This document shows positions 1 to 64,000 of a stretch of DNA of 64,000 nt, one piece after another; within the stretch, counting starts at the first letter, position 1, and every line of letters begins with the position of its first letter. Origin of the DNA: Candidatus Omnitrophota bacterium (GTDB lineage: Bacteria > Hinthialibacterota > Hinthialibacteria > Hinthialibacterales > JAKPRU01). The position numbers and the translations under genes are program-made. The notes beneath the pieces were generated by a model. The model saw nothing but the letters and a program-made list of their open reading frames with translations, was not told where the DNA came from and made no database searches. The stretch is taken from assembly GCA_029570205.1 (NCBI GenBank), contig JAKQSI010000090.1, positions 52,504 to 116,503 on the forward strand, read 5' to 3'.

Positions 1-29
1 CTCCTATTTCATTATCGCCTCTTGCCGTC

Positions 30-55
30 ATTCCGGCGGAAGCCGGAATCCAGGC
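30..55. repeat. Family A palindromic intergenic repeat
   Basis: The arms ATTCCGGC and GCCGGAAT face each other and are followed by CCAG. Very similar units lie at 1954-1975, 2073-2096, 28106-28132 (opposite orientation) and 39219-39243, always between genes. This is a dispersed hairpin repeat of unknown function. Confidence 0.7.
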
Positions 56-192
56 CATATTCGGTTGAATAACGCCGCATTTTCATCCCCCGTTCACGTC
101 CTTTCGGGACTCCTGTATGCTCTTGCATTGACCGTCAAACCTCCACGCAACGGTTCTGAAATCTTCGCGTCAAAAACCAAGGAGATAAAACC

Positions 193-1155
193 ATGGAAAT
201 CACTCGACGTACCGTACTCAAAGGAATCGGCGCAGGAATGCTTGCATCCGGTTTCCTTACGGCGCTTCAACAAACGCACGCCGCGGAAGGTCCCGCCGGT
301 GTCAAAGTCGGAATGTGCGACTGGAACCTGGGGGGATCGTGCAATCCTGAACTGATCCCGAAAGCCAAAGAAGCCCACCTGGATGGGATTCAGGTCAGTG
401 TCGGCTTGAACGCCAACAATATTCCACTGCGCAAGCCGGAAGTCCGGGATCGGTATCTGGCGCTGGGCAAGGAATACGGCATCGAGTTCTGCTCGGTGGC
501 CGCCGGGGGGATTCTAAACGCCATCCCACTGGCGTCGGAACCGCAATCTGCGATGTATGTCCTGGACGCCATTGAGGCGGCCAAAGCGCTGGGAAGCTCC
601 TGTACATTGCTCGCTTTTTTCGGAGAGGGCGACCTGCGACTTCCCTATCCCGGCGGATACTACGGAACCGGCGAGGGATATCGGAACATCCGCAAAGATC
701 CTGTATGGAAAGAGTGGGAATTGGATACATTGAAGGTTCGGCGGCTTGTGGATTTTCTTCGGCAGATTGTTCCCCGCGCAGAGGATGCCGGGGTGATTCT
801 CGGGTTGGAGAATACCCTGTCGGCGGCCCAGAATCTGGACATTATTGACCGTGCAGGCGGTTCCCCGATGATTCAGGTTTACTACGATGTCGGCAATTCG
901 ACGGGAGGCGGCTACGATGTGCCCGCGGAGATCCACCTGCTCGGCAAGGACCGGATTTGCGAGGTCCACCTGAAAGACTCGAAAACCCGCGTATTTGGAG
1001 TTCCGGATGCCCAGGTCGATATGGCCGCCTGCGCGAAGGCGTTCAAGGAAATCGGATACAGCAAGTGGTATGTCCTGGAGACCAGCGGGCGGGACAAGCA
1101 GTTCCTTCCCGACACCCAGGCCAACGTCGCATTCACAAAGAAACTGTTTGGTTGA
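193..1155 (+). CDS. Tat-exported sugar phosphate isomerase/epimerase-like TIM-barrel protein
   Basis: 320 aa. The N-terminus has a twin-arginine motif (TRRTVLKG) followed by a hydrophobic stretch and an A-x-A-like site near residue 30, so Tat export is likely. The mature part resembles the xylose isomerase-like TIM-barrel family (AP endonuclease 2 superfamily), with the short conserved segments GLENT, YYDVGN and EVHLKD that carry metal-binding Glu, Asp and His in that fold. The ATG is preceded by AGGAG at good spacing. The substrate cannot be read from sequence; relatives act on sugars or inositols, and many exported members lack a tested activity. The ThuA-like gene follows after 23 bp, and such genes often sit together in carbohydrate-use loci. 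Family call is firm; reaction unknown. Confidence 0.85.
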   Translation: MEITRRTVLKGIGAGMLASGFLTALQQTHAAEGPAGVKVGMCDWNLGGSCNPELIPKAKEAHLDGIQVSVGLNANNIPLRKPEVRDRYLALGKEYGIEFCSVAAGGILNAIPLASEPQSAMYVLDAIEAAKALGSSCTLLAFFGEGDLRLPYPGGYYGTGEGYRNIRKDPVWKEWELDTLKVRRLVDFLRQIVPRAEDAGVILGLENTLSAAQNLDIIDRAGGSPMIQVYYDVGNSTGGGYDVPAEIHLLGKDRICEVHLKDSKTRVFGVPDAQVDMAACAKAFKEIGYSKWYVLETSGRDKQFLPDTQANVAFTKKLFG

Positions 1156-1178
1156 GTCGATAGAAAGGGAACAATGAA

Positions 1179-1913
1179 GTGAGCGATCCGATTCGAGTTA
1201 CGGTATGGAATGAATACCGGCATGAGAAAGTATCCCCGGAAATCGCCGCCATTTATCCGAAAGGCATTCATGGCGCAATTGCCGATTACCTGCGAGACCG
1301 TCGCGGGATGAAAGTCTGCACGGCGACACTGGATGAGCCGGACCACGGCCTGACCGAGGCGGCGCTGGCGGATACGGATGTGCTGATCTGGTGGGGACAC
1401 ACGGCGCACGATGCCGTGAAGGACGAAGTTGTCGAAAGAGTCCACAAGCGCGTATTGGACGGCATGGGCCTGATCGCGCTGCATTCCGCGCATTTTTCGA
1501 AGATTTTCCGCAAATTGATGGGAACGACCTGCGAACTCAAATGGCGCGAGGCCGCCGAAAAAGAGCGCCTGTGGGTAATCGAACCGAGCCATCCCATTGT
1601 CAAAGGTCTGGGCGAATATATCGAACTGGAACATACCGAGATGTACGGCGAACGGTTTGACGTTCCACCGCCGGACGTGCTGGTTTTCGTGAGCTGGTTC
1701 GAGGGCGGAGAGGTGTTCCGAAGCGGGTGTGTCTATTACCGGTCGCGCGGCAAGGTGTTCTATTTTCGTCCCGGCCACGAGACCTATCCGATTTATCACA
1801 ATCCTCAAGTCTTACAGGTCATCGGAAACGCGGCGGAATGGCTCGCACCTGTCGAATGCCCCAAGCCGACATACGGAAACGTACAGCCGCTGGAGAAAAT
1901 TGGGGAGAAGTAA
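1179..1913 (+). CDS. ThuA-like (trehalose utilization) domain protein
   Basis: 244 aa, cytoplasmic, no signal peptide. Recognisable ThuA features include the opening [11 protein letters not shown], the segment [22 protein letters not shown], and a C-terminal [15 protein letters not shown]. The fold is glutamine-amidotransferase-like and is usually linked to sugar metabolism, although the catalysed step is not established for most members. The start is GTG at 1179, preceded by AAAGGGA; the nearby ATG at 1174 runs into a stop after two codons. It sits 23 bp after the exported isomerase-like gene and is probably co-transcribed with it. A large imperfect hairpin at 1985-2065 follows and may end the transcript. 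Confidence 0.85.
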
Positions 1914-1984
1914 GACAGCGGCGCGGCAGCCCCACCCTCATTCATCCTGCCTGCTCCGGCAAGGGCCGGAAATCCACGAAAAAA

Positions 1985-2065
1985 TCTGAACCGTGATTCG
2001 TACGATTATAGGATGAAGAAAAAGGAATCAGGGTAATCCTTCAATCAGGCGAATCAGGGTTCAGA
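1985..2065. repeat. Large imperfect inverted repeat (Family B)
   Basis: Two 30-base arms (1985-2014 and 2036-2065) are inverted copies matching at about 24 of 30 positions; both contain TCTGAACC and TGATTCG. The loop is 21 bases. It lies downstream of the ThuA-like gene among Family A repeats. It could act as a terminator or be a mobile repeat; there is no clear T-run. Confidence 0.6.
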
Positions 2066-2072
2066 CAATCCG

Positions 2073-2096
2073 ATCCGGCAAAGGCCGGAATCCAGG
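2073..2096. repeat. Family A palindromic intergenic repeat
   Basis: TCCGGC(A)AAGGCCGGAATCCAGG-type unit, matching the copy at 30-55. A weaker copy is at 1954-1975. The gap 1914-2166 therefore holds repeats and a terminator but no gene. Confidence 0.65.
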
Positions 2097-2108
2097 TCAT
2101 TAAACCAA

Positions 2109-2141
2109 CAGCGGCGGGATTTCATTGAAATCCCGCCGCTG
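2109..2141 (-). terminator. Terminator hairpin of the cohesin/dockerin/PPC gene
   Basis: Perfect 14-bp stem with a 5-base loop (CATTG), starting 25 bases past the stop of the minus-strand gene at 2167. On the minus strand it is followed by TGTTGGTTTAAT, a weak T-rich tail. Placement and stem strength suggest a terminator. Confidence 0.65.
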
Positions 2142-2166
2142 CATTCTTCATTGAATCAATGGCGAC

Positions 2167-5100
2167 TTACAACTTCTGGAAAGTAATTCTGGCCTTTCCT
2201 TGTGTCTGTTTCTCGCCAAAGATCTCCACCTTGTAGACACCCGTCGCCGGAATCTGGAAGAGCCTGATCTGGGCATCATCCTCCGGCGCCGTGAAGGCAT
2301 TCAGGCTTGTCGCGAGAAGCGTACCATCCGGGCCGTACAGGCGAACAGCAGGATCAAGCGATCCCTTGAAGTCGTCCACACCGATTGTGACCAACTGGCC
2401 TGCAGTACCCGCGAAGGTAAACCACTCGGACTCACCCGCATACACCCAAGTCTCATTGCCGCTTCCGGCTTTCAGAGTGGGCGGAACATACGCACCGGCG
2501 CGGTACTCAAGACGGTATGGACCTGCCGTCATATCCGGGCCGCCACTGACCTCGATCGTTCCGGCTGTCAGGGTCGTGGTAATGCAGGCATCATCATTCA
2601 GACCCCTGTTGTTGTCGGTGGCTACCTGCTCCCCGGCGCCGTTCAGCAGCCTCAGGAACGGATCAAGCGTACCGCCGGCATTGAACAACGGATCGAAATC
2701 ATCCAGGTAGAAGGTGATCTCACCTCCACCGGAATTGGTGAACACGTAGCGATCGACCTGTCCGGCCAGTGTGATACTGCCTGAGATCATCTCACCCGAA
2801 GCGATCAGGCGCTCGTTGATGACATTAGAGGCAAGCATCAACACATACTGTCCCACGCCTGCCGTCCCAGGTGCGGCGCTTACGCCGATGGTGTAAATAC
2901 CGGCGATGGTGGCCGGGCCGACAATAATCAGGCAATCATCATCCGGTCCGCTGTCATTGTCCATCACGGAGGTAAATCCATCCGGACCCTGCAATGTCAG
3001 GAACGGATCGAGTGCGCTTCCCGAATCGGTCAACGCCACCTTGATGAAGTCGCCAACCTGGGCATAGAAAGTATAGAGGTGGATCTCGGTCAGGTTTGCA
3101 ATCTGACCTTCTACCCGTTGCCCAAACGAGATCATTGTAATCGGTTCGCCAACCACCTCGGGAACAGCCGAGACCGAGAAGCGACCGAAGGTTCCACTCT
3201 GGCCGCGAACGACCAGACGATACTTTCCGGCTGGAGCATTCTCCAGAGCGATCATGGCATCATCACCCTCGCCGCCATCGTCATCGGAGACCTGGCGACC
3301 ATCCGGCAGAGTCAATGTTCCAGCCGGATCCAACTCGCCACCGAAGTCACCGATAGTCACTGTCAACGGGCCACCATTCGTATAGGTGAAGTCGATATTG
3401 ACCGTATAACCCGCTGCCCAAATCAAGCCTTCCGTGGAGAACGGAACGAACAGCGCGATACCGGGCGTCGGTGTCGCTGTCGGCGGCAGGGTCGGTGTCG
3501 GAACAAGCGTTGGAGTCGGAACCAGCGTCGGCGTTGACGTTGGAATGGCTGTCGGCGTTTCAACCGGGGTTGCCGTGGCCGTCTCCACCGGGGTCGCCGT
3601 GGGGGTTTCCATCGGTGTCGCGGTCGGTGATTCCGTGGGTCGCGGCGTTACCGTGGGGGTATGGGTCGGAACCGGTGTGGCCGTCGCAGTTTCCACCGGT
3701 GTAGCAGTCGGACTCTCCACTGGGGTTGCGGTCGGAGATTCCACCGGGGTTGCCGTTGGGGTTTCCATCGGCGTCGCGGTCGGCGATTCCGTGGGTCGCG
3801 GTGTCATCGTGGGGGTATTGGTCGCAACCGGCGTGGCCGTCGCAGTTTCCACCGGTGTAGCAGTCGGACTCTCCACTGGGGTTGCTGTCGGAGATTCCAC
3901 CGGGGTTGCCGTTGGGGTTTCCATCGGCGTCGCGGTCGGCGATTCTGTGGGTCGCGGTGTCATCGTGGGGGTATCGGTCGCAACCGGTGTGGCAGTCGGA
4001 CTCTCTACCGGGGTTGCCGTCGGCGATTCAATTGGCGTCGCGGTCGGGCTTTCCGGGGTTGCGGTCGGAGATTCCATTGGCGTCGCGGTCGGCGATTCTG
4101 TGGGTCGCGGCGTCATTGTGGGGGTATCGGTCGGCGCAGCTGTTGGAGTCTCTACGGGAGTGGCTGTCGGCGTTTCGGGTCCCGCAGAAACCACTGTGAT
4201 TTGACCACCTGGAGCCACCAATCCTGCAGGTTGTGTAACAACAAAACTGAGAGAAGTTGCACCGGCGGGCGCCGTCTGATTGATTGCCAGGGTCAGTGTG
4301 ACGACGGTTCCCGGTCCGGCAGGCATCGAGGCAATAAGTCCGGTTCCCATAATGCGAAATACACCATTGGAAACGACTTCCGCTTTTTTCACTTCGAGGG
4401 GGGACAGTGATGGGCCGATTGTGGAACTGACCACAGAAAGAACAGCGGGATCGAAGTTCATATCGACCTGGAATCCGCGAATCCCCGAACCGTCACTAAT
4501 ATCGATCGTAATTGTGACCTGCTCGCCGGGAGCGCCTTCCAGGTCTCCGTTAATCGTCAATGTGGGGCTTTGAGCCGGCCGGAAAAAGTCGAAGAATCCA
4601 CCTCGATCGGCGGACGCAATCAGGGTTCCTTTGGCTGCCCCTTTGCCGACACCACCCTCAAAAATGTAATCGAACAAGAACACGACATCGTTCACATCGG
4701 TCGTGCCGCTGGCATCAAAATCCCATACCGCTGGAGAGTGTCCGGCAAAAATGTTGTCAAACAGCGCAATAACGTCATTCACGTCAACCTGTCCGCTGTC
4801 GTCAACATCATAATCCAGCGCGACTTCGCCACGGACCGTGGCGCTGACCCCACTTCCCATGGTCACGCCAAGATTGTTGTTCTCAAAATCAAAGGCAATT
4901 CGTCGCGGGGTCAGGGTGACCGTCTCGCCGCCAGTACCCGCGATGACATTCAGGGTCCCCAGCGAGATTTGACTGGAGGCATCCACGCCTGAAATGTTCC
5001 CCATGAGGGCTACACTGATTCGTAACCCATTGTCCGGCAAGAACATAACGTTCGTGAACGGCGTCCCGCCAACAGACGCATCGGTTAATGTCTGGCTCGG

Positions 5101-5334
5101 CACAAAAGCGTCCTGTTCCGGGATAGACAGGGTTCCCGTAACAGTAAGGTCCAGTTCAAAAACCGCGACACCGGTCGGCCCGGTCAAAGACACGGTCACT
5201 GGAAGCGTTTCCCCTGCTCCTAACTCCGTCACGGTGGAGCTCAACGAAACCTGTGCCCCGGCCAAACCGGGCAAAACCACCATTGGACAAAGAGCGACGA
5301 TGAAAAATGTGGATATTCTCGAGACCTTACGCAT
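2167..5334 (-). CDS. Large secreted protein: cohesin-like, dockerin, cohesin-like, Pro/Thr repeat linker, PPC-like modules
   Basis: 1055 aa. The start at 5334 (MRKVSRIS) has GGAGG just upstream; the longer open frame to 5409 lacks this. A Sec signal peptide ends near residue 27 (LAGA/Q). Residues ~28-172 look cohesin-like. Residues ~174-230 form a dockerin with two calcium-loop repeats (DVDDSGQVDVND and DFDASGTTDVND). A second cohesin-like module spans ~255-385. Residues ~385-624 are a low-complexity linker of TPTATPVE-type repeats with a 52-residue higher-order period. The last ~430 residues contain about four PPC-like beta modules marked by DPxLxLxGPDG and DDDxxI patterns. Homologous modules make up the next gene (5604-6995). 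Likely a surface or matrix protein. Both partners of a cohesin/dockerin interaction on one chain is unusual. Confidence 0.8.
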   Translation of the reverse strand: MRKVSRISTFFIVALCPMVVLPGLAGAQVSLSSTVTELGAGETLPVTVSLTGPTGVAVFELDLTVTGTLSIPEQDAFVPSQTLTDASVGGTPFTNVMFLPDNGLRISVALMGNISGVDASSQISLGTLNVIAGTGGETVTLTPRRIAFDFENNNLGVTMGSGVSATVRGEVALDYDVDDSGQVDVNDVIALFDNIFAGHSPAVWDFDASGTTDVNDVVFLFDYIFEGGVGKGAAKGTLIASADRGGFFDFFRPAQSPTLTINGDLEGAPGEQVTITIDISDGSGIRGFQVDMNFDPAVLSVVSSTIGPSLSPLEVKKAEVVSNGVFRIMGTGLIASMPAGPGTVVTLTLAINQTAPAGATSLSFVVTQPAGLVAPGGQITVVSAGPETPTATPVETPTAAPTDTPTMTPRPTESPTATPMESPTATPESPTATPIESPTATPVESPTATPVATDTPTMTPRPTESPTATPMETPTATPVESPTATPVESPTATPVETATATPVATNTPTMTPRPTESPTATPMETPTATPVESPTATPVESPTATPVETATATPVPTHTPTVTPRPTESPTATPMETPTATPVETATATPVETPTAIPTSTPTLVPTPTLVPTPTLPPTATPTPGIALFVPFSTEGLIWAAGYTVNIDFTYTNGGPLTVTIGDFGGELDPAGTLTLPDGRQVSDDDGGEGDDAMIALENAPAGKYRLVVRGQSGTFGRFSVSAVPEVVGEPITMISFGQRVEGQIANLTEIHLYTFYAQVGDFIKVALTDSGSALDPFLTLQGPDGFTSVMDNDSGPDDDCLIIVGPATIAGIYTIGVSAAPGTAGVGQYVLMLASNVINERLIASGEMISGSITLAGQVDRYVFTNSGGGEITFYLDDFDPLFNAGGTLDPFLRLLNGAGEQVATDNNRGLNDDACITTTLTAGTIEVSGGPDMTAGPYRLEYRAGAYVPPTLKAGSGNETWVYAGESEWFTFAGTAGQLVTIGVDDFKGSLDPAVRLYGPDGTLLATSLNAFTAPEDDAQIRLFQIPATGVYKVEIFGEKQTQGKARITFQKL
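3463..4181 (-). repeat. Pro/Thr-rich tandem repeat with 156-bp higher-order unit
   Basis: Coding repeat inside the gene at 2167-5334. The short unit encodes ETPTATPV or ESPTATPV. The landmark GTGGGTCGCGG recurs at 3635, 3791, 3947 and 4100, giving spacings of 156, 156 and 153 bases, so whole blocks have been duplicated. The antisense frame is open but is only a shadow (Gly/Val repeats). Confidence 0.9.
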
Positions 5335-5412
5335 CGGATCCTCCAGTCTGATCAATATAGTACCCGACTCAACAGTCGTATTCCTACACCTATAAACACA
5401 AAACGTCAACGG

Positions 5413-5442
5413 ATTATATCAGAGAAACACACCAAAGATCAA
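5413..5442 (-). promoter_or_regulatory. Sigma-70-type promoter for the cohesin/dockerin/PPC gene
   Basis: On the minus strand TTGATC (5442-5437) and a perfect TATAAT (5418-5413) are separated by 18 bases. It would start transcription near 5406, about 70 bases before the start codon at 5334. Predicted by eye only. Confidence 0.5.
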
Positions 5443-5547
5443 CCAAAGAACCAAGTTTTTTTGATTTTTTCCATCCCAGAACACACATCGATGGAATACA
5501 ATTCTTTCATTCGAGAGAAAGTGTGGCGTTTTCACCACGCTCTGCGC

Positions 5548-5581
5548 AAAAAAGAGCGGGCCGGATGTAACCGGCCCGCTC
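5548..5581 (-). terminator. Rho-independent terminator of the PPC-module gene
   Basis: A perfect 11-bp GC-rich stem (GAGCGGGCCGG and its complement) with a 6-base loop, followed on the minus strand by TTTTTT. It lies just downstream of the stop at 5604. Confidence 0.9.
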
Positions 5582-5603
5582 GAAGTTCACACCAATTCGA
5601 AAA

Positions 5604-6995
5604 TCACATCTTGACGAAGCCGATGACCGCGGGTCCAAAAGTGGGTGTGCGTGTCTTTCCGGCATCCTCGCCAAAAACATGAAGAGCGTACATTCCGGTC
5701 GCGGGAAGCGGGAACAGTGAAATTTCCGCATCATCGTCATTTTTAAATCCGTTCAGGCATTCCACTACCAGGCTGCGATCGGGACCATACAGCCGAAAGG
5801 CCGGGTCCAACGCCCCGCAAAGGTCACTGACTGTAATGCTGATCATCTGCCCCGCCGTTCCCGTGAAAACAAAGACTTCCGGTTGCCCCGCAAAAACATA
5901 AGTGCGGGTTGTTCCGATCTTGATCTCCGGCGCGGTATATGACCCGACTTGATAAGTCAAAGAATACGATCCGATGGTTTTCCAGGGGCCACCGCTGACA
6001 ACAATTGTGCCCGCCACGGCTTCCGTGCTGATAAAGGCATCATCATTCGGTCCACTGTTGTCATCGGTGACATCCATCTGGTCGGGAACCTGGAGAGTCA
6101 GAAGCGGGTCCAGGCTGCCACCGAGATCGTCCAGCAAGAACGTGACCTCCCCACCTGTGGGATTCATAAATGTGTAAGAGTCCGTCTGACCGGTGACTCG
6201 AATGTTTCCTTTGACCGTCTGGCCGGGCGCAATGGTGCGGGAAACCTGCCGATTGGAGGCCAGTACAAGTAGATATTGCCCGGCTCCCATGGTTTTGGGA
6301 GCGGCGCTGACCAAAATGGTATAAAGCCCACCGACTGTTGCCGGCCCCACCGTAATCAGTGCATCATCTTCCGGCCCACTATCGTTGTCGGTCATGGATA
6401 CGAATCCCTCCGGCCCAAGGAGGGTCAGGTATGGGTCCAGAGCGCTGGCCTGATATCCCGTGTAATCCGATAGGAACACTTCGATGTAATCCCCGACATT
6501 CGCGTAGAAATTGTATACGTGGGTTTCGGCACAGTTTCTCAGGCGGCCTTCTACTCGCTGGCCGAAGCCGATTACGGAAGCAGTCCCCGGCTGATCTGTC
6601 GCGACAGGCACGGCGTTGACCGAAAACCTTCCGGTTGTGCCCGGTTGCGCACGGACGATCAGTCGATACTGTCCCATTGGGGCAGGAGAAGCCATGGTAA
6701 AATACACCACAGCATCATCACCAGGCCCGCCATCATCATCCCTGTATTCCCGTCCGTCCGGCGTGATAAGGGTCATGGCCGGGTCCAACGCTCCGCCGAA
6801 ATCACCCACAGAGACAGTTAACGGACCACTTGTACTGTAAACAAAATCAAAGATTCTTGTTCCGCTCGGACTGCCGATATTCCCTTCCGTGGAAAACGGA
6901 ACAGTCGGCAACTGCGCATTCGCTTGCCCAATAAACACCGTCAGCAAAAGAAACACTACTGATACCGAGATTCTTTGGCAGGACCTTTGTGACAT
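5604..6995 (-). CDS. Secreted protein built of PPC-like modules
   Basis: 463 aa. The start at 6995 (MSQRSCQR) is preceded by GGGGGT at 6-base spacing; the upstream extension to 7055 is unlikely. Signal peptide to about residue 27 (QANA/Q). The rest contains four PPC-like beta-sandwich modules with recurring LDPxLTLxxPDG and DNDSGPxDDAxI patterns. The whole protein aligns module by module with the C-terminal ~430 residues of the neighbouring 1055-aa protein (SVGDFGGALDPAMTL versus TIGDFGGELDPAGTL), so the two share a duplication. It lacks cohesin, dockerin and linker. Probably extracellular or periplasmic; no enzymatic motif seen. It has its own terminator and a hairpin leader. Confidence 0.8.
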   Translation of the reverse strand: MSQRSCQRISVSVVFLLLTVFIGQANAQLPTVPFSTEGNIGSPSGTRIFDFVYSTSGPLTVSVGDFGGALDPAMTLITPDGREYRDDDGGPGDDAVVYFTMASPAPMGQYRLIVRAQPGTTGRFSVNAVPVATDQPGTASVIGFGQRVEGRLRNCAETHVYNFYANVGDYIEVFLSDYTGYQASALDPYLTLLGPEGFVSMTDNDSGPEDDALITVGPATVGGLYTILVSAAPKTMGAGQYLLVLASNRQVSRTIAPGQTVKGNIRVTGQTDSYTFMNPTGGEVTFLLDDLGGSLDPLLTLQVPDQMDVTDDNSGPNDDAFISTEAVAGTIVVSGGPWKTIGSYSLTYQVGSYTAPEIKIGTTRTYVFAGQPEVFVFTGTAGQMISITVSDLCGALDPAFRLYGPDRSLVVECLNGFKNDDDAEISLFPLPATGMYALHVFGEDAGKTRTPTFGPAVIGFVKM

Positions 6996-7036
6996 GTACT
7001 TGACCCCCTGTCGAATGGGATTGTATTGACTGTTCG

Positions 7037-7058
7037 TGTGTGCCTTCGAGGGCACACA
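7037..7058. promoter_or_regulatory. Perfect hairpin in the leader of the PPC-module gene
   Basis: TGTGTGCC and GGCACACA flank a 6-base loop (TTCGAG), about 40 bases upstream of the start codon at 6995. Could be an operator or an mRNA stem; function unknown. Confidence 0.4.
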
Positions 7059-7219
7059 TACGCCGAGAATATATCACACATCAAGGCTGAAAATCTACCG
7101 TATCATAAGATTTTTGCTAACTTATTGGTTATACATTTTTTGGAACATGGCAGACGTGGCTTGCAGGAACACGGATCATTCTGAGAAAATTGGTCTATCT
7201 GCCTGGAAAACAATAACTT

Positions 7220-8377
7220 ATGAACATTCTGGTTGTCCAGAGATTCGATTTGTCATCCGTCTCCTGTGCCAGGCGCGTTCTTTCACAGGCAAGAGAATTG
7301 GCCTCTAGGGGGCATTCGGTCGCTGTCGTGGATTTCCCGAATCCTGAAAGGCACGGATTTGCCGGTTCGCGGGTATCTCATACTCACGACAGTATTCAAG
7401 TGATTTCCCTGAGTCGAAAAGCGATTGACATTCCCGGAAATTGTCGGCGATTGGCGAATCTCGACCCAAAACCGGATATTGTGCATTTATGGAAGTCCTA
7501 TCCCGACGCCGCGTTGCCGGCGATCTGCGCCGCGGACCGGTTTGATGTGCCGCTACACTATGATTGGGATGACTGGGAACCGTCCATTGCGCGGGAACTT
7601 ACCGGTTCCGTGCCGGCAGCCCATATCACGGGCTGTTGGGATCGTGCGTTATGCCGGATCTGCGACACATGCACCGTGGCGAGCAGCGAGCTGAGAAAAA
7701 CCGCAATCCGTTGGGGCATGGACCCTGAACGACTTTTCGATGCGCCAGTGGGGGCGGACCTTGAACTGTTTCATCCCCGCCTGCCCGATCCTGAAATCAT
7801 TGAAAAAATCGGCGGCAAAGAGCGCCCTGTGCTGGTTTATGCGGGACAGCTGGAAGTCACATTTTATGCCAACCAGGCAGTGGATACCTTAAAAATGCTT
7901 CATCAACGGGGTATCCAGGCTCGTCTCTTGATCGTCGGAGGAGGATCTCATGAAAAAGATCTCCAACGTCACGCCGAGGAACAAGGCATTTTAAGCTCCT
8001 TATATTGCACGGGTTACATATCCGGTGATGAAGTGCCTCGATGGTTGTCTGTGGCGGATGTGGCGCTGGCTCCCTTTGAGGACACACTTGCGGCGCGATG
8101 CAAAAGCCCGCTCAAAATCGCAGAATATCTTGCCATGGGATTGCCGATTGTTGCCTCGGATGTGGGAGATGTATTGAATATGATTCAGCACGCCGGATTC
8201 GTCGTCCCTGCAGAAAACCCTGAAATGATGGCGATCTGTACGGCAAAAATCCTGGGCGACACCGATTTACATCGCAGCATGGGCATTGCCGCTCGAAAAC
8301 GAGCGGAAGAACAGTATAATTGGAAGCGGCACACCGACCAGCTGGAGGCGGCCTACCGAAAGGCCATCCGCACATGA
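7220..8377 (+). CDS. GT4-type glycosyltransferase (group 1)
   Basis: 385 aa. N-terminal Rossmann half begins MNILVVQRFD with the usual CARRVLSQARELASRGHSV pattern. The C-terminal half has PVLVYAGQLE, LLIVGGGSHE, and the donor-site region APFEDTLAARCKSPLKIAEYLAMGLPIVASDVGD, typical of GT-B retaining enzymes of family GT4. The basic residues in CKSPLK and the acidic E in KIAEYL match the nucleotide-sugar binding site. Start ATG at 7220 has only a weak ribosome site. Probably adds a sugar in polysaccharide or glycolipid synthesis; acceptor unknown. It stands alone between the PPC gene and the helicase genes. Confidence 0.85.
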   Translation: MNILVVQRFDLSSVSCARRVLSQARELASRGHSVAVVDFPNPERHGFAGSRVSHTHDSIQVISLSRKAIDIPGNCRRLANLDPKPDIVHLWKSYPDAALPAICAADRFDVPLHYDWDDWEPSIARELTGSVPAAHITGCWDRALCRICDTCTVASSELRKTAIRWGMDPERLFDAPVGADLELFHPRLPDPEIIEKIGGKERPVLVYAGQLEVTFYANQAVDTLKMLHQRGIQARLLIVGGGSHEKDLQRHAEEQGILSSLYCTGYISGDEVPRWLSVADVALAPFEDTLAARCKSPLKIAEYLAMGLPIVASDVGDVLNMIQHAGFVVPAENPEMMAICTAKILGDTDLHRSMGIAARKRAEEQYNWKRHTDQLEAAYRKAIRT

Positions 8378-8451
8378 TTTCTGTTTTGATTTCGTCAAGA
8401 TTCCCCTTTTTATGATCGGCCGAATCAGGGTATCATGGACCTTTTGCGGAT

Positions 8452-8470
8452 GATTCGCGAATCGCGAATC
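8452..8470. promoter_or_regulatory. Perfect 9-bp-arm palindrome upstream of the XPB helicase gene
   Basis: GATTCGCGA, one base, TCGCGAATC. It sits in the 267-base gap between the glycosyltransferase and the helicase, about 175 bases before the helicase start. Suitable for a dimeric DNA-binding protein; could also be a repeat, as GAATCAGGG occurs beside it and at 2026 and 2050. Confidence 0.4.
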
Positions 8471-8561
8471 AGGGGAAATAAGACCCGTGGGACAAATGCG
8501 TCGAATAGGGGAAAGTGAGATTTTTGCACAGGCGAGGGATGATGAAATGTAAGTCTAGTAA

Positions 8562-8608
8562 ATTCAACCCTCTGTGTGTCTCCCCTGATTTTTGGGGGAG
8601 AGGATTTG
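8562..8608. repeat. Family C hairpin repeat
   Basis: AACCCTCTGTGTGTCTCCCC followed by a gap and a GGGGGAGA arm. The same unit is inside hpnE (53023-53067, opposite orientation), and a half copy is at 52533-52560. Here it lies just before the helicase start, so it may influence that gene. Confidence 0.6.
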
Positions 8609-8644
8609 AGGTTCATTCGCAGTTATATTCAAATTAAGGAGCTT

Positions 8645-10336
8645 ATGGTGGAAAGCGATCGCCCGTTGATTGTCCAAAGCGACAAGACCCTGTTTCTTGA
8701 GGTCGAATCGCCGTATTTCGCGGAGGTACGCGACCATTTAGGGGCATTCGCGGAACTGATCAAATGTCCGGAGCATATTCACACCTACCGGATCTCCCCC
8801 CTCTCCTTGTGGAATGCCTCCAGCGCGGGAATGACCTCGGATGAGGTCATCGAAATACTGCGCCGATATTCGCGATACGCCGTTCCTCCGAATGTGGAAA
8901 TCGACATCGCGGAGTCCATGAAACGGTATGGTCGCCTTGTATTGGAAAAGGACGATACGGGACTTTTGCTTCGCTCGGACGATCCTCTGTTACTCGACAG
9001 CCTCAGTCGCCAGAAGACAGTCGGTCCGTACATGATGGAGCGGTTGGATCCCTATACTTTCCGTGTGGGGGGAGAATACCGGGGCAACCTCAAACAGAAT
9101 CTGATCAAACTGGGTTATCCGGTAAAAGACCTTGCGGGATATGTGCCCGGCGCTCCGCTGAGCATCCGGTTAAGAGAGACAACCCTGGCAGGGAAACCGT
9201 TTCACCTTCGAGACTATCAGAAGGACGCTATCGCCGCGTTCTATCGGGGCGGGAGCCGGGAGGGAGGAAGCGGTGTGGTAGTCCTTCCGTGCGGAGCGGG
9301 AAAAACCGTGGTCGGGCTTGGTGTTATTGCGGCTATGCAAACACATACCCTGATCCTGGTTACCAATGTCGTTGCGCTCCGCCAATGGAAACGTGAACTT
9401 GTAGATAAGACTTTAATCGATCCCGATCTCGTTTGCGAATACAGCGGTGAGGCGAAGGATATCGGCCCGATCACGGTGGCAACCTACCAGATTCTGACCT
9501 ATCGCAAAAAGAAGTCGGAGGGGTTCCCGCATTTAGGATTGTTTGCTGTTCGAGATTGGGGATTGATTATTTATGATGAAGTTCATCTGCTTCCCGCGCC
9601 GGTGTTTCGAATTACCGCCGAGATCCAGGCTCGGCGGCGCCTGGGTTTGACCGCCACGCTGGTTCGTGAGGATCGAATGGAAGAGGATGTGTTCAGCCTG
9701 ATCGGGCCGAAATGTTTTGATGTACCCTGGAAAGTGCTGGAGGAACAGGGGTGGATTGCCACGGCGGAGTGCCACGAGGTTCGGATTCCGTTCCCCATCG
9801 AAGAACGTCGGAGATACGTGCTGGAACCGCCGCGTGTCCAGTTTCGCATTGCATCGGAAAATCCGTTGAAAATGCCGGTTGTTCAGGAGATTCTTCGGCG
9901 ATACCAAGGTTCGCGTACCCTTGTGATTGGACAATACCTTTCGCAGCTTCAGATCGTGGCGGATGAATTGAATTGTCCGTTAATCACAGGATCGACGCCG
10001 AATAAGGTTCGGGAAGACCTCTACGAGAAGTTCCGACAGGGGGAGATTCTGACCCTGGTGGTATCCAAGGTGGCCAATTTCGCGATTGACCTCCCGGAGG
10101 CGCATGTCGCCATTCAGATTTCGGGGACATTCGGCTCCCGCCAGGAAGAGGCTCAACGTCTGGGGCGGATTCTCCGTCCGAAAAGCGACGGGGCGATCGC
10201 GCATTTTTATACGCTGGTGACACGGGACAGCAACGAGACGGAGTTCGCACAAAAACGGCAGCTGTTTCTTACGGAACAAGGATATAAGTATCACCTGGAA
10301 AGCGCAGAAATTTACGTTCCCGAACTGGCAGCCTGA
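8645..10336 (+). CDS. XPB/Rad25-type DNA helicase (SF2)
   Basis: 563 aa with start at ATG 8645 (AAGGAG immediately upstream; GTG 8648 is also possible). The first residues PLIVQSDKTLFLEV and HTYRISPLSLWNA match bacterial XPB proteins such as that of Mycobacterium. Motifs in order: Walker A PCGAGKT (~216), motif Ia region LILVTNVVALRQWKREL with RED-like LVREDR after the TAT motif (GLTATLVRED), DEVH box (~308), VVSKVANFAIDLPEA and QRLGRILRPK (motif VI). It is a 3'-5' ATP-dependent helicase family, linked in archaea and bacteria to repair but without a settled bacterial role. The following gene encodes a Helicase_C_3 protein 37 bp downstream, the usual partner. Confidence 0.95.
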   Translation: MVESDRPLIVQSDKTLFLEVESPYFAEVRDHLGAFAELIKCPEHIHTYRISPLSLWNASSAGMTSDEVIEILRRYSRYAVPPNVEIDIAESMKRYGRLVLEKDDTGLLLRSDDPLLLDSLSRQKTVGPYMMERLDPYTFRVGGEYRGNLKQNLIKLGYPVKDLAGYVPGAPLSIRLRETTLAGKPFHLRDYQKDAIAAFYRGGSREGGSGVVVLPCGAGKTVVGLGVIAAMQTHTLILVTNVVALRQWKRELVDKTLIDPDLVCEYSGEAKDIGPITVATYQILTYRKKKSEGFPHLGLFAVRDWGLIIYDEVHLLPAPVFRITAEIQARRRLGLTATLVREDRMEEDVFSLIGPKCFDVPWKVLEEQGWIATAECHEVRIPFPIEERRRYVLEPPRVQFRIASENPLKMPVVQEILRRYQGSRTLVIGQYLSQLQIVADELNCPLITGSTPNKVREDLYEKFRQGEILTLVVSKVANFAIDLPEAHVAIQISGTFGSRQEEAQRLGRILRPKSDGAIAHFYTLVTRDSNETEFAQKRQLFLTEQGYKYHLESAEIYVPELAA

Positions 10337-10373
10337 GATTTGCCGTTTCATTTATATGAACTAAGAGAAACCG

Positions 10374-11864
10374 ATGGGGGACTCGTATACGCTTCTGGAC
10401 ATATTGATCCGGCTGGGTCTTGAGGACCTTCAGGAACTGGCACGGCGATCCGGCTCGATTGCATCGCCCTCCCGGCGATCTCTTTCGGCGCAGGTCCTGG
10501 CTCAGTATCGAGACAGGAACTTTATCCGAAAAATAGTCCGGGCGCTCCCGAAAGAGGCCATGGGGCTGCTGGGTTTTCTGGTTCTATTGCAGGATCAATC
10601 CAGGCAAGGGCTTCAGGGAAGAACGCAATGGGAGGATTACCCGGAGCATACTCAACATCTCGATGCGCTGCTTCATGCAGGGCTTCTGTTCCGCTTCCCC
10701 GATGAGAACTCCGAGCCGATTATTCCCGAGGAAATCATCCCCGCGATTCGCGATACCCTTCTGGAACTCGAACAGAACGAACCGTCCGTGCAGGAAGAAA
10801 GGCTGTGGGGAGGGACCGAGCGGATACTTCTGATGCAGTTTCGGTTGCTGGCGGCCGTTCAAAAGGGGCGATTTCGCCAGAATCCGGGGAATGGGCTTGG
10901 CAAAAGGGAGCTAGAGCAATGGTTGAGCGAATTGCCGAATGACGTATTTCCTCCCAATTCCGTTCCAAACATGATCGATCCCCAGGCAGTTGCCGATTCC
11001 CTGTTGGATGCGGGATTGCAGTCGGGACTGATTGATCGGTGGAAAGGGGAACTGCGAATCACCAACGAGATCCTCGGTTGGCTGCGGGAGGATCGGGGGA
11101 CATTGCGAAAAGGTCTGTGGACCAGATTTGTGCACTCTGTGGTGATCCGATATCCCGCCTGGTATGTCCCGCTGTTCTGCGCAGTATACGGGGGAGAGAA
11201 CGGGCCGGTTCTATGGAAAATCTCACCCTCATCGGCAACGGGGCATCGGGGAACCCTGGCTGTCTGGCTGTCGTGGTTCGGCCTTGTCCGGATCTCCCGT
11301 CAGGCGGGAGGAATTGTCGCTGTTCGCACTTCTGCGCCCGCTTCCTGGGAAGCGGGTAAAAATGAGATCGCCGGACCGGGAACCGTTTTCGGAACACTTC
11401 AGCCCAACTTCGAGTTGATGGTTTCTCCCAATACTCCCCTGGATTTGCTCTGGGAGATCGAACGCTTTGCGGATCACGATCATACGGATGTTGTTTCGAT
11501 TTACCGTCTGAATCGGGAATCCGTCATCCGAGGACTGAAAGACGGGCTATCCGGGGAGGAAATACGGCAATGTATTGCGTATCTCACCGGGAATCGTATT
11601 CCGCAGAATGTGCAATTTTCATTGGGGGAGTGGTTTTATTCTTACGGACGGGTTGAGGTGGAGGAAGTTCTGCTGCTTCGGTGCAGAGATGCGGGGGTTG
11701 CAGAGGAGGTTCTGCACATCTCCGAATCGGAAGGATATATCCGGGAGCGCCTCGCTCCGACCCTCTTGGCAGCGGAGCCGAAAAAAATCGAGCAGTTGAT
11801 TGAGATGCTCGAACGACTGGGGCTGACTCCGGTGGTGAGGTTGTCGAAGAGGGATGGTGCATAG
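10374..11864 (+). CDS. Helicase_C_3 (XPB/Ssl2 N-terminal-like) partner protein
   Basis: 496 aa, no signal or membrane segment. The C-terminal third contains the hallmark of the XPB/Ssl2 N-terminal-like domain: LQPNFELMVSPNTPLDLLWE, IERFADHDH, IYRLNRESVIRGLKDGLSG and IPQNVQFSLGEWFYSYGR. In mycobacteria the equivalent gene sits next to XPB, as here (37 bp gap, same strand). The N-terminal part has helical winged-helix-like segments (LLDILIRLGLEDLQELARRS). Likely a subunit or regulator of the XPB helicase; in eukaryotes this domain is fused to XPB and contacts the p52 subunit of TFIIH. Function in bacteria is inference. Confidence 0.8.
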   Translation: MGDSYTLLDILIRLGLEDLQELARRSGSIASPSRRSLSAQVLAQYRDRNFIRKIVRALPKEAMGLLGFLVLLQDQSRQGLQGRTQWEDYPEHTQHLDALLHAGLLFRFPDENSEPIIPEEIIPAIRDTLLELEQNEPSVQEERLWGGTERILLMQFRLLAAVQKGRFRQNPGNGLGKRELEQWLSELPNDVFPPNSVPNMIDPQAVADSLLDAGLQSGLIDRWKGELRITNEILGWLREDRGTLRKGLWTRFVHSVVIRYPAWYVPLFCAVYGGENGPVLWKISPSSATGHRGTLAVWLSWFGLVRISRQAGGIVAVRTSAPASWEAGKNEIAGPGTVFGTLQPNFELMVSPNTPLDLLWEIERFADHDHTDVVSIYRLNRESVIRGLKDGLSGEEIRQCIAYLTGNRIPQNVQFSLGEWFYSYGRVEVEEVLLLRCRDAGVAEEVLHISESEGYIRERLAPTLLAAEPKKIEQLIEMLERLGLTPVVRLSKRDGA

Positions 11865-11901
11865 ATCTTGCGCCGGATTCCCGGGGGAAAGGACAAACGG
11901 A

Positions 11902-12285
11902 TTACGTGGTCATTATTTCTTCCATCTGCGCATTCCACTCCGGTTCCCCGAGCGGAGCAGATTCCAGATGGATTGGTTCATTTGAATTCTGCCGGAGATA
12001 GCTCCGTTCTAGTCCACGCAATCCGGCCGACCACGCCAACTTCCCAAGAGTCACATCTGTATCGATGCGATAGATGATTCGGATTCCTGTTTCCTGTTGG
12101 ATTTGTTGGGATTGATAGGTGACCTCATCAACGAATGATCCGGGCATGATCCTGATTCCCGAAAAGTCGATCACAAGCTCGGTCAGTTCCTGCCCCCGAA
12201 TTCGTTCTTTGAGCGCCTGGATCGCTTCCGCGCCCCGTGTGCGGGTTGCCGCTGACGGAACCAACTCGGAAATCTTGATTTCCAT
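11902..12285 (-). CDS. STAS-like (DUF4325-type) domain protein
   Basis: 127 aa with start at 12285; AGAGGTG lies six bases upstream of that ATG. Another ATG at 12291 overlaps the stop of the upstream ORF. The centre reads LVIDFSGIRIMPGSFVDEV, close to the STAS-like DUF4325 signature (hydrophobic strand, D-F-x-G, then a serine/phenylalanine turn). Such proteins are typically encoded with a GHKL-type ATPase in a partner-switch pair, and here an ATPase C-terminal remnant directly precedes it (12291-12500). Probably a regulatory anti-sigma-like or switch protein; orphaned if the ATPase is dead. Confidence 0.65.
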   Translation of the reverse strand: MEIKISELVPSAATRTRGAEAIQALKERIRGQELTELVIDFSGIRIMPGSFVDEVTYQSQQIQQETGIRIIYRIDTDVTLGKLAWSAGLRGLERSYLRQNSNEPIHLESAPLGEPEWNAQMEEIMTT

Positions 12286-12290
12286 TTTCA

Positions 12291-12500
12291 TCACCTCTTT
12301 TCAGGAAATCCGAACTCCATCTGAACACCCGGTAAGTTGAAGGCCATGTTGCCGGACAGGCAACAACGATTATTGTCAATTCGAACACATCCATCGCCCG
12401 AAGAGAAATACAAACATCCGTTTTTCTCCAAAACAAAATCCTTCAGATCGGATACGCCGGTTCCCCTCTCGGCAACGGCGTTGGCGGCTTGCATTCCCAA
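12291..12500 (-). pseudogene. C-terminal remnant of a GHKL/RsbW-like ATPase
   Basis: The frame encodes RGTGVSDLKDFVLEKNG, LYFSSGDG and NLPGVQMEFGF, which looks like the last part (G-box onward) of the histidine-kinase-like ATPases paired with STAS-like genes. Its stop overlaps the STAS-like start region (TGATG), as in an intact operon. Upstream the frame hits TAA directly before TTG 12500, and no N-terminal ATP-binding motifs are found in any minus frame before the prepilin genes at 12838. It therefore appears truncated, possibly by rearrangement with the prepilin cassette. Confidence 0.5.
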
Positions 12501-12837
12501 TTATCGATGTTATGGGCAATCCGATTCTCGCCGGCTTTTCCCTCATCCCATTGAAAGTCGATAACATCATCAAACTCATTTTTTCATTCTCAAATAACTG
12601 TATATGCAGGGAATATACACCTCAAGAGTTTTGCCTTGCGCCAGGAATAAGTCATATAATAGGAATTGAACAAAATACCCATTGAACTCCACCGGCATCA
12701 GCTCTATAATTGGTCGTTGAACATCATCCGCAACCATACGGGGATGAGCGCGCAACCGACCCTGTTGAGCTTCTCGGTCGATGCAACAGCAGAAAAATCC
12801 ATGGGAAATCAGCAGATTGCAACAGGAGGTCGGAAAT
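12501..12837. other. Gap without a recognisable gene
   Basis: No frame on either strand shows a family signature. The minus strand just above 12500 could hold degraded sequence of the ATPase remnant. AGGAGG for the prepilin gene lies at 12824-12829. Confidence 0.5.
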
Positions 12838-13401
12838 ATGATAAAAAAATCCGCGTTCACACTGATCGAACTTCTGATTGTGGTCGCGATCATCGGGATT
12901 CTGGCCGCTATTGCCGTTCCCAATTTCATGGCCGCCCGAGTTCGAGCCAAAGTCGCGCGATCGCTTGAAGAGCAACGGGTCTATCGGAGTATCCAGCAAA
13001 TGTATATGTTGGATGTGGGAGACCTTCCGGGGCACTACGACGGCAAGGAGGAACACTGCCCGTACATCAATCTGGGCTATGTCAGCAGCCCTCTGAGAGA
13101 TCCCTTCATGGAGAATCGGGAAGACCTTCGCGCTTTCGAGTCCCAGGAAGGGATGTACCACAGTACGCATATCACAACCGAGTGGTCCGTTGATGTGAAG
13201 ATGTTGAATCTCCCGTTGTATGACCAGTGGGTCGGGGCAGGAAAACCTTATGTGATTTATGGAGAAGGACCGGGAATCTGCGGGGCTTGGGTCGCTTATG
13301 ATACCAGCAATGGTCTCCAAAGCTGCGGGATTATCGTCGGAATCGGCATTCGAGGCAAAGGGATACCGGATAGCGGTCTGCTGGGAAGGAAGTGTAATTA
13401 G
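12838..13401 (+). CDS. Type IV prepilin-like / pseudopilin protein, copy 1
   Basis: 187 aa. ATG at 12838 follows AGGAGG. A very short basic leader (MIKKSA) precedes FTLIELLIVVAIIGILAA, the class III N-methylation segment with Glu at +5. The residue before the cleavage point is Ala rather than the usual Gly. A helix (RAKVARSLEEQRVYRSIQQMY) follows, then a globular domain with several Cys (HCPYINLG, GICGAW, GLQSCG, RKCN). Exported and assembled or displayed by a type II secretion or type IV pilus machine; no such machine is in the window. It is one of a tandem pair, copy 2 beginning 616 bases later with closely matching sequence to the last codon. Confidence 0.85.
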   Translation: MIKKSAFTLIELLIVVAIIGILAAIAVPNFMAARVRAKVARSLEEQRVYRSIQQMYMLDVGDLPGHYDGKEEHCPYINLGYVSSPLRDPFMENREDLRAFESQEGMYHSTHITTEWSVDVKMLNLPLYDQWVGAGKPYVIYGEGPGICGAWVAYDTSNGLQSCGIIVGIGIRGKGIPDSGLLGRKCN

Positions 13402-13453
13402 CGCAGTCGTTATGATATATATTTGGAATAATTCCCAGTTGGAGGTCGAGAGC

Positions 13454-14017
13454 ATGAAAAAATCCGCATTCACACTGATCGAACTTCTGATTGTGGTGGC
13501 GATCATCGGGATTCTGGCCGCTATTGCCGTTCCCAATTTCATGGCCGCCCGAGTTCGAGCCAAAGTCGCGCGATCGCTTGAAGAGCAACGGGTCTATCGG
13601 AGTATCCAGCAAATGTACATGTTGGATGTGGGAGACCTTCCTGGGCACTACGACGGCAAGGAAGAACACTGTCCGTACATCAATCTGGGCTATATCAGCA
13701 GCCCTTTGAGAGATCCCTTCATGGAGCATAAGGAAGACCATCCCGCTTTCAACTCCCAGGAGGGGATGTACCACAGCACACATATCACAGAGAGCTGGGC
13801 CGAGCGCGATGTCAAAGTTCTGAACCGCCCTCTGTATGACCAGTGGACCGGCGCGGGAAAACCCTATGTGATCTATGGCGAAGGACCGGGATTCTGCGGG
13901 GCCTGGGTCGCTTATGACACCAGCAACGGCCTGCAAAGCTGCGGGATTATCGTCGGAATCGGCATTCGAGGCAAAGGCATACCGGATAGCGGTCTGCTGG
14001 GAAGGAAGTGTAATTAG
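13454..14017 (+). CDS. Type IV prepilin-like / pseudopilin protein, copy 2
   Basis: 187 aa. ATG 13454 preceded by GGAGGT. Nearly identical to copy 1: the leader is MKKSA, the N-terminal helix and the final 24 residues are the same, and differences cluster at residues ~95-145 (for example MEHKEDHPAF versus MENREDLRAF). The identity continues about ten bases past the stop, so the duplication covers the gene and its immediate flank. Ala is again at the -1 cleavage position. The divergent middle suggests either neutral drift or diversification of the exposed face. Confidence 0.85.
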   Translation: MKKSAFTLIELLIVVAIIGILAAIAVPNFMAARVRAKVARSLEEQRVYRSIQQMYMLDVGDLPGHYDGKEEHCPYINLGYISSPLRDPFMEHKEDHPAFNSQEGMYHSTHITESWAERDVKVLNRPLYDQWTGAGKPYVIYGEGPGFCGAWVAYDTSNGLQSCGIIVGIGIRGKGIPDSGLLGRKCN

Positions 14018-14136
14018 CACAGTCGCCCCAACAAGAGAACCGTCGGCGTCCTGCGAGTTCTGCGACTAAAAAATCTTTGCCGCGATTCTTCGTTCTTTTT
14101 CCTGTTGAGAAACCGGGGGTTTGCGCTGTCTACTTT

Positions 14137-14171
14137 CCCCGCTCCGCCTCAGAGAAGGTTGGGGTGAAGGG
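14137..14171. repeat. Family D repeat (CTCCC...GGGTGAGGG type)
   Basis: A degraded copy of the unit that occurs as a clean hairpin at 41671-41705. The 306-base gap 14018-14323 otherwise shows nothing recognisable; long minus-strand frames here are shadows of the HAD gene. Confidence 0.4.
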
Positions 14172-14323
14172 TTTGCCTCTGTCCCCGGCCACTTGCCTTC
14201 CCAAAACCGCATGGGTTCCCTCTTTGCAGAACGGTGATATCCTGATGCACCATCCATCAGAAACTCCCATTTATCTGTTTGACAAGACGGATAGACGGGA
14301 ATCGAGCAAAAGAGAGCGCGCGA

Positions 14324-15313
14324 ATGGAACCCATCCCCGGAATCGGCGTGATGGCCGAAGAATATCGGGAGGATTTTCTCGATTTGAATTGCACCAGCGA
14401 TGGCGCGTGGAAAGTCGGTATCGAGGGTGTGCAGCGCATTTTGACACCGCTGGATCGGAAGGTGGAGTTTATCTGTTTCAAAGACAAGACACTCACCCTG
14501 GTCAAATCCGGCATGGGGCATCCGGCGATCTACCCGCTTCCCGAAGGAAGGTTCGAACCGCCTGCAAAAGCCGTTCTGATGGACCTCGATGGAACCAGCG
14601 TGGTCAGCGAGGAGTTCTGGATTTGGATCATTGAACAAAGCACGGCGCGTCTGCTGGGCAATCCCCAATTCACGCTTGAGGAAGCGGACCTTCCGCATGT
14701 CTCCGGGCATTCGGTCTCCGAACACCTTCGCTATTGCATCGACAAATACTGTCCCGGAAAAACCGTTGAGGAAGGCCGAAAATACTACTTCGATATTACT
14801 CATTTTGAACTGAATGAGATTCTGGAAGGCAGGGGAAAGCAGAATGCGTTCAAGCCTGCGCCGGGACTGAAGGAGTTTCTGCTGGAACTGAAAGGGCATG
14901 GAGTGAAAATCGGCCTGGTCACGTCCGGCCTGTACGAAAAAGCCTGGCCGGAAATTGTCTCGGCGTTTCGAACAATGGGCTTGGGAAATCCGCTGGAGTT
15001 TTACGATGCCATAATCAGCGCGGGATTTTCCATCAAAAAAGGCCAGGTCGGAACACTGGGCGAACTGGAAGCGAAGCCACACCCATGGCTGTATGCGGAA
15101 ATAGCGCGCGTCGGCTTGGGAATCGAACCTTCCTTGCGTCACCGGACCATCGGCCTGGAAGACTCTTCCGCCGGAGTGGTTTCGATTCGCCTGGCCGGAT
15201 TTGGCGCAATCGGAATCGGCGGCGGGAATATCACGCAGAGCGGAGTCCGCCCCCTTTTGTTCGCGGAATGCGCAAGCCTCGCGGAGGCGTTGCCGACGAT
15301 CCTGGGCCATTGA
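14324..15313 (+). CDS. HAD-superfamily hydrolase (beta-phosphoglucomutase-like) with extra N-terminal region
   Basis: 329 aa from ATG 14324, preceded by AAAGAGAG; a longer frame starts with TTG at 14279. HAD motifs are all present: VLMDLDGT (motif I, near residue 87), LVTSG (motif II), KPHPWLY (motif III Lys) and GLEDSSAG (motif IV acidic pair). The helical cap lies between motifs I and II, as in subfamily I phosphatases and phosphomutases. The first ~80 residues (GIGVMAEEYREDFLDLN onward) are not part of a normal HAD domain and match nothing I know. The substrate is probably a phosphorylated sugar or small metabolite. It may form an operon with the two large genes that follow at 61- and 70-base gaps. 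Confidence 0.8.
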   Translation: MEPIPGIGVMAEEYREDFLDLNCTSDGAWKVGIEGVQRILTPLDRKVEFICFKDKTLTLVKSGMGHPAIYPLPEGRFEPPAKAVLMDLDGTSVVSEEFWIWIIEQSTARLLGNPQFTLEEADLPHVSGHSVSEHLRYCIDKYCPGKTVEEGRKYYFDITHFELNEILEGRGKQNAFKPAPGLKEFLLELKGHGVKIGLVTSGLYEKAWPEIVSAFRTMGLGNPLEFYDAIISAGFSIKKGQVGTLGELEAKPHPWLYAEIARVGLGIEPSLRHRTIGLEDSSAGVVSIRLAGFGAIGIGGGNITQSGVRPLLFAECASLAEALPTILGH

Positions 15314-15374
15314 ATGACAACTCGGCGGCTTCAGCACGCAAGACGAAGTCGCCAAACGTATAAGAGAACCGCTC

Positions 15375-18320
15375 ATGAAGATCAAATCTGTATTCATCTC
15401 CTGTCTCCTGGCATTCCTTGCGTTCACATCCGCGCCAGATGGTTTTTCAGCCGATTCGGAACTGCAAGTCAATTACGCGCCCGCGATTCCGATGGGACTG
15501 ATCGGATCTTTCTACACCGATGCAGCCACGAAACCCTCTTCGATTGAAGATATCAAGAGTTGGGGGAATTATCTGTACCTCACCGTTCGTTACGTCAACG
15601 GCGATCAGAAATTGGAAATCTGGGACGTAAGAAATCCCGCCGCGCCGTTTCTCAGGCAGTCGTTGAGCTACGGCAATATCATGACCACACCTACCGATTA
15701 CTGGCGTTTCCCCTACGTGAATGTTCTCGACAACTCGATCCTGATCCGCTCGAATTTCAGCGATATTGTTTACCACCACAACGAATTGGGCGAGCTGGTC
15801 GAGGATGGTTGGTACGATTTCGCCCAGACTGTCGCCGAAATAAAGAACAACGAAGAATCGCTCTTTATGAGTGTCGCCGGGAGTTTCGGCACGTTCTTTG
15901 GTCGCCTGTTCGACCCCTACGAGGTTTTTCCCGAAGAGGAATACGGGTATGCCGTTCTCAATTTCGCCAATCCTCGCCATCCCTTCGTGGCGAACCTGGT
16001 TCCCTCGATTACCGATACGTGGTCCTCGGAAGCGTTCGCCGGACATCTGAACGGCGCTTTGGGTAATATCCCCGGAAACATTCGCATCGACATGAACCAA
16101 GTTACATTTTCCGGGCGAGAAATGCTGGCCAAGAGCCAGTTTGACGTATTCTGGAAACCACGGCTAGACAAGATCTTTAATACGGAGATTTTGGATCGCA
16201 CCGTTCGCGATCAAATCGAGACAATTGTGAAGAACCAACCGTACGCGGAGCAATTCGCCGACGCTGTCGAGCGCTATTTCCAAAGCCTGCAAATCGAGGC
16301 GGATCGCACCGTCGAAGGGGCAATCCGTAGCGGATACGGTGAGACGGAGAAGCTGCGGACGATTCTGAACGACTACAAGATCGACATGAACGAATCCGTC
16401 CGCTTCGCGATCCGCAAAATCGTGATGAAGGAATTATCCCTGACGCTGGAAAAAGAACTCTCCGTATCATTGTTCTCTCCCCTGTTGCAGGATTGGACCG
16501 GCGGCTTGTTCGCGATTCCGTCGTTTTCCTCCAAGGCCGACATGCTCCAATTCGTTTCGAGTATTTTGAACGAAAAACTCGACGCCGGCACGGTGGGCCG
16601 TTTCATTCTGGATAACTATATCGCTCCATACGTCGATACGCCGGATTGGATGCACTGGACCATGGAGCAATTCGTCGATGAGGTGGTCAATACCGACGCG
16701 GGGGAGGCGATCTCCGCCGCGATCGGGGCGGCTAACACGGTCGTCACCGCCGATGGATTTCTGGAGACGGCGCTTTCCCTGGTTCCGGAAGCGAAGAAGT
16801 TCTACCTCCCGGCGGGATTTCCCGAAGACGCGCGAGACGTTTTGGAATACGCCTTTTTCGAACACGGAGCCAAGCTCAACCGCCAGGGATTGGCGTTCAT
16901 AGAGATGCTGAAGTTCTATCAGTATTACAACGGCAATGACGATTATCTGAACTACGACAACGAACTGGCGCAGACCATCCAAGAAGTGCAGGAACAACTG
17001 GCGGGAACGCTCATCGACACGATCGAACCGTTCCTGGACGCCGTCTCGTTCGCCGGAGACTTGGCGGCCCGGATCGAGGAGTTCAGCAAAACACTGCTGA
17101 TCCGCGAACCGATTTCGCTGGCGATTTCGGAAGCCATTTCGGCTCATCTGGAAGCCTCCGGACTGGATGTCGATCTCAGCGTGCATCAGGCCTGTTTGAA
17201 TTATCGATTGTATCTAAGCCTCGACGATGCGTTTGGGATCACGGACAACGATCTTGCCGATGCGGATGATTTCGTCCGTACCCTGAAAGAGCAGATCGGC
17301 CAGGCGGAAACTCAAATCAAGACATACTGGGATGAAGGCAAGGGCAACGTCGTCTATATCGAAAAAGCCTTGCGTGAGGCGCTGGCGAACGTGTTGCAGG
17401 AAGCTTGGGGTGAGGTCGACTTGGACATGCCGATGGCGGATGCCCTCTATGAGTTTATCGGCCATCATATCGACTACCGCTGGACGTTCGGGCAGAACAT
17501 GGACGATCTCTTCCAGGATTTCGTCTACAGCGCCCTGGCGGATTATCCCGGCTACATCGAGTTTATCGGTGTGTGGGATCGCGCAGTGGGCGGCGATATC
17601 ATGGCCCGCTGGCAAGCCACATTCGAGGCGGCCAAATTCGCCGCCGCCGCTCTCGAGTGGACAGGGACCCTCGCTGCTACTTATGAAGGCGTCGAATTGA
17701 CACTGGAAGAGAGTTATCGACAAGCTGTAGCGGCCGCCTCAAAAAGCCTCCTGATGGAATTCGCCACGATTATGATGAGCGACATGCACGGCGGATTCTC
17801 CAAGTGGGCAACCACCACCGAAGCACTTGACTTCGCATTCGATGCCGCCACATTGACCTCGCTGGTGCCGGTGCGAACGGCAGCGTTCACCTGGGAAAAC
17901 CGCATTGGACTTCTGCCTCGGGAGGAATGGGATTACATGAATCCACGAAAGATCAGTCTGGTTCTTTTCGATCCGACCGATCCGGCGGGCCTCAAATACG
18001 AATCTGTCCTGCAGGGCGGCTGGGGCAACGTGGATTACGTACACTCCTGCCGGGGTGTCGTCGTGATCGGCGGGACTCTCTACGATGGAATCTGGCCCAA
18101 ACCATCCGCCATGTTCCTGGCGCTGGAGGAGAATCAAGTCGATGTCTACATCATCCACGACTACCGTCTGGCCGCTGCGGAAGGAATGTTGACCGCCAAT
18201 CATGGCGCGAATCTCGTGCTCTATGGCCCCGGCGGCGTGTTCCTGCTTCCCAATCCGCGAAACCTGAAAGCGGGTAATGCACAGCCGGGAACGGCGGTGA
18301 AGACCTGGAGACAATACTGA
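15375..18320 (+). CDS. Large exported protein: beta-propeller-like ends around a ~580-residue helical region
   Basis: 981 aa. Sec signal peptide at residues 1-25. Residues ~45-220 contain propeller-like strands of the LVIVD type (LEIWDVRNPAAPFL, YAVLNFANPRHPFV). From ~250 to ~825 the chain is almost wholly predicted alpha-helical by eye, with many amphipathic segments (QIETIVKNQPYAEQFADAV, TIQEVQEQLAGTLI, EAISAHLEASG). After ~830 propeller-like strands return (ISLVLFDPTDPAGLKYE, VVVIGGTLYDG, MFLALEENQVDVYIIHD). I know no family with this layout. The helical part may be an insertion in a propeller loop. No catalytic motif is visible. Located between the HAD gene and a second propeller protein, likely one transcript. 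Confidence 0.75.
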   Translation: MKIKSVFISCLLAFLAFTSAPDGFSADSELQVNYAPAIPMGLIGSFYTDAATKPSSIEDIKSWGNYLYLTVRYVNGDQKLEIWDVRNPAAPFLRQSLSYGNIMTTPTDYWRFPYVNVLDNSILIRSNFSDIVYHHNELGELVEDGWYDFAQTVAEIKNNEESLFMSVAGSFGTFFGRLFDPYEVFPEEEYGYAVLNFANPRHPFVANLVPSITDTWSSEAFAGHLNGALGNIPGNIRIDMNQVTFSGREMLAKSQFDVFWKPRLDKIFNTEILDRTVRDQIETIVKNQPYAEQFADAVERYFQSLQIEADRTVEGAIRSGYGETEKLRTILNDYKIDMNESVRFAIRKIVMKELSLTLEKELSVSLFSPLLQDWTGGLFAIPSFSSKADMLQFVSSILNEKLDAGTVGRFILDNYIAPYVDTPDWMHWTMEQFVDEVVNTDAGEAISAAIGAANTVVTADGFLETALSLVPEAKKFYLPAGFPEDARDVLEYAFFEHGAKLNRQGLAFIEMLKFYQYYNGNDDYLNYDNELAQTIQEVQEQLAGTLIDTIEPFLDAVSFAGDLAARIEEFSKTLLIREPISLAISEAISAHLEASGLDVDLSVHQACLNYRLYLSLDDAFGITDNDLADADDFVRTLKEQIGQAETQIKTYWDEGKGNVVYIEKALREALANVLQEAWGEVDLDMPMADALYEFIGHHIDYRWTFGQNMDDLFQDFVYSALADYPGYIEFIGVWDRAVGGDIMARWQATFEAAKFAAAALEWTGTLAATYEGVELTLEESYRQAVAAASKSLLMEFATIMMSDMHGGFSKWATTTEALDFAFDAATLTSLVPVRTAAFTWENRIGLLPREEWDYMNPRKISLVLFDPTDPAGLKYESVLQGGWGNVDYVHSCRGVVVIGGTLYDGIWPKPSAMFLALEENQVDVYIIHDYRLAAAEGMLTANHGANLVLYGPGGVFLLPNPRNLKAGNAQPGTAVKTWRQY

Positions 18321-18390
18321 ACGCTCGTACTATGAAACATGAATCCCACTCTGAGTAGCGATTGGATTTCCACCTTGGAGGAACAAGACA

Positions 18391-20748
18391 ATGGTGCGGA
18401 GAGACTCAATCAAATTCATGCAGCGTGTTGTGTACGGCTGCGCGATTCTTCTGGTGGCGGTGCTTTCGGTACAGGCCGATAAATACCCCGTCAAGGTGGG
18501 AGTGTTTAAACAGGAAGTAACCGTTGTGTACGGTCTGCAGGATGGCCTTCCCTCTGTCGAGGCGACTGCTGTAGCGATTGCGCCGGATGGACCAGTGTAT
18601 GCCGGGACAAAGAAGGGCCTGGCTGTTCTGAAAGAGGGGCGGTGGAACAAGGTGTATAGCGGATCGATTTTTGCGTCGGTAACGGACGGGGATCGAATAC
18701 TTGCCGCGGCGGGAAAAGATCTGGTTTCTGTCGGTCCGGACGGTGTCGAGCCACTCTTGCCATTGCCCCCCGGAGAAGTGTTGCGGATGGCCTCTAAGAA
18801 CGGGATTGTCTACCTGGCTATGACCAGCGGGTTGTACCGCTTGGAAAACAAGGCTCTCGCTGCGGATGACACGCTGAATGGAATGCTGGGGGAAAACAAA
18901 CACGTCTATTCGGTAGCAGCGGATGATAAAGGAACACTAGCCGTCGGTGCGGAGTCCGGTCTTTTCAGGAAAGAAGCGGGACAGAACTGGATGGCCTTGT
19001 ATCCGTTCGACAAGACCGGTCGCCGCTGGGCGCCGCGAAGTGTCCGGGGCGTGGCGTTTGACTCCAGGGGACGGCTGTGGTTCGCAAGTCCGCAGGGGGT
19101 CGGATGCTATGACGGAGCATGGACATTATATGAAGGAAAGGATGGACTCCCGTTTAACGATTTCACCACCTTGTGCGCAGGGGAGGACGGCGTTGTCTGG
19201 TTCGGGACCCAAATGGGCGCCATTCGGTTCGATGGGCAAAACTGGGCGTATCGTCAGGGCCGCGCATGGCTGCCTGATGATAGAGTAGTGAATATGGCGG
19301 TCAATGCAAACGGAGACGCCTGGTTTGCAACACCCGGCGGTGTCGGGGTCATCGAACGCCGCCCGATGACACTCGCCGAAAAAGCGGAATTCTACGAAGA
19401 CGAAATGGAGAAATACATTCGCCGGACAGAATATGGCTATGTTTCCGAGGTCGGACTTGGAAAACCCGGGGACAAAAGCGAAATTCATTACTCCGACAGT
19501 GACAATGACGGCCTCTGGACCGGCATGTACGGCGCGGGCGAGTGCTTCGCCTACGCGGCAACGAAAGATCCGAAAGCGAAAGACCGTGCGAAACGGGCGT
19601 TTGAGGCGCTGCGGTTTCTCAGTATCGCGCCGGTCGGCGGCGAAGTGCAACAGCAACCGGGATATGTGGCACGGACCGTCGTTCCCACAACGGAACCGAA
19701 TCCGAACGCACACTATACACTCGAAGGCCAGCAGCGTACCCGTGCCACCCGCGATTCGCTCTGGAAAGTCTATACGCCCCGATATCCCCTTACGGCGGAC
19801 AAAAAGTACTGGTACAAAACCGATGTCAGTTCGGATGAATTGGACGGACATTATTTCTTCTACCCGGCTTATTACGACTTGGTAGCCGATACGCCGGAAG
19901 AAAAAGAGCGTGTACGTGAGGTGGTCCGCAACATCACAGATCATCTGGTCCGTAACGATTTCTGTATGATCGACTTCGATGGGACACCCACGCGCTGGGC
20001 GGTCTATTCACCCGCAAAACTCAATCACGACCATAACTGGTACGCCGAGCGGGGACTCAAGTCGCTCAGCATTCTCTCCTACCTGGCCGTAGCGGAACAT
20101 ATTACCGGCGATCCGAAATACGGTGAAGCGGCCAACCGGCTCCGTCAGGAACATGCATTCGATACGAATATCATGATCCCCAAAGTCCATAACGGAATCG
20201 GTTCGGGGAACCAGTCCGATGATGAGATGTTCTTTATGTGTTTCTACAACCTGGTGAAATACACAAAAGATGACACATTACGCGAACGGGTTACATTTGC
20301 CTTTTATGAGCATTGGGTCCGCGAGTTTCCGGAAGTGAATCCGTTCTTTAATTTCGCCTACGCCGCATCGGGAATGGGAACGCAATACACCGATCCCTGG
20401 GGGACACACGATCTATCCCCGTGGGATGGCTGGCTGACCGATTCCATTGACACGCTGGAGGGATTTCCGCTGGATCGATGCAACTGGGCACGTCACAACA
20501 GCCATCGGCTCGATATCGTTTTTCTCGAACCGCAGGCCGCGTTCGAATCCTTTGCCCGTAACCGTAAAAATCGCCGTCGCGGCTATTTAGTGAACGGCAA
20601 GGTGTTACCGGTACAGGAACGTCACTTTAATCATTGGAACACAGACCCATGGGAATTGGATTATGGCGGAAATGGGCAGGGTCTCGCCGGCGGAACAGTC
20701 TTCTTGCTCCCGTATTATATGGGCTTGTACCACGGGTTTATCGAGTAG
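18391..20748 (+). CDS. Exported protein: two-component-regulator-type propeller fused to an (alpha/alpha) barrel-like domain
   Basis: 785 aa. ATG 18391 follows TTGGAGGAA. Signal peptide to about residue 29 (SVQA/D). Residues ~35-325 are Reg_prop-like blades (VYAGTKKGLAVLKEGRW, LWFASPQGVGCYDGAWTLYE, VWFGTQMGAIRFDGQNW, AWFATPGGVGVIE), normally seen in sensor parts of hybrid histidine kinases. Here no kinase follows. Residues ~330-785 instead are Trp/Tyr-rich helices (LWTGMYGAGECFAYAATKD, HNWYAERGLKSLSILSYLAV, FYNLVKYTKDD) resembling six-hairpin toroid glycosidases or lyases. Probably periplasmic or secreted, binding or cleaving a glycan; catalytic residues are not assignable by eye. Downstream of the 981-aa propeller protein by 70 bases. 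Confidence 0.75.
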   Translation: MVRRDSIKFMQRVVYGCAILLVAVLSVQADKYPVKVGVFKQEVTVVYGLQDGLPSVEATAVAIAPDGPVYAGTKKGLAVLKEGRWNKVYSGSIFASVTDGDRILAAAGKDLVSVGPDGVEPLLPLPPGEVLRMASKNGIVYLAMTSGLYRLENKALAADDTLNGMLGENKHVYSVAADDKGTLAVGAESGLFRKEAGQNWMALYPFDKTGRRWAPRSVRGVAFDSRGRLWFASPQGVGCYDGAWTLYEGKDGLPFNDFTTLCAGEDGVVWFGTQMGAIRFDGQNWAYRQGRAWLPDDRVVNMAVNANGDAWFATPGGVGVIERRPMTLAEKAEFYEDEMEKYIRRTEYGYVSEVGLGKPGDKSEIHYSDSDNDGLWTGMYGAGECFAYAATKDPKAKDRAKRAFEALRFLSIAPVGGEVQQQPGYVARTVVPTTEPNPNAHYTLEGQQRTRATRDSLWKVYTPRYPLTADKKYWYKTDVSSDELDGHYFFYPAYYDLVADTPEEKERVREVVRNITDHLVRNDFCMIDFDGTPTRWAVYSPAKLNHDHNWYAERGLKSLSILSYLAVAEHITGDPKYGEAANRLRQEHAFDTNIMIPKVHNGIGSGNQSDDEMFFMCFYNLVKYTKDDTLRERVTFAFYEHWVREFPEVNPFFNFAYAASGMGTQYTDPWGTHDLSPWDGWLTDSIDTLEGFPLDRCNWARHNSHRLDIVFLEPQAAFESFARNRKNRRRGYLVNGKVLPVQERHFNHWNTDPWELDYGGNGQGLAGGTVFLLPYYMGLYHGFIE

Positions 20749-20815
20749 TCTGTCGATTGGGAAGGGAAGGGAAGAGATCGATCCTCTTTTGCAGGAGCGT
20801 TCCGCGCCGGTCCGC

Positions 20816-21130
20816 TCACCCGCCGCCGACAGCCAGCATGGACTGACTGTACTTCGAGCGAAGCGCATCCAACTCCTGCCGGATGTCCTCAATCCTCTTC
20901 AGGTATTGCGGGATTTCTTCCTGAACCACTTCCATCATTCCGACATCCCCTTCCCGGATGTTCTTCAGCCGAACATCGTCCAACACCAGGATCATTGCTT
21001 CCAGGAATTCCAGCCGGTCCAGGAGTTTTTTCTCTTTACGGACCCAGGAATCCCCGGCGGTTCGCAGGCGGTCTCCGTAAAAAACGGTCTGTTTTGAACG
21101 CGAGTCGGGTAATTGCACCAATTCTCCCAT
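20816..21130 (-). CDS. Small helical protein of unknown function
   Basis: 104 aa with start at 21130; AGGAGG lies six bases upstream, so the longer frame to 21193 is unlikely. Charged and helical, especially the C-terminal half (EIPQYLKRIEDIRQELDALRSKY), which could form a coiled coil. No Cys, no membrane segment, no signal peptide. Not recognised. It is divergent from the ABC exporter and convergent with the propeller protein. Confidence 0.6.
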   Translation of the reverse strand: MGELVQLPDSRSKQTVFYGDRLRTAGDSWVRKEKKLLDRLEFLEAMILVLDDVRLKNIREGDVGMMEVVQEEIPQYLKRIEDIRQELDALRSKYSQSMLAVGGG

Positions 21131-21286
21131 GGCATCCTCCTGAATGAGAACACCCATGGGAATCGCAAAGATCATACCTGTCCCAACAGGCACAATAAGT
21201 CACCTGTTTTCGAATACTTACGAAAGATCGTTCTCCACAGCATAAGGAATTTTCTGCCCGGATATCGGCAAAACTCGTTCCTTAAC

Positions 21287-21316
21287 TTGCAAAGGAACGA
21301 TGCACCTTCTTACAAT
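21287..21316 (+). promoter_or_regulatory. Sigma-70-type promoter for the ABC exporter
   Basis: TTGCAA (21287-21292), 18-base spacer, TACAAT (21311-21316). It lies ~57 bases before the exporter start, in the 242-base divergent gap. Predicted by eye. Confidence 0.5.
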
Positions 21317-21372
21317 GGAGCGGTGGAATCTCTGGAGACAGGTCCCGAGAATGATTGGAAAGCAGGAGCCTG

Positions 21373-23463
21373 ATGACAGATTGGCAAAGAATCGGCGTGT
21401 TGATTCGAGCGGTTTTGCGCTATCGAATCCGTCTCGCCATCGCATTGATTTGCAGTCTCTTTGTGTCGATTTTCGGCGTCGGTTCCATTGTGATGCTCAA
21501 GCCGGTCCTGGATCTCTTGTTTCAGCAGGTGGAAACCGTTCCACCGATGAAATACAGCCTGAAAAATCAATCCATCGAGATGATCGTCGGCCTCCCCGGC
21601 GTGGACTCATCGGGAATCGCCATTTCACAAGATGGCCCAACCGTCCGCATCTCCGCGCCGAAACTTCCCGCCGGCGACTGGTTCAGCGAGCGCTACCTGC
21701 CGGAAAAACTGGAACTGGAGTCGAAGATACTCGATCAGGCGGAACCGGATGAGAAACCGCTTTCCTGGATCGGGATTGGGCAAAGTCGGGACCGATTGGG
21801 GGAAATCTTCCGTCCGGTGTATATCCGGCTTCTGCGTTATATGCAGGAGAATCGCCTGGGCGTCCTGGCAATGGTGGCGGCCATAGCGCTGTTTCTAACT
21901 CTTCTCAAATGCGTGTTCAGTTTCGCGCAGCTGTATTTCAGCAATTGGATTGGTCAGCGGGTCATTCTGGATATTCGCGAAAAGCTGTTTCATCACTTGC
22001 TGGCCATGGACATGGGTTTTTTTAAGGCCCGAAGAAGCGGGGAGTTGCTCTCCTATCTCACCATCGATGTCGAACTGATGGGCAGCTATGTGTTCGCAGT
22101 GTTCGGGGAGGCGCTGCTGGAGCCACTGATTATCCTCGCGACTCTGGTCACCCTGTTGTGCCTTTATCCGCTCCTGACCACGGTTTATTTATTGTTGCTG
22201 CCCCTGACTGTCTTGATCGTAGCCGTTCTGGGAGCGCGGATTCGGAAAGCGCGTGCTTCCACCCAGGGCGCGCTCGGCTCCATGAACGCCCTTCTGCAGG
22301 AGACCTTTTCGGCGATGCCGATCATCAAGGCGTTCCGGATGCAGGATGAACGGAAACGAAAATTCTCCGCCGAAAACCGCAAGATATTCCGTTCGGTGAT
22401 GCGGATCATCAAAACCAGAGGGATCTCGACCTCGCTTACGGAGACCCTCGGCGCGATCGGCGTTCTGGGTGTTCTTCTGCTGGGTGGGTATTTTGTATTT
22501 CAGCGTGGGATGGAGGCCACTTCGTTTCTTGTGTACATCTTCATGCTGGCCAATCTGTACCAACCGATCAAACGTCTGAACAGATCTTACAACACTATCC
22601 AGCAGGGTATGGCCGGGATGGACCGGATTTTCGGAATCCTTGATCTGGAATCACAAATCAGCGACCGTCCGGACGCACGTGATCTCCCCGAATTCAAGCA
22701 GGAAATTGTCTTTGATCACGTATGCTTCTCTTACGACGGCAGGGTCCCGGTTCTCACCGACATCTCTTTCACGGTTCCACGAGGAAAAGTTATCGCGCTG
22801 GTCGGCCCCAGCGGAGCCGGGAAAAGTACATTGGTGAGCCTTATCCCGCGTTTTCACGATCCGACTTCCGGCCGGATATCCATTGACGGATATGATCTGC
22901 GCAGTCTTACTCTCGACTCCCTGCGAGCCAAGATCGGACTCGTGCCGCAGGAAACGCTGCTGTTCAGCGACACGTTGAGAGTAAACATTTCCTGTGGGAA
23001 CGATACCTATCCCTGGGAGCGAATTGAGGCCGTGGCGAAGGATGCGCAGGTAGATAGATTCGCCCGTGAATTGCCGGACGGCTATGACACCGTGATCGGG
23101 GAACGCGGCTGCACCCTCTCCGGGGGCCAGGCGCAACGTGTTGCAATTGCCCGTGCCTTGCTGAAAGATCCGCCCATCCTGATTCTGGATGAGGCAACCT
23201 CATCACTGGACTCCGAATCGGAACTTCTCATTCGGCAGGCCCTGGACCGGCTGATGGAGAACCGCACGGTATTTGTGATCGCTCACCGCCTCTCCACCAT
23301 CTTGCACGCCGATATGATCCTCGTCCTGGACAACGGACGAATTGCAGATATTGGTAAGCACTCAGAACTCCTCCAGCGATGCCCGCTCTATCAACGTCTC
23401 TATGAGCTGCAATTTGCCTCCGCCAGAGCTGTAGAGGATGGAGAGAGCGTGACCCGTATGTAG
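21373..23463 (+). CDS. MsbA-like ABC exporter (fused membrane and ATPase domains)
   Basis: 696 aa half-transporter from ATG 21373 (GCAGGAGCC upstream). The membrane domain covers ~1-420 with six predicted helices; the ATPase has Walker A GPSGAGKST, Q-loop VPQE, signature LSGGQAQR, Walker B ILILDEATSS and the switch AHRLS. This arrangement is that of lipid/lipid A flippases and other homodimeric exporters. Unusual is ~115 residues between the first and second membrane helices (VETVPPMKYSL to YMQENRLG), far longer than the short loop of MsbA; by topology this loop would be outside the cytoplasm. The substrate could be lipid A core or another envelope lipid; not provable here. Its last codons form one arm of a hairpin repeat. 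Confidence 0.88.
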   Translation: MTDWQRIGVLIRAVLRYRIRLAIALICSLFVSIFGVGSIVMLKPVLDLLFQQVETVPPMKYSLKNQSIEMIVGLPGVDSSGIAISQDGPTVRISAPKLPAGDWFSERYLPEKLELESKILDQAEPDEKPLSWIGIGQSRDRLGEIFRPVYIRLLRYMQENRLGVLAMVAAIALFLTLLKCVFSFAQLYFSNWIGQRVILDIREKLFHHLLAMDMGFFKARRSGELLSYLTIDVELMGSYVFAVFGEALLEPLIILATLVTLLCLYPLLTTVYLLLLPLTVLIVAVLGARIRKARASTQGALGSMNALLQETFSAMPIIKAFRMQDERKRKFSAENRKIFRSVMRIIKTRGISTSLTETLGAIGVLGVLLLGGYFVFQRGMEATSFLVYIFMLANLYQPIKRLNRSYNTIQQGMAGMDRIFGILDLESQISDRPDARDLPEFKQEIVFDHVCFSYDGRVPVLTDISFTVPRGKVIALVGPSGAGKSTLVSLIPRFHDPTSGRISIDGYDLRSLTLDSLRAKIGLVPQETLLFSDTLRVNISCGNDTYPWERIEAVAKDAQVDRFARELPDGYDTVIGERGCTLSGGQAQRVAIARALLKDPPILILDEATSSLDSESELLIRQALDRLMENRTVFVIAHRLSTILHADMILVLDNGRIADIGKHSELLQRCPLYQRLYELQFASARAVEDGESVTRM

Positions 23464-23493
23464 GGGCGACGCATGGTCGCCCCTGCATACGGG
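23453..23493. repeat. Family E hairpin repeat between convergent genes
   Basis: An 18-base arm starting CCCGTATG is repeated inverted after a 5-base loop (GCATG); the core is GGGGCGAC / GTCGCCCC. The left arm overlaps the end of the ABC exporter, whose stop TAG lies within it. It probably also serves as a bidirectional terminator for the exporter and panC. Related GGGGCA/TGCCCC units are at 28138-28168 and 34552-34622. Confidence 0.75.
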
Positions 23494-23512
23494 TGGCCAA
23501 ATGGATTCCGTC

Positions 23513-24379
23513 TCAATCCCGCAACGGATAAATCTGGGGCGACACATCAAGATTGTCTATCAGCCGACAACTCCCGACATAAATCGCTCCGATCAACAAA
23601 TCCTCCGGAGAAACCTCTTCCACCGCGCGAAAACAACGCCGATTAACTACACCGATATAATCCGTACGAACATGCGGCTCCGCGGCTATTACGCGACGCA
23701 TGGCCTCTGTTAGACGCTCGCCGGAATGCTCACCCTGTTTGTACAGATCGCGGCCCAGTTGAAGCGCGCGAAATAACACCAGCGCCGCCTTCCTGTCTTC
23801 CGCAGTCAGATAGGTATTCCGCGAAGACATCGCGAGGCCGTCCGGTTCGCGAACGGTTTCTCCGACAATCACCTGAATGGGAAATTTCAGATCTCGGACC
23901 ATTTGTTTGAGTACCGCGACCTGCTGAGCATCTTTCTGTCCGAAATAAGCCCGATTCGGCTGTGTGATATGAAACATCTGGCTAATAACGGTGGTGACCC
24001 CCCGGAAATGGGTAGGGCGCGTCGCTCCGCACCAGCCCCGGCTGGGACCGCCGGTCTCGACATAAGTCACATAATCGGGCGGATACATCTCTTCGGGGGT
24101 CGGCAGGAAAACGGCGGAGATTCCCAATTCCCGCAGCATTTTCAAATCGCGTTCCTCATCGCGCGGATAGCGCGCCAGATCCTCGCCGGGACCGAATTGC
24201 GTGGGATTGACAAACACAGTTACCACCGTTCGCCCGCCGTCCGCTAAAGAAAGCCGGCACAGAGACAGATGCCCTTCATGCAAATAACCCATGGTCGGAA
24301 CAACGCCGATTTCCTTGCCGGCAGCGCGCGGCTCCCGCACCCACCGCATCATTTCATTAACTTGACGAATGATATCCAT
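23513..24379 (-). CDS. panC: Pantothenate synthetase
   Basis: 288 aa, normal length. Start at 24379 (MDIIRQVNEM); the longer frame runs back into a repeat. It joins pantoate and beta-alanine with ATP, the last step of pantothenate (vitamin B5) synthesis, in the cytoplasm. Seen: VVPTMGYLHEGHLSL with the HxGH nucleotide motif at residues 34-37, FVNPTQFGPGEDLARYPR, FGQKDAQQ, and the MSSRN loop equivalent to KMSKS. No panB or panD nearby. Convergent with the ABC exporter, sharing the hairpin at 23453-23493. Confidence 0.95.
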   Translation of the reverse strand: MDIIRQVNEMMRWVREPRAAGKEIGVVPTMGYLHEGHLSLCRLSLADGGRTVVTVFVNPTQFGPGEDLARYPRDEERDLKMLRELGISAVFLPTPEEMYPPDYVTYVETGGPSRGWCGATRPTHFRGVTTVISQMFHITQPNRAYFGQKDAQQVAVLKQMVRDLKFPIQVIVGETVREPDGLAMSSRNTYLTAEDRKAALVLFRALQLGRDLYKQGEHSGERLTEAMRRVIAAEPHVRTDYIGVVNRRCFRAVEEVSPEDLLIGAIYVGSCRLIDNLDVSPQIYPLRD

Positions 24380-24416
24380 ACGATTTTCTCTACCTCTTTG
24401 GTTTTTGCTTCCGTCC

Positions 24417-24473
24417 GCTCCTCCCAAGAAAGCTCGGTCATCGACAGGCAGGGACGCCTGTCCCACCAGTGGG
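24417..24473 (-). repeat. Family F composite repeat, partial extra copy
   Basis: 57 bases identical to 24552-24608, 135 bases apart. Contains CAGGCAGGGACGCCTG, an internal palindrome, followed by TCCCACCAGTGGG. This copy holds only one end of the composite element. Confidence 0.85.
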
Positions 24474-24551
24474 AGCGAAGTATGGCAATCTCATCGTTGG
24501 AGCATGTAAACCTGAGATCGCTATGTCGCAGCGCGTCGCAGACTCCGGGCT

Positions 24552-24694
24552 GCTCCTCCCAAGAAAGCTCGGTCATCGACAGGCAGGGACGCCTGTCCCA
24601 CCAGTGGGCCAGGCGTCCCTGCCTGGCAAAGAACGGCGGGAAGCACGCTTTCTTTCCCAAATCACCGCCCCCGCCGGTGCGCCGCTCGCAAGAA
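24552..24694 (-). repeat. Family F composite repeat, full copy
   Basis: Read on the minus strand: TTCTTGCGAGC, a GC-rich stretch, CTTCCCGCC, GCCAGGCAGGGACGCCTGG, CTGGTGGGACAGGC, then CGAGCTTTCTTGGGAGGAGC. The same order of blocks is found on the plus strand at 51278-51484. Not coding. Together with 24417-24473 it fills most of the 366-base panC-creD gap. Confidence 0.8.
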
Positions 24695-24704
24695 ACAGTG
24701 CAGG

Positions 24705-24745
24705 TCAGGCTCAAGCCCGTCTGCGGGCTAGCCCACCACTACCCG
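24705..24745. repeat. Family I repeat (CAGGCTCAAGCC... type)
   Basis: TGCAGGTCAGGCTCAAGCCC followed by GTCTGCGGGCTAGCCCACCAC. A clear relative is at 48105-48146. It abuts the end of creD. Confidence 0.6.
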
Positions 24746-26086
24746 CTATTTCCCGAACGAGTACCAGTCTATCTTTCTTGTCAGGTACATTACAGTCCCA
24801 AGAACGACAAACAGGCCGACCGAGCCGATCAGAAGCGCGTAGTCCTCGTTCATCAGAAGCACATAAAGATACGCATACAGGAGAGCGGTCACCGTTGCAA
24901 TGACTCCGCCGCGACGAATTCCGCGGAGCACGGCAATGCAGTATGCTGAAATCAGGATCACAATCGCCGCGCTCGCGCACAGGTACGCCGCAAGAAATCC
25001 GATATGCTCCGCCAGGGAAAGTTCCAGCAGGTAAAACACACACATCCCCATGCCCACCAGGAGGTACTGGATCGAATGAATGCGTACCCCGATCAGTACC
25101 TCAAAAAGCCACAAGGAAGCAAATGTCAGCGTCAGGAACAGAGTCTCATACTTGACGCTTCTCGCGGCCATCCGGTAATGATCCACCGTCGAGATAAAAT
25201 TGACACCGAACACCGAGGATGCAATGGCGCTCCGGATGTCCGAATGGCCCTTCCATCTCTGCGGATAATTCCTGCCGAGAAACGGGATGTTCCAGGTGGC
25301 TTGAAATCCGTTGCTGTCGAACGTTCGTTCGGAGGGAAGCCAATTGCCCTGGAAACTGGGGGCATCCCAGTCGGATCGAATCTCCACGCGGGTATCCCGA
25401 CCGACCGGAGCAAAGAACGCTCCCATACTGCCGTTCAGCAGGAGCTGGTAAGAAAACGGATACTCTTGAGCCGACATCTGCCCTTTCAGGACCGCGTGGA
25501 TTCCGGTGTTTTCTACGTTCGCCTCTCCCGCTCCCGGAGAAAACCCGATCTGTTCCCCGTTCCAACTGAGCATAACCTGGTTGGTAATCGCGTGGACATC
25601 CGATATTTCCTGGGTCAGGCAGGCTCGGTCCCAGAGAATGGTGTCGGGATCGATTGCCCAGTCGCTAAAATCAGGCGGCGCAAATCGTCCTGTGATGTCC
25701 AGAGTCATTTCATAGATGGGCACTTCGAAGATACCCCGATGCCGGACCTGGCAATTGATTGTTCCGACGGTATGAACCTCTTCCGGGAGAAAGTGTGCAT
25801 AATGCGTCTCGGTTCGGATGGCAACGACGCCCTTGTCGTCTTTCTCAGGTATCTCGACGATGTAGGGAACGGTAATCATGGGGCCGATCAGGGTCTGTTG
25901 TCTGCCCCACTTGGAGGTCACATCCTCGATGGCTTGATCCCGCCGCATCTGACGCTCGCGGATCACACCCTCAATCATGGAAATCGGGATTTGAAGGATC
26001 AGGACCAGGAAAGCAATCAGAATCAGTCGAAGCAGCGGAGAATTCCGGATAAACGACTGCACACCACCGGTTTCACCATTAGTCAT
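24746..26086 (-). CDS. creD: CreD-family inner membrane protein
   Basis: 446 aa. ATG 26086 has AAGGAG upstream. An N-terminal membrane helix (LLRLILIAFLVLILQIPI), a large extracytoplasmic domain (~45-310) with the typical openings MIEGVIRERQMRRDQAI and LIGPMITVPY, and five or more C-terminal membrane helices match CreD. In E. coli CreD is induced by CreBC and affects envelope integrity and beta-lactam response; biochemical role unknown. No creBC is present nearby. Followed upstream by the parvulin gene on the same strand (121-base gap), consistent with an envelope-maintenance transcript. Confidence 0.9.
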   Translation of the reverse strand: MTNGETGGVQSFIRNSPLLRLILIAFLVLILQIPISMIEGVIRERQMRRDQAIEDVTSKWGRQQTLIGPMITVPYIVEIPEKDDKGVVAIRTETHYAHFLPEEVHTVGTINCQVRHRGIFEVPIYEMTLDITGRFAPPDFSDWAIDPDTILWDRACLTQEISDVHAITNQVMLSWNGEQIGFSPGAGEANVENTGIHAVLKGQMSAQEYPFSYQLLLNGSMGAFFAPVGRDTRVEIRSDWDAPSFQGNWLPSERTFDSNGFQATWNIPFLGRNYPQRWKGHSDIRSAIASSVFGVNFISTVDHYRMAARSVKYETLFLTLTFASLWLFEVLIGVRIHSIQYLLVGMGMCVFYLLELSLAEHIGFLAAYLCASAAIVILISAYCIAVLRGIRRGGVIATVTALLYAYLYVLLMNEDYALLIGSVGLFVVLGTVMYLTRKIDWYSFGK

Positions 26087-26207
26087 TTGAGTGCAACTCC
26101 TTGTTGTTTACGGGAAGAAAAGTGAATGATCGCCACCCGGGTATTCAGTCAAACGACGCTCCGGTCTATCCGGTAACGTCACCCGGCAGCGGTTGTACCG
26201 CCTCCAG

Positions 26208-28067
26208 CTACTTCCCCAGTTCCTTCAGCCGCGACTTCGGTAACAATACTCGAATCCATTCGGCATCGGAGGAGGCAGATTCCCGGAATTCGCCCAACTT
26301 ACGGGCAAGTTCCTTTACCGCCTTTTCATCGATCTTCAGAGGGTACTGTTCCGCTACAGTCTGGTGCAGTTGCGCACGGATTTCCCGGCGGCGAGATTCC
26401 GCTATCTTTTGCCCGACCAGCGGAAGCGCTTCCTCAAAACTCCGCGCGCGGGATGGCTCGATGTCCGCGCAATAGTACAGGTCATATCCCAAATGCTCCG
26501 AGTAATCTTTCGACAACTGTGGCGGGACTACCAGACCCGGTTCCAGCTGCCCGGTTAGAGGAAACAGGCTCGCATACTCCGGCCCGAGCTGCCCCATCGT
26601 AACCTTGCCCACATATCCCCCCTGCGCGGCCGTGACCGGATCCGAGGAGTATTGCCGGGCCGCATCCTGAAACGGAAGGCCATCGTCGGCAATCTGCTGA
26701 TACGCCTCTTCCGCGCCCAAACGCGCCTGCTCGAACGCCAGTGTCTGCTGAAACCGACTCATTTCCCGGGTAATCTTCGCCTCAAAAAAGATGCGGTATA
26801 ACTCATACTTCGGCTCGGTGACAAATTCATCCGTATGGGATTCGTAATAGGCCCGCATGTCCTCATCGGTCAGTTCCTCTCGATCGATAAGAGACCGCAC
26901 ATATCGGTCCTCCAGCTCGAATTCGTCCCAGTATCGCACTCGCGGGGCAACATCCTCTTCCGTGTATCCTCTACGCCGGGCCTCCACGCGCAGGAACAGT
27001 GATGCGGCCATACGATCGAACCGATCCCGGCGCTCTTGCGTGGTCATTCCGGCCAGATCGCCGACCCTGTTTCGAAATTCACCAAAGGTCACCGGCGGAA
27101 GTCCCCGCACCTCCAGAATGACCGATGCATCCCTCACATCCGGGTCGGCCAGGAGATCCGGCTCGTAAATCAGCCTGTCTCTTGCCACCAGCTGTTCGAC
27201 AAGGATTTGTTCTTCCCGATGCCGACGTTCGGCATAAATCTTCCCGCGTATCTTCGCCTTTGTAATCGGCGTCAATTCCTCTTTCACCTCCGGCGTTCGG
27301 TCCATAAGCTGAAAGAACACGGCGCCTTTGGGCCGATCCAGGATATCCGTGTATTCTCCCGTGGCGCAGGAAAGAATCGCCGCCTCGATTTCCGGGGGCG
27401 TTCCCGGATCGCCTCGGGAGCGTGGCCCTTGCGCCTTGCCGCGAAGATGGGGTGGAGAGTCCGAATACTGCTGAGCGACTTCCTCGAAATCCTGCCCGGC
27501 TTCGAGTTTCTTCCTGGCCTCTTTCAGCCGTTCGATCGCTTTCTCACGGCCCCCGTTATTCTCATCAAAAGCCACAATTCCCCGAAAGGTGTATGTCTCT
27601 TTTTGGGTAAACTCCGATGGATTCTCCCGGTAGTATCGCTCCACATCCTCATCCGTCACAGAAATCTTCAGCTTGGTATCGATGTCAAGAACCAGCTGAC
27701 CGAGTTTTTGGGCGACAATATCCTCCCGCCACTTCCGATAGTCCTCCGTCTCGTGGAGTTTTTCCGATCGAGCCATTTCGGCAACAACCCGTCGGTAGGC
27801 CATCTCCGGCAATGTGTCCCGAATCTCTTTTTCGATGGTCCCCTGAACTTTCTGAAGGAGCAGATAATCGAACTGGTTTCGTTCCACGAGGATTGCCAGC
27901 AGGTCACGCACTGTGAGGACCTCATCGCCATATCTCGCCAGTACAAGGTCCCCGTCGAAAGCGAGGCGGGTCCCGCTCCCGCAGTTCATCGCCATCAGTA
28001 TGGCCGGAACAACAAACCAGAAATACCCGATTTGATAAATGCGCATTTTGTGCAGAATAGACATCAT
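26208..28067 (-). CDS. SurA/PpiD-like chaperone with two parvulin-type regions
   Basis: 619 aa if started at 28067 (ATG ATG pair; weak ribosome site). One hydrophobic N-terminal segment ends in MAMNCGSG, which could be an atypical lipobox or a membrane anchor. A SurA_N-like helical part (residues ~40-150) is followed by a parvulin-like region (FRGIVAFDENNGGREKAIE, FEEVAQQYSDSPPHLRGKAQGP) and later a second (YRIFFEAKITREM, FQDAARQYSSDPVTAAQGGYVGKV). This is the layout of periplasmic peptidyl-prolyl isomerase chaperones that help outer membrane proteins fold. Catalytic competence of each parvulin copy is uncertain. Confidence 0.82.
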   Translation of the reverse strand: MMSILHKMRIYQIGYFWFVVPAILMAMNCGSGTRLAFDGDLVLARYGDEVLTVRDLLAILVERNQFDYLLLQKVQGTIEKEIRDTLPEMAYRRVVAEMARSEKLHETEDYRKWREDIVAQKLGQLVLDIDTKLKISVTDEDVERYYRENPSEFTQKETYTFRGIVAFDENNGGREKAIERLKEARKKLEAGQDFEEVAQQYSDSPPHLRGKAQGPRSRGDPGTPPEIEAAILSCATGEYTDILDRPKGAVFFQLMDRTPEVKEELTPITKAKIRGKIYAERRHREEQILVEQLVARDRLIYEPDLLADPDVRDASVILEVRGLPPVTFGEFRNRVGDLAGMTTQERRDRFDRMAASLFLRVEARRRGYTEEDVAPRVRYWDEFELEDRYVRSLIDREELTDEDMRAYYESHTDEFVTEPKYELYRIFFEAKITREMSRFQQTLAFEQARLGAEEAYQQIADDGLPFQDAARQYSSDPVTAAQGGYVGKVTMGQLGPEYASLFPLTGQLEPGLVVPPQLSKDYSEHLGYDLYYCADIEPSRARSFEEALPLVGQKIAESRRREIRAQLHQTVAEQYPLKIDEKAVKELARKLGEFRESASSDAEWIRVLLPKSRLKELGK

Positions 28068-28105
28068 AGGAAAAATTCGCCTTATCTTAATCTCCAATTC
28101 ATGCC

Positions 28106-28168
28106 CGGATTCCGGATTTCGCCGGAATGACGGTTATTCCCACGGGCAACCACGGGGGATTGCCCCTG
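28106..28168. repeat. Family A and Family E repeats back to back
   Basis: 28106-28132 is an inverted-orientation Family A unit (ATTCCGG ... CCGGAATGACGG). It is followed at 28138-28168 by a GGGCAACCACGGGGGATTGCCC unit like those at 34552. They fill the divergent gap between the parvulin gene and trxB. Confidence 0.6.
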
Positions 28169-28296
28169 CGAACGATGTTGCCTGTGAGCAGGCATTGCTT
28201 TCAAGAGACCCTTCCCCAGCTTGACGGACTGCGGGGACATGGTTAACGTTCCGGCAAAGCGGTTGTTTTTCGAGTTGTGATCGGAAAGGAATCCTG

Positions 28297-29211
28297 ATGG
28301 CCCATGACATTCTGATTCTCGGTGCGGGACCGGCCGGATTGGCCGCCGGGATTTATGCCGGACGCGGGAATATGGACACAGTAATCTTCGAGCGAACGGC
28401 GGTCGGCGGGCAGATTTCCCTTACGAATGATGTCGAGAATTACCCCGGATTCCCCAATGGGGTGGGTGGACAGGAGCTGGCTGACCTGTTTCTCAAACAG
28501 GCCGAACAATTCGGGGCCGGGCTGGTCAACCAGGCCGTGAATGAAATCTCGAAATCCGACCATATCTTTCACGTATCGGGATCGAGAGGGCAATGGAAAG
28601 GGAAATCCCTTATTTTCGCCTGCGGGGCGGATCCCAGACGGCTGGAGATTCCAGGTGAAAAAGAATTCACCGGACGGGGTGTTTCGTATTGCGCCACCTG
28701 CGACGGCTTTTTCTTCCGAGGCAAACATGTAATGGTAGTCGGCGGCGGCGATGCGGCCCTGGAAGAAGGTCTCTTCCTGACCCGGTTCGCCGAGACTGTT
28801 ACCATCGTCCACCGCCGGGAGCAGCTGCGCGCCTCGAAGATCCTTCAGAACCGCGCTTTCAAAAATGAAAAGATTTCTTTTCGTTGGGATACTGTTCTCA
28901 TAGAAATCTGCGGCGAGACTACTGTAACATACGTCAAGGCCAAAAACGTTAAGACAGACCAGGTTGAAGAGATTCCCATTGACGGTGTGTTTGTCTTTGT
29001 CGGGCATATCCCCAATACCGGCCTGGTGAAAAACCTGGTGGAGATGGATGAACAGGGGCTGATCCGGGTGAATGAATCCATGCAGTCTTCCCTGCCGGGC
29101 CTGTTTGCCTGCGGCGACTGCCGTTCCGGAACGGTGCGCCAGATGGTTCAGGCCGCCGGGGATGGAGCGACTGCCGCCATTGGCGCGATAAAATATGTAG
29201 ATAGTCTGTAG
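28297..29211 (+). CDS. trxB: Thioredoxin reductase (NADPH)
   Basis: 304 aa, usual length for low-molecular-weight enzymes. AAAGGA precedes ATG 28297. FAD-binding GAGPAGLAAGIYAGR at 9-23, the redox pair CATC (C132, C135), NADPH-binding GGGDAALEEG, HRREQLRASK and the C-terminal FAD loop GLFACGDCRSG are all present. It reduces thioredoxin with NADPH via FAD. The ending RQMVQAAGDGATAA matches the family. The mlaE-like gene follows after 35 bases on the same strand. Confidence 0.95.
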   Translation: MAHDILILGAGPAGLAAGIYAGRGNMDTVIFERTAVGGQISLTNDVENYPGFPNGVGGQELADLFLKQAEQFGAGLVNQAVNEISKSDHIFHVSGSRGQWKGKSLIFACGADPRRLEIPGEKEFTGRGVSYCATCDGFFFRGKHVMVVGGGDAALEEGLFLTRFAETVTIVHRREQLRASKILQNRAFKNEKISFRWDTVLIEICGETTVTYVKAKNVKTDQVEEIPIDGVFVFVGHIPNTGLVKNLVEMDEQGLIRVNESMQSSLPGLFACGDCRSGTVRQMVQAAGDGATAAIGAIKYVDSL

Positions 29212-29246
29212 CAGGCGACCGATCGCGAAATCCCGATCGACTGGAG

Positions 29247-30077
29247 ATGGCAATGAGACGTGTTCCGTTTCGTGGACGAAATCCTCTTCAGGTTGTCGAG
29301 AAGGAAGTCGAGACCCTGGGAGTCGCGGCGGAGGAGTTTTTTCGAAACGCGGGCGCGATGACCGCTCTGTTCTTTCAAGCGATTGCCATGGCTTTTTCTC
29401 CGCCTTTTCGATGGCGGATTATCGTAGAGCAGATGGTTCGGATCGGAGTGGAATCTCTCCCGATTGCCCTCCTCACCTCCGCATTCACCGGCGCGGTGTT
29501 TGTCATGCAGACCGGTGTGGAGTTGGCAAAATGGGGGGCCAAGGTCTATTCCAGCGGAATCAGCGCAATCGGTTTCGCGCGGGAGCTCGGTCCCGTTCTT
29601 ACCTCGGTGGTCCTTGCCGGGCGGGTTGGAGCCGGGATTACCGCTGAAATCGGAACCATGAAAGTCACGGAACAAATCGATGCCCTGAAAACGCTTGCCA
29701 CCAACCCTGTCTCCTACCTGGTAACGCCCCGGTTGATAGCGGCCGTCCTGATGCTTCCGGCGATCACCGTTCTTGCCGTCTTTATCGGGCTGACCGGCGG
29801 GCTGGTCGTCGGCATTTTCATCCTGAATATCCCCGTGACCCAATACATCTCCACCGTGTTTACCTGGCTGGAATACCCGCATTACATCACGGGGATCCTG
29901 AAAACCGTGGTATTCGGCGCAATTATCGCCGTCGTGGGATGCCATTACGGATTTGAGGCCGGGTGGGGTGCGGAAGGAGTCGGAGAAGCCACCACCCAGT
30001 CCGTGGTGACCTCTTCCATTCTGATTCTCATCGCAGACTTCTTTCTCAGCGCCTGGATACTCTATTTCATCCCTTGA
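29247..30077 (+). CDS. mlaE: MlaE-family ABC transporter permease
   Basis: 276 aa; ATG 29253 may be the true start because GGAG lies six bases before it. Five or more hydrophobic helices and the MlaE/YrbE signatures GAVFVMQTG, ARELGPVLTSVVLAGRVGAGITAEIGTMKVTEQIDAL and GHYGF-like GCHYGFEA identify the family. MlaE is the membrane part of the phospholipid transporter that moves lipids between inner and outer membranes with MlaF (ATPase) and MlaD. Neither is adjacent: the next gene is convergent and overlaps by 16 bases. Either the partners are elsewhere or this is an orphan. Confidence 0.92.
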   Translation: MAMRRVPFRGRNPLQVVEKEVETLGVAAEEFFRNAGAMTALFFQAIAMAFSPPFRWRIIVEQMVRIGVESLPIALLTSAFTGAVFVMQTGVELAKWGAKVYSSGISAIGFARELGPVLTSVVLAGRVGAGITAEIGTMKVTEQIDALKTLATNPVSYLVTPRLIAAVLMLPAITVLAVFIGLTGGLVVGIFILNIPVTQYISTVFTWLEYPHYITGILKTVVFGAIIAVVGCHYGFEAGWGAEGVGEATTQSVVTSSILILIADFFLSAWILYFIP

Positions 30078-31279
30078 TTTTCATTCTTCACGGGCGGTTG
30101 GACCGGACCTTCTTCAATAATCCGGGCATACGCCTGTTCCAGTTTTTCGCCGATGATATCCAGGTGGTGGTTCTGCTCTACATATTGTCGTGCCTGCATT
30201 CCCAGTTTGGCGCGGAATTCCGGATTGTTGACCAATTGAACGATGGCCTCCGCAAATTGCGCCGGATTTTCCGCGATAATGACCTCTTCATTGTGACGGA
30301 CACCCAGGCCCTCGCATCCCAGCACAGTGGTCACAACGGCCATTCCCGCCGCCATGGCCTCCAGGAGTTTATTTCGCACGCCGGCTCCTACACGCAGCGG
30401 GCAGACATAAACATCCTCCTGATACAGATGGTCGGCCATCCGCTTCACGTTCGCTTTCACAATCAGACCCATCTTATCGTTCAGGTTGCTGATTTCCGGG
30501 GTCGGGCGTGCGCCGATGATCTCCGTCTTAATCCCACCGAGGCGCATCCGGACACGGGGCCAGATTTCCTCTTTGTAATAGCGGATGGCATCAATGTTGG
30601 GAAAATAGAACAGGCTGCCGGTGATTATACAACGGGGCAGCGCCACATTGCCGCGAGTCCGAGGCAGAAACTCTTCCGTGTTGACTCCATTCTGAATAAT
30701 CTCGATCGGCGCGGAGGGATGATCCTGCTGAAATCGCGCCAAGTCCACAACGGAACACAGCAGACCCAGATTCACATGTTCCAGAATCTTTGTTTCGTAA
30801 CGGGGGATCGTAGCCAGGTCGTAGCCGTCTATGATCCGGTCCAGGAAACGGATCCGGTAAGGCGTACTGCGCTCCAGGTACAAGGCCATGGAGTCGGTGA
30901 AGTCGATCAGCTTGGGTACACCCGGCAGATCGATCGCGTACTGCCCCATGCGCATTCGGTCGAAATGGATCACGTCCACCGTATGATTCCGGACAAAATC
31001 TCGCAGCGCGATTCGCAATTGTGAGGACCGACACCACCCCACCCGCAGCGGTTCACCCCGGAATATGGAGAAAAAGGCCGAGATTGAACCGCCGGGCCGG
31101 AACGCTTTCGCATTTGCGCCCAATTTGGCGATCCGGACCGTGTCATCCATGGTCTGAACCGGCAACTGAAGCGCCAGGACATCCACCTGATGACGCTTCG
31201 CCAGGTAGCGCAAGAAATTAAAGGGACGTCGCCCATCCGTCTCCGTCGGTATGACGGGTGTCACAAAAAGGATTCTCAT
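30062..31279 (-). CDS. GT4-type glycosyltransferase
   Basis: 405 aa. Begins MRILFVTPVIPTETDGRRPF and contains LIDFTDSMALYLER, IQNGVNTEEFLP, and the donor site region VYVCPLRVGAGVRNKLLEAMAAGMAVVTT with E-x7-E-like EGLGVRHNEE. These mark a GT-B retaining glycosyltransferase, similar to sugar-transfer proteins in exosortase or polysaccharide loci. No strong ribosome site before ATG 31279. Its stop region overlaps the 3' end of mlaE by 16 bases in convergent orientation. Sugar and acceptor unknown. Confidence 0.85.
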   Translation of the reverse strand: MRILFVTPVIPTETDGRRPFNFLRYLAKRHQVDVLALQLPVQTMDDTVRIAKLGANAKAFRPGGSISAFFSIFRGEPLRVGWCRSSQLRIALRDFVRNHTVDVIHFDRMRMGQYAIDLPGVPKLIDFTDSMALYLERSTPYRIRFLDRIIDGYDLATIPRYETKILEHVNLGLLCSVVDLARFQQDHPSAPIEIIQNGVNTEEFLPRTRGNVALPRCIITGSLFYFPNIDAIRYYKEEIWPRVRMRLGGIKTEIIGARPTPEISNLNDKMGLIVKANVKRMADHLYQEDVYVCPLRVGAGVRNKLLEAMAAGMAVVTTVLGCEGLGVRHNEEVIIAENPAQFAEAIVQLVNNPEFRAKLGMQARQYVEQNHHLDIIGEKLEQAYARIIEEGPVQPPVKNENQGMK

Positions 31280-31356
31280 CTTGCCGTGGATTTCGCGTGA
31301 GATTCGTCTATCCTTAATTATTTAAGCGCAAGTCAAATCGAAATGGGAGAGAGACT

Positions 31357-32007
31357 GTGGGCGAACGGATTCTGGTTATTCAACGCGAGGCCCTCCCGGC
31401 AGGATTGCCCCGAAAGGGATTCTGGGCCTGCCCTGAAAAGGCGGCATTGGACTCAATGCAAACCTATCGGTTCCTGGACCGCACCCCCGCCGAGAAAGAC
31501 CCTTCTTTCAAGCAGATTATTACATATATTGTGCTTCGTTGCGGCGATTCGATCTTCCGATATTGGCGGACAAAAAAAGCCGGGGAGTCACGCCTTCACC
31601 ATCTCTATTCCATTGGTGTCGGGGGACATATCAATGAACGCGATGTCAACCTGTTCAGCTCTTCGGTGGATGAAGTTCTGAAGGAAGCCGCCATGCGCGA
31701 ATTGCGGGAGGAAGTGGTTGTTCCCATGGGAAGTCGCCCGCATTTCGAGGGACTATTGAATGATGATGAAACGGAAGTCGGTCAGGTGCATCTCGGAATG
31801 GTTTTCTCCTGCGAGGTGGATCGAGTAAAAGTCGCCATTCGTGAAACCGGCGCTCTCGCCAGGGGAGAATGGATACAATCCCACAAACTTCCCGATGGTG
31901 TGGACTATGAAACCTGGTCGGAAATCCTGATTCGAGACTGGCTCCTGGCGGATCGGTCCGAAGACGGGTCTGAACCTGCCCCGCTTGGGCCGAAAATGGC
32001 CCAATAA
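31357..32007 (+). CDS. NUDIX-type hydrolase domain protein
   Basis: 216 aa from GTG 31357 (GGGAGAGAGA upstream). Nudix signature region: GGHINERD then EVLKEAAMRELREEVVV, which fits E-x7-R-E-x2-E-E although the Gly after EE is Val and the stretch between G and the first E is longer than usual. The N-terminal part (RILVIQREAL, QIITYIVLRCGDSIFRYWR) resembles the predicted-phosphohydrolase group COG4112. It would hydrolyse a nucleoside-diphosphate-linked compound. Alone between divergent and convergent neighbours. Confidence 0.78.
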   Translation: MGERILVIQREALPAGLPRKGFWACPEKAALDSMQTYRFLDRTPAEKDPSFKQIITYIVLRCGDSIFRYWRTKKAGESRLHHLYSIGVGGHINERDVNLFSSSVDEVLKEAAMRELREEVVVPMGSRPHFEGLLNDDETEVGQVHLGMVFSCEVDRVKVAIRETGALARGEWIQSHKLPDGVDYETWSEILIRDWLLADRSEDGSEPAPLGPKMAQ

Positions 32008-32119
32008 TTGCTTCTCCAAAATGTGAGCGTTACTGAAACAACCGGCAGGGCGTTTTGTACGCTGTGCAACCGATTATCGGTTGCCGAAATCTTCTATCTT
32101 GAAGGATGAGGTTCGTATC

Positions 32120-32218
32120 ATGACATCCTATGCAAGAGATATGTGTTTTATTCTGGCATTTGTGTTTGTCGCCACGGCGGGCCTGGTTGGCCTGGGCATT
32201 GAACTGATCGGCGGGTAG
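32120..32218 (+). CDS. Possible 32-aa single-span membrane peptide
   Basis: ATG 32120 to TAG 32216-32218. The peptide MTSYARDMCF followed by ILAFVFVATAGLVGLGIEL is one hydrophobic helix with a short charged start, like many small membrane proteins. GATGAGG lies about nine bases upstream. It falls in the 336-base gap between the NUDIX gene and the sulfatase. No homolog known to me; expression unproven. Confidence 0.4.
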   Translation: MTSYARDMCFILAFVFVATAGLVGLGIELIGG

Positions 32219-32343
32219 CTGACACACCGCTCAAACATCGCTTTATGTTTTTACGGACTGGGTTCCTGCAAATGGCTCTGGAGCAGGCGCTTTCTTCCGC
32301 TTCGTACACCGGTCCGATTTGTCCACTGTATTCGCTGCAACCC

Positions 32344-33801
32344 TTACAGCGCACGGAAGCTGGGGACACTCGATGCCCCATATTCGCGCAAAAGGGCCTG
32401 CAAGCGCTTCTCCATTTCTATTCGAACTTCAAATGAAGCGGCGTTCTCAATCAGATTGACCATCTCGCGCGGATCATTCTTCAGGTCGTATAGCTCGTTC
32501 AAATCGAAAATCCCGTGGTACCACATATACTTGTATTCATCGGTGCGAACGCCCAGAACCGTCGGAGTCTGGGGAAATGATTCTTCCCAGAAATACTCGT
32601 AGAGAAACGCATCCCGCCATTCCGGCTGTTCGCCCCGCGCGAGCGGCAGAAAAGATTTCCCCTGGACCGTATTGGGAATGGAGAGTCCGGCCGCATCCAG
32701 AACGGTCGGCGCGACATCGAGATTCAACACCATCTGCTTGTTGCGCTGCCCCGCCGGAATCATCTCCGGGCAATGGGCAATCATCGGAACACGAATGGAT
32801 TCCTCATACATGCACCGCTTGTCGATCAAGCCGTGCTCTCCGAAAAGAAATCCGTTGTCTCCCATGAATAGAATCAGCGTGGAGTCCAGCAAGCCCAGCT
32901 CCTCCAGTGTCTTCATCAATTCTCCGATACTGTCATCCACACTGAGCATGGTTCGGTTATAGCCGAGAACAAACTCCTCATAGGTGATCGTGTCGTGAAA
33001 CATGTAGTCCACGCCGTGCCAGCTATGCCGTTGCCGACGGACCCAGCGTGGTTTCCCGGCGTAATTCTCTTCCGTATCCGCCATGGAAGCAGGACGCGGA
33101 ATTGTCACATCCGCGTAAGCATTCTTGTGGCGTTCCGGCGGCTCGAACATCGCATGAACCGCCTTGTGGGAGAGATACAGGCAGAACGGCGCATTGCGTT
33201 CTTTGCGCAGCCATTCCACTGCATACTCGGTCAGCAGATCGGAAATATGTCCCCGGAGGTCCACCGATTTGCCGTTGATATTGAATGTCGGATTGAGATA
33301 CACCCCCTGGCCGCGAAAACTGATCCAATGGTTGAACCCCGGACGCGGGCTGTCGGCGCTGCCGCCCATGTGCCATTTCCCGATGAAGGCCGTGTCGTAT
33401 CCGGCCTTTTGCAGTTCAATAGGGAAAGTAGGCGTATTTTCGGGCAACAGTGTGGAATTGTTCGACACGCCGTGAACATGCGCGTATTGCCCGCTGAGAC
33501 ATGTCGCCCGGCTTGGCGAACAGAGCGCCGTAGTCACAAAGGCGTTCTCGAACAGCGCCCCGTTTTGCGCCAATCGGTCCAGATGCGGCGTTTGCAGAAA
33601 CGGATGTCCCATGCAACTCATGGAGTCGTAGCGCATATCGTCGATGAGAATGAAAATGATGTTGCGTCTACTCTGTGAAGCGGCCGGCGTCTGGGACAGA
33701 GAACCGATGAACGGAAAGGACGCTCCCGCCGCACCGGCCAGACTCAGGAAATTGCGTCGGTTCAAGCCCGCATTGCTTAGAGATTGTTTTGCAGTTCCCA
33801 T
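32344..33801 (-). CDS. Tat-exported type I sulfatase (formylglycine-dependent)
   Basis: 485 aa. The N-terminus NRRNFLSLAGAAGASF is a Tat signal. Metal-site DD (residues 54-55 in ILIDDMR), the maturation motif CSPSRAT with Cys94, GKWHMGG, and the late metal site FMGDNGFLFGEHG identify an S1-family sulfatase. Cys94 must be converted to formylglycine. It likely removes sulfate from a carbohydrate in the periplasm. Its start lies 25 bases inside the end of the SGNH gene (different frame), so they are translated from one transcript. A SUMF1-domain gene is at 46252 but lacks one of the expected cysteines. Confidence 0.93.
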   Translation of the reverse strand: MGTAKQSLSNAGLNRRNFLSLAGAAGASFPFIGSLSQTPAASQSRRNIIFILIDDMRYDSMSCMGHPFLQTPHLDRLAQNGALFENAFVTTALCSPSRATCLSGQYAHVHGVSNNSTLLPENTPTFPIELQKAGYDTAFIGKWHMGGSADSPRPGFNHWISFRGQGVYLNPTFNINGKSVDLRGHISDLLTEYAVEWLRKERNAPFCLYLSHKAVHAMFEPPERHKNAYADVTIPRPASMADTEENYAGKPRWVRRQRHSWHGVDYMFHDTITYEEFVLGYNRTMLSVDDSIGELMKTLEELGLLDSTLILFMGDNGFLFGEHGLIDKRCMYEESIRVPMIAHCPEMIPAGQRNKQMVLNLDVAPTVLDAAGLSIPNTVQGKSFLPLARGEQPEWRDAFLYEYFWEESFPQTPTVLGVRTDEYKYMWYHGIFDLNELYDLKNDPREMVNLIENAASFEVRIEMEKRLQALLREYGASSVPSFRAL

Positions 33802-34526
33802 CGTTTCTCCGCCCGTCCTATCTCCTGGGGTGTGGCCCCCAGGGTTTTGAGGATTTCACGGGCCATCAGCCGATATCCTTTGGGATTCATGTGAACCCCA
33901 TCCGTGGTGAGGACATTTTCTGTGGTTCGTTTCTGTCGGTATTGTTTGAGGAACGCATCGAAAAGATCGCAAAGAAGCAGTTTCTTTTCTTTGGCCAGGT
34001 CGCGAAGAAAAGCATTATATTCCGCCAGTTTGATGTTCTCCGCCCCGTCGGGATTCTCGAAAATCGGAGTCGCCGTGAGAAGCAGAATCTCGATCCCGGC
34101 CGCCCGGCAGCGCTCGACTATCTCCGTCATGTTCTTTTGATAGTCTTCCAGCGGAATACCCTGCGGCGGCGTGTGATTGAAATGCCACACATCGTTCACG
34201 CCACATGAGATGCTCACCCAATCCGGCTTCTTGTCGATTACATCGGTTTGCAGTCGGGCCAACATGTCATTCGACTTATGTCCGCTGATGCCCGCGTTCA
34301 GAGATTCCACTTCGTACCCGTTCACCTCGCAGAACAGCCGGAACAGAGTGATATATCCTTCTGCAGTCGTTCCCGCCTCGGTGATACTGTCGCCCAGAAA
34401 AACAATCCGATCCCCGTCTCGAAGGATGAAGGATTTCGGCGGATCGGCAGCGCTCCCATCGGGACTACCGATTGGAATCGCCGTACATCCGAGTACGAGA
34501 TGAAGAAGGATTCTCTTCGATGTCAT
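33777..34526 (-). CDS. Exported SGNH/GDSL-type esterase
   Basis: 249 aa. AAAGGACAGAGA precedes ATG 34526; signal peptide to about residue 27. SGNH blocks: FLGDSITE with Ser47, the Gly in SLNAGISGHKSN, Asn111 in SCGVNDV, and TDGVHMNPKGY with catalytic Asp209 and His212. Such enzymes remove acetyl or other acyl groups from polysaccharides, or act as lipases. Directly upstream of and overlapping the sulfatase, so deacetylation and desulfation of the same glycan is a reasonable inference. Confidence 0.9.
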   Translation of the reverse strand: MTSKRILLHLVLGCTAIPIGSPDGSAADPPKSFILRDGDRIVFLGDSITEAGTTAEGYITLFRLFCEVNGYEVESLNAGISGHKSNDMLARLQTDVIDKKPDWVSISCGVNDVWHFNHTPPQGIPLEDYQKNMTEIVERCRAAGIEILLLTATPIFENPDGAENIKLAEYNAFLRDLAKEKKLLLCDLFDAFLKQYRQKRTTENVLTTDGVHMNPKGYRLMAREILKTLGATPQEIGRAEKRWELQNNL

Positions 34527-34551
34527 TTCTCTGTCCTTTCACACAAATGTT

Positions 34552-34622
34552 TGGGCAACCACGGGGGGCTGCCCAAACGAATCCTATCGCCGGTAGGGGC
34601 AGACCCCCGTGCCTGCCCGATT
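34552..34622. repeat. Family E repeats, two units
   Basis: GGGCAACCACGGGGGGCTGCCC (34554-34575) and a second unit GTAGGGGCAGACCCCCGTGCC (34592-34612) fill the gap between the SGNH gene and the cytochrome gene. Confidence 0.55.
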
Positions 34623-34647
34623 GCGTTCGCGCCTGCCCGATTATGAT

Positions 34648-35805
34648 CTACTTCTCCTTCAATGACAGAATCCACGGCACAATCACGTCCGTCTCCGCTT
34701 CTGTGAGAGCGAAACTCCCCATGGCTCCTATCGGATTTTCGCGTATCCCTAACTGTTTCGCATTGTCCGTCGATGGATTCAGCAGCCAGACACGCAGGGT
34801 TTCACGGCTCCGTTTCGCCGCGTCTTCCAACGGTCCCCCCACACCACCACCTGCCGCTCCCCGGTCGCCGACAGAATGACAGGCCAGGCAGGTCTTCGCC
34901 GTCAGAATGCTCTCCACTCCTTCCATCGACACATTCTCCGAAACCGGTTGGCGGAATCCGTAGATACTTGAGAGAGCCTCCAGGAGCGCATTCACCTGTC
35001 CCGGAGTCAGGTGGACTCCCGCCATGTCACCCGTCGGATTCTCCCGGATATTGAACTGCTTCGCATTCTGCTCGGTCGGTTCCAGCAGGAATTCCCGCAA
35101 CTCGTCCTCTGTGCGGCTCGCTACGGCTTCCAACCCTCCGCCGGGATTCGGCTGCCCCTCGCCGTTCATCGAATGACAGACCAGGCACCCCATCATCGAC
35201 ACACGCTGTTCCGTCGGCATGGATCCCAAGTCCAGGAAAACCTGTGCCTGCCTGTGCGCCGAGAATGTCACGAGGGACAGCAATGGAAATACGCCCGCAA
35301 GGATGAAAAGCGGTGTCGAAAACGGTCGAAGACAATCTTTCAATTTCCGAAACACAACTACACAAATCCCCGCTCCACCGACCAATACCATGAACCAGAC
35401 CAATTTATCGAACCAGCCGGGAAACGGTACATAATGCGGGGTCGGGTGGAGAAGAAGGATAATCCAGGAGAGAGCCAGAAAAATCGCGCCTGCGCGAAGC
35501 GAGGCAAAACGGTCCTCCAGCGAAAGCGCCCCCACCGCAAGGCCGCTGCCGACAATCAGTCCCAACGATCCGATCGCAAACATCTCGGCGGCGTCCCCTG
35601 CCATCAGCCTGGCCCAGTAAATCGTCTCGTTCTGTCGAACATGGAGCAGTACAAACCAGCAGCAGGCCAGCGTCAACGGCCCCATGATCGAAGCGATCAG
35701 CGCGCCGATCTCTTTCCAGAGAGGCTTTTTCGCAAGTCCGCCCGCAAGAATAACCAGCCCGCCCAAAGCAAACAAAACCAGCCCGGTCTCTATAAGCCAA
35801 ATCAT
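34648..35805 (-). CDS. Membrane-bound di-haem cytochrome c
   Basis: 385 aa. CCAGGAGGAATATCCTT precedes the ATG. About five hydrophobic helices fill residues 1-185; the rest is a soluble region with two c-type haem sites, CLVCH (C207-C210-H211) and CLACH (C306-C309-H310). The two haem domains are similar to each other (LLEPTEQNAKQFNIRENPTGDM versus LLNPSTDNAKQLGIRENPIGAM), a duplication. The Met in IGAM or TGDM could be axial ligands. Probably passes electrons between quinol or periplasmic carriers and the di-haem peroxidase encoded 51 bases upstream on the same strand. Confidence 0.85.
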   Translation of the reverse strand: MIWLIETGLVLFALGGLVILAGGLAKKPLWKEIGALIASIMGPLTLACCWFVLLHVRQNETIYWARLMAGDAAEMFAIGSLGLIVGSGLAVGALSLEDRFASLRAGAIFLALSWIILLLHPTPHYVPFPGWFDKLVWFMVLVGGAGICVVVFRKLKDCLRPFSTPLFILAGVFPLLSLVTFSAHRQAQVFLDLGSMPTEQRVSMMGCLVCHSMNGEGQPNPGGGLEAVASRTEDELREFLLEPTEQNAKQFNIRENPTGDMAGVHLTPGQVNALLEALSSIYGFRQPVSENVSMEGVESILTAKTCLACHSVGDRGAAGGGVGGPLEDAAKRSRETLRVWLLNPSTDNAKQLGIRENPIGAMGSFALTEAETDVIVPWILSLKEK

Positions 35806-35856
35806 AAGGATATTCCTCCTGGAGATTTCCGGCGGGTCACAAGCCCGCCTCCGTGG

Positions 35857-36897
35857 TCAGGGTAGTTTCGGTTCTTTCACAACCGGATATTCGCCGGAAA
35901 GCGCTTTCATAAACTCCACAAGTTGATCGATCTCATCCGGTGTCAATTTCGGCATGGCACGGAAAATCGGAAACAGGTTGGGATTATCCCGCCCGCCGGC
36001 GGCCATGAACCGAACCGCCTCGTCCAGGTTTTTGACACTGCCGTCGTGGAAATACGGCGCAGTGTTGGCGATTTCCCGAAGCGCCGGGGCACGAAATGCT
36101 CCCTTGTCCGACTCAAGACCGGTCACCTTCATCCGTCCCAAATCCGGCTCTTTCTTGTCCATGCCCACACCGGCATTGTAAAAACTCGCCCCGGTAAACA
36201 GCGGAGGCGTATGGCAGGTGATGCACAGCGCTTTCCCCTTGAACAGTTCGTATCCGGCTTTCGCCTTCGGGCTGAGCGCATTACTGTCACCATTTACGAA
36301 TTTGTCATAAGGAGAGTTCCCGGACAGGATGGTTCGCTCGAACGCCGCAATGGCCTTTGTAATGGTGTCTTTGCTCGCGGGCGCTCCGAAAACCTGCTGA
36401 AATCGCTTCTGATACTCCGGAATGGTATTCAGATCGGCAGCGACATCGGCCATCTTCGCTCCCATTTCAATGGGATTCTCCACCGGGCCGCCTGCCTGGT
36501 GCTCCAGATCGGGTTCACGCCCGTCCCAGAACATCGTGCTCATGTACGCGGTGTTGATTACAGTCGGCGCATTCCGGTTTCCTTTTTTGCCGTCGATCCC
36601 TTCGGAAACCGGCTTTGGTTCGGCATAAGCGTAGTCCGGGATATGACAAGTTGCGCAGGAAATGTCCTTTTTCTTGCTGAGGCGCTTGTCGAAATAAAGC
36701 ATCCTGCCCAGTTCGACCTTCTCAACCGTCATCGGATTGTCCGCGGGAATCGGCGCCGGACGAAGCCCCAGCGGAACCTGAATCTCGTAGGGAGTCTGAG
36801 CCGACACCGTTGAAGTACCGATACAGATAGCGAACAACGCTCCTGCCGCAAGGACAACAACCATTGTCAACGGAGAAACGCTGAATTTCCGATCCAT
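35857..36897 (-). CDS. Di-haem cytochrome c peroxidase (MauG/CcpA family)
   Basis: 346 aa from 36897 (GGAGGTG upstream). Signal peptide to ~33. Two haem motifs: CATCH (C81, C84, H85) and CITCH (C225, C228, H229). Typical blocks VELGRMLYFDKRLS, NRNAPTVINTAYMSTMFWDGRE, AFRAPALREIANTAPYFHDGSV are present. It reduces hydrogen peroxide in the periplasm, or oxidises a protein or small substrate as MauG relatives do. First gene of the minus-strand run with the membrane cytochrome, SGNH esterase and sulfatase. Confidence 0.95.
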   Translation of the reverse strand: MDRKFSVSPLTMVVVLAAGALFAICIGTSTVSAQTPYEIQVPLGLRPAPIPADNPMTVEKVELGRMLYFDKRLSKKKDISCATCHIPDYAYAEPKPVSEGIDGKKGNRNAPTVINTAYMSTMFWDGREPDLEHQAGGPVENPIEMGAKMADVAADLNTIPEYQKRFQQVFGAPASKDTITKAIAAFERTILSGNSPYDKFVNGDSNALSPKAKAGYELFKGKALCITCHTPPLFTGASFYNAGVGMDKKEPDLGRMKVTGLESDKGAFRAPALREIANTAPYFHDGSVKNLDEAVRFMAAGGRDNPNLFPIFRAMPKLTPDEIDQLVEFMKALSGEYPVVKEPKLP

Positions 36898-37105
36898 TTT
36901 GTTGCACCTCCACGGGAGATTCAAAAAGATGACCGATTCTATCGAATTCTCCCGGGAAAGTCACTATCCGTCGTCTGCCGAAATCGCCGGATTCATCGTC
37001 CCCCATAAACACCATGGATACCCTTCTGCCTCCTATTCTGATTCAATAATGTTCTGTAATCGGATTGTTCTACAGAAACTCCAGGCCGTCGCATTTCGAA
37101 AAGTT

Positions 37106-37148
37106 CCCTCTTCTCCCTCTCCCTTTGAGATAGGATTGGGGTGAGGGT
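37106..37148. repeat. Family D repeat (CTCCCTCTCCC...GGTGAGGG type)
   Basis: CCCTCTTCTCCCTCTCCC, a short centre, and GGATTGGGGTGAGGG. It lies in the divergent gap upstream of the cation transporter and makes an upstream GTG start at 37141 unlikely. Confidence 0.55.
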
Positions 37149-37173
37149 TCTTGCAGCACAACAGAGTTTTCTC

Positions 37174-38109
37174 ATGTCAGGAGATCCTGCCATTTCTCAT
37201 TTCACGGAACGAGCGGGCGATCCCCATACCGATGTGGTCCTTCGCGTTACCTGGATCGGCCTGGCGATCAACACGGTCCTGTTCGCATTCAAATTATTCG
37301 CGGGGATCATCGGCCGCAGCCAGGTGGTGGTGGCGGACGCCATTCACAGTCTATCGGACAGCAGCACAGATGTGGCGATTGTGATCGGCGTTCGCTATTG
37401 GTCACAGCCTCCCGATGAGAATCATCCGCACGGTCATCGGCGAATCGAGACCGTCATCACGGCGTTCATTGCGCTCGCGTTGGGCGCTGTCGGAGTTGGA
37501 TTGATCTATAACGGCTTGGTAACCCTGCATGAGCGGCACGAAGAACCTCCCGGCTGGATCGCGTTCATCGCGGCAGTCATCTCAATTGTTACAAAGGAAA
37601 TCCTGTATCGCTGGACCATCTCGGTGGGGCGTCGCATCCGATCCCAGGCGATGATCGCGAACGCCTGGCATCATCGTTCGGATGCCTTCAGCTCCATTCC
37701 TGCCGCCCTGGCTGTGGCCGGCGCGGCCATCCATCCCTCCTGGTCCTTTCTGGATCATGTAGGCGCCGTGGTGGTCTCGCTGTTTATTCTTCAGGCCGCC
37801 TGGAAATTAGGCTGGCCTGCATTGCAGCAGCTGATCGATTCGGGAGCCTCCCGGGTGGATTGCGAACAAATTCGCGCCATCGCTCTCGCCACAGAAAACG
37901 TTATTGCCGTCCACGCTATTCGGACTCGCCATATCGGTTCCGGCCTTCAGGTTGATCTTCACGTCCTCGTGGATGGCGCGATGACTGTCCGCGAAGGACA
38001 TAATATCTCCCGCGAGGTGAAACGTCGCCTGCTGGAAATGGGACCGGATATCGCGGATGTTGTGGTTCACCTGGAACCTTACGAGGAATCCCAGAAAGAT
38101 CGCCGGTGA
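37174..38109 (+). CDS. Cation diffusion facilitator (CDF) metal transporter
   Basis: 311 aa from ATG 37174; the ribosome site is weak. Six hydrophobic helices. CDF metal-site residues are visible: HSLSDSSTD in helix 2 (H...D...D), and ANAWHHRSDAFSS in helix 5 (H..D), plus HPHGHRRIET between them. The C-terminal cytoplasmic domain contains HAIRTRHIGSGLQVDLHVLVDG and DIADVVVHLEP, the usual dimer/metal-sensing fold. It exports divalent metal such as Zn, Mn or Fe using protons; which one cannot be read. Confidence 0.9.
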   Translation: MSGDPAISHFTERAGDPHTDVVLRVTWIGLAINTVLFAFKLFAGIIGRSQVVVADAIHSLSDSSTDVAIVIGVRYWSQPPDENHPHGHRRIETVITAFIALALGAVGVGLIYNGLVTLHERHEEPPGWIAFIAAVISIVTKEILYRWTISVGRRIRSQAMIANAWHHRSDAFSSIPAALAVAGAAIHPSWSFLDHVGAVVVSLFILQAAWKLGWPALQQLIDSGASRVDCEQIRAIALATENVIAVHAIRTRHIGSGLQVDLHVLVDGAMTVREGHNISREVKRRLLEMGPDIADVVVHLEPYEESQKDRR

Positions 38110-38182
38110 TTCTTGCCTTAACACGGATGCGGCAAGGCGCTATGTTTCTCACAAGGCAATGTTGTTCAGTCAGGGAGGGCGA

Positions 38183-38230
38183 GGCTCCTGCCGAGCCGCG
38201 AATGACAGGAAAATCGGCTTGGCAGGAGCC
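38183..38230. repeat. Family G inverted repeat (GGCTCCTGCC type)
   Basis: GGCTCCTGCCGAGCCG (38183-38198) faces CGGCTTGGCAGGAGCC (38215-38230) across a 16-base spacer with one mismatch. It lies between the CDF gene and kdsB; a terminator role is possible. Confidence 0.7.
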
Positions 38231-38318
38231 TTGCTTTGCCGAACTGCATGACATGGCCTGAACGGGATGTCGTGCCTAGCACAGCCCGAAAAATCACCCT
38301 ATGGAAAGAGGTTGTCTT

Positions 38319-39095
38319 ATGTCCGTTATCGGTATCATTCCGTCCCGCTATGGTTCCACCCGTCTTCCCGGCAAGCCCCTGGCCCTGATTGCAGGTAAAA
38401 GCCTGGTCCGGCGTGTCTATGAACAGGCCCGGAAATGCAAAACACTGGACATGGTTTGCGTGGCCACTGATGACCAGCGAATCGTGGATGAGGTAAAACG
38501 GATCGGGGGCCACGCGGTCATGACCTCGCCCAACCACCCCTCCGGAACCGATCGGATCGCCGAGACTGTCACTATTCTCGAAAAAGACGGTATTACTCCC
38601 CCGGAAATTGTGGTGAATATCCAGGGTGATATGCCCTTTGTCGATCCCCGTATGATCGATGAACTGGTCGAACCCATGCTGGCGGATCCTTCCATCCCGA
38701 TGGGAACCTCGGTGTACCGCATCATGTGCGAGGAGGACTATCACAACCCCGCCGTCGTAAAAACCGTAATGGATCTCAATGGGTTCGCCATGTACTTCTC
38801 ACGGTCCTTAATTCCTTATCCGCGCATGAAAACCGGCATCCCGGTTTATGACCACCTGGGTATCTACGTTTACCGGCGAGACTTTCTTTTCACACTTGCC
38901 CAATTGAGTCCCACACCATTAGAGAAAGAAGAATCGCTCGAACAGCTTCGTGTTCTGGAACACGGGTACAAGATCCGGGTAGTGAAAACAGCCTGTGCGG
39001 ATGCCACTTTCCTTGGTTTCGCTATCGACACTCCCGAGGACATCAAACGCGCGGAGGAGATGCTGCAAGAACGCGGGATCAAGGACCCGGAATAG
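38319..39095 (+). CDS. kdsB: 3-deoxy-manno-octulosonate cytidylyltransferase
   Basis: 258 aa. AGAGG eight bases before ATG 38319. It activates KDO with CTP to CMP-KDO for lipopolysaccharide core synthesis. Seen: IIPSRYGSTRLPGKPL, VATDDQRI, TSPNHPSGTDRIAE, VVNIQGDMPFVDP, YFSRSLIPYPR, and HLGIYVYRRDFL, all characteristic of KdsB. Its presence supports an outer membrane containing KDO-type LPS. Flanked on both sides by repeats; no other kds gene in the window. Confidence 0.95.
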   Translation: MSVIGIIPSRYGSTRLPGKPLALIAGKSLVRRVYEQARKCKTLDMVCVATDDQRIVDEVKRIGGHAVMTSPNHPSGTDRIAETVTILEKDGITPPEIVVNIQGDMPFVDPRMIDELVEPMLADPSIPMGTSVYRIMCEEDYHNPAVVKTVMDLNGFAMYFSRSLIPYPRMKTGIPVYDHLGIYVYRRDFLFTLAQLSPTPLEKEESLEQLRVLEHGYKIRVVKTACADATFLGFAIDTPEDIKRAEEMLQERGIKDPE

Positions 39096-39130
39096 AAACC
39101 GGCGGGGCTGACCGCCAGACGTGGGTATAG

Positions 39131-39243
39131 CCCTCTCTCACCGCAACCCTCTTCCGGCGGGAGAGAGAGAAAAGATTTCGTCGAATGCAGGGGCAATTCA
39201 CGAATTGCCCCTGCATTCATTCCGGTAAAGGCCGGAATCCAGG
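39131..39243. repeat. Cluster of Family D, perfect hairpin and Family A repeats
   Basis: 39131-39170 is a Family D variant. 39183-39218 is a perfect 17-bp stem with a 2-base loop (GAATGCAGGGGCAATTC and its complement). 39219-39243 is a Family A unit directly abutting it. They separate convergent kdsB and rhodanese genes and may act as bidirectional terminators, though no long T-run is seen. Confidence 0.75.
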
Positions 39244-39275
39244 CTATTGTGTCGTCGTGCGGCAAAATCCCAACG

Positions 39276-39701
39276 TCACTTGTACGATTCCCAGTCGGAA
39301 ACCGCCGATGGTTCCTGGTAGGGGCCTGTCTCGATGGGAGCATTCGGCAGCGCGGCGAATGAGGAATACTTGCCCATATTGGCGACGCGGGCAAATCCCT
39401 TCGATTCCAGAAAACTCGCGGCGCTTGCAGAGCGTGACCCGAATGCACAGTAGACAATAATCAACTTGTCTGCCGGCAGCTCATTCCATCGTTCCTGAAG
39501 CACGCCGCCGAACCACGGCATGAGAATGCTTCCCGCGACATGCCCGCTTTCGTACTCGGCAGGTTCACGCACATCCAGAAAGATGGCATCCGGCGAGTTG
39601 ACATACGCCAGCGCCTCCTGGGCTGTGATCGACTGGACGACGGATACTACAGCGTTCGACAAGAGATACGATAAACAGGTGAGTATAAACTTCCGAACCA
39701 T
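39276..39701 (-). CDS. Exported or membrane-anchored rhodanese-domain protein
   Basis: 141 aa from 39701 (AAAGGG upstream). The first ~27 residues are a signal peptide or anchor (FILTCLSYLLSNAVVSVV). The rhodanese domain has LDVREPAEYESGHVAGS and the active-site loop YCAFGSRSA with Cys85. It transfers sulfane sulfur or handles thiol or cyanide chemistry, probably in the periplasm. The start codon lies in a perfect 16-base palindrome (39693-39708). Divergent from the FAD oxidoreductase gene. Confidence 0.85.
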   Translation of the reverse strand: MVRKFILTCLSYLLSNAVVSVVQSITAQEALAYVNSPDAIFLDVREPAEYESGHVAGSILMPWFGGVLQERWNELPADKLIIVYCAFGSRSASAASFLESKGFARVANMGKYSSFAALPNAPIETGPYQEPSAVSDWESYK

Positions 39702-39708
39702 GGTTCGG
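39693..39708. promoter_or_regulatory. Perfect 16-bp palindrome over the rhodanese start codon
   Basis: CCGAACCATGGTTCGG. In mRNA it could pair with itself and mask the start, or be bound by a dimeric regulator. May be chance. Confidence 0.3.
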
Positions 39709-39881
39709 CCCTTTCCATTCCATTCGAATGGCGGGTCTCCCCGCGCTCTTAAAAAATATAACATATCGTGTGAAATCCCTGGAGTGCGGGAGCGCAGCTC
39801 CCGCCTATCCGTCTCTTGGAAATACCGTCCCCGATGGAGTACATTCCAGATCCTATATCTTCACATCGGAGGGATCGAACC

Positions 39882-41597
39882 ATGAACCGTCGATCGTTTC
39901 TTACAAGCGCCGCTGTTGGAGTCCCCTCTGTGATGACTGTTACTGCCTCATCTGCGCAAAATGTTACTGCTGAAGTCCGCAAGTCTTCTGAAATAGCCGC
40001 CGACCTGGTTGTGGTCGGCGGAGGCTTGGGCGGCTGCGCGGCAGCGCTGGCTGGTTTACGGAACAACCTCCGTGTGGTTCTCACCGAGGAGACCGATTGG
40101 CTCGGCGGACAGATGACCCAACAGGCTGTCCCGCCGGATGAACATCCGTGGATCGAATCATTTGGGGCGACACGTCTGTATCGGGAATTGCGCACACGAA
40201 TTCGCGAGTATTACCGACGTAATTATCCGCTCACTCCCGCTGCCCGAAGCGCGCCGTTTCTTAATCCGGGAAATGGCGGGGTGTCGAAACTGTGCCATGA
40301 GCCGCGTGTCTGTCTCGCCGTGCTGGATGAACTCCTCGCCCCCTATCTGAGCGGACAGCGGCTGATATTGCTCATGCAGCACAAGGCCGTTGCCGCCGAA
40401 ACAGACCGGGACACGGTATCCTCTGTTACCGTGGAAAGCCACGTGACCGGCAACCGGGCGGCGCTGCGTGCGCCGTATTTTATCGATGCGACCGAGCTGG
40501 GCGATCTGCTTCCGCTCACGAAAACCGAGTATGTCACCGGCTTTGAATCGAAAAAAGAAACCGGCGAACTTCATGCGCCCGACACTGCTCAGCCGCGGAA
40601 TATCCAATCCTGCACCTGGTGTTTTGCGATGGACTACCTCGAAGGTGAGAACCATGTGATCGACAAACCCGAAATGTACGATTTCTGGCGCGATTTCGTT
40701 CCGGCGCTTACCCCGCCCTGGCCCGGAAAACAACTCAGCTGGACTTACACGCATCCTGTCACTTTGGAGCCATATACACGTTATTGTGATCCCGTTCTGG
40801 AAAGCGCGGGAACGCAGCGGGGATTGTGGCATTATCGGCGGATTGCGCACCGCGAGAATTTCGCACCCGGTACCTATCTCAGCGACATCACCCTCGTGAA
40901 CTGGCCTCTCAACGACTATGTTTGCGGCAATCTGTTCGATGTTCCCGCCAAACAGATCGAGAAAAGTTTCCGGGAAGCGAAACAACTGAGCCTGTCGCTG
41001 TTTTATTGGATGCAGACCGAAGCGCCGCGACAGGATGGGGGAACCGGCTGGCCGGGACTTCGTCTTCGCGGCGATCTTACCGGAACCGAGGATGGCCTTG
41101 CGAAATACCCATACATTCGAGAATCCCGTCGAATCAAGGCCGAGTTTACCGTCCTGGAACAGCACGTCGGAACCGACATGCGTATGCAGCTGACCGGAAA
41201 GAGCAAAGAAGAGGTAACCGCCGAGGCATTCCCCGATTCGGTCGGAGTCGGCAGTTACCGGATCGACCTGCACCCCAGCGCCGGCGGCGACAATTATATC
41301 GACATCAGTTCCCTGCCTTTTCAGATTCCGCTCGGCGCTCTTATTCCGCAACGGGCTGAGAATCTCCTCGCAGGCTGCAAGAACCTGGGGGTAACCCATA
41401 TCACAAACGGTTGTTATCGCTTGCACCCGGTGGAATGGAACATCGGTGAATCCGCCGGTGCGCTGGCGGCCTTCTGCCTGGAAAAAAAGGAAAAGCCTCG
41501 CGCTGTAAGAAATACTCCAAAATTGCTGGAGGAGTTCCAGAAAGCCATTCAAAGTCAGGGTATCGAGATTCAATGGCCAAAGGTGACGCCCAGATGA
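39882..41597 (+). CDS. Tat-exported FAD-dependent oxidoreductase (FAD_oxidored type)
   Basis: 571 aa from ATG 39882 (GGAGGGA upstream). Tat motif NRRSFLTSAAVG. The dinucleotide fold VVVGGGLGGCAAALAGLR and EETDWLGGQMTQQAVPPDE match the FAD-dependent oxidoreductases often named xanthan-lyase-associated. Later AGCKNLGVTHITNGCYRLHPVEWNIGESAGALAAFC is the family's C-terminal FAD-contact region. These proteins are common near sulfatases and glycoside hydrolases, and their substrates are unknown. Downstream an SSS symporter gene lies on the same strand after a 295-base gap filled with repeats. Confidence 0.88.
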   Translation: MNRRSFLTSAAVGVPSVMTVTASSAQNVTAEVRKSSEIAADLVVVGGGLGGCAAALAGLRNNLRVVLTEETDWLGGQMTQQAVPPDEHPWIESFGATRLYRELRTRIREYYRRNYPLTPAARSAPFLNPGNGGVSKLCHEPRVCLAVLDELLAPYLSGQRLILLMQHKAVAAETDRDTVSSVTVESHVTGNRAALRAPYFIDATELGDLLPLTKTEYVTGFESKKETGELHAPDTAQPRNIQSCTWCFAMDYLEGENHVIDKPEMYDFWRDFVPALTPPWPGKQLSWTYTHPVTLEPYTRYCDPVLESAGTQRGLWHYRRIAHRENFAPGTYLSDITLVNWPLNDYVCGNLFDVPAKQIEKSFREAKQLSLSLFYWMQTEAPRQDGGTGWPGLRLRGDLTGTEDGLAKYPYIRESRRIKAEFTVLEQHVGTDMRMQLTGKSKEEVTAEAFPDSVGVGSYRIDLHPSAGGDNYIDISSLPFQIPLGALIPQRAENLLAGCKNLGVTHITNGCYRLHPVEWNIGESAGALAAFCLEKKEKPRAVRNTPKLLEEFQKAIQSQGIEIQWPKVTPR

Positions 41598-41599
41598 TT

Positions 41600-41800
41600 G
41601 GGGATTGCGGATTGTGAACGGTGGGGCAGGCCTCTGCGCCTGCCTGGTCACGCATCCTGTGGGATCTTGTCCCCTCTCCCTCCGGGAGAGGGTCAGGGTG
41701 AGGGGCTTCCGGGTAGCTGATAACTGTTCCATTTGTGCTATCGCCGCGCCCTGTCCTCTCCGTCCATTCTTCTTCTCTTCAATCCGCAATCCACAACCCG
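41600..41800. repeat. Repeat-rich gap: nested inverted repeats including a clean Family D hairpin
   Basis: 41672-41680 and 41684-41692 form CCCTCTCCC / GGGAGAGGG followed by TCAGGGTGAGGGG (Family D). Around it, GGATTGCGGATTG near 41600 is inverted at CAATCCGCAATCC near 41779. A GGGGCAGGCCTCTGCGCCTGCC unit is at ~41623. No gene seen. Confidence 0.65.
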
Positions 41801-41892
41801 CAATTCCATGATCCACTGTTGACAAAGGCCCCCGCGCTCTCGACAATCCTCGAACCGAGTCGCCCCATTCTGATGAAAAGAGAGCTTGGCCT

Positions 41893-43365
41893 ATGAACTT
41901 CGGACCGCTGGACTGGATTATTGTGATTATTTATCTCATCGCCACGGTGGCCGCGGGGCTGTGGATGCGGCGTTACCTGGGGAATGTCGGGGATTACATT
42001 GTTGCGGGGCGGGCGATGGATACCTACCTGGGTGTCGCCTCTCTTGCGGCAACGGAACTCGGCATTGTGACGGTGATGTATACCGCCGAACTGGGATACA
42101 AGAACGGATTTGCCGGAATGGTTCCGGGGATTCTGTTCTGTCTGGCGGCGTTTTTTCTGGGAATCACCGGATTTATTATCGAACCTTTGCGGGAAGCGGG
42201 TGTGATGACCATCCCGGAGTTGTTCCAGACCCGATACAGCCTGAAAGTGCGCTGGCTCTCCGGGGTATTTATTGCGCTCGGCGGCATTCTCAACATGGGG
42301 ATCTTCTTGAAACTCGGCGGACAGTTTCTTGTGTATTGCGTGGGGATGCCGGAGAATTATCTTGAAATTGTTATGATTTCGCTTCTGGCATTAACCCTGG
42401 TCTACACGGTCGCGGGAGGCATGTTGTCCGTATTGATTACGGATTATCTGCAATTCATTCTTCTGGGTCTCGGAATTGTGATCACCTCCGTGTTCGTGCT
42501 TCATGCGAACGGCTGGACCGCGTTAGCCGACGCGGTGAGGAAGTACCATGGTGATGCCGGATTCACTCCGCTTCTGGGCGAGGGGCAAGGCGGTGGATGG
42601 CTGTTCTGGCAGGCCTTGACCGCATTCGGCGCGATCAGCACCTGGCAAACCAACATTGCGCGCGTTCTGGCCGCCAAAGATGCCAAGACGGGAAGGAAGA
42701 TCTATACCACGGTGGCATTCTATTACGTGGGCCGATTCGGTCTGCCGGGCTTGTGGGCCATCGGCGCCCTGGCTGTCCTCGGTGACAAGTATTTGCAGCC
42801 GGGGATGGATTCGCTCGCGGCAATGCCGATCTACATCGGAACGATTTTACCGACGGGGATTCTGGGGCTGGTTGTTGCCGGAATGCTGGCCGCGGAAATG
42901 TCCACCGATAGCGCCTATCTGCTGACTTGGGCCTCCGTAATCTATAACGACATCACTCGCCCGATGATTAAACGACCGCTTCGGCCCACCACGGAAATCT
43001 GGATCACCCGTTCCCTTGTGATTGCCATCGGCGCGTTCCTGGTCTTCTTCGGGCTGCTGTATCCGCTCAAAGGAGCCGCTTGGGATTACCTGGCAATTAC
43101 CGGAAATATCTACCTGGCCAGTATTCTCACGCTGCTGGTATCTGCATTATATTTCCCGAAAGCGAGTACCGGCGGCGCGTTTACAGCCCTTGTGTGCGGC
43201 GCAGCCGGACCGATTACCTTCCTGGCGCTTGGCCTGATCTTCAAAGATTTCACTTTACCCCCGTGGGTTCCCGGGATCGGCGCGTTTGCGCTGGCTGCAT
43301 TGGGAATGATCGTCGGTTCTATCCTCTGGCCGAATCGAACCGTCGCGAAAGGAGAGGCCGCCTGA
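41893..43365 (+). CDS. Sodium:solute symporter (SSS family)
   Basis: 490 aa with 13 or so membrane helices by eye. SSS features include YIVAGRAMDTYLGVASLAATE, VYTVAGGMLSVLITDYLQFILLG and LVVAGMLAAEMSTDSAYLLTWASVIYND. It imports a solute, likely a sugar or organic acid, with Na+; specificity not readable. It ends in TGATG overlapping a 47-aa membrane peptide gene, and is followed by a glycosidase, so uptake of a sugar released outside the cell is plausible. Confidence 0.92.
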   Translation: MNFGPLDWIIVIIYLIATVAAGLWMRRYLGNVGDYIVAGRAMDTYLGVASLAATELGIVTVMYTAELGYKNGFAGMVPGILFCLAAFFLGITGFIIEPLREAGVMTIPELFQTRYSLKVRWLSGVFIALGGILNMGIFLKLGGQFLVYCVGMPENYLEIVMISLLALTLVYTVAGGMLSVLITDYLQFILLGLGIVITSVFVLHANGWTALADAVRKYHGDAGFTPLLGEGQGGGWLFWQALTAFGAISTWQTNIARVLAAKDAKTGRKIYTTVAFYYVGRFGLPGLWAIGALAVLGDKYLQPGMDSLAAMPIYIGTILPTGILGLVVAGMLAAEMSTDSAYLLTWASVIYNDITRPMIKRPLRPTTEIWITRSLVIAIGAFLVFFGLLYPLKGAAWDYLAITGNIYLASILTLLVSALYFPKASTGGAFTALVCGAAGPITFLALGLIFKDFTLPPWVPGIGAFALAALGMIVGSILWPNRTVAKGEAA

Positions 43366-43508
43366 TGATACTCGAATGGTTCTGGAGAATTATCCTGTAT
43401 GCTTCCATTGCCTGGTACGCCCTTCTGGTCTTCTATGTCGGTTTCCGGGGACTGCAGGATATCCGTGAAATGGTACAGATCCTCCAAGAGCGTAAAGAAC
43501 AGGAATAG
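43365..43508 (+). CDS. 47-aa membrane peptide translationally coupled to the SSS symporter
   Basis: The ATG shares bases with the symporter stop (TGATG at 43363-43367), and AAAGGAGAGG lies upstream inside the symporter gene. One hydrophobic helix (IILYASIAWYALLVFYVGF) is followed by an amphipathic charged tail (LQDIREMVQILQERKEQE). Topology suggests an accessory subunit, as for small partners of other SSS or DUF485-type pairs, though the sequence is not DUF485 as far as I can tell. Confidence 0.75.
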   Translation: MILEWFWRIILYASIAWYALLVFYVGFRGLQDIREMVQILQERKEQE

Positions 43509-43670
43509 GCCGCGGCATTGTTCACCCGCGCCCGACTGCTATATTGAAAAAAGCAATCCCGGCGTCTCTGGAATAACTCATGGTTCTCTATCGGATGCAC
43601 TCTTGGCCCGCCGAGAGTGCATCATTCGTACTACTTGACCGTGTTTCAAAACCATTCAGAAGGAGCAATT

Positions 43671-46022
43671 ATGCGCACGTTTCGTATTCTCTGCTGTCCG
43701 ATAATCATGTTTGTTTTTGCAGCGAATTCTCTTTGTGCGGAAGAATCTCCGGAAGTCCTTTTCGAGGCGTCGAATATCGAGTCGGACCAGGCCCTGATTC
43801 TCGAAAATCGCCAGGAGTGTGCCGTCGAAGAACGACAGGGCATTCCTCTCCTCGTCGTGCAATCCCCCATGGACCCCTATCGGGACCAGGCGATGGTATT
43901 CCGCTTTGCTCAGACAGAGAAGGATATCCCGGAGAGTTTCGTTCTGGAGATCGAATTCTACGATGAAGGGGCCGGGATCATCTCTCCGCAACTTTCTGCC
44001 CGGGCAGCCTCTCGTCACCGGAGCCTCGATGGCGGCCGGCAATGCTCCTATACGCGCCTGAATACGCATAGAACGCGGAGCGCTTTCTTTGAGTACGCAA
44101 GCAGAAGGGGGAACAGGCCGGATGAGAATCCCATTCATCTGTCTATCGCAAGTTTGCAGTTCCTGAAATCCATCAAGATGCACCGATCCTTTTCAGAGGA
44201 AGAATGGACCGCTGCAAGAAACTCCATTCCGACGGATGTCAAACCGATGGTCGTCCTGGAACGCCCGATGGATATTGTCTGCGGCGCCGGGGTTGCTACT
44301 CGAGGTGGGGCAAAGGAGATACTGGCATCTCTTGAATCGGCGCGCGAATTGATCCCGCTGGCGAAAGCGCTCGGATTCAATGCCATCGAGTCTTATGTCC
44401 GCTGGAATATCGTGGAGCCGGACAAAGAAGGCCAATTCGACTGGTCCGCCTACGATGCCGTGATTGACCTTCTGAAAGAATATGACATGAAGTGGTTTCC
44501 GCTTCTCATTGTCGGCTCAGCCTACGCGCTGCCGGACTGGTTTGCGAACAGCAAGGAAAACATCGGTTTTGTGTGCCTGGAACACGGTATCTCCAATCCC
44601 ATCCAGAGTATCTGGAGTCCGTATCATCAACGCCACGTGACCCGTTTTCTCAAAGCATTCGGTGAGCATTACGAACCGATGAACATCCTTCAGGGCGTCC
44701 GGCTCGGTCCCAGCGGGAATTTCGGCGAATCGCAATACCCGGCAGGCGGAAATTGGGGATACCACGGGGAGAATATGCACATTCATATCGGGTACTGGTG
44801 TGGCGATGAATACGCGATCAAACATTTCCGCGATACCATGAAAACAAAATACGAAACCATCGACCGGCTCAATGAAGCCTGGAATGAAAAGTTCGCCTCC
44901 TTTGAGGAAATCGAGCTGTTGCTGCCGGTGTTTTACACCAACCGGCGCCGACGTATCGACATGACCCATTGGTATACACAGGCCATGACAGACTGGTGTG
45001 AATGGTGGGCTATAGAGGCCAGGAAAGCGATGCCGAACACCATGATTTACCAGTCCTCCGGCGGCTGGGGATTCCTGGAGGCCGGAACGGATTTCGCCGA
45101 ACAGACGAAAAGCATGGCGAAAGTTCATGGCGGCATCCGTCTCACCAATGAGACGGACAGTCTCCATCAAAATATCTACGTAACCCGGCTTGCAGCGACC
45201 GCCGCTCGGCATTACGGCGTTCGCCTGGGTTACGAACCGGCCAGTTCCCACACCGCACGCGGAACCGGCGGAAGGATTTTCAACACCGCCTCCACCAACG
45301 GCGACCACTTTTTCACTTATGGAGGCAACATTCTCGGACAGCAGTCCTCCATCGAGAACTGGCTGCGGAATTTCCACATCCTCGACACACGGCAACCCCC
45401 CATTGTCGATGTGGCGATCTACTATCCCGAAACCATGAATCAGCTGGATGATGGCGCATTTCGCTATCTGTACGGCTGGGGATTTTATCCGAGGGCACGT
45501 GAGGTCCGGGAACATGTGGAGGTCGATTATCTGAACGAAACCCTGATCCGCGATGGATTCCTGGACCGATACAAGGCGCTGGTGTGCGCCTGGGGCGAGT
45601 TTATTGAAGCCGATGTGCAGAATCGGATCGACCAATGGGTGCGCGGGGGGGGAACCCTGATTTATCCCAGCTTCCCAAGAGGCCCTCAGCTGACCGTGGA
45701 AGGGGATTCGAGCGTGTTCCACAAGTGGAGTCGCGGTGATTGCGGCAAGGGCGCATTTTACCGATTCCAGGGTGACATGGAACCGCCCGACCTCTACGGA
45801 GAATATGTCGAGAAGATATTGCTGGGAATGGATAACCTCCATCCGTTCACGAAACAGGCCTTGCAAATCAAGCATCCGCGACGAGTATATTTCAGCATCC
45901 AGGAGGACGGGCATGTCCTGGCGATCAACTATGACGATCAACCGGCGCGGGTCGAACTGGACGGTGTGTTCTCCGAAGAGATTGCGCCGTATAGGATCGC
46001 AAGGCTTCCGCTTCGGAAATAG
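43671..46022 (+). CDS. Exported GH-A/GH42-like glycosidase
   Basis: 783 aa. AGAAGGAG precedes ATG 43671; signal peptide to ~23. After a ~190-residue N-terminal region, the central part has barrel features: LIPLAKALGFNAIESYVRWN, VEPDKEGQFDWSAYDAVIDLLKEYDMKWFP, GVRLGPSGNFGESQYP (likely carrying one catalytic Glu in GES), YWCGDEYAIKHFRDTMKTKY, and LNEAWNEKF. A C-terminal domain includes YKALVCAWGEFIEADV and IDQWVRGGGTLIYPSF, as in GH42 trimer domains. This is closest to GH42/GH14-like enzymes; substrate unknown. Follows the symporter cassette. Confidence 0.75.
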   Translation: MRTFRILCCPIIMFVFAANSLCAEESPEVLFEASNIESDQALILENRQECAVEERQGIPLLVVQSPMDPYRDQAMVFRFAQTEKDIPESFVLEIEFYDEGAGIISPQLSARAASRHRSLDGGRQCSYTRLNTHRTRSAFFEYASRRGNRPDENPIHLSIASLQFLKSIKMHRSFSEEEWTAARNSIPTDVKPMVVLERPMDIVCGAGVATRGGAKEILASLESARELIPLAKALGFNAIESYVRWNIVEPDKEGQFDWSAYDAVIDLLKEYDMKWFPLLIVGSAYALPDWFANSKENIGFVCLEHGISNPIQSIWSPYHQRHVTRFLKAFGEHYEPMNILQGVRLGPSGNFGESQYPAGGNWGYHGENMHIHIGYWCGDEYAIKHFRDTMKTKYETIDRLNEAWNEKFASFEEIELLLPVFYTNRRRRIDMTHWYTQAMTDWCEWWAIEARKAMPNTMIYQSSGGWGFLEAGTDFAEQTKSMAKVHGGIRLTNETDSLHQNIYVTRLAATAARHYGVRLGYEPASSHTARGTGGRIFNTASTNGDHFFTYGGNILGQQSSIENWLRNFHILDTRQPPIVDVAIYYPETMNQLDDGAFRYLYGWGFYPRAREVREHVEVDYLNETLIRDGFLDRYKALVCAWGEFIEADVQNRIDQWVRGGGTLIYPSFPRGPQLTVEGDSSVFHKWSRGDCGKGAFYRFQGDMEPPDLYGEYVEKILLGMDNLHPFTKQALQIKHPRRVYFSIQEDGHVLAINYDDQPARVELDGVFSEEIAPYRIARLPLRK

Positions 46023-46087
46023 AATGCCGTTGTTGATCGGCGGAGAGAAAAGGGATATACTCTCTTGGTTTATTCCTTCGATTTCAT

Positions 46088-46161
46088 CGGGGCGTAGCGC
46101 AGTCTGGTAGCGCATCTGGTTTGGGACCAGGGGGTCGTTGGTTCGAATCCAATCGCCCCGA
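46088..46161 (+). tRNA. tRNA-Pro (anticodon TGG)
   Basis: Acceptor stem CGGGGCG (46088-46094) pairs with CGCCCCG (46154-46160), discriminator A. D-arm GCGC...GCGC, anticodon loop TTTGGGA with TGG at 46122-46124, T-loop TTCGAAT. CCA is not encoded. A T-run follows directly. Confidence 0.95.
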
Positions 46162-46251
46162 TTTTTTATGCTTATCAGAATGTGTCTGTTGACAAACCGG
46201 TACATGCCGAAAAGAATTGTCGAAAGACCGGCAAGGCAGGAGAGACAAGTT

Positions 46252-47130
46252 ATGCACAAAGGGACACGGTTGCGGATGATCGGCATCTTAGGGTTAGTAG
46301 TGACAATGCCCGTTCCGACACCGGCGCAGAATGTATCCGGTTCGGTCGGCGACCCGGAACATCCTGCGGTGTTCACCGTGCCGCTCGATCTCCCCGCCGG
46401 GGCGAAACCACTGGAAATGGTCCTCATCCATGCCGGAACTTTTCTGATGGGGAGTCCTTCGGATGCAAAAGATCGGGATCCGGATGAAATCCAACACCAA
46501 GTCACCATAACTAAGGATTTTTATATCGGCAAATATGAACTCACTCAGGCCCAATGGCAGGCGCTGATGCACAGCAACCCGTCCAAATTTGGCCCGAAAC
46601 CGAACAACCCTGTTGAAATGGTCTCCTGGTATGATTTTGCCCGTTTCTGCAATGAACTGAGCCGGGTACAGCAACTGACACCCGTTTATGATGAATCCAC
46701 CTGGACCGCCAACCGCAGCGCGAACGGCTATCGGTTACCGACAGAGGCGGAATGGGAATACGCCTGTCGCGCGGGAACGACAACCCGTTTCTATTGGGGG
46801 GATGATCTCGACGGAACCCAGATCGTCAACTACGCCTGGTGCTGGGACAACAGCCATGACGGTACAAAAGAAGTCGGACTCAAGGCGCCGAATGCCTGGG
46901 GGCTATACGACATAAGCGGGAATGTGTGGGAATGGTGCTACGACTGGGATACCCCGTACCCGTCAAAAGCTGTCACCGATCCCGTCGGAGAGCAGCCGGG
47001 TGATTTCAGAATTCTTCGCGGAGGCGCCTGGATCAACGCGCCCCGCGATTGCCGGTCCGCCAACCGCATCCGAATGCTTCCGCATTCACAGGTCGGCCAC
47101 CGCGGAATGCGGCTCGCACGGACACGGTAG
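46252..47130 (+). CDS. Exported SUMF1/FGE-domain protein
   Basis: 292 aa from ATG 46252 (CAGGAGAG upstream); signal peptide to ~25. The FGE-sulfatase fold is clear: LIHAGTFLMGSPSDAKDRDPDEI, QVTITKDFYIGKYELTQAQWQ, NGYRLPTEAEWEYACRAG, NAWGLYDISGNVWEWCYDW, ILRGGAWINAPRDC and GHRGMRLART. In true formylglycine-generating enzymes the GG-S/A-Y/W-x-C...C pair binds copper; here the first position is Asn and only the second Cys is kept. So it may bind ligands or glycans rather than activate the sulfatase at 32344. Confidence 0.85.
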   Translation: MHKGTRLRMIGILGLVVTMPVPTPAQNVSGSVGDPEHPAVFTVPLDLPAGAKPLEMVLIHAGTFLMGSPSDAKDRDPDEIQHQVTITKDFYIGKYELTQAQWQALMHSNPSKFGPKPNNPVEMVSWYDFARFCNELSRVQQLTPVYDESTWTANRSANGYRLPTEAEWEYACRAGTTTRFYWGDDLDGTQIVNYAWCWDNSHDGTKEVGLKAPNAWGLYDISGNVWEWCYDWDTPYPSKAVTDPVGEQPGDFRILRGGAWINAPRDCRSANRIRMLPHSQVGHRGMRLARTR

Positions 47131-47184
47131 GGCAAGGTACGGTGGAGAGTTGACAACCCCAACAAATCAACCTCTTCACAACCC

Positions 47185-47994
47185 CTAATTCTCTGCCAGC
47201 TGCCCTCTCAACCATCCCGGGCGGTCTGTCGTAATTCCATCCACACCCAGTTCCTTCAAACGCCGGGCCTCATCGGGGTCGTTCACGGTCCAGACATACA
47301 GGCGTAACCCCGCCTCGTGTACCGCATCCACAAACTCCCGCGTCACACCGGAATGCTGCACATCCAGCCCGTCCAGGCCTTTCTCCCGCGCTGTCTGAAT
47401 CAATTCCTTGCCATGCGGAATCAAAACCCCCGTGTCTTTCTCTTTCTCCGTGGCCTTGAGCCAGTAAGCCGGGAGATTCGGCATCAACTCTTTCGATTTC
47501 GCCACGGTGTCCAAATCAAAACCGATGATGACGATCTGTTGCTTCTTGCCGCTCTTTTCGATGGTGGTTTTGAGATGGGGCAGAATTTCCGGCCCGCATT
47601 TGATCTCGATATACAGTTTTCTTCCCTTCGGAATTGTCGAAAGGATTTCCTCCAGGAATGGGATTTTCTCCCCGGTGAACTTCGGGTCTTTCCACCCACC
47701 CGCATCCAGCTGCCGAAGAACATCCGAGGATGTTTCCGCGATTTTGTGAACCTGGCCCGTAATTCGCTCTGTATTATTATCGTGCATCAGGACAATCCGG
47801 TTGTCCTGAGTCAGATGAATATCAATCTCAGCAGAGTCCGCCCCCTGTTTCCATGCAGTCAGGACGGAAACAACCCTATTCTCCGGCGCATCGTATGATG
47901 CCCCCCGATGTCCGATGATTTCCACGGAATGCCCGTACATGCAGATTCCTCCCAGGGATAGATGGGTGATGATCAGAATGAACCATTTTGGCAC
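47185..47994 (-). CDS. Glycerophosphodiester phosphodiesterase
   Basis: 269 aa from GTG 47994 with GGAGG upstream. N-terminal hydrophobic segment (WFILIITHLSLGG) suggests export. Motifs: GHRGASYDAPEN (general acid His29, Glu38), ADSAEIDIHLTQDNRIVLMHDNNTERIT (metal Glu/Asp and second His), YIEIKCGPE, and the C-terminal YVWTVNDPDEARRLKELGVDGITTDRP. It hydrolyses glycerophosphodiesters to glycerol-3-phosphate and an alcohol. Standing alone on the minus strand. Confidence 0.92.
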   Translation of the reverse strand: MPKWFILIITHLSLGGICMYGHSVEIIGHRGASYDAPENRVVSVLTAWKQGADSAEIDIHLTQDNRIVLMHDNNTERITGQVHKIAETSSDVLRQLDAGGWKDPKFTGEKIPFLEEILSTIPKGRKLYIEIKCGPEILPHLKTTIEKSGKKQQIVIIGFDLDTVAKSKELMPNLPAYWLKATEKEKDTGVLIPHGKELIQTAREKGLDGLDVQHSGVTREFVDAVHEAGLRLYVWTVNDPDEARRLKELGVDGITTDRPGWLRGQLAEN

Positions 47995-48104
47995 GGATCC
48001 GTACCTCCATTGAGTTTCCCGCCTGCTGTGGCAAGGAGATTTTCCTGTTTAGCATACCGAATTTTCACTCTCGACAAACGCCTGTCGCTCCCCGATAATG
48101 CAGG

Positions 48105-48146
48105 ACAGACTTGAGCCTGTCCGCGGACCGGCTCACCACAACCTGC
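48105..48146. repeat. Family I repeat
   Basis: GGACAGACTTGAGCCTGTCC then GCGGACCGGCTCACCAC, matching the unit at 24705-24745. It is directly upstream of the metallo-beta-lactamase gene. Confidence 0.6.
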
Positions 48147-48170
48147 TTGCGTTGAAAGGAACGTTTCCCC

Positions 48171-50006
48171 ATGGTCGATACGCTGGAACGTCTTTCGGAT
48201 CATCTCTATCGGTTTCATGACACGTGCGATGTCTATGTGATCGTTTTCGAGAACCGGGCCTTGTGCATCGACTTCGGAGCGGGCGATGTGCTTAAGGAAC
48301 TGGGAGCATTGGGCGTCTCCCACCTGGACTGGGTTCTGCACACGCACCATCATCGCGACCAATGCCAGGGCGATCATCTGGCCCGCAAACATGGCGCGCG
48401 TCTGGCCGTCCCGCGTTATGAACGCTTCCTGTTCGATGAAGCCGAAAATTTCTGGCGGAATAGACGCCTCTATGATGTCTATAATGTCCGCAACACCTAT
48501 TTCACACTGACGCAGAATATCCCGGTCGACGCGGACTTGGCGGATTACGAGAAATTCTCCTGGAACGGGATCGAATTCACCATCCTGCCCACGCCGGGAC
48601 ATACGTACGGCTCAATTAGCCTTATCGCGCAGATCGACGGCAAACGGGTCGCGTTCACCGGGGACCTGATCGCCTCTCCCGGAAAAGTCCAAACCCTGTA
48701 CGATCTTCAATTCAATTACGGGGGATTCGATGGAGTGAACCACGCTATTCTCTCCCTCAGCAATCTTCAGAAAGAAAACTGTGAGATACTGTGCCCCTCC
48801 CACGGTGTCATCATTCGCGACGTCGATGCCGCAATTGACTGGACCGTCCGCAAGCTGAGCGAGTTCTATGAATTCAACACGGGGGCGGCTCCGGCCACTC
48901 GGAATCAATATGTGGAGGTCCTGCCTGGGATTTATGGCTCATACTCGACCTGCAGCTCGCATTACGCGATCATATCCAAATCCGGGAAAGCGCTGTTTGT
49001 GGATTACGGTTCCGCCGGGTGGGAGTTTCTACAGCCGCACATTCTGCATGACGGCGAGGGACAGCGATTCATCCGGCATACGGTCGATGATCTGCGCGAC
49101 CGGTATGGGATGACATCCATTGATGTTGTCATCCCCAGCCATTATCACGACGATCATATCTGCGGATTCCCATACCTTCAGCGCCATGAAAATACACAGA
49201 TTTGGTGCTACGAGAACATGGTCGAGGTCCTGGAGCGACCCTATGGGCTGAATATCGGGTGCCTGATTCATGACCCCCTGCACGTAGATCGCTCCATCGC
49301 CGATGGCGAGCATGTAAAATGGGAGGAATTCGATCTGACTGTTTACTATGCCCCCGGACATGCCGACTACCACATGGTCATGCTGGTAGAGCATTGCGGA
49401 AAACGTGTGGCCTTTACCGGAGACAACATGTTCCCGGACGAAAAATTCGGGCTTCAGCATTCCCTCATTTACCGGAACCATGTCCATAAGGACAGTCATT
49501 TGTTCATGGCTCGACGTCTTCTCGATTTCCAGCCGGAGATCATCTGCCCGGGACATCGATCGCACTTCGATGTGTCTCCGGAACAGCTGAAAGGTTTCGT
49601 GGATCGGACCGCCGAGCTCCGACGTCATTTTATTTCATTGGTCCATGATCCTGTTACCGATCACGGAGTCGATATCGATTGGGTTTCCCTGTATCCGTTC
49701 CAGCCGCAGGCACAACCGGGGGAATCGTTCGAATTGACCTGCCGGGTGACCAATTACACGGATGAGAAATACGAGGTGGAAGCGAGACCGATTCTCCCCG
49801 CCGGGTGGCGCGTGTCATCAAAAGTCATGCAATTCGTGGTTCCCGCTCAGAAAAAGGGGGAAGCCTCAACCACGGTCTCCATTCCCAAGAAGAAGAACGG
49901 TCTTCCGAAAGTAGCGATAACAGCGGATATCACCATCAACGGGCATCACTTGGGCCAGTTGGCACATTGCGTGGTCAATCTCAAAGGATCGGGACAGGCG
50001 CTGTAG
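48171..50006 (+). CDS. Tandem metallo-beta-lactamase-fold hydrolase
   Basis: 611 aa, no signal peptide; AAAGGA upstream. Domain 1 (~1-240): HTHHHRDQ (57-64), PTPGHTYG with His144, FTGD with Asp165, PSHG with His211. Domain 2 (~245-510): PSHYHDDHICG (323-331), APGHADYH, FTGDN, CPGHRSH. Both keep the metal ligands, so two active sites are possible. The last ~95 residues (FELTCRVTNYTDEKYEVEARP) resemble an Ig-like beta domain. Relatives act on lactones, thioesters or phosphodiesters; substrate unknown. Confidence 0.85.
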   Translation: MVDTLERLSDHLYRFHDTCDVYVIVFENRALCIDFGAGDVLKELGALGVSHLDWVLHTHHHRDQCQGDHLARKHGARLAVPRYERFLFDEAENFWRNRRLYDVYNVRNTYFTLTQNIPVDADLADYEKFSWNGIEFTILPTPGHTYGSISLIAQIDGKRVAFTGDLIASPGKVQTLYDLQFNYGGFDGVNHAILSLSNLQKENCEILCPSHGVIIRDVDAAIDWTVRKLSEFYEFNTGAAPATRNQYVEVLPGIYGSYSTCSSHYAIISKSGKALFVDYGSAGWEFLQPHILHDGEGQRFIRHTVDDLRDRYGMTSIDVVIPSHYHDDHICGFPYLQRHENTQIWCYENMVEVLERPYGLNIGCLIHDPLHVDRSIADGEHVKWEEFDLTVYYAPGHADYHMVMLVEHCGKRVAFTGDNMFPDEKFGLQHSLIYRNHVHKDSHLFMARRLLDFQPEIICPGHRSHFDVSPEQLKGFVDRTAELRRHFISLVHDPVTDHGVDIDWVSLYPFQPQAQPGESFELTCRVTNYTDEKYEVEARPILPAGWRVSSKVMQFVVPAQKKGEASTTVSIPKKKNGLPKVAITADITINGHHLGQLAHCVVNLKGSGQAL

Positions 50007-50020
50007 AACAGGGGCGACGG

Positions 50021-51199
50021 TCACCCGTGCCGCCAGACTCCGAGTTCTTCGTCGTATCGCCAATCCGATGAATCGGGATTCTGACGGCGCTTCTGCCAAC
50101 CCGTGATCATTGCAACCGTCTGCTCCCAGGTGTGAATCCCGCTGACCGCATCCATAACCTGCACATTCTGTCCGCCCACACAGCAGGCGATTCGGGCACA
50201 CTCCTCCAGCGTTAATCCGCGCCCGAACGCCGCCAGGAATCCCGCACACGCGCTGTCTCCTGCGCCGGTTGCCGTGGCGATTTGTTCTACATAAAACGCC
50301 TCTTCCCAGATCTCTTTCCCGGCCCAGGATTCGGGTTCGATAGGCGCGGCTTTTCCCATGGAACGCAGCCGGGAGACATCCGAGGTCTTCGTCAGCAGCC
50401 CCCGATACCCGGCCTTGATCACTGCAATCCCCGCTCCCATGTGGATCACCTCGTCCAGCAGATAATGAAAATCGTCCGCCGTGTATGGATCGAGCGGATC
50501 ACGGACATCTTTCACGCTGCGCAGCTCGTAAAAACGTTCCGGATTGAGCATCAGCATCGTTTCCTCGGCGCTCGGCATATACAAATCCACGTATGGCAAC
50601 AGGTTCTCCAGAATGTCCCTCCAGGAAAACCGCGTGCTTTCGGAGGACAGGTCCGGCATGGACATATCCAGGCTCGTGGTCACACCCAAATCTTTGACAG
50701 CGGCGAAAATCGCGATCAGTTCCCTTGCGCCGTGGCTGTAAATCTTGCGCATCAAGGGAGGATATCCGAAATGAAAGAACCTGGCCCGTTTCACAACATC
50801 CAGATTCACATCGCTTGCTCCGAACGAGTGATTGGAACTGGGGCAATGCAGAAACATCCGGTCCGAACCCGGCGGCGCAAGAACAATCGTATAGGAAGTG
50901 GCCACATCCGCGTCGATAATCATCGCATCACCCGCCTGCCACTCGTTAAATACGGAAAGAATCATCTCGCCGACCCGGTCTTTTCCGATTTTCGCCATGA
51001 GCGCGGAGTCCACGCCCAATTTCCGCAATGCCAGGCCGGTATTCGATACCGGCCCGCCCGGCATCATGGTCAATTCCCCTACATAAGCCAGGCTTCCCGG
51101 AACAAACAGATCTTTCGAGGATAGCGTGCCTAACTTCGGCGTCAGATCCAGGCAACAGAGGCCCGCCACAACAATGTCGATATTTCGTTCCGTATTCAT
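50021..51199 (-). CDS. PfkB-family carbohydrate kinase
   Basis: 392 aa from 51199 with GGAGCAGGA upstream. PfkB signatures: DIVVAGLCCLDLTPKL, MMPGGPVSNTGLALRKLGVDSALMAKIGKDRVG near the N-terminus and TATGAGDSACAGFLAAF with the catalytic GAGD Asp. The kinase phosphorylates a sugar, or nucleoside, with ATP in the cytoplasm. It is longer than typical (300-330 aa), with an insertion ~235-290 (LNPERFYELRSVKDVRDPLDPYTADDF). Convergent with the metallo-hydrolase gene, 14 bases apart. Confidence 0.88.
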   Translation of the reverse strand: MNTERNIDIVVAGLCCLDLTPKLGTLSSKDLFVPGSLAYVGELTMMPGGPVSNTGLALRKLGVDSALMAKIGKDRVGEMILSVFNEWQAGDAMIIDADVATSYTIVLAPPGSDRMFLHCPSSNHSFGASDVNLDVVKRARFFHFGYPPLMRKIYSHGARELIAIFAAVKDLGVTTSLDMSMPDLSSESTRFSWRDILENLLPYVDLYMPSAEETMLMLNPERFYELRSVKDVRDPLDPYTADDFHYLLDEVIHMGAGIAVIKAGYRGLLTKTSDVSRLRSMGKAAPIEPESWAGKEIWEEAFYVEQIATATGAGDSACAGFLAAFGRGLTLEECARIACCVGGQNVQVMDAVSGIHTWEQTVAMITGWQKRRQNPDSSDWRYDEELGVWRHG

Positions 51200-51277
51200 T
51201 CCTGCTCCATCCATGAGAAAAATTATGAGCGCCTCGCAATCTTCCGACAAATAAAGAGCCTATCACAATTCGGGCGG

Positions 51278-51484
51278 TTCTTGCGAGCATCCCTCCGGTA
51301 GGACCGGGGATTGGGATGAGGAAAGCGGACTTCCCGCCCTTTTTTGCCAGGCAGAGACGCCTGGCCTACTGGATAGCTACCAGGCAGAGACGCCTGGCCT
51401 ACTGGATAGCTACCAGGCAGAGACGCCTGGCGCGCTGGTGGGACAGGCCTCCGTGCCTTTCGATGGGCGAGTTTTCTGAGGAGT
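51278..51484 (+). repeat. Family F composite repeat with internal tandem 33-mers
   Basis: Starts TTCTTGCGAGC as at 24694 (minus). At 51348-51380, 51381-51413 and 51414-51435 the unit beginning CCAGGCAGAGACGCCTGG is repeated (33, 33 and ~22 bases). It then continues CTGGTGGGACAGGC to TTTTCTGAGGAG, paralleling the 24.5-kb copy. It fills the 325-base gap between the PfkB and response-regulator genes; no gene there. Confidence 0.82.
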
Positions 51485-51524
51485 CTCAATTAATGAGTAT
51501 GTGTCTTGAGGAGTGCTCTCTCCC

Positions 51525-52202
51525 TTACTCAGCCGGGGCATTCTCCTCATCCTTGCATATCTCCGGATACAACTCCCGGGCACAGTCCGGACAGATCTCA
51601 TGGTTGAACCGGACATCGGAACGGTCCCGAATATAGACCTCAATCTGGGTCCATTCCCCGTTCTCGTCGCGGATTTTCTTGCATCGCGCACAGATCGGAA
51701 GAACCCCGGAGAGAGTCTTGACTTTCGCGAGCGTCTCTTTGAGCTCCCGAATCACCTTGTCGCGCTCAATCTCCATCTTTCGACGAGCGGCAATATCCTG
51801 GCGCTTGCGAACCACATCCTGGAGAACAACCGGCAACTGTTGCAGATATCCCTGCCCGGGGTCTTTGATAATATAGTCCGCAACTCCCGCTTTCAGAGCT
51901 TCGACTGCCAGCTCCTCCGAACCGTCTCCCGTGATAATGGCCAAAGGAACCGGGATCCCCTCCGCGAGAAGCCGTTTGCACAAAACCAGACCGGACATAC
52001 CGGGCAAACGGTGATCGATCAACGCCACATGATAATGGGACGGCTTCTTTCGAATTCGTTCCAGCGCATCCTCCCCGCGAACGCATTCCTCAATTTCCCA
52101 ACGGGATTGCCCCCTCTGTAACGCCTTTCTCACGGCAACACAGTCCTGTTCATTGTTTTCCACAATCAGAACGCGGAAAACCGGTCCATCCGCAAGGGTC
52201 AT
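51525..52202 (-). CDS. Response regulator with C-terminal four-cysteine domain
   Basis: 225 aa. AGGAGAACA precedes the ATG. The receiver domain (8-125) has phospho-acceptor Asp63 (ALIDHRLPGMSG), Thr91 (ITGDGS) and Lys113 (IIKDPG). A coiled segment (IAARRKMEIERDKVIRELKETLAKV) links to LSGVLPICARCKKIRDENGEW and ICPDCARELYPE, which places C171, C174, C204 and C207 as a likely zinc or redox site. There is no DNA-binding domain. No kinase is adjacent. This type of Cys-rich tail occurs on orphan regulators in several Gram-negative groups; its output is unknown. Confidence 0.88.
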   Translation of the reverse strand: MTLADGPVFRVLIVENNEQDCVAVRKALQRGQSRWEIEECVRGEDALERIRKKPSHYHVALIDHRLPGMSGLVLCKRLLAEGIPVPLAIITGDGSEELAVEALKAGVADYIIKDPGQGYLQQLPVVLQDVVRKRQDIAARRKMEIERDKVIRELKETLAKVKTLSGVLPICARCKKIRDENGEWTQIEVYIRDRSDVRFNHEICPDCARELYPEICKDEENAPAE

Positions 52203-52689
52203 TGCATTGTTCTCCTGACGATCACGTTACACTCCGCAAACCCGGGTCGATTGAGTGAACCTGGAAAATACTGCAAAGCCCAGCCCCCTGTCGAGCGATC
52301 CCGGTCGGTGTTGCAGCAAGACGGCATCCGCACCGACAGGAATACCCGCCCGATTATAGTCCTTGCCCGATTCGAGCGCAATCGAATAAATCACGCCATC
52401 TTCCGCCGGAATGACGGTGACATGTAACTTTTGCTGCCATGATGTTCTACAGCAAAACGCTTGAGCCATGAAGATTGCACACTCAAAGACCGGGGGAGAC
52501 CGGAGCAGAGACGACAAAAACGTGCGGCATGTTCAACCCCCTCTGTATCTCCCCCTTCGACAATTCTAAAATGGTGTTCTGTCGTGGGAGAGAATAATAG
52601 GCCCATCGGGGGCAAAATGTCCCGGTTCCCCTGGTAGGGACGGATAGAACCGGTAGACCGCGTTGCAGTGTTCGTTATCAAGGCATTCA
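52203..52689. other. 487-base gap with repeats only
   Basis: Contains a half Family C unit (52533-52560), a partial Family A unit (~52401-52417, TTCCGCCGGAATGACGG) and no frame with a recognisable domain. Short minus-strand frames encode nothing I recognise. Confidence 0.5.
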
Positions 52690-54069
52690 TTACAATGTCC
52701 CCTGCAACATGACCCTTTTTGCCGACATTTCCACACTTCTGCATCCGCTCTCCAGTGTGCAGGGCAATCCGGTTGCTGTCCAATCCCCGGCAAGATAAAG
52801 ACCTTTCAGCCATTGCCCCGGTTCCGGCCGAAACGGTTCCATGTTCGGATAAGGCGCATAAGTAGCCCTGCGCTGCCTGGAGACAGACGCTTTTAATACC
52901 CTCGCGCTCCTCGTCATCGGGAACAGACCTCTCACATCCTCCATGGCAAGCCGCACCAACTCCTCTTTGGAGCATTCATTCAAAACGCTCGGCCCGCTGA
53001 TCAAGAGCGAATAGCACCCCCCGGACTTCTCCCCCAATCTTGGGGGAGACATAGAGGGGGTTGCTCCCAAATGCTTCCGATTATCAAACAACCATTGAAA
53101 TCGCCTGCTTTCGAGATGGATAAAATGCTCATCGGTAATCTCGCAATCAAGCCATAAGTTCAGCGTGAGAATGGGCGATGGCTCGAATCTCCTGATGTTC
53201 TCAACCGGCGGAGACCGGCTCAGGTCGCTTCGTTTCAACAGAGCGAGCAAATCCCACGGGGCTATTGTCGAGACGACCGCATTCGCCTCGATTCGCTGTC
53301 CCGTCGAGAGAACCGCGCCGGTTACCTGTTCGTTGCCCGACCGCAGGCTTTCTACATTTACGCGAGTGAGAACCCGACCTCCGTGCGATTCGATAAACTG
53401 ACGCGCGTCAGTATCGCACAAACTCCCGGTTCCGCCGGTTACCCATCCGAGTGACGAGTCTGCACACGACCGGCAGAATGCCTCCACCAGCACATTTGCC
53501 ATCAACTTGGCGGATCCTTTTTCAAGAGGCAGGTTGAGAGCGGCCTCGCAAAGCGGCTGCCACAGGGTCCGGCAGATTTCTGGTGTCTGTCCGCATCGTC
53601 TCAGCCACACCCAGGCGGTCTCACTGTCAAGAGGGTCCGCCCCGAACCATTTTCGGCGCAGCAATTCCGGCCCGATCCGAAGCCCCGATAATCGATCCCA
53701 CACGGAGAGTCGAGAGAATCGCATCAACGCAGCGGCGACATGCAGCGGGGCAGGGAACCGGGGGCAGGCAAAGCGCCATGTCCGTTCCGATGAAACACGG
53801 AACGACATGGACAGATCATTCTGAAATCGCAGTCTCTCTGTTCCGCCGATTTTATCGGCAAATCGACGAAAGGAGGAATAGCATCCCATCAGCAGGTGCG
53901 GTCCCAGCTCCAGAAGGTCGCCTGTCTGCGGTTCTTGCAGCACAGCAGCCCGCCCGCCCAGATGGCCTGCACGCTCCACAAGGGTCACCTCCGTGCCGCG
54001 CTCTGCAAAAATCGCGGCCAGATAGCACCCGGAGACTCCCCCGCCGATGATTAGTATGCGTTTCGCCAT
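52690..54069 (-). CDS. hpnE: Hydroxysqualene dehydroxylase, with repeat inserted in frame
   Basis: 459 aa FAD enzyme of the squalene branch: converts hydroxysqualene to squalene. FAD motif ILIIGGGVSGCYLAAIFAERG, LVERAGHLGGRA, ELGPHLLMG, SLGWVTGGTGSLCDTDA and the ending LKGLYLAGDWTATGLPCTLESGCRSVEMSA are typical. Translation starts 19 bases before the end of hpnD. Around residues 333-349 (HLGATPSMSPPRLGEKSGG) the sequence is encoded by a Family C repeat (53023-53067) not found in normal family members. It does not break the frame; whether it harms folding is unknown. Confidence 0.9.
   Translation of the reverse strand: MAKRILIIGGGVSGCYLAAIFAERGTEVTLVERAGHLGGRAAVLQEPQTGDLLELGPHLLMGCYSSFRRFADKIGGTERLRFQNDLSMSFRVSSERTWRFACPRFPAPLHVAAALMRFSRLSVWDRLSGLRIGPELLRRKWFGADPLDSETAWVWLRRCGQTPEICRTLWQPLCEAALNLPLEKGSAKLMANVLVEAFCRSCADSSLGWVTGGTGSLCDTDARQFIESHGGRVLTRVNVESLRSGNEQVTGAVLSTGQRIEANAVVSTIAPWDLLALLKRSDLSRSPPVENIRRFEPSPILTLNLWLDCEITDEHFIHLESRRFQWLFDNRKHLGATPSMSPPRLGEKSGGCYSLLISGPSVLNECSKEELVRLAMEDVRGLFPMTRSARVLKASVSRQRRATYAPYPNMEPFRPEPGQWLKGLYLAGDWTATGLPCTLESGCRSVEMSAKRVMLQGTL
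53023..53067 (-). repeat. Family C hairpin repeat inside hpnE
   Basis: TCTCCCCCAA (53028-53037) and TTGGGGGAGA (53040-53049) flank a 2-base loop, followed by CATAGAGGGGGTTGC. On the minus strand it reads like 8562-8608, including AACCCCCTCTATGTC. It is in frame within hpnE. Confidence 0.8.
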
Positions 54070-54920
54070 AGCGCGGATGGAAAATACCGGGAGGCCAGCC
54101 AGTCACGGAACGCAATGGAGAGCTTTTCCCAGGTTGGAATAGTGATTCGTTCGGCGAATACGGAGAAATCCTTTTCCGCAATCCTCGCCAGAATCCGACG
54201 GTAAATCGTTCCCATAATCTGTGCAGGGAACATCTGCGGGTCCGCCATCTCCCGCGCGCATTCCGAGGCACGCCGGTAGAAATCCAGCGCCCGATGATAC
54301 TGCTTCTCAAACAGAAGCCGCATTGGGGGACTTGGACGTTTCTGCAAAATCTCTTCTTCTGTTACACCGAACTGGTCCAAATCCTCCAGGGGCAGATAAA
54401 TACGGTTTCGGTCTGCATCTTTGCCGACATCTCGCAGGATGTTGGTCAGCTGAAGTGCAATTCCCAAGTCCCTCGCAAAATCCTTCGCACGCGCATCCCT
54501 GTACCCGAAAATCTCGATCGAGATCAGGCCCACTACGGATGCCACACGGTGACAGTACGGAAGAAGGTCATGGAAAGTAGGATACCGGCCACACCGGACA
54601 TCCATTTCCACACCGGCGATCAGTTCCTCAAAATACTCTCGCGGGATGGGGAATTGTTTCAGCGTGTTTTGAAGGTCCCTGGTGACAGGATGGCTGGGAT
54701 TCCCACTGAATAGATTGCCGATTTCATTGCGCCACGCAGCGATCCTCTGTTCCGCATCCGCCTCGTTGTCCGCTTCGTCCACCGCATCATCCACAAACCG
54801 GCAGAACGCATAGACAGAATAAATCGCCTCCCGTTTCAATTTCGGAAGAAAGCGAAGAGCGTAATAAAAATTGCTTTTGCTCTTCCGGGTATGGACTGCG
54901 CTGTAGGTATTATTGGCCAT
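54051..54920 (-). CDS. hpnD: Presqualene diphosphate synthase
   Basis: 289 aa from 54920 (MANNTYSAV), 11 bases inside the end of hpnC. Trans-isoprenyl synthase fold with first aspartate motif DDAVDE (44-49), and second ILRDVGKDADRNRIYLP (~165). It condenses two farnesyl diphosphates to presqualene diphosphate. The neighbouring hpnC and hpnE products continue to squalene, the precursor of hopanoids. No frame disruption or repeat insertion seen. Confidence 0.93.
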   Translation of the reverse strand: MANNTYSAVHTRKSKSNFYYALRFLPKLKREAIYSVYAFCRFVDDAVDEADNEADAEQRIAAWRNEIGNLFSGNPSHPVTRDLQNTLKQFPIPREYFEELIAGVEMDVRCGRYPTFHDLLPYCHRVASVVGLISIEIFGYRDARAKDFARDLGIALQLTNILRDVGKDADRNRIYLPLEDLDQFGVTEEEILQKRPSPPMRLLFEKQYHRALDFYRRASECAREMADPQMFPAQIMGTIYRRILARIAEKDFSVFAERITIPTWEKLSIAFRDWLASRYFPSALWRNAY

Positions 54921-55911
54921 TGTTTTTGAGACTGTGGTCAATTGTTTTCCGAAACCGGATCATCCGCGCGAAAATCGAGGGCATATCTCTCCATCCAAGA
55001 GTCGGGCGGCAGGAAAACGGTTCGGTTCGCTTCTCTACCTTCTCCAGAATCCGCATTCCGCCCAGCCACACCGCCCGAATTTCCCAGCTCAGACATCCCC
55101 GGACCAGTGCGGGAAGCCGCGCGCCTTCAAGGAACATCCGTCGCGTTCGATCCACCAATTCCCGGTGCAGGGACCGGAAATTTGGACTGTCGATTTTCCG
55201 CACAAACTCGTCTTCGGTATACCCGTGTTTCTTCATCAACTCTTGTGGAGCATAAATGCGCCCTTTCTCCAAGTCCACGGAGATATCCTGCCAGAAATTG
55301 GTCAGCTGAAGCGCTGTGCAGATGCAGTCGGACAGAGCGAAAAGCGATTCCTCCCGGTACCCGAAGAGGCACAAAATCAACCGGCCCACCGGATTAGCGG
55401 AGAATCGGCAATAATCATTCAGCAGACCCTCCCATGTCTCGTATCGCTGAACTGTCACATCCCGCCGAAACGCCGTAATCAAATCCCGAAATAATTGCAC
55501 CGGAAGATCATACTCCCGAATCGTATGCTTCAAAGCAAGGAAAACAGGATTTAAACACGATTCTTCCTCAAAAATCTCCCTCCCCATACTTGGGGAGGGC
55601 TGCGGTGGGGATTTTAATACCTCTTTGTCCTCACCCCCCGGTCCCCCTCTCCAAGTATGGCGAGAGGGGGAAGAGCCGCCACACCTTTCCAGTTGTTCCT
55701 GCCAGGCGTCCAGCCGCTTGAGACGTTCATCGGGGGCGATGTCTCCTTCATCTGCGAAATCATCCGCCCCACGCGCAAACGCATAGATACTCGCCACCGC
55801 ACGGCGCATATTCCGGGGGACCAGAAACGATGCCACCGGAAAATTCTCGTAATGCCCCCGGACGATGCGCAAACAATGGCGATATGCGGCCTCAATTTCA
55901 CCATCCATCAT
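54910..55911 (-). CDS. hpnC: Hydroxysqualene synthase, with two repeats inserted in frame
   Basis: 333 aa from 55911 or 55908 (GGAGGGAGA upstream); a longer frame to 56013 has no support. The synthase fold is clear: YENFPVASFLVPRNMR, aspartate motif GADDFADEGD (48-57), RRDVTVQRYETWEGLLNDYCRFSANPVGRL, TNFWQDISVDLEKGRIY. It converts presqualene diphosphate to hydroxysqualene. Residues ~77-117 (GGSSPSRHTWRGGPGG onward) are encoded by two Family D-like repeats at 55571-55670; family members normally run straight from the RLDAWQEQLERC segment to NPVFLALKHT. First gene of the hpnC-hpnD-hpnE operon. Confidence 0.9.
   Translation of the reverse strand: MMDGEIEAAYRHCLRIVRGHYENFPVASFLVPRNMRRAVASIYAFARGADDFADEGDIAPDERLKRLDAWQEQLERCGGSSPSRHTWRGGPGGEDKEVLKSPPQPSPSMGREIFEEESCLNPVFLALKHTIREYDLPVQLFRDLITAFRRDVTVQRYETWEGLLNDYCRFSANPVGRLILCLFGYREESLFALSDCICTALQLTNFWQDISVDLEKGRIYAPQELMKKHGYTEDEFVRKIDSPNFRSLHRELVDRTRRMFLEGARLPALVRGCLSWEIRAVWLGGMRILEKVEKRTEPFSCRPTLGWRDMPSIFARMIRFRKTIDHSLKNNGQ
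55571..55670 (-). repeat. Two hairpin repeats inside hpnC
   Basis: Unit 1: CCCTCCCCA (55578-55586), loop TACT, TGGGGAGGG (55591-55599). Unit 2: CCCCCTCTC (55643-55651), 10-base loop, GAGAGGGGG (55662-55670). Unit 1 has CCATACTT and unit 2 AAGTATGG, so the two lie in inverted orientation. Both are in frame with hpnC. Confidence 0.82.
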
Positions 55912-56061
55912 TCTCCCTCCAGGAGAGCATTTCTTTTTGATCGCCTTCCAGGAGAGAACTTTCTTGCCCCTCTTTCTATCGGTCCCATTTGTCTTATTCG
56001 TCTTATTCCCCACCTGTGTACCCTACCACACTCCCTCTGGAATAATCAAAACCCCAGCCCT

Positions 56062-56097
56062 TAAAAAGAAAACCGGGGACGCACCCTGCGCCCCCGG
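56062..56097 (-). terminator. Rho-independent terminator of hsp20
   Basis: CCGGGG-G-CGCA-GGG-TGCG-T-CCCCGG stem (56073-56097; one G-T pair), followed on the minus strand by TTTTCTTTTT. It lies 30 bases past the hsp20 stop and ahead of the hpn operon. Confidence 0.88.
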
Positions 56098-56127
56098 AAT
56101 TTCGACCGGAACACCAACCGACCGGAA

Positions 56128-56589
56128 TTATGCAACTTGCACTTTGATCTGTTTCGGTTTCGCGGCTTCGGTTTTCGGAGCGGTAATCACAAGCACCCCA
56201 TTCTTGTATTCGGCGGTTACCTTGTCACGATCCACCGCGCCCGGAAGTACCACGGAGCGGGCAAATGTGCCGTAGCTGCGCTCGATTCGATGCCAGTCCC
56301 GGCCTTTGTCTTCTTTCTCCTGTTTCCGCTCGCCTTTCAGGGTCAAAACGTTGTCCGTGATAGAGATATCTACACTGTCTTTCTCCATGCCCGGAAGGTC
56401 TGCCTTGATGATAATCTTGTCCGCCTCTTCGCAGATATCCAGTGCCGGCGCGAATCCAGCTCCGAACAACCCAGGCTCAATGTCGCCGAACAGCTGGGTA
56501 TCAAACAACCGGTCAATTTCGCTCCGAAGAGTATTCAGCGCGCGAAACGGTGATAAGAATCTCCGTCCTTCATAAGGTACCAGGTTCAT
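56128..56589 (-). CDS. Small heat-shock protein (Hsp20 / alpha-crystallin domain)
   Basis: 153 aa. AAAGGAGGT precedes the ATG. Alpha-crystallin domain with FAPALDICEEADKIIIKADLPGMEKDSVDISI, LTLKGERKQEKE, YGTFARSVVLPGAVD, and AEYKNGVLVITAPK (the conserved NGVL core), then a short basic tail with IKVQV. It prevents aggregation of unfolded proteins in the cytoplasm. Own terminator downstream; possible operator upstream. Confidence 0.95.
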   Translation of the reverse strand: MNLVPYEGRRFLSPFRALNTLRSEIDRLFDTQLFGDIEPGLFGAGFAPALDICEEADKIIIKADLPGMEKDSVDISITDNVLTLKGERKQEKEDKGRDWHRIERSYGTFARSVVLPGAVDRDKVTAEYKNGVLVITAPKTEAAKPKQIKVQVA

Positions 56590-56660
56590 GGTCTTTACCT
56601 CCTTTGACTCTTCAGTTTTTCTTTTCCGGCCTGATTAGATGCATCTGCCATGCCAGATAC

Positions 56661-56694
56661 ATAAGTTATTTATTATCAGGTAGATATAACTTAT
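56661..56694. promoter_or_regulatory. Inverted repeat upstream of hsp20
   Basis: ATAAGTTAT and ATAACTTAT are separated by 16 bases, about 70-105 bases before the hsp20 start. A second small hairpin ATCTG/CAGAT lies at 56643-56658. Not a CIRCE element. Candidate operator for heat-shock control. Confidence 0.4.
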
Positions 56695-56761
56695 CGCTCA
56701 CTCAGAAACTGCGCCATATTGGCACGGGTCTTTGGGGCTGTGTCTGCAAAGATGTCATGGA

Positions 56762-56870
56762 AAGGACGGGATTTCTCGCTTTGGTCGAAATGACAGGAAC
56801 GTTGTCGAAATGACATGCTTTTGCGCGTCCCTGCTTTCTGTCATTCCGAACGAAGTGAGGAATCTCAGTC
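56762..56870. repeat. Family H repeat, head-to-head pair
   Basis: GGGATTTCTCGCTTTGGTCG at 56768 onward and CGAACGAAGTGAGGAATCTC at 56847-56866 are inverted relatives, both beside a GTCATT/AATGAC core. This matches a repeat type (GTCATTCYGAACGAAGTGAGGAATCTC) common in environmental genomes. The rest of the gap 56590-56990 shows no gene. Confidence 0.65.
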
Positions 56871-56990
56871 CTGCAACGCCGGATTGCGGTCATGCTTCCC
56901 GTAGACGGCAACCTTCTTCCGCCGGTAACAGGCTTTACGGGACACGCATTCGGATATTACAATGTGCCTTGGGTCAGAAAGGGGAATTCT

Positions 56991-59900
56991 ATGAAATCCG
57001 TGCAGCTTTGCAGCGTGAACCTTTTCTTATACGTGTTCTTGTTCTCAGTTCCTATTGTCACACATTCCGCAGATTCGGGAATTCACCCGGTCAAGACTTC
57101 AATTGACTACCCATCTGCAGACAACAACTCGCCAGGATTGAAATTGATAGGTCAGATCGGCGGGCCGGTTTCCGATGTTGCTGTGGCGGCAAATTACGTA
57201 TATCTATGCGAAGGTATGCGCCTGGTTGTTATCGACATTTCCGATCCTGCCCATCCCAGGGATGTGGGGGTTACGGTTCCTTTTGAGGCTTACGCGAATG
57301 GTGTCGCCGTCTCCGGAGAAATGGCCTATGTCGCCGCAAGTCATCGCGGATTGATCGTGGTTAATGTCTCCGATCCAACTCATCCCGATATGCTCTCTTC
57401 CTTTCATACCCGAGGCTATGCGGAAAAAATTGCCGTCGTTGGGCAATACGTTTTGATCGCCTATGGATGGAACGGTTTGAGTATTGTTGATGCGTCAAAT
57501 CCGACTGCTCTCAAAGAGGTTGCGCACGTTGCACCCTTCGGATACACGTTCGATGTCGAGGTTGTCGGCGAAACCGCTTATTTGGCCTGTGCCGGTTCGG
57601 GGCTGCAAATCATTGATATCTCCAATATTGAGAATCCAGTGGCGATAGGATCATTTAATACTCCGGGGTATGCGCACGGCGTATGCGTATCCGGTGAATA
57701 CGCCTATATTGCGGATGAGTGGGCAGGAGTGCGAATTCTCAATATTGCCGATAAACGGAATCCAATTGAAGTCGGTTCTTATGCAACTCCCGGACAGGCC
57801 TTTGATGTACAATTCGCGGATAACAAAGTTTACGTCGCGGACGCCTTTCGGGGTGTTCGTGTGATCGATGTCAGCAACCCGGAGAATCCGACGGAAACAG
57901 GATTTCTGGAAACAGAAGGCCATGCGCATCGCTTGACCTTATCCGGCGATCGAGTCTATGTCGCCGATCAGGAATTCGGATGTCGCATTCTTGATCGGAG
58001 TGATCCCACAAACCTCAGATTGCTCGGTGAGAGAGTATCCGCTGTGCGTGTGCGTGACGTCGCGGTATCCGGTAATTATGCCTACCTTGCCGTACACCCA
58101 AATTTCTTTTTTGTTGCGGACACGAGTGACCCCACACGTCCCATGGTCGTCTGTTCGCGAAGTTTGTCAGACAATCCGGGTGGCTTGGTTGTTCGAGACA
58201 ACCTCGCCTACATAATCTGCAACAACGTCGGTTTGATTGTGTTTGATGTATCGGTCCCCACTGATCCAATTAAACTTGGCGAAGCGTATCACGATATACC
58301 GGCAAGAGATCTGAACGTTCAAGGCGATTATGCATTCGTGGCTTCTGAGGGCTGTCTGGAGATATTTGACGTCTCGGACCCCACGAACCCGGCACATGGT
58401 CACTCTCTTCCCATCGAGAACATTGTGACCGGCACGGATTTCACGAACCGCTATGCTATCGTGGGCGTGGCAGTCAAAGACACTATTGCGGTTCTGTGTC
58501 TTTCCGACATCGGAGTGGCAATCCTTGATGTCACAAATCCCCTGGACCCTCGCACCCTGGCTTTTCTTCCCGACGTCGGATTCACACAAGAAGTGAAAAT
58601 TCTGGGGACGTATGCGTACATCTCCGATACTTCCGGCCTGCTGGTTTTGGATATTTCCGATCCGACGCATCCCACGAAAGTGGCATTCGCACCTTCATCT
58701 GGTTTTGCCGAAGGAGTGACCGCACTCGGCTCACGAGCATACATCGCGGATGGTGATGCAGGTCTTGCGGTTTACGATATCTCCGATCCACATAACCCGC
58801 AAGAGATCGGAAGATTCAACACTCTGGGATACGCGCAGCAAGTCCGTGTGAATCTCGATCAAGTTTTCATTGCCGATCTCCAGGGAGGCCTAGCGATATT
58901 GTCCGACCTGCCCATACAGGACTCTCAGCAAAAATCCCCGCGTTTCGTGGATGCCCATTCCACAGAAACTGTTCCAGGAGTTGTATCATCAGGAAAGGCC
59001 AATACACAAAGATCACTGACCGAAAGTCTGGCGCACAACCAATACACCGTGCATCGGACGATTCCAGATGCGGACTCACCGGTACTCTCGCCCGCGCGCC
59101 GCGATGGACCGGCATCATCCACCAAGAGAAGCAACGTCGTGACGCAAGGCAACATATTGCTCGTAACCAGTGCCGACGACTCCGGATCGGGCACGCTTCG
59201 CAATGCAATGGAGCATGCGGCGCCGGGCGATCATATCGCTTTTGACCCGACGGTTTTCCCGCCGGAGCAACCCATGACGATTCAGGTCTTGAGTGCTCTG
59301 CCACGGATGTTGCAAGGTCCGATCACAATCGACGGCAGTGACGCCGGGGTCATATTGGACGGCAGTCTCCTGTCACAAGGGGCAGCCGGCCTATCTATTG
59401 AGTCGGATGGCAATCGGATTATGGGATTGGAAATCGTTCGTTTTCCGGGTTCCGGGATCGACATCTCCGGGAACGGAAATGTCATCGGAGGCAACTGTTT
59501 GCACGGCTCCGGCCCCAATGGGCAGGGAAATGTGATTTCCGGGAACAATGGACCGGGGATCAACATTCGTCATGCGGGTGAAAATGTCGTCAGCGGCAAT
59601 CTGATCGGAACGGATCGCACCGGGACCGTGCGTATGGGAAATCACGACCATGGTGTTTTCCTTTGGGATGCCTGGGAAAATCGGATTGGCGGGGCCGCAC
59701 TCGGGGAAGGCAATGTCATTAGCGCAAATTACTTTTACGGAGTCGAGATGCAGCGCATCAATGCGAGACGCAATATCGTTATGGGAAATATGATTGGAAC
59801 GGATATAACGGGAAGCGTTGAACTGAGCAATGTTGTCACAGGTGTCGGTCTTGAGTTGAAGGCAAGCGAGACACTTGTGGCGAATAATCTCATTGTCTCT

Positions 59901-62570
59901 ACCTTCGGCAATTGCTTGATTATCAATGATCCCGGGAGTTCCTATAATACGGTAGTGGGCAACAGGATCGGAACCGACATAACCGGTACGATTCCTCTTT
60001 CCCGCAGCAATTTCGCGGGAATCTTGATGGGCCAGGGATCTGCCTACAACCGAATCGGCGGAACGTCCCCGGAAGATCGAAACATTATTTCCGGGAATAA
60101 CACCGGCATTTACTTTGCCAGGCAAGGTCAACATGGAAATGTAGTGCTGGGGAATTACATTGGAACGGACGCGACGGGAACCAAGGCGTGCTGCAATGGC
60201 AGCGGGATTGCGGTGGGGCCGGATCGACCGATGATCGGCGGGATGACACCCGAAGAGCGGAACATTATCAGTGGAAATCAACAGGCAGGGGTATCTTTCT
60301 GCCCAGGGGTTGATTTCGCCTGGATTGCCGGGAATTATATCGGAACAGACGTGACCGGATCTGTTCCACTGGGGAACGGAACCGGCATTGGGATGGAAAA
60401 CAACAGCCGTCATTGTGTACAAGGCAATACCGTATCCGGAAATGATGGAATTGGGATTATGCTTGGACCGTCGTCCGAATATAACTCCGTTCTGGAGAAC
60501 CTTGTCGGAACGGACGCAACTGGAAGTATCGCTGTTCCAAATTCCGAAGGAATAGACTTGTTCTGCGGCGCGAGTCACAATGAAATTGTGCGGAATATTA
60601 TCAGTGGGAACCTGGGCAATGGCATGCGCATTTCATCCGAGTGGCGGGGAGGAGAGATCGACCGAAGTACAGCCTTCAATTGGATCACCGGAAACCGTGT
60701 CGGCACAGATGCTTCGGGTGCGAATTCACTCCCGAACCATAACAATGGAATCCAATTCGATTTCCGGGCCGAGAATAATCTGGTAGGAGGGCAAAGCGAG
60801 GCAGACTCGAACATCATTCGGTTCAATCAGAACAACGGAATCGCGTTCATCCTTCCCCACGTTCGCTTCAATCGGATCACGCGGAATACGATATCAAGTA
60901 ATGAATCGTTGGGAATCGCCTATGAGCCGAATGAAGATGCTGTAGTTGTACCACCGGTTATCACTGCAGTCGATCGAAATTATGTGCGTGGAACGTGCGT
61001 CGCTCCCGATGGCAGCGTTGTGGAGATCTTTTGCGGTCCGGATAATGAAGGTGAGATCTATCTTGGCTCTGCTGCTTTGGCGAATGGCTCTTTTGTATTT
61101 GAAGGTCAAATACCCCGATCGCGATACGTGACAGCCACGGTTACCGATCTTGATGGGAATACTTCTGCGTTTTCATTGCCGGTAGGAAATGGCGTGAGAA
61201 TTGTAAGTGTTGAACCCAACAACAATGAGCTGGCGGTTGCACATAATGCAACGATTTCGATCGCTTTCGACGAACCCGTATCCGGGGACGCCGCAAACCG
61301 TCTTGTTGCGTACAGTGCACTGACAGGAAGAATACCCGGCAAATTCGCCGGTGAGGGTGGAAATGCGAAGATATATGTGCCAGAGAGGCCTTTCCTCCCA
61401 GCCGATGAAATTGAGGTATCTGTCACAGCGAATGCATTCACCGGGACAGGCGGGATTCCGCTGACCGCTCCTTATGTGTGGCGTTTCCGCACAGCAGCAG
61501 GATGGGGACCGGCCGTTTTCAACCTTTATTACCGGCAAGCGGTCATGGACACGGTTCGTACCGATGCCTTGGCTTTCGGGGACGTGGACGGTGACGGGGA
61601 TCTGGATCTGGCTGTATCGCAGTTCGAAGGAATCAGTGCAATCCATCTGAACGACGGCGCGGGACATTTTAATGCGGGCACGCGACAGATTGGCGATGCA
61701 CGCTCCGTCTATTTCGACTTAAAATTCGGCGACATGGACGGGGATGGCGACCTCGATCTCGTTGCGGCCAGTCATCTTGGACAATCGGCGATCTACTTCA
61801 ACGACGGAAGGGGACAATTCAGCGAGTGTATGAACTTCGGGAATTCCGTTCCTGTGCCCCGAATGGCACTCGGTGATGCAGATGGAAACGGATATCTCGA
61901 TATCGCCATAGGGGGCATGTCTGCCAGTACGAATACCGTTTATTTCAATAATGGCAACGGGAGATTTGACAGAACGACGTCCTTTGAGGCGATGGAAGAG
62001 CAAGTCAGATCAATTATTTTCGGTGACATCGACAACGATGGAGATCTGGATCTGGCGGTTGGGACCTCAGGACAGGAGGATCTTCTCTACTACAACAATG
62101 GAGAAGGCTTATTTCCGACAGTGAGGGCAGTCGGACGACCGGAAGACAGCGGGGCAATTGTCCTCGGGGATTTCGATGGTGACAACGAACTGGATGTTTG
62201 TTCAGGAACCGCACTGTACTGCAATCCCGGCATGGGAATATTTGACAACGCGGAACGACGTGAGTTCAGGCAGGGGAGTACCGATGTCGTGGCCTGTGGG
62301 GATGTTGACGGGGATGGAGACCTGGATGTCGTGATTTCCCCACTCACGCTGTATCTCAACGACGGGACCGGAAGATTCACTGAGAGGGACCTGTTTGGCG
62401 ACTGGATTGCTGCGACTACCTTCGGAGACGCGGATGGTGATAGTGACTTAGACCTGGTTGTTGCCCGTAACGGTGATGCGAGAATAACGCTTTATCTGAA
62501 TGAAAGCGATGAGCCTCGCCCGACCCCTACGCCCGGTCCGGTGAATGTGTGGATGTGGATTAACTATTGA
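56991..62570 (+). CDS. Very large secreted protein: LVIVD propellers, parallel beta-helix, Ig-like domain, FG-GAP/VCBS repeats
   Basis: 1859 aa. AAAGGGG precedes ATG 56991; signal peptide to ~25. Residues ~45-640 hold about fourteen LVIVD blades (LVVIDISDPAHPRDVG, LIVVNVSDPTHPDML, LQIIDISNIENPVAIG). A linker (~640-720) follows, then a right-handed beta-helix (~720-1310) with recurrent NIISGNN, NYIGTDATGT, and GNVISANYF. Residues ~1400-1505 form an Ig-like domain (VEPNNNELAVAHNATISIAFDEPV). About seven FG-GAP/VCBS repeats with calcium loops (DVDGDGDLDLAV, DMDGDGDLDLVA) fill ~1510-1840. The tail is RPTPTPGPVNVWMWINY. Likely surface or released; possibly adhesin or glycan-binding. No enzyme motif seen. 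Confidence 0.85.
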   Translation: MKSVQLCSVNLFLYVFLFSVPIVTHSADSGIHPVKTSIDYPSADNNSPGLKLIGQIGGPVSDVAVAANYVYLCEGMRLVVIDISDPAHPRDVGVTVPFEAYANGVAVSGEMAYVAASHRGLIVVNVSDPTHPDMLSSFHTRGYAEKIAVVGQYVLIAYGWNGLSIVDASNPTALKEVAHVAPFGYTFDVEVVGETAYLACAGSGLQIIDISNIENPVAIGSFNTPGYAHGVCVSGEYAYIADEWAGVRILNIADKRNPIEVGSYATPGQAFDVQFADNKVYVADAFRGVRVIDVSNPENPTETGFLETEGHAHRLTLSGDRVYVADQEFGCRILDRSDPTNLRLLGERVSAVRVRDVAVSGNYAYLAVHPNFFFVADTSDPTRPMVVCSRSLSDNPGGLVVRDNLAYIICNNVGLIVFDVSVPTDPIKLGEAYHDIPARDLNVQGDYAFVASEGCLEIFDVSDPTNPAHGHSLPIENIVTGTDFTNRYAIVGVAVKDTIAVLCLSDIGVAILDVTNPLDPRTLAFLPDVGFTQEVKILGTYAYISDTSGLLVLDISDPTHPTKVAFAPSSGFAEGVTALGSRAYIADGDAGLAVYDISDPHNPQEIGRFNTLGYAQQVRVNLDQVFIADLQGGLAILSDLPIQDSQQKSPRFVDAHSTETVPGVVSSGKANTQRSLTESLAHNQYTVHRTIPDADSPVLSPARRDGPASSTKRSNVVTQGNILLVTSADDSGSGTLRNAMEHAAPGDHIAFDPTVFPPEQPMTIQVLSALPRMLQGPITIDGSDAGVILDGSLLSQGAAGLSIESDGNRIMGLEIVRFPGSGIDISGNGNVIGGNCLHGSGPNGQGNVISGNNGPGINIRHAGENVVSGNLIGTDRTGTVRMGNHDHGVFLWDAWENRIGGAALGEGNVISANYFYGVEMQRINARRNIVMGNMIGTDITGSVELSNVVTGVGLELKASETLVANNLIVSTFGNCLIINDPGSSYNTVVGNRIGTDITGTIPLSRSNFAGILMGQGSAYNRIGGTSPEDRNIISGNNTGIYFARQGQHGNVVLGNYIGTDATGTKACCNGSGIAVGPDRPMIGGMTPEERNIISGNQQAGVSFCPGVDFAWIAGNYIGTDVTGSVPLGNGTGIGMENNSRHCVQGNTVSGNDGIGIMLGPSSEYNSVLENLVGTDATGSIAVPNSEGIDLFCGASHNEIVRNIISGNLGNGMRISSEWRGGEIDRSTAFNWITGNRVGTDASGANSLPNHNNGIQFDFRAENNLVGGQSEADSNIIRFNQNNGIAFILPHVRFNRITRNTISSNESLGIAYEPNEDAVVVPPVITAVDRNYVRGTCVAPDGSVVEIFCGPDNEGEIYLGSAALANGSFVFEGQIPRSRYVTATVTDLDGNTSAFSLPVGNGVRIVSVEPNNNELAVAHNATISIAFDEPVSGDAANRLVAYSALTGRIPGKFAGEGGNAKIYVPERPFLPADEIEVSVTANAFTGTGGIPLTAPYVWRFRTAAGWGPAVFNLYYRQAVMDTVRTDALAFGDVDGDGDLDLAVSQFEGISAIHLNDGAGHFNAGTRQIGDARSVYFDLKFGDMDGDGDLDLVAASHLGQSAIYFNDGRGQFSECMNFGNSVPVPRMALGDADGNGYLDIAIGGMSASTNTVYFNNGNGRFDRTTSFEAMEEQVRSIIFGDIDNDGDLDLAVGTSGQEDLLYYNNGEGLFPTVRAVGRPEDSGAIVLGDFDGDNELDVCSGTALYCNPGMGIFDNAERREFRQGSTDVVACGDVDGDGDLDVVISPLTLYLNDGTGRFTERDLFGDWIAATTFGDADGDSDLDLVVARNGDARITLYLNESDEPRPTPTPGPVNVWMWINY

Positions 62571-62600
62571 ATAGAATCATCAGTAGCCATCCACGAAGGT

Positions 62601-63128
62601 GTTGTCCCGTTGACAGTTGAAACGTGAGGAGAGGGGTGGCGGTTCCCCCCGCCCGAGGGAGAAGCTCGAACGGGGGAAAAGAAATCGAAAAGGAGTGAAC
62701 CGCCATGAGAAGAACTGTACAGACTGTGGAGAAGACGGACAAGGACCGGCTTCTGCGGCGGCCAGTTTGCGGGAGGAGCTGGAGGAGATGGTTACCATCA
62801 ATCGGTTGGGTCTGTCGAGCGCGTTACGGCGCTGTTTGGGCACGACGAACGTCATCGAGAATCCGCACTCGGCGATGCGCCGGCGGAGGCGGAATGTGAA
62901 GCGCTGGCGGGATGGGCAGATGGTGTTGCGATGGCTGGTTTCCGCGTATCCCGATGCGGAGAAGACGTTCCGCAGGATCAGGGGGCACAAGGACCGATGG
63001 ATGCTGGAGGGCGCCCTCCAGGAAGAGGCGAAGAAACAGGAGCCGAAGAAACACCTTGACTCTCAGAAGAAGGTAGCTTAACGTGATGTCTAGCCGCCAC
63101 CCCCAGCTTCAACTACAATTGGGACATC
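62601..63128 (+). mobile_element. Decayed IS256-type element (deletion derivative)
   Basis: Imperfect terminal inverted repeats: left 62601-62641 (GTTGTCCC ... CAGTTGAA ... GGGGTGGCGG) and right 63094-63128 (CCGCCACCCCC ... TTCAACTA ... GGGACATC). The interior retains a start (62704-62760) and the C-terminal part of a mutator-type transposase. No clear target duplication is seen at the edges. Confidence 0.75.
62704..63081 (+). pseudogene. IS256/mutator-family transposase remnant
   Basis: AAAAGGAG precedes an ATG at 62704 (MRRTVQTVEKTDKDRLL). A different frame then carries SLREELEEMVTINRLGLSSAL, LGTTNVIENPHSAMRRRRRNVKRWRD, and AEKTFRRIRGHKDRWML, the C-terminal part of an IS256-type enzyme (conserved E-N...RRCRNVKRWRD). 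The central catalytic region is missing, so it is inactive but could be moved in trans. Confidence 0.85.
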
Positions 63129-63198
63129 GCCGGTCTAATCGGAAATCTGCACCACCAAAACATAAGGCATCCAACTCTTGAAAGTCGAGGTCTCATTC

Positions 63199-63732
63199 AT
63201 GCACTCTTTCCCACGCCCCCGACGGGGCGGATTCACCCTGATCGAGTTGCTGATTGTGGTCGCCATCATCGGTATCCTGGCGGCCATCGCCGTCCCGAAC
63301 TTCACGAATGCCCGCGTTAAGGCCCTGGTTTCTCGATCCCGCGCCGATATCAAAGCCATCGGTGATGCGATCAGAATGTATCAACTGGATAACGGCAGTG
63401 TCTGGAAATGGGAAGATGGGAATCCTTACAAGGAACTCATGCGGTTGACCACGCCGGTGGCTTACATCGCCAATGTCCCCGATGATGTTTTTTTCCCCGA
63501 AGTCAGCGATTCACCTTCCAGGCATTACGACTATCATTCGTACGGACCGGTTGAACCAAATAAGGATTGGGCGCTTTGGGGATGCGGACCGGATAAAGGC
63601 CGGAATATGAACTGTTTCTATTACACGCCGGAAACGTCAGGGGAATTCAAAGATCAACTCTACAATCCCTCGAACGGCATTATCACCACCGGCGATATCA
63701 TCAACAATTCCTGGTACGGCCTGTCGTTTTAG
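63199..63732 (+). CDS. Type IV prepilin-like / pseudopilin protein (third gene)
   Basis: 177 aa from ATG 63199 (CGAGG upstream); a start at 63178 is less likely. Leader HSFPRPRRGG with Gly at -1, then FTLIELLIVVAIIGILAA with Glu at +5. The following helix NFTNARVKALVSRSRADIKAIGDAIRMYQLD and aromatic globular domain differ from the pair at 12838-14017. It carries at least two Cys (WGCGPD, NMNCFYY). Processed by prepilin peptidase and inserted in a pilus or secretion filament. It sits between two transposable elements. Confidence 0.85.
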   Translation: MHSFPRPRRGGFTLIELLIVVAIIGILAAIAVPNFTNARVKALVSRSRADIKAIGDAIRMYQLDNGSVWKWEDGNPYKELMRLTTPVAYIANVPDDVFFPEVSDSPSRHYDYHSYGPVEPNKDWALWGCGPDKGRNMNCFYYTPETSGEFKDQLYNPSNGIITTGDIINNSWYGLSF

Positions 63733-63780
63733 TGTGCCTACCGGCTGGAAGCCTGTGCACTCTCTTCTCCCTCTCCCACC

Positions 63781-63873
63781 GGGATGTACAGACCGGGGAC
63801 ATGGGTAACACCTGTTCGGAGACATAGGTAACACATTTGTAGAGTATGTCCAGTTCACTAGGAGGTACTGGAC
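63781..63873 (+). mobile_element. Left end of an IS481-type element
   Basis: GACCGGGGACATGGGTAACAC and a following GACATAGGTAACAC repeat, typical of the terminal TGT...GTAACA repeats of IS481-like elements. It precedes a transposase start and continues past the end of the window. Confidence 0.6.
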
Positions 63874-64000
63874 ATGCCGTGGCAAGAGGTGAATACCATG
63901 TCTCTGAGACGCGAGTTTGTGAGGTTGGCGAGTGTCCCGGGTGGGAACATCCGGGAGTTATGTCGGCGGTTTCGGATCAGTCCGAAGACGGCGTACAAGT
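63874..64000 (+). CDS. IS481-family transposase, N-terminal part (cut by window end)
   Basis: AGGAGGT precedes ATG 63874. The 42 residues visible, MPWQEVNTMSLRREF then NIRELCRRFRISPKTAYK, are the helix-turn-helix start of IS481-type integrase-core transposases. The catalytic domain lies beyond 64000. Confidence 0.85.
   Translation, partial: MPWQEVNTMSLRREFVRLASVPGGNIRELCRRFRISPKTAYK

Follow-up and report, generated by a model that had tools for sequence, protein, structure and literature searches.

In-frame palindromic repeats in hpnC and other genes of an uncultured bacterial genus

Translated palindromes are best known from Rickettsia. The palindromic elements inserted in Rickettsia genes (RPEs) are short repeats that lie in frame in many unrelated genes as well as elsewhere in the genome, and the host protein tolerates them (reviewed in PMC10969869). 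They are reported to be mostly ~150 bp long and to occur remarkably often in genes; RPE-4 and RPE-6 are treated in PMC3733652. The latter study (Di Nocera et al. 2013) also describes intragenic REP monomers and dimers, the dimers being common, in Opitutus terrae, Rickettsia conorii, Thauera and others, where they strike tRNA synthetase and repair genes, and its authors propose that REPs in loops and linkers are neutral. REPIN/RAYT elements (e.g. PMC3116915) are hairpins with distinctive ends, often arranged as inverted pairs and mainly intergenic. The coding palindromes of Nematomorpha mitochondria (PMC6649704) resemble the case described here in being inverted repeats inside protein coding genes, and differ from it in belonging to animal mitochondrial genes and in being perfect and as long as 284 bp.

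Here we extend translated palindromes to an uncultured lineage, one member of which is labelled Candidatus Omnitrophota. The window that we analysed is a stretch of 64,000 nucleotides from one draft genome (G000), and the comparisons use the rest of that genome and two congeners (G001 and G002), so that three related species offer matching genes, sites and elements for comparison and make the phenomenon testable. In the window, hpnC has hpnD and hpnE as neighbours, and the features of interest are the following:

54910..55911, minus strand: hpnC, squalene synthase HpnC, 333 aa, ATG at 55911; carries the insertion
55555..55677, minus strand: inserted codons, HpnC residues about 79-119; exact edges uncertain
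55625..55675, minus strand: X hairpin unit, hairpin CCCCCTCTCGCCATACTTGGAGAGGGGG followed by tail ACCGGGGGGTGAGGA
55574..55610, plus strand: Y hairpin unit, hairpin CCCTCCCCATACTTGGGGAGGG (55578-55599) followed by tail CTGCGGTGGGG
52690..54069, minus strand: hpnE, hydroxysqualene dehydroxylase, the second in-frame case of the operon
53016..53061, minus strand: Z-type hairpin unit within hpnE, in frame (...TPSMSPPRLGEKSGGC...)

The initial annotation of this DNA proposed that hpnC carries two hairpin units which keep the frame and add about 40 residues. We found both units, which are GC-rich, and the reading frame is open throughout them. The protein scores 292.9 bits against the TIGR03464 profile, above the cut-off, and retains its catalytic aspartates. 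Its fold matches that of the solved HpnC 4hd1 (TMt 0.88), relative to which it has ~37-40 extra residues at positions ~79-119. The AlphaFold model has a mean pLDDT of 88.9 over the whole protein and ~48-54 for residues 81-120, which are without secondary structure and lie between helices 60-78 and 122-134, in agreement with the loop placement first suggested. In the model the insert is a disordered loop, which the enzyme appears to tolerate. Because the frame is open, we infer that the inserted peptide is actually present in the HpnC protein. The segment is not conserved across HpnC homologs: among ~90 that we aligned, only that of a congener has it. In the sister family, which belongs to the same order (L035-L039, L041), HpnC lacks the insert and makes a short turn at the site, and HpnC of other phyla has either a short turn or unrelated extra residues.

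The units were also said to resemble repeats found elsewhere in this genome, and they do. The X half of the hpnC insert matches ~20 other genomic places, tail included (best E 6.6e-11), and an X covariance model of 18 members, built with the hpnC copy included, finds ~24-30 strong copies in the genome. For the Y hairpin we counted 24 exact copies of the pattern where the reversed control gave 1, and for the Z type, found in hpnE, 22 where it gave 0. One could instead read the segment as an ordinary lineage-specific expansion of an HpnC loop that resembles the repeats by chance in a GC-rich genome, given that the length of this loop is generally variable and that several Acidobacteria carry unrelated extra residues there. 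The many genomic matches of X with its tail, the Y and Z counts far above the reversed controls, and the recurrence of the same kinds of unit in unrelated genes leave this reading hardly any credibility. The copy counts and reversed-pattern controls rule out chance GC-rich similarity as such.

Inside hpnC the tail of Y faces the tail of X, the two units have the identical loop CCATACTTGG, and their 31-nt arms are 77% complementary to each other. Because the loops are equal and the arms complementary, X and Y probably entered hpnC as one tail-to-tail dimer of ~100 bp rather than as the two insertions first envisaged; two independent events are the less likely history. Elsewhere in the genome, Y and Z are often paired, with matching loops and in inverted orientation as in REPINs, and X copies are mostly single.

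With 35-50 bp, many copies and a mostly intergenic location, the short hairpin repeats X, Y and Z agree with the general definition of REP-like elements (20-50 bp). In the REP superfamilies a short stem ends in an unpaired tag, GTAG or CGTC (or TGTC/CCTC). GTAG and CGTC are absent from the consensus tails of X, Y and Z, which are CCGGGGGGTGAGGA, CCGGGGTGGGGTT and TACAGAGGGGGTTGA respectively; the reverse complement of X contains CCTC, but ~10 unpaired bases away from the stem. Judged by these consensus sequences, the three families fall outside the GTAG/CGTC scheme, and in this they differ from the tagged intragenic REPs of Di Nocera et al. Rfam returned sub-threshold matches to plant and animal miRNA models only, which we do not find credible. 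Literature searches with the repeat sequences gave unrelated papers only, and a search on Omnitrophota and palindromic repeats brought up nothing pertinent. At E<=1e-5 the X model has 38 and 26 hits in two congeners, and in the sister family it has 0, 0, 1, 0, 0 and 0 hits over six genomes; in its modelled form the X family is limited to the genus. Of 290 genomes, 68 contain a broader motif, CCTCACCCC-n-CCCTCTCC, for which the control gave hardly any hits; repeats of this general type are therefore widespread.

Other palindromes occur in the window as well. More Z-like ones, together with others of the CCTCTCCC...GGGTGAGGG type, are located at 8579-8601, 37116-37150 and 41673-41710. Another dispersed repeat, GGAATGACGG / CCGTCATTCCGGCGGAAGCCGGAATCCAGG, is located at 23-58, 28103-28133 and 39212-39247, and elsewhere in the genome it also adjoins several X copies.

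The initial annotation expected the hpnC insertion in this genome only. Instead, G001 and G002 both have it at the same site. The G001 protein is 81% identical to that of G000 and its hpnC region is that of Candidatus Omnitrophota bacterium isolate USCA_maxbin.089 in GenBank (L052); the G002 hpnC contig stops inside the repeat. We found no empty hpnC site, the site being filled in all congeners. Because the same site is filled in the congeners, the insertion is ancestral to the three species, older than their split, and not an artefact of a single assembly; an assembly chimera is ruled out by an insert common to separate genomes of three species.

We consider it very probable that a non-autonomous, REP-like palindromic dimer entered hpnC in frame in the ancestor of the genus, gave rise to the segment and has been tolerated since. 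The X/Y dimer would have inserted tail to tail into hpnC of the common ancestor, and selection presumably purges those insertions that break frames or folds. The survivors would be those in exposed loops, in turns between helices and in linkers between domains, where they would be translated as disordered Gly/Pro/Ser-rich peptides with little constraint on their amino acids. Units of the X, Y and Z kinds would have entered about ten other genes in the same way, with intergenic copies commoner. Such elements work like RPEs or intragenic REPs, and the phenomenon itself is already known. The parallel with RPEs drawn at the outset is thus supported as a mode of action, which is all that we compare: X, Y and Z, like RPEs, are present in frame in several unrelated conserved genes, but they belong to another lineage and are 35-50 bp hairpins, single or paired and mainly intergenic. 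In relation to Di Nocera et al., the orthologous comparison over three congeners is new here.

Mobility of the repeats was a further proposal. In its favor are the lineage-specific spread and the presence or absence of copies at intergenic sites, and on the other side none of X, Y and Z has a transposase linked to it. In the comparison of intergenic sites between congeners (12/13 flank sets), X is present in G000 and G002 and missing from G001 at two sites (L179, L189), and the X of L002 is also missing from G001. Another difference is seen at L162, where G000 and G002 have a Y pair and G001 has a different palindrome (L283), a REP of the GGAG type that belongs to the L032 RAYT family. No clean junction or target duplication was read at these presence/absence sites. 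The differences support gain or loss since divergence and not a mechanism; a transposition step and an enzyme for it would have to be assumed.

G000 has three Y1/RAYT-like genes (L030, L031, L032), each with its own distinct palindrome family: CACCGTTTCAACGGTG, the GTAG-tagged GGACAGGCCTCCGTGCCTGTC and the GGAG-tagged GCGGGAGCGTCAGCTCCCGC. In these draft genomes X, Y and Z flank none of the three genes and neither of the two Y1 matches in G002, and no Y1 transposase was detected in the draft of G001. We therefore rejected the Y1/RAYT genes as mobilisers of X, Y and Z, and in this respect the elements differ from REPIN/RAYT systems. At 24408-24635 and 51278-51483 of the window, AGGCAGAGACGCCTG-type palindromes form arrays, both tandem and inverted. 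This type flanks the Y1 gene of L031 as well as its G002 relative (L290), and the arrays look like REPs of the L031 RAYT.

A similar entry into hpnE had been noted, and the Z element there is in frame; the G001 ortholog has 24 additional in-frame bases within the hairpin loop. We found ~10 further genes with X, Y or Z in open frames, including HypF, MutL, ProS, a DUF115-like protein, several glycosyltransferase/membrane proteins and an isomerase-epimerase fusion, where names other than those of hpnC, hpnD and hpnE were read from sequence and not from profile searches, and genes around the copies were called with a simple codon-usage model. The units are depleted from genes and commoner in intergenic DNA, about 13 of 70 being genic as compared with a coding fraction of 0.863 in the window. 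Z is more often genic than X plus Y (9/22 vs 4/48, Fisher p 0.002). The Z consensus has nearly no stops in all six frames, and a six-frame reading of the Y pair shows stops in three of its lines, as expected if survival in a gene needs an open frame.

In the congeners the frames of the orthologs are open, and in nearly all of them the corresponding site holds an insert derived from repeats; the sister-family HypF, L157 and L167 proteins lack the inserts. The number or type of units at a given site varies among congeners in HypF, L145, MutL and L157. For example, where HypF of G000 and G002 has Z, that of G001 has two CCTCACCCC-type units as an inverted pair; for L145, G000 has Z and the G001 ortholog a Y-type hairpin.

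The inserted peptides look tolerated rather than selected, and nearly unconstrained. Over nine genes, dN/dS of the inserts is 0.83 to G001 and 0.65 to G002, compared with 0.14 and 0.21 for the host parts, and in hpnC alone, to G001, it is 0.92 for the insert and 0.12 for the host part. Unexpectedly, the same codons combine this relaxed selection on the protein with strict conservation of the DNA. Between G000 and G001, hairpin cores within the inserts differ at 8.6% of sites (31/359, few sites, with cores chosen for their canonical look in G000 and L145 excluded since its congener carries another unit), as compared with 37% for spacers of the same inserts and 44% for host synonymous sites. The core changes are spread evenly over codon positions (0.099, 0.083, 0.076), and 8 are synonymous and 23 are not. 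The pattern is unchanged when hpnE (4/35) and L170 (3/38) are added. Low, codon-even divergence of the cores implies therefore either constraint on the DNA or RNA, or cores that are refreshed from the genomic pool. It counts against the explanation by an ancestral, tolerated dimer insofar as an insertion decaying purely neutrally would not be expected to show it.

The first of these two possibilities is that the genic hairpins are functional DNA or RNA elements, such as an mRNA hairpin or a protein-binding site, under nucleic-acid selection and not mere passengers. It accounts for the contrast of cores with spacers and synonymous sites and for the even spread over codon positions, and the ProS hairpin still pairs in G001, where GTAAAC has become GCGAGC. 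A required function, on the other hand, would forbid the differences in unit number and type that congeners show in HypF, L145, MutL and L157. A function linked to the host gene is also unnecessary, since orthologous intergenic X cores behave alike (13/170 and 4/95 differences); homogenisation from the genomic pool would give an identical pattern, and the cores were chosen for their canonical look in G000. We regard this possibility as unlikely.

The second is that gene conversion, or further insertions into the same sites, refreshed the orthologous copies, in which case the hairpins now in hpnC would be younger than the original insertion. Core divergence is as high to the nearer G002 (8.7%) as to G001, despite a roughly threefold difference in host dS (0.20 vs 0.66), and both the HypF linker and one intergenic site hold different families depending on the species. 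Against refreshment, the spacers within the inserts are alignable and have diverged as old shared sequence should, and orthologous X cores, at about 4-8%, are closer than random paralogs within the genome, which differ by 14.8% on average. We think refreshment possible, somewhat on the doubtful side.

A broader proposal seems to us close to an even call, slightly on the doubtful side: coding hairpin cores would be kept at the DNA level, by pool homogenisation or by selection on the hairpin, and translated as nearly unconstrained peptide, so that copies embedded in genes would still be live members of their repeat families and elements of several families would land repeatedly in certain protein linkers.

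In L200 570-2282 (G000:C120), L239 and L240, sugar-isomerase-like and ribulose-phosphate 3-epimerase-like domains share one open frame, and in all three congeners the linker between them consists of X and other palindromes. This suggests that repeats built the joint of the isomerase-epimerase fusion, and it points to a route by which repeats may build protein linkers.
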